Origin: a virus
Strand: one strand, 5' to 3'
Virus record (IMG/VR): IMGVR_UViG_3300049733_000033
Location: 1 to 20,118 of that record
DNA length: 20,118 bases
The notes beneath the pieces are model-generated. The model saw only the letters and a list, made by a program, of their open reading frames with translations. It did no database searches and was not told the origin of the DNA. How positions within the stretch are numbered: position 1 is the stretch's first letter; every line of letters begins with the position of its first letter. The translations under genes were made by a program, and so were the position numbers. Below, in pieces: positions 1 to 20,118 of this stretch.

Positions 1-66
1 TGGCCGGTTGAGTGCGTAGCGACGTAGGAGCGAGCAACGATGACCGGACGACGCGGCTTGCCCCGG

Positions 67-96
67 AGTCTACCGCTTCCGCCCCTCGCGTGTCAA
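67..96 (-). promoter_or_regulatory. Leftward sigma70-type promoter, phage-specific variant
   Basis: Read on the minus strand there is a perfect TTGACA (91-96), an 18-base spacer and TAGACT (67-72), which matches TATAAT at four of six positions. The spacer contains AGGGG and GCGG blocks that recur in the promoter at 20051-20080; 23 of the 30 bases are identical between the two. It points out of the window to the left, so its genes are not visible here. The match between two independent sites is the main support. Confidence 0.6.
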
Positions 97-109
97 GACT
101 TGCTTTCTG

Positions 110-316
110 TTAGTCGTCGCCGCAGAATCCGCGCGGGTCCGCGCAGTTGGTTGCGCCTTGCAACAAATCATTTAGGCAAGCTACGCAATAGCCGTACATG
201 AGAGCTCGGAACTTGTCGATCGGCACTCCGCATCCTTGCCTAGCGCACAAGCACCGATCGTCGTCCGCGTCAAGCACTTTATTTTCGCCTACCCTATTGA
301 CTTCTGAAAGTGCCAT
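110..316 (-). CDS. Small cysteine-rich protein, DksA/TraR-like zinc finger
   Basis: A 68-residue leftward protein. The central segment reads CGVPIDKFRAL, then YCVACLNDL, which resembles the C4 zinc finger of DksA/TraR proteins (CxxCG-x-PI...R...C-x-x-C); further cysteines at CLC just upstream and near the C-terminus could also bind metal. TraR/DksA-type phage proteins bind in the RNA polymerase secondary channel, and that role is an inference here. The ATG at 316 is chosen over an upstream TTG at 334, but neither has a clear Shine-Dalgarno sequence, which lowers confidence. The gene lies upstream of the leftward promoter at 67-96 and is separated from the rightward operon by a structured intergenic region. 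It could instead be an unrelated zinc-ribbon protein. Confidence 0.5.
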   Translation of the reverse strand: MALSEVNRVGENKVLDADDDRCLCARQGCGVPIDKFRALMYGYCVACLNDLLQGATNCADPRGFCGDD

Positions 317-402
317 ATTGGTTAGCTGGTGCAACTATTTGAGGCTAAGCGATTGAAATCTAAGGCTCGGCAAAAGACGTGCCAAAAATGGCGTTTTCGA
401 TA

Positions 403-490
403 TAGGCCGTTTTCTCGGCCTACCCCCTACTGGGGTAGCGGCCCCTCTCAACGCGTCTATTAGCGCATTTAACGCCGTCTGAGGGGCCGC
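403..490. promoter_or_regulatory. Three adjacent inverted repeats in the intergenic region
   Basis: The 270 bases between the leftward and rightward genes hold three perfect inverted repeats. Hairpin A pairs TAGGCCG (403-409) with 416-422 around a six-base loop. Hairpin B pairs CTACCCC (420-426) with GGGGTAG (432-438) around five bases. Hairpin C pairs GCGGCCCCTC (438-447) with GAGGGGCCGC (481-490) around 33 bases. A and B share bases 420-422 and so exclude each other. No T-run follows, so none is a standard terminator. They may be operators or an RNA leader; function is unknown. Confidence 0.5.
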
Positions 491-520
491 CGATTCCATC
501 ACACTTTTCCTCCCTTTGGC

Positions 521-549
521 TCGACTATCCGTCTGTTTCGTCGTATAGT
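521..549 (+). promoter_or_regulatory. Candidate promoter of the rightward early operon
   Basis: TCGACT (521-526, four of six to TTGACA), a 17-base spacer and TATAGT (544-549, five of six to TATAAT). It lies about 40 bases upstream of the first rightward gene at 590, which makes the position sensible. It does not share the spacer blocks of the paired promoters at 67-96 and 20051-20080. Confidence 0.45.
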
Positions 550-589
550 CTGAGTCATCGATTGTATCTCAAACCACAAGGGAGCTTCC

Positions 590-784
590 ATGAGAAACAA
601 ACCGGACGATTGCAGCGACGACACGATCAACAGGCTCTTTGACCTCGCGACGGAAATCACGAAGCAACACGCTGCCGACCTACAAGCGGACCCGACGCTA
701 GCCGCTCGGCTCGACGCCGATCCCGAGCTTCAGTCGATCCAGGCCGACAAGCTCTTGTCGAAGGTGACGGAGCGCGCGTCATGA
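590..784 (+). CDS. Hypothetical acidic small protein
   Basis: A 64-residue protein not recognised as a known family. It is rich in Asp, Gln and Ala and looks fully helical, with no cysteine pair, membrane segment or obvious catalytic motif. The start is well supported: GGGAG lies seven to eight bases before the ATG. It is the first gene of the rightward early cluster and its stop overlaps the next start (ATGA at 781-784), so the two are probably co-translated. Its position in a cluster of very small genes near the promoter suggests an early host-takeover or regulatory role, but that is inference from context only. Confidence 0.65.
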   Translation: MRNKPDDCSDDTINRLFDLATEITKQHAADLQADPTLAARLDADPELQSIQADKLLSKVTERAS

Positions 785-1044
785 GCATGCGAGCCAAGAC
801 GCTTCCGAAGGTGACGCCTAACCGCTGGTGGCGCGTCGTGATCGAGTGGAAGCTCGAGAGCCAAGACACGGGCACGCGCTACGCGTACGTGACGAAGTGT
901 GTCGAGGAAACGACGGCGATCTTTGCCGCGATTAACTGCCTTATCGTCGATTCGACACTCGATGTCGGCGACACGATCCGAGTGCTTTCGTGCGACCCGC
1001 ACGCCTACCAGCGCAAGCATGACGAGCTCGAGGAGGCGCTGTGA
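781..1044 (+). CDS. Hypothetical 87-residue protein
   Basis: An 87-residue protein with no recognised family. Its pattern of alternating hydrophobic residues (WWRVVIEWKLE, later YAYVT and DTIRVLS) suggests a small mostly beta or alpha/beta fold. The ATG at 781 overlaps the upstream stop by four bases and has GGAG at 769-772, eight bases away; a second in-frame ATG occurs at 787. Its 3' end is followed at once by a GTG with a strong AGGAGG (1031-1036). A cytosolic early protein is the simplest guess. Confidence 0.6.
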   Translation: MSMRAKTLPKVTPNRWWRVVIEWKLESQDTGTRYAYVTKCVEETTAIFAAINCLIVDSTLDVGDTIRVLSCDPHAYQRKHDELEEAL

Positions 1045-1337
1045 GCATTTGTTCTGGCGATATCCCGTGCAACTGCCCGCGTTGTCGCCGTTTTCGCGTG
1101 TCCATCAACCAACAGGAGTATGTCAATGCAACCCGTTCTAGTTACCACCAAGCACCGCGGCGTCTTTTGCGGATTGATCGCCGACGATCAGAACCTCGCG
1201 GCCACGTCGCTCCCGCTCAAGCAGGCGCGAATGGCGATCTACTGGGGAACCACCAAGGGAGTCATGGAGCTCGCCGAGACGGGCCCGACGAAGAACAGCA
1301 AGATCAGCGCGCCGGCCGACATTCCGATGCTTCATGA
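1041..1337 (+). CDS. Possible overlapping gene with N-terminal cysteine cluster
   Basis: The GTG at 1041 overlaps the preceding stop (GTGA) and has a strong AGGAGG four bases upstream, so initiation here is plausible. The first 29 codons lie in otherwise unassigned DNA and encode a cysteine cluster, C-x5-C-x-C-x2-C within PCNCPRCRRF, that looks metal-binding. The frame then stays open for about 70 codons across the DUF6948-like gene, where the translation becomes Arg/Gly/His-rich as expected of a shadow frame. Either a genuine overlapping gene exists, or an ancestral small zinc-binding gene has lost its stop codon. Confidence is low. Confidence 0.3.
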   Translation: MSICSGDIPCNCPRCRRFRVSINQQEYVNATRSSYHQAPRRLLRIDRRRSEPRGHVAPAQAGANGDLLGNHQGSHGARRDGPDEEQQDQRAGRHSDAS

Positions 1338-1395
1338 CGTGACGGCGGTTATCGCGGTCACCGAGGAGGCGTGGCAAAAGTGGCAAAGCAAGTAA
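1126..1395 (+). CDS. DUF6948-like phage protein
   Basis: An 89-residue protein resembling the DUF6948 family of small phage proteins. Family-like features are the opening PVLVTTKHRGVFCG, the middle ARMAIYWGTTKG, then LAETGPTKNSKI and a terminal DVTAVIAVTEEAW. The family has no established function; I assign it by pattern memory, not by search. An in-frame ATG at 1120 lies one base after AGGAG (1114-1118), too close for use, whereas the ATG at 1126 is seven bases away, so I choose 1126. It sits in the early cluster and its 3' end overlaps the start of the Gly-Tyr repeat gene. Confidence 0.7.
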   Translation: MQPVLVTTKHRGVFCGLIADDQNLAATSLPLKQARMAIYWGTTKGVMELAETGPTKNSKISAPADIPMLHDVTAVIAVTEEAWQKWQSK

Positions 1396-1865
1396 TCACG
1401 CCCGACGATCTCGTCGCGGCCGGTGCCTGCGGTTCCGGCGTCATCGCCGCCTATCGGCGGACTCGACGCCTAGCGACGGCCGTCGCCGCTGAAGAGGCGT
1501 TGTCGCTTTGCGAGAGCGAGGAGGAGCGCTCTTACGTTATCGCGGCTGCTGAGCTCGACGGCGACGGCAACGGCTACGGCGACGGCTACGGCGACGGCTA
1601 CGGCGACGGCGACGGCAACGGCGACGGCAACGGCTACGGCTACGGCTACGGCTACGGCTACGGCTACGGCTACGGCTACGGCGACGGCTACGGCTACGGC
1701 GACGGCAACGGCAACGGCTACGGCTACGGCTACGGCTACGGCGACGGCTACGGCTACGGCGACGGCTACGGCGACGGCAACGGCTACGGCTACGGCTACG
1801 GCTACGGCTACGGCTACGGCGACGGCTACGGCTACGGCTACGGCGACGGCTCGTCCTACGCCTGA
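1380..1865 (+). CDS. Phage protein with C-terminal Gly-Tyr/Asp/Asn dipeptide repeat
   Basis: About 161 residues in two parts. The first 55-60 residues are an ordinary, Ala-rich helical domain (PDDLVAAGACGSGV... EALSLCESEEERSYVIAAAEL); phage proteins with an AC-x-x-G start and a repetitive tail are common, but none has a firm function that I know. The rest is 49 uninterrupted X-Gly dipeptides in which X is Tyr (29), Asp (14) or Asn (6), ending GSSYA. This tail is likely disordered and could be adhesive or phase-separating, which is inference. AGGAGG at 1364-1369 is one base from a GTG at 1371 but ten from the GTG at 1380; I choose 1380. The gene overlaps the DUF6948-like gene by 16 bases. Confidence 0.7.
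   Translation: MAKQVITPDDLVAAGACGSGVIAAYRRTRRLATAVAAEEALSLCESEEERSYVIAAAELDGDGNGYGDGYGDGYGDGDGNGDGNGYGYGYGYGYGYGYGYGDGYGYGDGNGNGYGYGYGYGDGYGYGDGYGDGNGYGYGYGYGYGYGDGYGYGYGDGSSYA
1557..1850 (+). repeat. Hexanucleotide tandem array, (xAC GGC) x 49
   Basis: Forty-nine contiguous six-base units in frame with the gene. Every unit is xACGGC with x being T (29), G (14) or A (6) and never C. The other five positions do not vary at all, so variation is limited to the first base of one codon. This is typical of a slippage-prone minisatellite whose copies are further filtered by selection on the encoded residue. Confidence 0.97.
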
Positions 1866-1866
1866 C

Positions 1867-1909
1867 AAGGAGCGGCGGGCGCGAAAAGCGCCCGCCGAAT
1901 TGTCCGATG
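1867..1909 (+). promoter_or_regulatory. Shine-Dalgarno and start codon bridged by a hairpin
   Basis: AAGGAG (1867-1872) is followed at once by a perfect 10-bp stem, CGGCGGGCGC (1873-1882) with its complement (1888-1897) and a GAAAA loop. Nine bases later comes the ATG at 1907. In linear sequence the Shine-Dalgarno is 34 bases from the ATG, but with the hairpin folded the effective spacing is nine. No other ribosome site precedes this ATG. Similar hairpin-bridged sites are known for phage T4 genes 25 and 38. With no T-run after it, the hairpin is not a standard terminator. Confidence 0.6.
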
Positions 1910-2278
1910 AAAGAACGGCTCACCGAATGGGTAGACGCGCGAACCGCCGCGATCTTCCTCAAACCTTGCACGCCTGAAGTGCTCAATCGGCACCTCGGGC
2001 CGATGCTCCGACGCGAGAGCGCGAACCGGCCCGGCGCGCGCACCGCGCGCTCGGGAGGATGGCTCTACCATCGAGACGACCTCGAGCGCGTGCGCGCCAT
2101 CATGGAAGTGATGGGCTGCTCGCCGCTCAAAGCAACGCAGCACTTTCACATGATCCGCCGATGCCAAGATCGGAAGCTCCTCGAATGGCTGCTCGAGCGC
2201 GAGCTCATGCGATCGGTCCGCGACGATCGGCAGCTCGACATAGACGACAAACTCAAACGACGGAGGAAGTTTCAATGA
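1907..2278 (+). CDS. Putative DNA-binding protein
   Basis: A basic 123-residue protein. The N-terminal half (WVDARTAAIFLKPCTPEVLN, then GGWLYHRDDLERV) resembles the MerR/excisionase style winged helix-turn-helix of phage proteins in which a helix pair is followed by a W-x-Y-x-x-x-D-[LV] segment. The second half (ATQHFHMIRR... LLEWLLERELMRSV) is helical and ends in a basic KLKRRRKF tail. It could be an excisionase-like regulator or, less likely, a small terminase subunit, since no other candidate for that subunit is visible. Its translation probably depends on the hairpin-bridged ribosome site upstream. The stop overlaps the next start (ATGA). Confidence 0.55.
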   Translation: MKERLTEWVDARTAAIFLKPCTPEVLNRHLGPMLRRESANRPGARTARSGGWLYHRDDLERVRAIMEVMGCSPLKATQHFHMIRRCQDRKLLEWLLERELMRSVRDDRQLDIDDKLKRRRKFQ

Positions 2279-2595
2279 CGACTGACTACACGCCTACGGA
2301 CAAAGAAAACGACCTACAGCCGTTCACCGAAGCTATCAAGGATCACTTCGGCGCGCCGCACGTGTTCGTGTTTGTGATGCTGCCCGGGAAAAGTCTCTTT
2401 GCGCTCGCAACCGAATCAGCGATGGACGCGATCACGGACCTGCCGAAGCTCGTGAACAGCATACTCGGCTCGACCTCGGGCGGTCAGCTCTGCTTGCTGA
2501 TGAAAACGCCCATTGGCGTAACGCCGGTTCCGACGGCCGGGACCGAAGTCGGACAGTGGATCACGGAGCTCAAGGGAAAGAGGGGCGCGCAGTGA
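2275..2595 (+). CDS. Hypothetical 106-residue protein
   Basis: A 106-residue protein that I do not recognise. After a polar N-terminus (TTDYTPTDKEN) it shows alternating strands and helices, including HVFVFVMLPGKSLFALATE and QLCLLMKTPIGVTPVPTA, which suggests a compact soluble alpha/beta domain. There is no signal peptide or catalytic motif I can name. The ATG overlaps the upstream stop (ATGA) and has GGAGG in good position; the 3' end overlaps a GTG start. It is part of the early operon. Confidence 0.65.
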   Translation: MTTDYTPTDKENDLQPFTEAIKDHFGAPHVFVFVMLPGKSLFALATESAMDAITDLPKLVNSILGSTSGGQLCLLMKTPIGVTPVPTAGTEVGQWITELKGKRGAQ

Positions 2596-2768
2596 AGATC
2601 ACAGAGGAATCGGTTCGGAAGATGCTTGCGCTCGAGAAGAAGAAACTGCGCGAGCATCGCAAGCGCGACTTCGAAGAGAACCGCGCTCGATTCTCGGCGG
2701 CGACTGAAGACGCCGTCGCGCGTGTCTTGGTGCTTGAGGAGCTTCTAGAGCTCGAGGAGGTTGTATGA
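2592..2768 (+). CDS. Small charged helical protein
   Basis: A 58-residue protein made almost entirely of charged and hydrophobic helix-forming residues (KMLALEKKKLREHRKRDFEENR, then VLVLEELLELEEVV), probably one or two coiled-coil helices. The GTG at 2592 is chosen because it overlaps the preceding stop (GTGA) and has AGAGG upstream; an ATG at 2556 in the same frame would overlap the neighbour by 40 bases and has no ribosome site. Function unknown. Confidence 0.6.
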   Translation: MKITEESVRKMLALEKKKLREHRKRDFEENRARFSAATEDAVARVLVLEELLELEEVV

Positions 2769-2968
2769 GGTTCGCTGCAAAATCATTTCTGGCGACGGCG
2801 CTCGCGTTCAACGTCGCCTATCTGCTCGTCGCGCTTTGGTTCGGCGGCTTCGGTCCGATCGGGGTCGCGATCGCGGCCGGCGTGATCGTGTGGAACATCG
2901 TGGCTATGGTTCCCTTGCGCCAGGCGCCGCGCTTCCCGCCGCGCACGCACGATTCGCTCGGTCTGTAG
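2765..2968 (+). CDS. Small membrane protein, last gene of the early operon
   Basis: A 67-residue protein with two hydrophobic stretches, roughly residues 7-26 (FLATALAFNVAYLLVALWF) and 30-50 (PIGVAIAAGVIVWNIVAMV), and a basic, Pro-rich tail. It is probably a two-pass inner-membrane protein, for example a superinfection-exclusion or holin-like factor, but no family is recognised. GAGGAGG lies just upstream and the ATG overlaps the previous stop (ATGA), both good evidence for translation. Most of it (2783-2968) runs antisense to the 3' end of the leftward endonuclease gene. A candidate terminator begins 24 bases after its stop. Confidence 0.55.
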   Translation: MRFAAKSFLATALAFNVAYLLVALWFGGFGPIGVAIAAGVIVWNIVAMVPLRQAPRFPPRTHDSLGL

Positions 2969-3400
2969 AGCGGCCTCGCCGCTTCTCACTTGCGGCGGCC
3001 CGTAGCACAGGACTAACCATCCGAGCTCGGCCGCCGCGTTTCTTTTTTCGTAGTCTTTGAGACGGCCGACGCCGCGCGCGTGGCGGCCGGCCTCGGTGCC
3101 GTTTTCGGCCGCGAAGATCCCGCCGTCGAGCTCGACGGCGACGAGCTCGTCGGGAAAGGCGAAGTCGAAGCGCCAACGCCGCTCGGGATGAAATCTGAAT
3201 TCCCGCTCGGGCTTGAGCTGCATGACGGCGAGGTGCCCGGCCAGTTCTGATTCCAGCGGCGACGCTCTTCCTCGAGTCGCTGCCTTTGCTCGCGCGGTAG
3301 CTGGCTCTCTGCTCGGCGCGGATATGTCGAGTGGAGCCAATGCCCCGCTGCGGCCGTGTCGTCGCTCATAGTCCTGCCATTGTTCCTCGGTCCACCTCAT
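2783..3400 (-). CDS. PD-(D/E)XK-like endonuclease domain protein
   Basis: A leftward 205-residue protein. After an N-terminus of polar helix (residues 1-50) comes a compact nuclease-like core at about 50-150: EREFRFHPERRWRFDFAFP, then VAVELDGG, then GRHARGVGRLKDYEKRNAAA and GWLVLCYG. The D79...E90 pair followed by a basic helix fits PD-(D/E)XK nucleases of the DUF559/Vsr-like group, which phages often use in replication or recombination. Residues 145-205, rich in Arg, His and Asp, are antisense to the membrane-protein gene and may be a poorly constrained tail. The ATG overlaps the stop of the initiator-like gene (ATGA on the minus strand), so the two are coupled and a role in DNA replication or resolution is likely. 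Confidence 0.65.
   Translation of the reverse strand: MRWTEEQWQDYERRHGRSGALAPLDISAPSREPATARAKAATRGRASPLESELAGHLAVMQLKPEREFRFHPERRWRFDFAFPDELVAVELDGGIFAAENGTEAGRHARGVGRLKDYEKRNAAAELGWLVLCYGPPQVRSGEAALQTERIVRARREARRLAQGNHSHDVPHDHAGRDRDPDRTEAAEPKRDEQIGDVERERRRQK
2992..3048 (+). terminator. Candidate terminator of the rightward early operon
   Basis: GCGGCGGCC (2992-3000) pairs perfectly with GGCCGCCGC (3029-3037), followed by a T-rich tract TTTCTTTTTT (3039-3048). The 28-base loop is longer than usual. It lies 24 bases after the stop of the last rightward small gene, the right place to end that operon, and is embedded antisense in the endonuclease gene. Confidence 0.45.
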
Positions 3401-4002
3401 GACGATACCCGCTGAAGGCCCTCGCGTCTTGGCCGCGCTCGGCGGCGGTGCTCGCGTTCGTACTCCTCTTCGGCCGTCAGCTTGCCCGACTGCGCGCGTT
3501 GATCGAGCTCGTCGTCTGAGAGTGCCGCTGCGGCTCGAACGCGCGACTCTTTGTTCGCGGCGCTTTTTGCGCCTCTTTGGATCAATAACGGATCTATTAC
3601 GGATGGGGCGAACGTGGTTCGCCCTTGTGCGTCTCCACGTTCGCCCTTCCGTGTCGCGCCGTTCGCCCCCCTGCGAACGGCGTTCGCCCTTGTGGATAAC
3701 TGCTCCTCGGGCGCGATGTGGCCGTCGTGATCGAAGCGGAGGCGGTATTGGCTCGCGGAGTTGCGGCCGTACTGGTGGCCGCCTTGAGAAACCTCGATGA
3801 GGCCGCGCGCCTCGAGCGAGCGCAGGCGCTTTTGTACGGCCCGGCGAGTAAGCCGGGCGCGGCGAGCGATGGTAGACACGCTCGGCCAGCATTGGCGCGT
3901 GTCATCGCTCGCGTAGTCGGCCAGAGCGATCAGGACGAGAGTATCGCTCGCGCTTAAGTCCGGTAGCTTGTCGAGTACCGTCGCAACATATCGTATGGAC
4001 AC
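3397..4002 (-). CDS. Winged-helix replication-initiator-like protein (HTH_36 type)
   Basis: A leftward 201-residue protein. Residues 1-70 match the HTH_36-type domain of phage and plasmid initiators: LSASDTLVLIALADYASDD, a CWPS motif, STIARRARLTRRAVQKRLRSLEARGLI as helix-turn-helix and YRLRF as the wing end. A polar linker (100-140) precedes a charged C-terminal region (SDDELDQRAQSGKLTAEEEYEREHRRRAR), possibly for partner contact. By analogy with lambda O, it would bind origin iterons and recruit the helicase; the DNA encoding the linker indeed carries iterons. GTG at 4002 has GGGGAG five bases upstream and is preferred over a TTG at 4044 with no ribosome site. The 3' end overlaps the endonuclease start. 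Confidence 0.7.
   Translation of the reverse strand: MSIRYVATVLDKLPDLSASDTLVLIALADYASDDTRQCWPSVSTIARRARLTRRAVQKRLRSLEARGLIEVSQGGHQYGRNSASQYRLRFDHDGHIAPEEQLSTRANAVRRGANGATRKGERGDAQGRTTFAPSVIDPLLIQRGAKSAANKESRVRAAAALSDDELDQRAQSGKLTAEEEYEREHRRRARPRREGLQRVSS
3579..3604. repeat. A+T-rich 11-mer tandem repeat, candidate unwinding element
   Basis: GGATCAATAAC (3579-3589) is followed directly by GGATCTATTAC (3590-3600) and GGAT (3601-3604). The two 11-mers differ at two positions. This lies in an A+T-rich patch (about 3564-3604, 24 of 40 bases A or T) within otherwise G+C-rich DNA and is next to the iterons. GATCTATT resembles the start of the E. coli oriC 13-mers. A duplex-unwinding role is inferred. 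Confidence 0.55.
3606..3689. repeat. Iteron array, four GTTCGCCC copies
   Basis: GTTCGCCC occurs at 3617-3624, 3639-3646, 3661-3668 and 3682-3689, spaced 22, 22 and 21 bases, about two helical turns. Three of the copies continue as CTT. An inverted GGGCGAAC at 3606-3613 pairs with the first copy across a three-base gap, and GCGAACG at 3673-3679 forms another inverted repeat with CGTTCGC at 3681-3687. Even spacing on one face of the helix suggests binding of a multimeric protein. Confidence 0.75.
3691..3699 (-). promoter_or_regulatory. Perfect DnaA box
   Basis: TGTGGATAA on the plus strand is TTATCCACA on the minus strand, an exact match to the strong E. coli DnaA box. It abuts the last iteron, from which it is separated by one base. 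Such a 9-mer can occur by chance, but its position beside iterons and an A+T-rich repeat makes a role in initiation likely. Confidence 0.6.
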
Positions 4003-4012
4003 TAGGTCTCCC

Positions 4013-4028
4013 CTACTACCGGTGGTAG
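4013..4028. promoter_or_regulatory. Dyad over the ribosome site of the initiator gene
   Basis: CTACTACC (4013-4020) and GGTGGTAG (4021-4028) form a 16-bp dyad with one mismatch. It lies 11 bases upstream of the leftward GTG at 4002 and touches its Shine-Dalgarno (GGGGAG, minus strand, 4008-4013). It could be an operator for autoregulation of the initiator gene, or an RNA hairpin that limits ribosome access. Confidence 0.4.
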
Positions 4029-4078
4029 TCGGGGCATCTTCCAAATTTTGTAAAACGGATGCAATATCCCGCTCTGCG

Positions 4079-4138
4079 CCGGGATCGAGGCGTGTCGTCG
4101 TCGCGAAACCTTCCTCCCTGTGGGTTCCTCGATCCCGG
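4079..4138. repeat. 12-bp inverted repeat ahead of the terminase gene
   Basis: CCGGGATCGAGG (4079-4090) is matched exactly by its complement CCTCGATCCCGG (4127-4138), with a 36-base loop containing CCTTCCTCCC. It ends 12 bases before the terminase ATG. It may be an mRNA leader structure, or part of the packaging (cos/pac) recognition site, which often lies near terminase genes. The 148 bases between the divergent genes show an A+T-rich patch near 4043-4065 but no promoter I can defend. Confidence 0.5.
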
Positions 4139-4150
4139 TGCTTTCATCGC

Positions 4151-5056
4151 ATGCCGAAGAAGCAAACACGCAAGTCTCAAGCAGAACGGCCCGAGCCCGA
4201 GGCCGAAGAAATTCCGCCGCAGGAATTCGACGCGCGTCACTACCAGCAAGACGCGCTCGACGCGCGCCACGGTCGCACGGTCGCGCCGAGCGGCGGCCTC
4301 GACAAGTACGGTCGATTCGTCGGCTGCAACGGATGGGACAAGGCGCGCGGGCCGTGCGATCGGTTCTTGCTCAACTGGCATCGACGCGCGGGCAAGGATC
4401 GCTTCGGGCTCGAGCTCATTCGCGAAGAGTGCGAGCGGCGCGTCGGTTCGTACTGGCACCTCTACCCGCTGCAAGTGCAGGCGAAAAAAGCGATTTGGAA
4501 CGCGGTCGATACGGCGACTGGGACGCGGCTTCTCGACTTGGTCTTTCCCGAGGCGATGCGCGACGGCAAGCCGAACGATCAAGAACTCTTTATGCGGTTC
4601 AAGAACGGCAGCACGTATCAGCTCTGCGGCTCCGACGCCTACGATCGGCTCGTCGGCGCGAATCCGGTCGGGTTGCTGAAGTCCGAATGGGCGCTGTGCG
4701 ACCCGCGCTCATGGGGCTACCTCTCGCCGATCCTGCTCGAGAATGGCGGCTGGGCGGCGTTTATCACGACCTATCGCGGGCGCAACCACGCGTATCAGAT
4801 GGCGCAGAAGCTGCGCACGAATCCGCTGTGGTACGTGGACGTGCGCACCATCGACATGACGCGGCGCGCGAACGGCGAGCCCGTCGTCGCGCCGGCCGAC
4901 GTGCGCGCGGAGCGTGAGAGCTTGGTCACGATGCACGGCGCCGTGCGTGCCGATGCTCTGATTCAGGAAGAGTTTTACTGCAATCCAATGGCGAGCGCTC
5001 CGGGCTCGGTCTACGGTGCTTCAGTGGCAAAAATGCTTGCGGAGGGAAGAGCATGA
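4151..5056 (+). CDS. terL: Terminase large subunit, ATPase half (split gene)
   Basis: A 301-residue protein that corresponds to the N-terminal DNA-packaging motor ATPase. Visible motifs are a Walker A-like HRRAGKD (77-83), a Walker B region GLLKSEWAL (174-182), with SEW in place of the usual DE, and the coupling motif FITTYRGRNH (204-213). The segment QEEFYCNPMASAPGSVYG near the end matches the linker of this terminase family, where the chain normally continues into the nuclease. Here a TGA ends it right after MLAEGRA. The nuclease half follows in the same frame at 5390, beyond an inserted gene. The ATG at 4151 has no good Shine-Dalgarno, so expression may be low or structured. The two halves together (about 510 residues) equal a normal terminase. 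Confidence 0.85.
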   Translation: MPKKQTRKSQAERPEPEAEEIPPQEFDARHYQQDALDARHGRTVAPSGGLDKYGRFVGCNGWDKARGPCDRFLLNWHRRAGKDRFGLELIREECERRVGSYWHLYPLQVQAKKAIWNAVDTATGTRLLDLVFPEAMRDGKPNDQELFMRFKNGSTYQLCGSDAYDRLVGANPVGLLKSEWALCDPRSWGYLSPILLENGGWAAFITTYRGRNHAYQMAQKLRTNPLWYVDVRTIDMTRRANGEPVVAPADVRAERESLVTMHGAVRADALIQEEFYCNPMASAPGSVYGASVAKMLAEGRA

Positions 5057-5388
5057 AATTAGCAGTGCTTTTGGTCGCGTGCGCGTTGGCGATTCCGGTC
5101 GCGGCGGTCGAGAAAACTTTCTCTTGGACGGCGCCGACGGCCTATACCGACGGGACGCCGCTACCGGCGGCGCAGATCGCCGGCTATACGCTGAATTGCT
5201 CGCCGACACGCACACTCGCGATTGCGGGCGCCGTCACGACGTTCAAAGCCGACTTCGGGCCCGGCTCGCATACGTGTGCGCTCGTGACGCGCGCGGCGAA
5301 CGGGCAAGTTAGCGCGCCGAGTAACAGCGTAAATTTTACGGTGCCGCAGCCAGTGCCGAATGCCGCAACGGGCCTATCCGTCGAATGA
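5053..5388 (+). CDS. Secreted fibronectin type III-like protein inserted within the terminase
   Basis: A 111-residue protein with a clear N-terminal signal peptide: KLAVLLVACALAIPVAA, probably cleaved near VAA-VEK (residue 18). The mature part looks like one fibronectin-III domain: FSWTAPTAYTDGTPL, AGYTLNCS, then SHTCALVTRAANGQVSAPSNSVNFTV. Such domains mediate binding to surfaces or sugars and occur in phage structural and secreted proteins. GGAGGG lies eight bases before the ATG, which overlaps the ATPase stop (ATGA). It separates the two terminase halves. A lipobox-like LVAC occurs at residues 7-10 but is too near the N-terminus to be convincing. It is probably a moron-like cargo gene acting in the periplasm or at the cell surface. 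Confidence 0.7.
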   Translation: MKLAVLLVACALAIPVAAVEKTFSWTAPTAYTDGTPLPAAQIAGYTLNCSPTRTLAIAGAVTTFKADFGPGSHTCALVTRAANGQVSAPSNSVNFTVPQPVPNAATGLSVE

Positions 5389-5389
5389 A

Positions 5390-6016
5390 ATGGCTGCGGC
5401 GAGTCTACCGTTGCGGGAGGTGAGGGCCGGCTATGACGCCGCTTTTCCTGTGTCCGCTTCATGGGCGCTCGAATTTGCGCCGGTCAACTTGTCCGTTCTG
5501 TTTATGCAGAGAGACGGAAACGAGCACCGCTGCATCGGCTCGCGCTCGTGGTTCTTCGCCGAGCTCGCCGACTGCATCGCCGAGGCTCGAGAGGTTTTCC
5601 CGTGGCGCGTGTCGCGGCACCTCATTCCGCCCGACGAGAAAGGCGTTTGGCGTCAGATGTTCGAACGGCTTGAGCTCTTCAACGCGTGGAACGTGCCGGC
5701 CTTTCCCGACAATCAACGGATGCTGCTCACGCAGCAATTCTTGTCGCGACTCACGATCGATACAGCGTCGCGACCGTGGGAGCCGGACGGCAATAACTCG
5801 ACGCTCATCGATAGCCTCAACGGCTACAAGGTCAAGGAGCTCGCCAGTCACAGCGATGCTTTCACGATGAACATTCTCGGCACGCACGAGCAGTACCTAA
5901 CGCGCGCGCTCGAGCACTACGCCGCTTGGGACTGGCGTCGGCCGGCCTCGACCTGGGGGCCGAAGGTCGATTACTCGAAAGACGACAAGAGGCTCGTCAA
6001 AGCGTGGAGACGATGA
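5390..6016 (+). CDS. terL: Terminase large subunit, nuclease half (split gene, degenerate active site)
   Basis: A 208-residue protein that aligns by eye with the C-terminal RNase H-like nuclease of terminases: YDAAFPVSASWALEF, LSVLFMQRDG, HLIPPDE (77-83), LLTQQFLSR, STLIDSLNGYKVKE and SHSDAF (153-158). In the family, the first strand normally reads WDLG or WDIG followed by a second Asp; here it is WALE (25-28) then APVN, so the first metal-binding Asp seems absent, while the late Asp in SHSDAF remains. I choose ATG 5390, one base after the stop of the inserted gene, for reinitiation; an in-frame ATG at 5360 overlaps that gene. It is in the same frame as the ATPase half. The stop overlaps the portal start. 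Confidence 0.75.
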   Translation: MAAASLPLREVRAGYDAAFPVSASWALEFAPVNLSVLFMQRDGNEHRCIGSRSWFFAELADCIAEAREVFPWRVSRHLIPPDEKGVWRQMFERLELFNAWNVPAFPDNQRMLLTQQFLSRLTIDTASRPWEPDGNNSTLIDSLNGYKVKELASHSDAFTMNILGTHEQYLTRALEHYAAWDWRRPASTWGPKVDYSKDDKRLVKAWRR

Positions 6017-8073
6017 CCGACACGGAAATTCTGCAAGCGATCAAGCGGCAGCTCTTGGAATGCGCCGGATGGGACGGCGACGAGCTCGCGACGGATCGCG
6101 AGAAAGCGCTCGACTACTACCATCAACGGCCGAACGGCACCGAGGTAGAGGGGCGCAGCCAGGCAGTTTCCGGCGACGTGTCGGCGATGGTCGAGAGCAA
6201 TCTTGCCGCGATGATGCAGAGCTTCAGCTCGTCGCGCATCGTCGAATTCGACTCACTCAGCGCCGACGACGAATCGCAAGCGCAGCTCGAGAGCGACGCG
6301 TGCGCGTTCTTCGTCATGAAGAAAAACAACGGCCGCTGGCAGCTCGGGCAGGCGATCAAAGAAACGCTACGGCTGCGCAATGGTTGGGTAAAAGCGTGGA
6401 TCGAGGAGCGGCGCACGACGCGGATTCAAGAGTACGTGAACGTCGCGCCCGAGGCGTTGCTCGAGCTCACCGAGCGTCCCGGCGTCGAGTGCACCGTGCT
6501 CGAGTACGATCCCGAGAAAGACGGCGGCTATCTCAAGACGCGCTGCGTGTACGTCGATCGGCGTTTCAGCTTCGGCGCGGTCGCGCCGGGGAATATGTTC
6601 TATCCGAAGGCGTACGACGGTTGCGACTTCGAAGCGTTGCAGCGAATCCCGATCATCGCCGAGCGACGGATCGACACGCGCGCGACGCTCGTCGAAATGG
6701 GCTTTCCGAAAGCGGCCGTCGATCGATGCACGGAGTATCGCGCCGACACGAACACGAGCGAGGCCGCGCGCAATCCGCGCCGCAATTCGCAACTGACGCC
6801 GGGGCTCGACTTCGCGAGCCAGCTCGTCGAATGGTTCGAGGCTTACGTGCTGCTCGACGGCGTTCGGCACAAGGTGTGCTGCGACGGGAAGTTTCAGGAG
6901 AAATTCGCGAAGGGCGAGCACGAGCTCGTGCCCTACGGCACGGGGCAGTGTTTCATTACGCCGCATCGGCTCACGGGGCTCTCGATCTGGGACAAGCTGC
7001 GGCAGACGCAGGACATCAACACGGGCCTTACGCGCGGGATGCTCGACAACGTCGAGGCGACGAGCAAGAGCCGCACGGCGCACCTCGACGAAGTCGTCAA
7101 CGCCGACGACCTGGGCGACGGGCGCGTCAACGGTTCCGTTCGCGTGCGCGGCTTCGTGCCGCGCGTCGCCGATGCGATCATGCCGCTCGTGGTGCCCGAT
7201 ACGTCGGCGGGCATCGTGCGCGCGATCGACTATCAGCGGCGTATTCGAACCGAGCTCGGCGGCTCGTCGCTCGACATGCAAGCGGGCGAGATGCAGCTCT
7301 CGGACCGCGTCGGCTCGCAAGGGCTCGACCGTGCTTACAGCGTCGCCGAACAGCTCGCGCAGCACATGACGCAGAACATCGCCGACACGCTGATTCGCTC
7401 GGCGTTCTTACTCGCGCACGCCGTGCTCCGCGAGAATTTCGACGAGCCTGTGCCGATCAAGGTAGGCGGGCGGTGGAAGTCGGCGATTCCCTCGGAATGG
7501 ATCGAGCGCGAAGAGCTCACGGTCAAGATCGGCAAGTCGCCGGGCGAGCGCGCGCGCTTGATGGCCGTGCTCGACAAGATGCTGCAAACGCACTTGCAGC
7601 TCGAGCAGCTCGGGTTCAACGGCATTCTGACGGACCTCGAGGGGTTCTATGCGCTGCTCATGGATTGGGCCCGCCTCGGCGACGTGCCGCATCCCGAGCG
7701 CTATTACCTCGATCCGCAGTCCGAGGGCTCGGTCGCGGCGCAGCAGCAGCGCGCGCAGGCCGCGCAGGCGCGCGAGAAGCAACAGACGGCGCTCGTCACT
7801 GAGGCGGTCAACTTGCAGAAGATCGGCGAGGCCGGCAAGAAGTACGACGGCGACGCCGATCGCGCCGTGCGAGTGTGGGAAAAGAAGGTAGACACGAAGC
7901 TCGAGTACGCGAAGCTCGGGCAGCAAGGCGAAGTCGAAGAGGCAAAGCTCGTCATGCCGGCAGCGGCGAAGATGCTCGAGGAGCACCGTGGACAAAAAAC
8001 AGGACGCGCGAAACCTAAAGGGAAGTCCGCTGCTGGCCGAGGTGCTAAAGCAGGAAAGGGGGCAAGCACTTGA
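6013..8073 (+). CDS. Portal protein
   Basis: A 686-residue head-tail connector, forming the dodecameric ring through which DNA is packaged. The N-terminus is typical of podovirus-like portals: a helix, then DREKALDYYHQRPNGTEVEGRSQAVSGDVSAMVESNLAAMM. The middle includes NMFYPK and a helical segment with DIQ-type replacement by DINTGLTRGMLDNVEA, and the C-terminus (about 570-686) is a long Gln/Ala/Lys-rich helix with a basic Gly/Lys tail. ATG 6013 overlaps the nuclease-half stop (ATGA) with GGAG upstream. Position directly after terminase is canonical. The last 86 bases overlap the next gene. Confidence 0.88.
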   Translation: MTDTEILQAIKRQLLECAGWDGDELATDREKALDYYHQRPNGTEVEGRSQAVSGDVSAMVESNLAAMMQSFSSSRIVEFDSLSADDESQAQLESDACAFFVMKKNNGRWQLGQAIKETLRLRNGWVKAWIEERRTTRIQEYVNVAPEALLELTERPGVECTVLEYDPEKDGGYLKTRCVYVDRRFSFGAVAPGNMFYPKAYDGCDFEALQRIPIIAERRIDTRATLVEMGFPKAAVDRCTEYRADTNTSEAARNPRRNSQLTPGLDFASQLVEWFEAYVLLDGVRHKVCCDGKFQEKFAKGEHELVPYGTGQCFITPHRLTGLSIWDKLRQTQDINTGLTRGMLDNVEATSKSRTAHLDEVVNADDLGDGRVNGSVRVRGFVPRVADAIMPLVVPDTSAGIVRAIDYQRRIRTELGGSSLDMQAGEMQLSDRVGSQGLDRAYSVAEQLAQHMTQNIADTLIRSAFLLAHAVLRENFDEPVPIKVGGRWKSAIPSEWIEREELTVKIGKSPGERARLMAVLDKMLQTHLQLEQLGFNGILTDLEGFYALLMDWARLGDVPHPERYYLDPQSEGSVAAQQQRAQAAQAREKQQTALVTEAVNLQKIGEAGKKYDGDADRAVRVWEKKVDTKLEYAKLGQQGEVEEAKLVMPAAAKMLEEHRGQKTGRAKPKGKSAAGRGAKAGKGAST

Positions 8074-8188
8074 GCGTTTGCTACGCGCCGACGATCACGA
8101 CCTCGCCGCGCGCCGCGCGGCGGTATTGACAATTGACCAACTAGCGGAGACGCTTAATGCGCGAATCAAGCGCGCGCTCGGAGACTAG
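7988..8188 (+). CDS. Small helical protein between portal and scaffold
   Basis: A 66-residue charged protein, probably all helical (LLAEVLKQERGQALERLLRADD, then LTIDQLAETLNARIKRALGD), of no recognised family. GTG at 7988 has AGGAG (7979-7983) four bases upstream. It overlaps the portal end by 86 bases and the scaffold start by 32, both in other frames; such compact small genes between portal and scaffold are common in podovirus-like genomes. It might be a minor head or assembly factor. Confidence 0.6.
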   Translation: MDKKQDARNLKGSPLLAEVLKQERGQALERLLRADDHDLAARRAAVLTIDQLAETLNARIKRALGD

Positions 8189-8999
8189 CGCAACTGAGCA
8201 GCAAGCAACCTCGACTGAGCCCGGAGACGCGCTCATGCTCGACGGATTCCGCAAGCTGCTAGCCGAAAAATCCCCTGGCGAGAGCCAAGAAGAAGGCGGC
8301 GAGAGCGAGAGCTCAACCGAAGAGACGCCGCCGAAAGAGGGCAAGCCGAAAGGCAAGCCCAAGGCGTTCAAAGAGCTTGCCGAGAGGCTAGAGCTCACGC
8401 CCGAAGATCTGTACGCAATCGAGGTTCCTCTCGCCGAAGGTCGCAGCATGACCATCGGCAAAATGAAGGACGCGGCGGCGATACAGGATCAGCTCACGGT
8501 ACGCGAGATGCAGTTCGCGGAACGTGTCGGGAAGCAAGAAGCGGAATGGACGCGGTCGCAGGCCGAATTCTCGCAGCTTGTCTCGATGATCGATCCGAAA
8601 GCCTTGACGCCAGAGATGCGCAAAAAGGCGGCCGAAACGGTCACTGAGAACAACAAGCGCGAGCGCGCCGAGACGATGCGGCTCATTCCCGAATGGGCGA
8701 ATCAAGAGCTCCGTGAGGCGGAGCTCGGCGGGATGGTCGAGCTCTTGAAGGATTACGGCATAGGCGAATCCTTCCTGACCGCGAACATGTCGTCGAAATT
8801 GATGCGCTTCGTTCGAGACGCTTTCTTGCGTAAGGTGCGCATCGAGCGCGCGCTCGCTCTCGTCAAACCGGTCAAGAAGACCTCGACGACGGGTAAGAGC
8901 GGCGCCCCCGGTAAGGCCCCTGCCCGAAACGCTCCCGCTGCACCGCGAGGCCGAAGCGGTGTTCAGGAATCGTTTCGAAACACTCTCGCAAAGGGGTAA
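8157..8999 (+). CDS. Scaffolding protein
   Basis: A 280-residue acidic-to-basic protein placed directly before the major capsid gene, the usual location of the scaffold. The first 70 residues are disordered and rich in Glu, Ser and Lys (SPGESQEEGGESESS...). The middle (about 100-200) is long helix, with repeated charged heptad-like segments such as DQLTVREMQFAERVGKQEAE. The C-terminus is Lys/Ala/Pro/Gly-rich and basic (VKKTSTTGKSGAPGKAPARN), as expected for the capsid-binding end. GGAG at 8146-8149 is seven bases before the ATG. Identification rests on composition and position, not sequence identity. Confidence 0.72.
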   Translation: MRESSARSETSATEQQATSTEPGDALMLDGFRKLLAEKSPGESQEEGGESESSTEETPPKEGKPKGKPKAFKELAERLELTPEDLYAIEVPLAEGRSMTIGKMKDAAAIQDQLTVREMQFAERVGKQEAEWTRSQAEFSQLVSMIDPKALTPEMRKKAAETVTENNKRERAETMRLIPEWANQELREAELGGMVELLKDYGIGESFLTANMSSKLMRFVRDAFLRKVRIERALALVKPVKKTSTTGKSGAPGKAPARNAPAAPRGRSGVQESFRNTLAKG

Positions 9000-9005
9000 A
9001 CCGTC

Positions 9006-10067
9006 ATGGCTCAGCCTGGTGACTCTCTCTCGGCAGCCGATCTTCGCGCCGTCAATGTTGGCGGCTTGCTCAACGAAGACGTGCTGGCGAAGGTCTACGA
9101 CATTTCGCCGATCGAAACGCCGTACCTCGACGCCGTCAGCGGCGGCTCGTACGACAATCCCTATCACTCGTGGGTGCAAGACACGTTGACCGCGACGACG
9201 GCGGCCGACGCTCAGATCGACGGCGCGGATATCACGCCGACGATGGCGGCGAGCGGCGCGCGCGTCGGCAATCACGGGCAGATTTCCACGCAGGGAATCA
9301 ACGTCTCCGAAGTCACGCAGCACTCCGATCCGATCGGGCGCGCGGCCGAAGAGGCGTATCAGCGTGTGCGCATGATCAACTTGCTGCAGAACCGCATCGA
9401 ATGCGCGGCGCTGTCGAAGCAAGCGAGCGTCGCCGACAACGGCTCGAGCGTGGCCGGCGTGACGGCGGGTCTCGCGGCGTGGATCACGACGAATCGATCG
9501 CTCGGCTCGGGCGGATCGGGCGGCGGGTTCAACACCTCGACGAGCATCGTCGATACGTTCACCGTCGGCACGTCGCGCGCGCTGACCTGGGCCATGATTT
9601 CGACGCAGATCGAAAACTGCTATCTCGTCGGCGCGAAGCCGACGAAGATCTTCAGCAGGCCCGAGGTGACGAAGCGTCTCGGAATCTACCTGATTAGCTC
9701 TGACTTCTTCGTCGCGCCAGTCGCGAACGTCGGCGGCGAGAGCGTGAGCCCGGTCGAGATGAGCGGCTACGTCGATACGTTCCGTACGGACTTCGGATAC
9801 ACGATGACCGTGCATCCGGTGCGGAACATGGCGCTCTACGATTCGGCCGACACAAACTCGACGGCCGACGCGACGGGGCTCTTCGGTATCGATCCGATGC
9901 ATGTCGCCGTGCGGCGCATGTGGGGCACGAAGATCGACAAGCTCGGCAAAACGGGCTTGAGCGATCGGTCGTTCGTCTCGACGCATTGGTCGAACGACTG
10001 CTTGCTCGAGCGCGCGCACTTCTTCATCGGCGATCTACAGCCGACGGCAGCGGTCGCGGCGTCCTAA
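9006..10067 (+). CDS. Major capsid protein, SU10/DUF5309 type
   Basis: A 353-residue HK97-fold shell protein. Family signs are the opening LNEDVLAKVYDISPIETPYL, the NPYHSWVQDTL segment, a beta-rich N-arm region with AQIDGADITP, TQGINVSEVTQHSDPIG followed by the EEAYQRVRMINLLQNRIECA spine helix, and the A-domain segment with ALTWAMISTQIENCY. The C-terminal part includes YTMTVHPVRNMALYD and a terminal FVSTHWSNDCLLERAHFFIGDLQ. This matches the SU10 major capsid protein family by pattern. AAGGGG lies upstream of the ATG. It follows the scaffold gene and is the most confident structural call in the window. Confidence 0.9.
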   Translation: MAQPGDSLSAADLRAVNVGGLLNEDVLAKVYDISPIETPYLDAVSGGSYDNPYHSWVQDTLTATTAADAQIDGADITPTMAASGARVGNHGQISTQGINVSEVTQHSDPIGRAAEEAYQRVRMINLLQNRIECAALSKQASVADNGSSVAGVTAGLAAWITTNRSLGSGGSGGGFNTSTSIVDTFTVGTSRALTWAMISTQIENCYLVGAKPTKIFSRPEVTKRLGIYLISSDFFVAPVANVGGESVSPVEMSGYVDTFRTDFGYTMTVHPVRNMALYDSADTNSTADATGLFGIDPMHVAVRRMWGTKIDKLGKTGLSDRSFVSTHWSNDCLLERAHFFIGDLQPTAAVAAS

Positions 10068-10068
10068 C

Positions 10069-10263
10069 GTGGACTCGCTGGCTCGAAAAGAGCTCTGCGA
10101 GGCGGCCTTGGCCGGCGGCGCGTGCGTCGCCGGCCTCTCTCTCGCTCAAGTCACGCCGTGGCTGTCGGCGGCGTCGCTCGTGCTCTCGTGCATTGCCGCA
10201 GCGCTCGCGATCGTGACTCATATCCGGCGCTACATGCGCAAGGGGAATGACGATGCTGAATAA
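10069..10263 (+). CDS. Small membrane protein, holin-like
   Basis: A 64-residue protein with a long hydrophobic region, about residues 12-50 (AALAGGACVAGLSL, then WLSAASLVLSCIAAALAIVTHI), enough for two short or one long transmembrane segment, and a basic then acidic tail (RRYMRKGNDDAE). The size and charged tail suit a small holin. GTG at 10069 lies one base after the capsid stop but has no clear Shine-Dalgarno. It overlaps the next gene by 11 bases. No lysis gene is adjacent, so the role is inferred from composition. Confidence 0.5.
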   Translation: MDSLARKELCEAALAGGACVAGLSLAQVTPWLSAASLVLSCIAAALAIVTHIRRYMRKGNDDAE

Positions 10264-10894
10264 GTTTCGCTACGATCCGGCGAACGTCGATACCGACGGT
10301 ATCGCCGACGGGATCACGGGCGTCGGTCCGTGGAATGAAATCGCCGTCGGCGAGCTCGTCGCGGCGGGCGCCGGCGACGGGCTCGCGCATCAGCTCAACT
10401 TGACGAGCACGGCGAACCTCTCGGCGATCAATATCACGATCGTCGGCACCGACGCCGACGATAAGCCGGTGTCGGAAACGCGCGCCGGCCCGAATAACAA
10501 CACGGTCGAAACGACCGCGTACTTCAAAACTGTTACGTCGATCGCAGCCTCCTCGACGCTCGGCGCGAACACCATGGACGTTGGTTGGGTCGATGAGTTT
10601 GTCGGCCCGACGGTCAGGCTCGACTGGCGGCGCAACGTCGTCTCGCGTTACTTCCTCGACGTGACGGGCACGATCAGCCTCGACGTGGATTACTTGATCG
10701 AAGATCCCGACCGGCTGCTCAAGCAGGAAGACGGCAAATGGCTCGTCGTTTCCTCGAGCCTCGACGACGAGACGGCCGACAGCACGGCCTTTGTCGAAAT
10801 CGGCGCCGGCTATACCGCGTTTCGCATCCGTGCCAACAGCTACACGGACACGGCCGAGGCCACGCTCTACGTTTCTCAACCGGAGTTACCATGA
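10253..10894 (+). CDS. Putative head decoration or virion beta-protein
   Basis: A 213-residue beta-rich protein next to the major capsid gene. The segment LSAINITIVGTDADDKPVSE, followed by NNTVETTAYFKTVTSI, recurs in many phage proteins encoded beside the capsid, usually taken as decoration or other virion proteins. The rest alternates short strands (YFLDVTGTISLDVDYLIED, WLVVSSS, TAFRIRANSYTDTAEATLYV). AGGGG (10241-10245) is one base from an in-frame ATG at 10247 but seven from ATG 10253, so I choose the latter. The stop overlaps the next start (ATGA). Confidence 0.55.
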   Translation: MLNKFRYDPANVDTDGIADGITGVGPWNEIAVGELVAAGAGDGLAHQLNLTSTANLSAINITIVGTDADDKPVSETRAGPNNNTVETTAYFKTVTSIAASSTLGANTMDVGWVDEFVGPTVRLDWRRNVVSRYFLDVTGTISLDVDYLIEDPDRLLKQEDGKWLVVSSSLDDETADSTAFVEIGAGYTAFRIRANSYTDTAEATLYVSQPELP

Positions 10895-11073
10895 AATCAC
10901 TTCTCTTCGAGATGATTGATCGGGCCGCGCGGCGCGCGCTGACGGGTATCGGCGGCGGCGCGATAGTGACGGGCGACAATGCGGCCGTGACGATCGGAAC
11001 TTTGATGATCGTCGGCGAATTCGCGTTCGAGACGTGGCGCCGTCGCCGCGCGGCGAAGAAAGCCGCGAAGTGA
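10891..11073 (+). CDS. Small membrane protein, candidate holin
   Basis: A 60-residue protein with an amphipathic N-terminus (MKSLLFEMIDRAARRALTG), a hydrophobic stretch GGGAIVTGDNAAVTIGTLMIVGEFAFETW and a strongly basic tail (RRRRAAKKAAK). The arrangement resembles small phage holins of the type with a Gly-rich first part, a conserved aromatic near the end of the helix and a basic tail. Its ATG overlaps the previous stop, and its stop overlaps the next GTG (GTGA). Together with the gene at 10069 it is one of two holin candidates that flank the decoration-like gene. Confidence 0.5.
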   Translation: MKSLLFEMIDRAARRALTGIGGGAIVTGDNAAVTIGTLMIVGEFAFETWRRRRAAKKAAK

Positions 11074-11339
11074 GCGCGATCGTCCGAGCGTCCGTGTCGC
11101 TGGCGCTGCGCGAGGCGCAGCTCGCGCGCGAGCAACGCGTCGAGACTCAGCACGCGCCGTTCGCCGAGCACACTTTGCGCGTGCCTACTTCGCACTGGAA
11201 AGCGCTCGCGATGATCTTCCCTGGGCTCAATTCGAAAGATCATGACGAGTACGAAGAGGCGATGAAGCGACTGCACGCGTCGCCGCTCGCCGATCCCTAC
11301 CGCGTGCGCAACCGGCGAGCTCAGCTCGGGCACCTATGA
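11070..11339 (+). CDS. Hypothetical phage protein
   Basis: An 89-residue basic protein. After a helical N-terminus (SLALREAQLAREQRVE) it has TLRVPTSHWKALAMIFPGLNSKDHDEYEEAMKRLHASPLADPYR, a pattern I recall from small phage proteins encoded between capsid and tail-adaptor genes, whose function is not known to me. GTG at 11070 overlaps the upstream stop (GTGA); the 3' end overlaps the adaptor start (ATGA). Confidence 0.6.
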   Translation: MSAIVRASVSLALREAQLAREQRVETQHAPFAEHTLRVPTSHWKALAMIFPGLNSKDHDEYEEAMKRLHASPLADPYRVRNRRAQLGHL

Positions 11340-11968
11340 ACTTCGGCCAGCTCAAGACGCAGATCATCGCGCTCGCGCATCGTACCGGCGACGCCGTCAC
11401 GACGGCGCAATGCCCGGCCTTCGTCGCGATGGCCGAGGGGATGCTTCGGCGCGAACTCACGGCGCTGCCGCTCTCGATCGTGCTCGACGACGATGACCGC
11501 GACGCCGAAGGCGTCTATACGCTGCCCGCCGTCGCCACGCAGGTTCGCGCGATCTACGGCACGGAGGAGAGCGGCCAGTACGCGCTCAAGCAAGTCTCGC
11601 TCGAGGAAATCAAGCGACTGAAGGCGTCGGCGACGCCTCTGAATTTCGCCGTGATCGGCGACACGATCGAGTTTCGAGGGGTGCCGTCGGAAGACGACGA
11701 ATTCACGTTGCACTACCTCGGGCATCCCGTGGCGCTCTCGGCCGACGGCGATACAAACGACCTCTTGACCAATCACGAAGCGCTGTACGTGTACGGCGCG
11801 CTCTTCTACCTCTACCAGTTCACGCAAGACGTGGAGCTCGCGCAGGGGGCGATGGATACGTTCCGCCAAGCGCTCGAGCGACTGAACGCGCAGACGGCGC
11901 GCAAGCTCGCCGGCGCGCGCATCGCAAGCACGTACGACTTTGGGCCGATCGGAAACTACGGGTACTGA
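11336..11968 (+). CDS. Head-tail adaptor protein
   Basis: A 210-residue protein of the phage adaptor/tail-tubular-A type, which sits under the portal and joins the head to the tail. Features are the N-terminal helices (FGQLKTQIIALAHRTGD, then FVAMAEGMLRRELTALPLS), a beta segment (GVYTLPAVATQVRAIYG), the FAVIGDTIEFRGVPSEDDEFTLHYLG hairpin and the acidic helix LLTNHEALYVYGALFYLYQFTQD that follows. These match the pattern of adaptors in podovirus-like genomes. ATG 11336 overlaps the upstream stop. The order of capsid, decoration, adaptor and fibre supports it. Confidence 0.75.
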   Translation: MNFGQLKTQIIALAHRTGDAVTTAQCPAFVAMAEGMLRRELTALPLSIVLDDDDRDAEGVYTLPAVATQVRAIYGTEESGQYALKQVSLEEIKRLKASATPLNFAVIGDTIEFRGVPSEDDEFTLHYLGHPVALSADGDTNDLLTNHEALYVYGALFYLYQFTQDVELAQGAMDTFRQALERLNAQTARKLAGARIASTYDFGPIGNYGY

Positions 11969-11970
11969 CA

Positions 11971-12810
11971 ATGGCGCTCGAGGCAGGCGATGGCTTTATC
12001 TCGGGGCTCGTGGCGACGAATCCGGTCAATGCTACGGATCAGGTTGCGCAGGGCGATGATCACATTCGGCTCGTCAAAACGGCGGTCAAGGGAACGTTCC
12101 CGAACCTCAACGGCGCCGTAACCTGCACGCCGGCCGAGCTCAACATCCTCGACGGGGCGACGCTTTCGACGGCCGAGCTCAACATCCTCGACGGCGTGAC
12201 GCTCACCGCGTCGCAGATCAATGACGCGGCGCGGAAGAGCGTAGTCAACACGTTCACCGAGAATCAGCAGATCAACCGCGCGAGCGCCGCTTTCGCGCTC
12301 AACGACGGCAGTATCGAGGCGCGTTGGCGTTCTAACGGATCGCTGATTCAATTCGGGAACGCGAGCAACCACACTCTTCAGGTCATCACGTTCGATACGA
12401 CTCGGCTGGAGATCAGCGGCGCCGGTAATTTCGACTTCAAGGCGGGGACGGTCACGACGACGGGATCGAGCTCGAGCGAAGTCGGCTACAACGGCACGCC
12501 GCAGAACGAGCAGAACGGCAATTACACGCTCGTTTTGGCGGATCGCGGAAAAGTGATCTACAAGGCTTCCGGCGGCGCTGGCGAAACGATCACGATCCCG
12601 GCGAATGCGTCGGTTGCTTTCCCGGTCGGGACGATCGTCCGCATCGTCAATAACGGCGGCGGCGACCTGACGATCGCGATCACGTCGGATACGCTGTCGC
12701 TCGCCGGTGCGGGTACGACAGGCTCGCGCACCCTCTCCGATCACGGCGCTGCAGTGATCGAGAAAGTCGCAAGCACCGAATGGTTTATCTCCGGCGTCGG
12801 GCTCTCATGA
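11971..12810 (+). CDS. Tail fibre protein
   Basis: A 279-residue fibre. The N-terminus (residues 1-40) may attach to the virion. Residues 50-80 hold two AELNILDG copies and a related TASQIND motif, a known element in trimeric phage fibres. After a central region comes a C-terminal beta domain: NYTLVLADRGKVIYKA, ETITIPANASVAFPVGTIVRIVNNGGG, TEWFISGVGLS, which is typical of phage fibre and tail ends. Its start lies two bases after the adaptor stop. Its stop overlaps the next gene (ATGA). It probably contributes to receptor binding along with the tailspike. Confidence 0.75.
   Translation: MALEAGDGFISGLVATNPVNATDQVAQGDDHIRLVKTAVKGTFPNLNGAVTCTPAELNILDGATLSTAELNILDGVTLTASQINDAARKSVVNTFTENQQINRASAAFALNDGSIEARWRSNGSLIQFGNASNHTLQVITFDTTRLEISGAGNFDFKAGTVTTTGSSSSEVGYNGTPQNEQNGNYTLVLADRGKVIYKASGGAGETITIPANASVAFPVGTIVRIVNNGGGDLTIAITSDTLSLAGAGTTGSRTLSDHGAAVIEKVASTEWFISGVGLS
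12132..12194 (+). repeat. 24-bp direct repeat encoding AELNILDG
   Basis: The same 24 bases occur at 12132-12155 and 12171-12194, a period of 39 bases (13 residues), in frame within the fibre gene. Each encodes AELNILDG, a motif that recurs in phage fibres. Identity at the DNA level suggests a recent duplication or recombination hot spot for fibre shuffling. Confidence 0.95.
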
Positions 12811-13217
12811 GCGGCGTGCTTGCGGCGATGGTCGGGGCGCCGACCGGCGTCGTCGATATCTCGGCCGGCGGGGCGGTTGACGACACGACTTCGGCACCAG
12901 ACAACGCGCGAGCGTGGGTCACGTTCGAAGCCGACGGCGATATCGAGAATGGCACGAGCTTCGCCGGCGAGACTGACGCCGGCGACTGGGTCACGCCAAA
13001 GGCCGTTGCTCCGGGCGCCTATGAAATCATGGCGCATCAGAACAGCGGCGATGCTGTGACGGGCACGCTCGATACGTGGCTTTCCTTCCCGCAGACCTGG
13101 AGCACGCCCGAGCAGATCGGCGCGGGATCGAAGACGGCGAATCTCACTATCTCGATTCGGGTCTACGGTGTTGTGTTGAGCTCGGGCGATTGGGACTTGT
13201 CGGCCGTTGTTCTATGA
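12807..13217 (+). CDS. Small virion-associated beta-protein
   Basis: A 136-residue protein with a Gly/Ala-rich N-terminus and a beta-rich rest: RAWVTFEADGDIENGTSF, GDWVTPKAVAPGAYEIMAHQNSG, DTWLSFPQTWS and ANLTISIRVYG. Similar small proteins with a GDW-VTP and YE segment are often encoded beside phage fibres or tail proteins, but I know no firm function. ATG 12807 overlaps the fibre stop and its own stop overlaps the next start, so it is probably made together with tail components. Confidence 0.6.
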   Translation: MSGVLAAMVGAPTGVVDISAGGAVDDTTSAPDNARAWVTFEADGDIENGTSFAGETDAGDWVTPKAVAPGAYEIMAHQNSGDAVTGTLDTWLSFPQTWSTPEQIGAGSKTANLTISIRVYGVVLSSGDWDLSAVVL

Positions 13218-14743
13218 GCTATCCGAAGAAACTGCTACGACTGCGCCCGACGCGCGGCGTTGCGGCCGATCCGCTGTCGAGCGAGGTGACGGAAGACTTC
13301 TACACGGGCGCGAGCAACGTGCATTTTCGCGACGGCTACGCCGGGCGCGTGCTTGGTTCGCGTGCGGCCTACGGGACGCTGCCGGTCGATGTGTTGCACA
13401 TGCTCAATGCACGGATCGACACGACGAACTTTTGGCTCTTCTTCGGCGACGATGCGATTCACGCGAACGAGACGAGCAACAGCGACGACGTGACGGGCGC
13501 ACCATTGACGCCGGTCTTGCAGCCTTGGCAATGGTCTAGCGGGCTCTTCAATGGGCTGCCCGTGGTGAGCAACGGGCTCGATTCGCCGCGCTACTGGGCC
13601 GGCGACGTAGGCACGCCGTTCGCCACGCTGCCCGACTGGCCGGCCTCGACGCTATGCAAGCACATAGTGCCGTTCCGCTTTCACCTCGTGGCGCTCGATA
13701 TCGACGGCCCGGCCGGGCACTTCGAAAACCAAGTCAAATGGAGCTCGGCGGCCGAGCCTGGCGCCGTGCCGCAGTTTTGGACGCCGGCGGCCGACAATGA
13801 CGCCGGCGACGCGTCGCTCGCCGAGACGCCAGGGCCGGCGCTGCTCGGCGTTCCGCTGCGCGGCTCGCTCGCGATCTACAAGCGCTCGAGCCTCTACAGC
13901 ATGGACTTCGTCGGCGGAAACGACGTGTTTGCATTCCGCCAAGTGTTTTCGAACGCAGGCGCGCTTACGCGCCGCTCCGTCGCCGAGCTCGCCGACGGCC
14001 GGCACTTCGTGGTAGGCGACGGCGATATGTACTTAACGGACCTAGTGAGCCGGCGCAGCGTCGCGCGCGATCGAATGCGCGACTTCGTTTTCAATCAACT
14101 CGATCAGGACTATTACGAAAACCTCTTCGTCACCTATCACAGGGCGAAGAACGAAGTTTGGGTGTGCTTCCCCGAGCAGGGCTCGCAATATTGCACGCTC
14201 GCGGCTGTGTACGACGTTGAGCACGATTCTTACGGCGTGCGCGTGCTACCGAATGTCACTTGCGCTGCGATCGGTATCGTCAACGACACGCAGCCTAGCG
14301 AGGCATGGCAGGACGCCTCTTACCTTTGGGCCGACGCCGCGCGGCTGTGGAATCAACCGAACTATTCGCTCGCCGTCGAGTCGATCGTAACGGGCGCGGG
14401 CACGACGGCGACGCAGCACGACACGCAAGACGCTGTCGAGCTCGCGGCATCGCTCTCGCGCTACGACCTGACTTTCGGCGAGCCCGAGCGCGTCAAGTTT
14501 GTGAAGCGGCTCCACGTTCGCGCGAAGACAGGCTTCGGCACTCTCTATGTCCGCGTCGGCGCTCGGATGACGCCGACCGACTCGATCGCATGGTCGGGCG
14601 AGGTGCAGCTCGACGAGCCCGATCAGATTGTCAACACGTTCGCGCAGGGACGCTATATCAGCGTCGAGGTGCGCAGCGAAGACGACGACGTTTGGCAACT
14701 GCCGGGCATCGATCTAGAGGCCGAGCTCCGTGGCTACTTCTAG
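13214..14743 (+). CDS. Large tail/stopper protein (putative)
   Basis: A 509-residue soluble, beta-rich protein. Near the N-terminus it has LRPTRGVAADPLSSEVTEDFYTGASNVHFRDGYAGRVLG, the pattern of phage proteins that open with a 'these are the parameters' strand and a GYA/RVLG turn. Later segments such as GSLAIYKRSSLYSMDFVGG, RRSVAELADGRHFVVGDGDMYL and NEVWVCFPEQGS look like repeated beta-propeller-like blades. Position between adaptor, fibre and tailspike suggests a short-tail nozzle or stopper (tail tubular B-like), which is inference. ATG 13214 overlaps the previous stop. Confidence 0.6.
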   Translation: MSYPKKLLRLRPTRGVAADPLSSEVTEDFYTGASNVHFRDGYAGRVLGSRAAYGTLPVDVLHMLNARIDTTNFWLFFGDDAIHANETSNSDDVTGAPLTPVLQPWQWSSGLFNGLPVVSNGLDSPRYWAGDVGTPFATLPDWPASTLCKHIVPFRFHLVALDIDGPAGHFENQVKWSSAAEPGAVPQFWTPAADNDAGDASLAETPGPALLGVPLRGSLAIYKRSSLYSMDFVGGNDVFAFRQVFSNAGALTRRSVAELADGRHFVVGDGDMYLTDLVSRRSVARDRMRDFVFNQLDQDYYENLFVTYHRAKNEVWVCFPEQGSQYCTLAAVYDVEHDSYGVRVLPNVTCAAIGIVNDTQPSEAWQDASYLWADAARLWNQPNYSLAVESIVTGAGTTATQHDTQDAVELAASLSRYDLTFGEPERVKFVKRLHVRAKTGFGTLYVRVGARMTPTDSIAWSGEVQLDEPDQIVNTFAQGRYISVEVRSEDDDVWQLPGIDLEAELRGYF

Positions 14744-16247
14744 CCGCTACGTCCCGACGAAATCGCCGTATCAATCGGACGCGGCGTTGCGTGCGTACCT
14801 CGAGCGCGAGTTTCAGTCGATCGCGCGTGCGATCGTACCGCTTCCCTCCCCGCTCGGTGTTGACGTGCGGGACTATGGCGTGGTTGGCGACGGCGTCACG
14901 GACGATACCGAGGCCATCAATGCGGCGCTTTCCGCGTCACCCTACGGCGCTACAGTGTGGCTCCCGGTGACCGCTGCGGGCTACCGCGTGGACGGCTCGA
15001 TCATCTGTGAGGGCCGCACGCTCGCCGGCATGGGCGCGGGGTCCGAGCTCGCGCTCAATTTCTTCTCGTCCGGCGGCTCGATCAACAGCGCGTCCTTGCC
15101 CGGTGGCGTCATGCTCATCGTCACGAGCTCGAGCGCGCCGCCGATCATTCTGCGCAGCAACGGCGCATGTGTCGGGCTCACGTTTTGGTATCCCGAACAG
15201 AATTGGGATATCACTTCGCTCGGTGACAGCTTCGTTACCTATCCGCCGGCCGTGCAGCTCGGTGACGCGACAGATCCAGGCCCGTCGCATCCGTGCGCGT
15301 CGCTCTGCCAATTTCTCGGCGCCACGCGGATGGTGGGCCAGTACGCCGATGACGGAACGAGCGTCAAAGGCGGCTCGATCGACGGCTGCACGGGCGTGCT
15401 CATGGGCGAGTTTTTGTACCTCGCGCGGAGCACTGATCTTATCCAAGTGTCACGGTGCCAATTCACTCCTAACGCGGTCACGGCCTACGTTGCGGACTCA
15501 TCGGTGGGGGGTGACGCGACCGTGTTCCGCACGCGGGCGGCGCTTGACTCTGCGGTGTTTCGCCTTGGTGGGATTGACGGCATCTATATCAGCGGTGTCT
15601 TTGCGTTCGGCGCCCGCTACTACGTGCACGCGGCGGCCGACATGTTCACTGGGGACACGAATGAGGGCGTCACGTTCTCTATCACGGATAGCGGGATCGA
15701 CTCCGCGCATCAGGTTTTCCGCATCGAACGGAGCCAGGTGGTATTCGGCGCGTTCGTCGCCAACTTTTGGGGCGCTCCGTTGCTGCGGCCGAATGGCGTG
15801 GCCGGAGACTCGGCAACGCAGGCGTTCTTGTATCTAGAAGCCGGTGTCCAAGAGTTACGCATCGAGCTCACGAACGTCCGAACAAGCGGCGCGGCAGTCG
15901 GCGAGTTTTCGGCGGGCTACTCGGGGGCCAGGGATCGCGACTTTATCGCAGGCGGCGCGCTGGGCTCGGCCGTCATCGTCCACGGCACGAACGGCAGCGC
16001 GAGCAACCTCAACACCGAGCTCATGGACTCCACCATGCGCGCAGTGACGAAGCTCAAGAATTGGAGCGCGAACGACGTAGAGCAGGACGACACGGAGCTC
16101 GCGGTTATCGCGACGGGATCGCTACCGGCAGCGGCAGCGGCCGAAGACGGACGGGCAGTGATCGAGGATAATGGCTCGGGCGATCGAAATTTGATCATCT
16201 ACGCCGGCGGGCAACGGTTTCGAATTGACGGCGGCTCGGCGTTCTAG
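14730..16247 (+). CDS. Tailspike with pectate-lyase-like beta-helix
   Basis: A 505-residue protein. Residues 1-35 form a short helical anchor (YLEREFQSIARAIVPLPSP). VDVRDYGVVGDGVTDDTEAI (about 44-63) is the hallmark start of pectate-lyase-3-type right-handed beta-helices used by tailspikes to bind or cut surface polysaccharide. The helix continues with irregular strand repeats to about 440. The tail (AAAAEDGRAVIEDNGSGDRNL, then RFRIDGGSAF) matches a common C-terminal virion module. GTG 14730 overlaps the upstream gene by 14 bases, with a GAGG-like site. I cannot identify catalytic residues, so it may bind or depolymerise; host capsule or O-antigen is the likely target. Confidence 0.82.
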   Translation: MATSSRYVPTKSPYQSDAALRAYLEREFQSIARAIVPLPSPLGVDVRDYGVVGDGVTDDTEAINAALSASPYGATVWLPVTAAGYRVDGSIICEGRTLAGMGAGSELALNFFSSGGSINSASLPGGVMLIVTSSSAPPIILRSNGACVGLTFWYPEQNWDITSLGDSFVTYPPAVQLGDATDPGPSHPCASLCQFLGATRMVGQYADDGTSVKGGSIDGCTGVLMGEFLYLARSTDLIQVSRCQFTPNAVTAYVADSSVGGDATVFRTRAALDSAVFRLGGIDGIYISGVFAFGARYYVHAAADMFTGDTNEGVTFSITDSGIDSAHQVFRIERSQVVFGAFVANFWGAPLLRPNGVAGDSATQAFLYLEAGVQELRIELTNVRTSGAAVGEFSAGYSGARDRDFIAGGALGSAVIVHGTNGSASNLNTELMDSTMRAVTKLKNWSANDVEQDDTELAVIATGSLPAAAAAEDGRAVIEDNGSGDRNLIIYAGGQRFRIDGGSAF

Positions 16248-16255
16248 GAGGAGCT

Positions 16256-16987
16256 ATGTTCGGGGTCGGCGGTAGTGCATCGAAGAGCTCGAGCTCGAGC
16301 TACGGCTACAGCTTCAGCGACTCGCTACAGCAAGCGCTGTCGAAGGATCGAGTCGCGTTCGAAGACGTTTTTGCGAGCCTATACGGCGGTGCAGCCGGTG
16401 CGGCGGGTAAGGCCGCCGAGCTCGCGCCGCTCTTCCAGGGGCAGGCCGCTGAGCTCTACGCCGGCGGGAATCGGTTCCTCGACACGCTCGAGGCCGAGTC
16501 GCCGTTTCTGGCTCGTCTCTCGGAGACGGGCACGGCCGACGAGCAGATCGGCGCGCTCGGCGAAGACCTCGGTACGTTCTTCCGCGAAGAGCTCAATCCG
16601 GCGATTACCTCGCAAGGCGTGGCGACGGGCACGCTCGGCGGCGGGCGCCAGGGCGTCGCGCAGGGCAAGGCCGCCAGCTCGATCGCGCGCGAGTTTCAGC
16701 GGGGCGCGACTGCGATCCGTACGGCCGACGTCAATCGCCGCGATACGCTCACGAGCATGCTGGCCGACGATACGCTCAGTCGCGCGAACGCTGGTCTCGG
16801 CGCGCTGCCGATGCTCTTCGGGCTTGCCGAAGGCGGGCTAACAGCCGGCTTAGCGCCGTACGCCGCGCTCTCTCAGATCATCGGCGGCCCGACCGTGCTC
16901 GGCGAGAGCTCGAGCTACGGCGCGTCTACTTCGCGCAGCGAAGAGCGTTCGCAGAGCAAGAGCAAGAGTTTCAGCTTCGGCTTCTAA
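16256..16987 (+). CDS. Internal virion-like protein with mirrored Ser/aromatic ends
   Basis: A 243-residue protein with low-complexity ends around a helical core. The N-terminus is SSSSSYGYSFSDS-like and the C-terminus SSSYGASTSRSEERSQSKSKSFSFGF-like. The middle is Ala/Gly-rich helix (AAGKAAELAPLFQGQAAELY, LGEDLGTFFREELNP, GGGRQGVAQGKAASSIAREF). Proteins with Ser-Lys ends and such a core are encoded in podovirus-like late modules next to large internal proteins, often thought to be ejected with the DNA; this is a pattern match, not proof. AGGAGGAG lies just before the ATG, a strong site. Confidence 0.5.
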   Translation: MFGVGGSASKSSSSSYGYSFSDSLQQALSKDRVAFEDVFASLYGGAAGAAGKAAELAPLFQGQAAELYAGGNRFLDTLEAESPFLARLSETGTADEQIGALGEDLGTFFREELNPAITSQGVATGTLGGGRQGVAQGKAASSIAREFQRGATAIRTADVNRRDTLTSMLADDTLSRANAGLGALPMLFGLAEGGLTAGLAPYAALSQIIGGPTVLGESSSYGASTSRSEERSQSKSKSFSFGF

Positions 16988-16996
16988 GGGGGCCAG

Positions 16997-18235
16997 ATGG
17001 CGACCAAGGCACGACAAGCGCTCGCGGCGAATCTCGCGACTCTGAGCCAGGCGCTCGAACTCTCGGCACCGCAGGCCGGCGGCTTCAATGTCACTGTAGG
17101 CGCGCCGACCCGTCGCGGCGTGCGCGATACGCGCGCGATGGACCCGACGGCCGGGCGAGGTGCTGACGCCGCGCATCGGCCCGTGCTGATTCGAAATATG
17201 GAGCAGACGGGAGAGGGGCGCATTCCTACGTTCCTGCGCAACGTCGCTCAATACCTCGGCGCTGCCGGTGGAATTCAGACGAAGCGCATGCGCGAAGACT
17301 ACGAGCTTCAGCAGGCCGAGGCCGGCGAGGCGTACCAGCAACAGCAATTCGACGAGCAACAGCTCGCGGGCAATGTGTTCGAGCAGATCGGCGCCGACGC
17401 GTTGCAGCTCGAGAGCTTCGGCAATGCGGCGCTCGACGATCAAGCCGCGAATCTACGCCGTGACGCTGCGGAAGCTCACTGGCAATACGAAAACTTCCGC
17501 GACCCAGAGATGCGCGCCGCCGCGCTCAAGCGTCTCCAGGACATTCAGGGGGCGGCTAATCAAGCGCTCGATAGCCATGTTCAGGCCGGAATGACCGAGG
17601 CCCGTACGTTCGCTCGGGAAGAGCTCAAAGACCTACGGCGCACGATCAGCCAGTCGCAGGCGGCGTTTTCGGAGCGCAAAGCGTCGGCCGAAGGGATCAT
17701 GGCGCGCCTAGCGTTGATCGGCACAGGCGAAATCGAAGAGAACAGCCCCGAGGGTCAAGCGATCCTGAGAGAGGCATTCGATTCGATGAAAGGCTACCAG
17801 GACGCGCTAGGCGGGCTCGTCGGCGGGGCGGGGCAAGCGCTCGGCTCAGTGCCGAACCCGTACGCAGTGGCAGCAGGCGCGGCCGTACAGGGCATTGGGA
17901 GTGTGCTCGCGGCCGAGAATGCGAAACTCAGCTACTCCGACACGCTGAAAGCCTTCCAGGCACAGCAAGACGCGCTCGACCGATTCGCCTATGGCGACGG
18001 CAAAGAGTACGCCGGCTATCTGCCGCAGCTCGCGCAAAGCCTCTCGGACCGTGAGACCTTCGCGCGCGATCGGCTCGGGATACCGATCGACGACTCATGG
18101 CGCAAGACGCAATTCGAATTTCCGCGCGCGCCGACGCTGCCCGTTCAGACGAAGCCCGACGAGACGGCGGCGACGATCGAGGAGCAGCGCAGCAACGCCT
18201 ACGCGACTCGACCGGGCTTCAGGAGAACGCGGTGA
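16997..18235 (+). CDS. Internal virion/ejection-like protein
   Basis: A 412-residue mostly helical protein, Gln/Ala/Glu-rich (YELQQAEAGEAYQQQQFDEQQ, then a long helical region to about 240). A Gly/Ala-rich segment at about 270-300 (GGLVGGAGQALGSVPNPYAVAAGAAVQGIGSVL) is hydrophobic enough to insert in or cross a membrane, a feature of ejected internal proteins. The end is Pro- and Arg-rich. GGGGG precedes the ATG. It lies directly after the Ser-rich protein gene, and the two may form one internal complex. The stop overlaps a GTG start (GTGA). No family is recognised. Confidence 0.5.
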   Translation: MATKARQALAANLATLSQALELSAPQAGGFNVTVGAPTRRGVRDTRAMDPTAGRGADAAHRPVLIRNMEQTGEGRIPTFLRNVAQYLGAAGGIQTKRMREDYELQQAEAGEAYQQQQFDEQQLAGNVFEQIGADALQLESFGNAALDDQAANLRRDAAEAHWQYENFRDPEMRAAALKRLQDIQGAANQALDSHVQAGMTEARTFAREELKDLRRTISQSQAAFSERKASAEGIMARLALIGTGEIEENSPEGQAILREAFDSMKGYQDALGGLVGGAGQALGSVPNPYAVAAGAAVQGIGSVLAAENAKLSYSDTLKAFQAQQDALDRFAYGDGKEYAGYLPQLAQSLSDRETFARDRLGIPIDDSWRKTQFEFPRAPTLPVQTKPDETAATIEEQRSNAYATRPGFRRTR

Positions 18236-18429
18236 GGAAGCCAACAATCGCCGAGAGCGCACTCAATCGACTGCTCAACCTCGCCGACGAGCTCGACGCG
18301 CCGCCCGTGCCGCCGATCGGCGCCGACATAGACGCCGCGCTCGCGGCGCCGACGCCGCCTCTGCCGGCCGATCCGGCGCTCGCAGATGCCGCCTTGCTCG
18401 AGAGCTTGGGCCTTGAACCCCCTCGCTAG
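18232..18429 (+). CDS. Small Ala/Pro-rich protein
   Basis: A 65-residue protein: a short helix (SALNRLLNLADELD), then a Pro/Ala-rich stretch (APPVPPIGADIDAAL, APTPPLPADPALADAALLESLG). GTG 18232 overlaps the previous stop and has AGGAG upstream, so it is probably translated with the internal-protein gene. The composition suggests a disordered linker or a binding partner of the preceding protein. No family is recognised. Confidence 0.5.
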   Translation: MRKPTIAESALNRLLNLADELDAPPVPPIGADIDAALAAPTPPLPADPALADAALLESLGLEPPR

Positions 18430-18970
18430 GCGTCGCGCAGCTCGACGAGCTCGAGCACAAGAGCGCGAAGGAGCCGAGCGTCGCGTATGGTCGCCGGCGG
18501 CCGGTATCGCCTACTGCGAGCGGTTGCCAGTGCGTTACCTCGAGCCTATCTGCGAGCGCATATCGCGCGTACAGGGCGACTCGTTCAACCGGCTTGTTCT
18601 CAGCATCGAGGCTCACGGGCTCGCGAATCCGCTGCTCACAGTGAGCGAGCTCCCGACGCCGAATCAATCCGACTGGCGCGAATGGCGCTATCGGTTCCTG
18701 TACACAATCGCGGCGCCTATCAAGGTAGCCGTAGGGCACAACAGATATGCGGCGTGCTTGGCGTTGGGATGGACTCACGTTCCGGTGTTACACTCCGGGC
18801 CGATTCCCGAGCTCGCGCTCGGCGAAGCGTGGCAACACGTCGAAGGGATTGAAGCGGCACAGCGTTTATGCCGCGACGGCCGGATCGGACTCGGGCCGTA
18901 TTCGCTTGTGATGGATCACTTCACGCCGCCTCTAAAGGGTGTTCCAGTCGGATTCGAGGTGCCAACATGA
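18386..18970 (+). CDS. ParB/sulfiredoxin-fold domain protein
   Basis: A 194-residue protein. After a basic N-terminus, residues 60-145 look like a ParB N-terminal (ParB/Srx) domain: SIEAHGLANPLLTV, a beta hairpin, then VAVGHNRYAACLALGWTHVPVLH, where GHNRY replaces the GERR box of chromosomal ParB. The region up to the end is unassigned. ParB-like domains bind CTP or nucleic acid or act as nucleases in phages; no ParA is nearby, so a partition role is unlikely. The start is uncertain: ATG 18386 overlaps the previous gene by 44 bases with no clear ribosome site, and TTG 18413 is an alternative. The stop overlaps the next start (ATGA). Confidence 0.6.
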   Translation: MPPCSRAWALNPLARRRAARRARAQEREGAERRVWSPAAGIAYCERLPVRYLEPICERISRVQGDSFNRLVLSIEAHGLANPLLTVSELPTPNQSDWREWRYRFLYTIAAPIKVAVGHNRYAACLALGWTHVPVLHSGPIPELALGEAWQHVEGIEAAQRLCRDGRIGLGPYSLVMDHFTPPLKGVPVGFEVPT

Positions 18971-19173
18971 CAGAGAAACTTCGCGAGCTCATTAGCTCGC
19001 TCAAAGATCAGCACGAGAAGATCAGCGCGACGCTTGCGCAGATCGCGAATCGCATCGAGCGCGACGCCGACGTGCTCACGCAGCGCGAGCGAGAGATGAT
19101 CCAGCGCGAGGAAGCGTGCGAGGCGCGCGAGCGTGCGTTGCAAGAGAGAGAGAGCAAGCTCAAGAAAAAATGA
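18967..19173 (+). CDS. Coiled-coil protein
   Basis: A 68-residue protein that is one long charged helix, with heptad-like spacing throughout (LRELISSLKDQHEKISATLAQ, then REREMIQREEACEARERALQERE) and a Lys-rich tail. It has no signal peptide. Its ATG overlaps the stop of the ParB-like gene and its stop overlaps the next ATG (both ATGA), so it is coupled on both sides. It may be a rod or an oligomerisation partner in the tail end of the late operon; function is unknown. Confidence 0.6.
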   Translation: MTEKLRELISSLKDQHEKISATLAQIANRIERDADVLTQREREMIQREEACEARERALQERESKLKKK

Positions 19174-19625
19174 TCGTCGTACTACAGCGGCTCTTCGTCG
19201 TCGATGGCGCGCAGCTCGGCATGTGGACATTCGAGGGCGATCGTGAGCCGTGGTGTTGGACGCTCGAGGATGAACCTCGCGAGCGGAAGATCCCCGGTGA
19301 AACGTGCATTCCTGCTGGCCGATACAGGCTCAAGCTTCGCAAATTCGGCGGAATGTATGAGCGCTATCGCGTGCGCTATCCGTGGAATGAACCGGGCATG
19401 CTGTGGTTGCAGGATGTGCCAGGGTTCGAAGACGTGCTCGTTCACTGCGGCAACCACAAGAACGACACGCGCGGCTGCGTGCTCGTCGGGCTCGGCGCAT
19501 TCGTGTATGGCGCGCTCTCGCAATCGATCGAGGCGTATCACGAGCTCTACAAGCGCGTCTCCGATGCGCTGCTCAAGAGTGATGGTGTTTACTTAGAGGT
19601 TAAAAACAACAATGGCTCTTTATGA
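19170..19625 (+). CDS. DUF5675 family protein
   Basis: A 151-residue protein of the DUF5675 type: VLQRLFVVDGAQLGMWTF, then CWTLEDEPRERKIPGETCIPAGRYRLKL, WLQDVPGFEDVLVHCGNHKNDTRGCVLVG. The H-x-G-N...DTRGC segment has a His and Cys pair that recalls the L,D-transpeptidase type of active site, so a wall-related role, such as lysis, is an attractive but unproven idea. ATG 19170 overlaps the coiled-coil stop. It is the nearest to a lysis-type gene in this window, where I see no conventional lysozyme, amidase or transglycosylase. Confidence 0.75.
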   Translation: MIVVLQRLFVVDGAQLGMWTFEGDREPWCWTLEDEPRERKIPGETCIPAGRYRLKLRKFGGMYERYRVRYPWNEPGMLWLQDVPGFEDVLVHCGNHKNDTRGCVLVGLGAFVYGALSQSIEAYHELYKRVSDALLKSDGVYLEVKNNNGSL

Positions 19626-19932
19626 ATTAAAACAAGAGGATATCAACTCGATTCGTTCGCTGATATCCGCAGAGGCGCTAAGCATTTCTGCGAACCTGGC
19701 GAAGCGAGTCGCGTACTTGCAAGTGCTGCTCGAGCAAGCCCAGCCGAGCGCCGCGCTCGACGAGTGCAAGGCGCGATGTAAAGCGCTCGAGCGTGAAGTG
19801 CAAGAGTGTTTGCGCGTGCGAGACAACGCTTTGCTCGAGGCCGGCGTGCTCAAGCGAAGGATAGAAGAGGCAGGCAGCGTATCGTTAGGCGCTGCAACGA
19901 TCGAAGAGCTAGAGACAGAGGACAGCGCGTAG
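19612..19932 (+). CDS. Coiled-coil protein, last gene of the late module
   Basis: A 106-residue helical protein. It has an amphipathic N-terminal half (LISAEALSISANLAKRVAYLQVLLEQ), then a coiled coil with two cysteines (DECKARCKALEREVQECLRVRDN). There is no signal peptide or lipobox, which argues against a spanin. AGAGG lies about 12 bases before the ATG in a locally A+T-rich stretch, and it overlaps the DUF5675 gene by 14 bases. It ends the run of rightward late genes, and a repeat-bearing intergenic region follows. Confidence 0.6.
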   Translation: MALYELKQEDINSIRSLISAEALSISANLAKRVAYLQVLLEQAQPSAALDECKARCKALEREVQECLRVRDNALLEAGVLKRRIEEAGSVSLGAATIEELETEDSA

Positions 19933-20027
19933 CACGCCTAACTAACAGAGCGCAAGCACGCAATGAGCGTGCCATAACAAGAGCGCGCACAGCACGCGCC
20001 GCAAGTCAAGCACGCAAATAGCCGTGC
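19931..20027. repeat. Four AGCACGC repeats with two small hairpins
   Basis: AGCACGC occurs at 19931-19937, 19955-19961, 19991-19997 and 20009-20015, at spacings of 24, 36 and 18 bases. The second copy forms a perfect six-base stem (GCACGC-AATGA-GCGTGC, 19956-19972), and the fourth a five-base stem with CGTGC at 20023-20027. No T-run follows, so they are not standard terminators. Located just before the promoter at 20051, they may be regulator sites. Confidence 0.55.
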
Positions 20028-20050
20028 CACCAATCGAGCCACCGCACCTC

Positions 20051-20080
20051 TTGACACGGCAGGGGAGGTAGAGGTATGCT
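20051..20080 (+). promoter_or_regulatory. Rightward sigma70-type promoter, twin of the one at 67-96
   Basis: A perfect TTGACA (20051-20056), an 18-base spacer and TATGCT (20075-20080), four of six to TATAAT. The spacer carries the same AGGGG and GG blocks as the leftward promoter at 67-96 (13 of 18 spacer bases identical). It points out of the window to the right, so it should drive the next gene block, not the late genes seen here. Confidence 0.65.
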
Positions 20081-20118
20081 CAGGACCGCTCCGCGGAAAA
20101 GATAGCCTCGGCATTCTT

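Follow-up and report, generated by a model that had tools for sequence, protein, structure and literature searches.

In the window (the whole 20,118-base IMG/VR virus record, which is linear), the ATPase part and the nuclease-like part of a large terminase (TerL) are encoded by two genes with a third gene, for a small secreted-looking protein, between them. This locus raises the question of how the terminase came to be divided, and of what its second part still does. The best explanation, to which we assign a probability of about 0.8, is a two-subunit large terminase in which a non-cutting part was split from the ATPase and the intervening cargo gene was inserted later.

Genes of the terminase region

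The features on which the argument depends are as follows.

2783..3400, minus strand: phrog_503 conserved protein, beside the replication gene
3397..4044, minus strand: replication-initiation-like protein (HTH_36, RepO-like; phrog_270, E 3e-19; PF13730), kept across the two-gene subclade
4151..5056, plus strand: TerL ATPase subunit (ATG 4151, TGA 5054-5056, 301 aa, C-terminus ...LAEGRA), with the motifs HRRAGKD (Walker A-like), SEWAL and TYRGRNH and with EGRA directly before the stop
5041..5046, plus strand: GGAGGG, ribosome-binding-like site within the 3' end of the ATPase gene, ahead of the cargo ATG
5053..5388, plus strand: cargo gene, small secreted-looking protein, complete ORF of 111 aa
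5390..6016, plus strand: TerL nuclease-like subunit, from ATG 5390 (208 aa) or GTG 5420 to the stop TGA 6014-6016
6013..8073, plus strand: portal protein (SU10_portal; Pfam PF23899, E 4e-97)
9006..10067, plus strand: major capsid protein (SU10_MCP; Pfam PF17236), common to the whole nuclease-dead clade
11336..11968, plus strand: head-tail adaptor (SU10_adaptor; Pfam PF24175)

ORF calls bore out the gene limits given in the initial annotation: the ATPase half stops at 5056, the nuclease half restarts at 5390 in the ATPase frame, and between them lies a complete gene which has its own GGAGGG and whose ATG overlaps the ATPase stop (ATGA). The summed length of the halves, put at about 510 residues, is 301 + 208 = 509 aa. 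A G-rich stretch precedes the ATPase/nuclease-like junction in relatives too. At 5386-5392 the cargo stop and the ATG of the nuclease-like gene form the sequence TGA-A-ATG, and GTG 5420 aligns with the start codon of the nuclease-like gene in relatives; ATG 5390 is the likely start in the window, with GTG 5420 as the alternative, ancestral one. The portal gene in turn overlaps the stop of the nuclease-like gene by 4 bases. The ATPase subunit shares 36-44% identity with annotated TerLs (BLAST) and 63-71% with its relatives, and the Walker A, Walker B and coupling motifs of the P-loop ATPase domain are invariant in alignment A4. A second, intact terminase, which the initial annotation had allowed for, is absent from the rest of the 20,118-base record. 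Elsewhere in the window, the ORF at 1371-1865 contains about 49 hexanucleotide repeats (period 6 in TRF), which encode Gly runs with Asp, Tyr or Asn.

Age and origin of the split

Relatives were sought first with each half as the query and afterwards with small profiles. Eight other IMG/VR contigs belong to the window subclade and represent about five lineages besides the window. In all eight, the ATPase and nuclease-like proteins are encoded by consecutive genes with an overlap of exactly 4 bases (RTGA: ATGA or GTGA) and no gene between them, the ATPase ends in ...EGRA, and the nuclease-like gene lies in the -1 frame. Only the window has a cargo gene at this junction, exactly at the old ATPase/nuclease boundary. 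Sequencing error as the source of the split is rejected because these eight contigs share it. The initial annotation took the secreted-protein gene itself to be what divided the terminase. An insertion that broke a formerly fused gene would fit the position of the cargo exactly between the halves and their common reading frame; however, the close relatives all have two genes already, without cargo, and the common frame is a coincidence, since the relatives use the -1 frame, so that we give this origin almost no credence. The terminase split is older than the cargo insertion.

The initial annotation had also left room for ribosomes or RNA processing to join the halves. Frameshifting or splicing that unites them as one protein finds some encouragement in the -1 frame overlap of the relatives, yet no slippery heptamer is conserved at the junctions (by eye), no Rfam intron family was matched, and in the window a complete gene and a gap of more than 330 bases lie between the halves; we consider such joining very improbable. 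The suggestion that the motor consists of two polypeptides has held up, the genes being separate in the window and in its relatives alike.

As anticipated, a fused single gene does occur in related phages, at a greater distance: 167 more distant ATPase-relative loci are single long ORFs. One of these single-ORF relatives (L088) matches the two window halves at its two ends (49% and 42%), and the split site corresponds to the linker EGR-I/R of the fused relatives. Besides broken or truncated sequences, the only further two-gene case among the more distant ATPase relatives is L096 (L096/L232, 2205-3544); this TerL is likewise nuclease-dead, its genes overlap by ATGA, and its split appears to be independent. 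Parsimony counts two splits (the window group and L096), but L096 is a long branch. Among relatives, dN/dS was 0.00-0.25 for both halves, which indicates purifying selection.

The cargo protein has an N-terminus that looks by eye like a signal peptide, MKLAVLLVACALAIPVAA. Its earlier labelling as a fibronectin III protein reflects a sequence pattern only; no fn3 profile match was obtained in Pfam (E up to 1), for its two relatives, or in the PDB. These relatives occur in just two unrelated phage contigs (L052 and L053), where the neighbours by eye are portal and capsid genes in one contig and lysis-type genes in the other; no other genome in the group carries the cargo gene. Such scattered relatives are as expected of a mobile moron. 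Duplication of the junction sequence flanking the cargo was not significant, 356 of 2000 shuffles being equally good. In two relatives, small ORFs that by eye resemble membrane-protein genes separate the portal gene from the nuclease-like gene (L044, about 5200-5479; L002, 3011-3334); the terminase region therefore gains extra genes repeatedly.

Fold and active site of the nuclease-like subunit

The initial annotation assigned 5390-6016 to the terminase nucleases, and profile, model and structure comparisons all point the same way. When 23 C-terminal domains and the nuclease domains of ten active TerLs were each made into a profile, hhalign matched the two over 156 columns (probability 98.6%, E 5e-16). 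The AlphaFold2 model of the subunit reached a pLDDT of 84.9 with a 23-sequence alignment (37 with 7 sequences), and its best Foldseek matches were the G20c, SPP1 and D6E terminase nucleases. VIA-align gave Z 15.2 to D6E TerL (5oe8; rmsd 3.5 over 155 residues), 13.8 to SPP1 and 13.2 to T4 gp17. Judged by these profiles and by the model, the second half is a terminase nuclease fold (RNase H-fold). Searches with this half found no match in GenBank phages and none in bacterial genomes.

What the initial annotation overlooked, and the more interesting fact, is that this half has lost its active site. Catalytic residues were counted in a single alignment comprising 29 active TerLs, 6 two-gene proteins and 21 further sequences from the dead group. 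The first catalytic Asp (D1) is present in 29/29 active, 2/21 other dead and 0/6 two-gene proteins, the last having Ala; D2 in 29/29, 12/21 and 1/6; and D3 in 27/29, 0/21 and 0/6, with Arg at this position in the two-gene proteins. We equated D1, D2 and D3 with D294, D347 and D429 of G20c TerL by motif order, not by superposition; all three of these are essential in G20c, while D300 is not (PMC5389553). The Asp of an SH-D-AF motif was considered as a retained D3 and rejected, as a deeper alignment places D3 at the Arg of YLxRA. Measured against the TerL family, the window thus encodes the ATPase domain and the RNase H-fold nuclease domain and departs from it in the Asp triad and the single polypeptide.

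These substitutions suggest that the nuclease-like subunit is vestigial and would not catalyse DNA cleavage. The contrary reading is an endonuclease that is still active and cuts in trans with a rebuilt metal site made of an invariant Glu28, an acid near residue 82 and another invariant Asp. Glu28 lies on the same strand two residues past the lost D1 and does not vary within the two-gene clade, and an acidic residue near D2 is kept in most members. Nevertheless, all six two-gene members have Arg in place of D3, the matching Asp residues are indispensable in G20c TerL (PMC5389553), and D1 has been replaced by different residues (S, N, G or A) across the dead clade, the pattern expected of loss; we therefore consider retained activity unlikely. 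Since both genes are under purifying selection, the nuclease-like protein appears to be kept for another role, which by analogy may most simply be contact with DNA or with the portal; the C-terminal domain (CTD) of phi29 gp16 has been shown to bind DNA (PMC7672431).

To place the loss in the history of the group, a tree was built from the ATPase part alone, without the columns of the trait itself; L111 and L154, which have intact motifs, were labelled in the final tree as not nuclease-dead. All 33 nuclease-dead rows fell on one side of one branch (100/100), and the two-gene group of the window was nested among them (100/99), beside the fused L070 (96/97). The nuclease was lost once, in a small-genome lineage. 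Among contigs of at least 15 kb, which may be partial genomes, 0/18 from the dead clade exceeded 20.2 kb, whereas 13/20 with active terminases exceeded 20.5 kb. Structural genes from terminase to tail follow a common order across the group.

PF03175, the phi29-type family of protein-primed DNA polymerases, was found in 11 dead-clade contigs of 17.4-19.4 kb and above cut-off in 0/14 control genomes. Strong terminal inverted repeats were present in 9 of these 11 contigs; in L231, about 154 bases at both extreme ends match at roughly 93%. The window subclade (G000-G008) has no PF03175 and no clear inverted terminal repeat, and PF03175 was likewise absent from L096, L074, L089 and L093. Contigs L222-L231 and L233 are uncultured phages of 17-19 kb which combine SU10-type capsid genes, a protein-primed DNA polymerase and a nuclease-dead TerL. 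No close relative of the dead-clade terminases or of the PF03175 polymerase was found among GenBank phages. A fused nuclease-dead TerL with SU10-type portal and capsid genes was also observed in a 5.16-Mb chromosome labelled as a Thermoplasmata archaeon (L142, 5716-7248), which is either a prophage or a mislabelled genome.

Genome ends, known systems and a possible history

Vestigial terminase nucleases are already known from phi29 (PMC7672431; reviewed in PMC11476376). Like the present clade, phi29 gp16 has a nuclease-dead RNase H-fold CTD and serves a genome of about 19 kb with a protein-primed polymerase, which here is found in relatives of the window (PMC7672431). In contrast, gp16 is one polypeptide and uses a pRNA, while in the window subclade the terminase is encoded by two genes and the protein-primed polymerase is missing; also unlike phi29, the portal, capsid and adaptor here are SU10-type and the terminase is of a canonical TerL family. 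The nearest annotated TerLs, those of Alteromonas phage ZP6, Acetobacter phiAX1 and Rhizobium RHph_I3_18, are 42-44% identical in the ATPase and come from genomes of 38-51 kb.

In Arthrobacter phages of cluster AY (BillyTP genes 2 and 3), as here, the TerL ATPase and nuclease are encoded by consecutive overlapping genes directly before the portal gene (PMC11920828, PMC12820723); the arrangement is therefore not new in kind. It recurs in the eight relatives, and in the window cargo intervenes. Cluster AY differs from the window in that its members are temperate siphophages of 53 kb, unrelated in sequence, with a 17-base overlap and no cargo between the genes, and its nuclease retains the acidic motifs FDGS, YCDPQDW and KIDAA (by eye), whereas the two-gene clade here lacks the acidic active site. 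The literature covered (most subscription papers and all preprints lay outside it) describes neither this lineage nor a split, nuclease-dead TerL, nor a terminase with cargo lodged between its halves; the combination of split and nuclease loss, and the lineage itself, thus appear to be undescribed.

We propose that unit-length genomes abolished the need for cutting by the terminase and that the nuclease domain would then have decayed. A small change in the linker after ...EGR may have turned one gene into two with the 4-base RTGA overlap, which is observed, and this overlap would couple translation and yield roughly equal synthesis of the two proteins. The nuclease-like protein would join the ATPase ring non-covalently as a non-cutting part of the motor that touches DNA, the portal, or both. 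A mobile cargo gene would have inserted at the junction in the window alone and captured the old ribosome site, leaving the nuclease-like gene to be translated by re-initiation at TGA-A-ATG.

The window subclade, with RepO-like and phrog_503 genes and without a protein-primed polymerase, is a gap in the unit-length account: either its ends are made by some other mechanism, or another enzyme cuts. The phrog_503 protein, which may resemble Vsr-like endonucleases and is a putative trans nuclease, occurs at 40-66% identity in all complete genomes of the two-gene clade. In the two-gene subclade, a separate nuclease of this kind could have assumed the task of cutting the genome, which would be compatible with a two-subunit, non-cutting terminase; the absence of the polymerase there and the lack of any phrog_503 match in the polymerase-bearing kin speak in its favour. 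Against this, the protein has no match in Pfam, NCBIfam or PADLOC and may act solely in replication or recombination, and we regard such a takeover as doubtful.

Near each end of the window an outward-pointing TTGACA-N17/18-TANNNT occurs once (about 60-100, minus strand; 20045-20085, plus strand) and nowhere else. The same outward sites occur, again once per end and nowhere else, near both ends of L044, L047 and L051 and at the right end only of L050, and the left ends of L047 and L051 carry long hairpins ending at or near the contig end. The sites could belong to a gene for a pRNA-like RNA, be promoters that converge across the junction of a circle, or result from a break in the assembly; Rfam gave no pRNA, intron or structured RNA match. 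Tentatively, and with less than even confidence, we suggest that small SU10-type phages may have reached a phi29-like life independently, with protein-primed linear genomes of 18-20 kb that dispensed with cutting by the terminase, a single decay of the nuclease, its conversion to a separate subunit in two sublineages and, in the polymerase-less window subclade, another route to defined ends, perhaps involving structured, pRNA-like RNAs transcribed outward from both ends.

Mahler et al. left open why phi29 lost its terminase nuclease, whether owing to the pRNA or to unit-length packaging (PMC7672431). With the lineage described here this question becomes testable, and the two-gene form provides a natural separation of the motor ATPase from the C-terminal domain.
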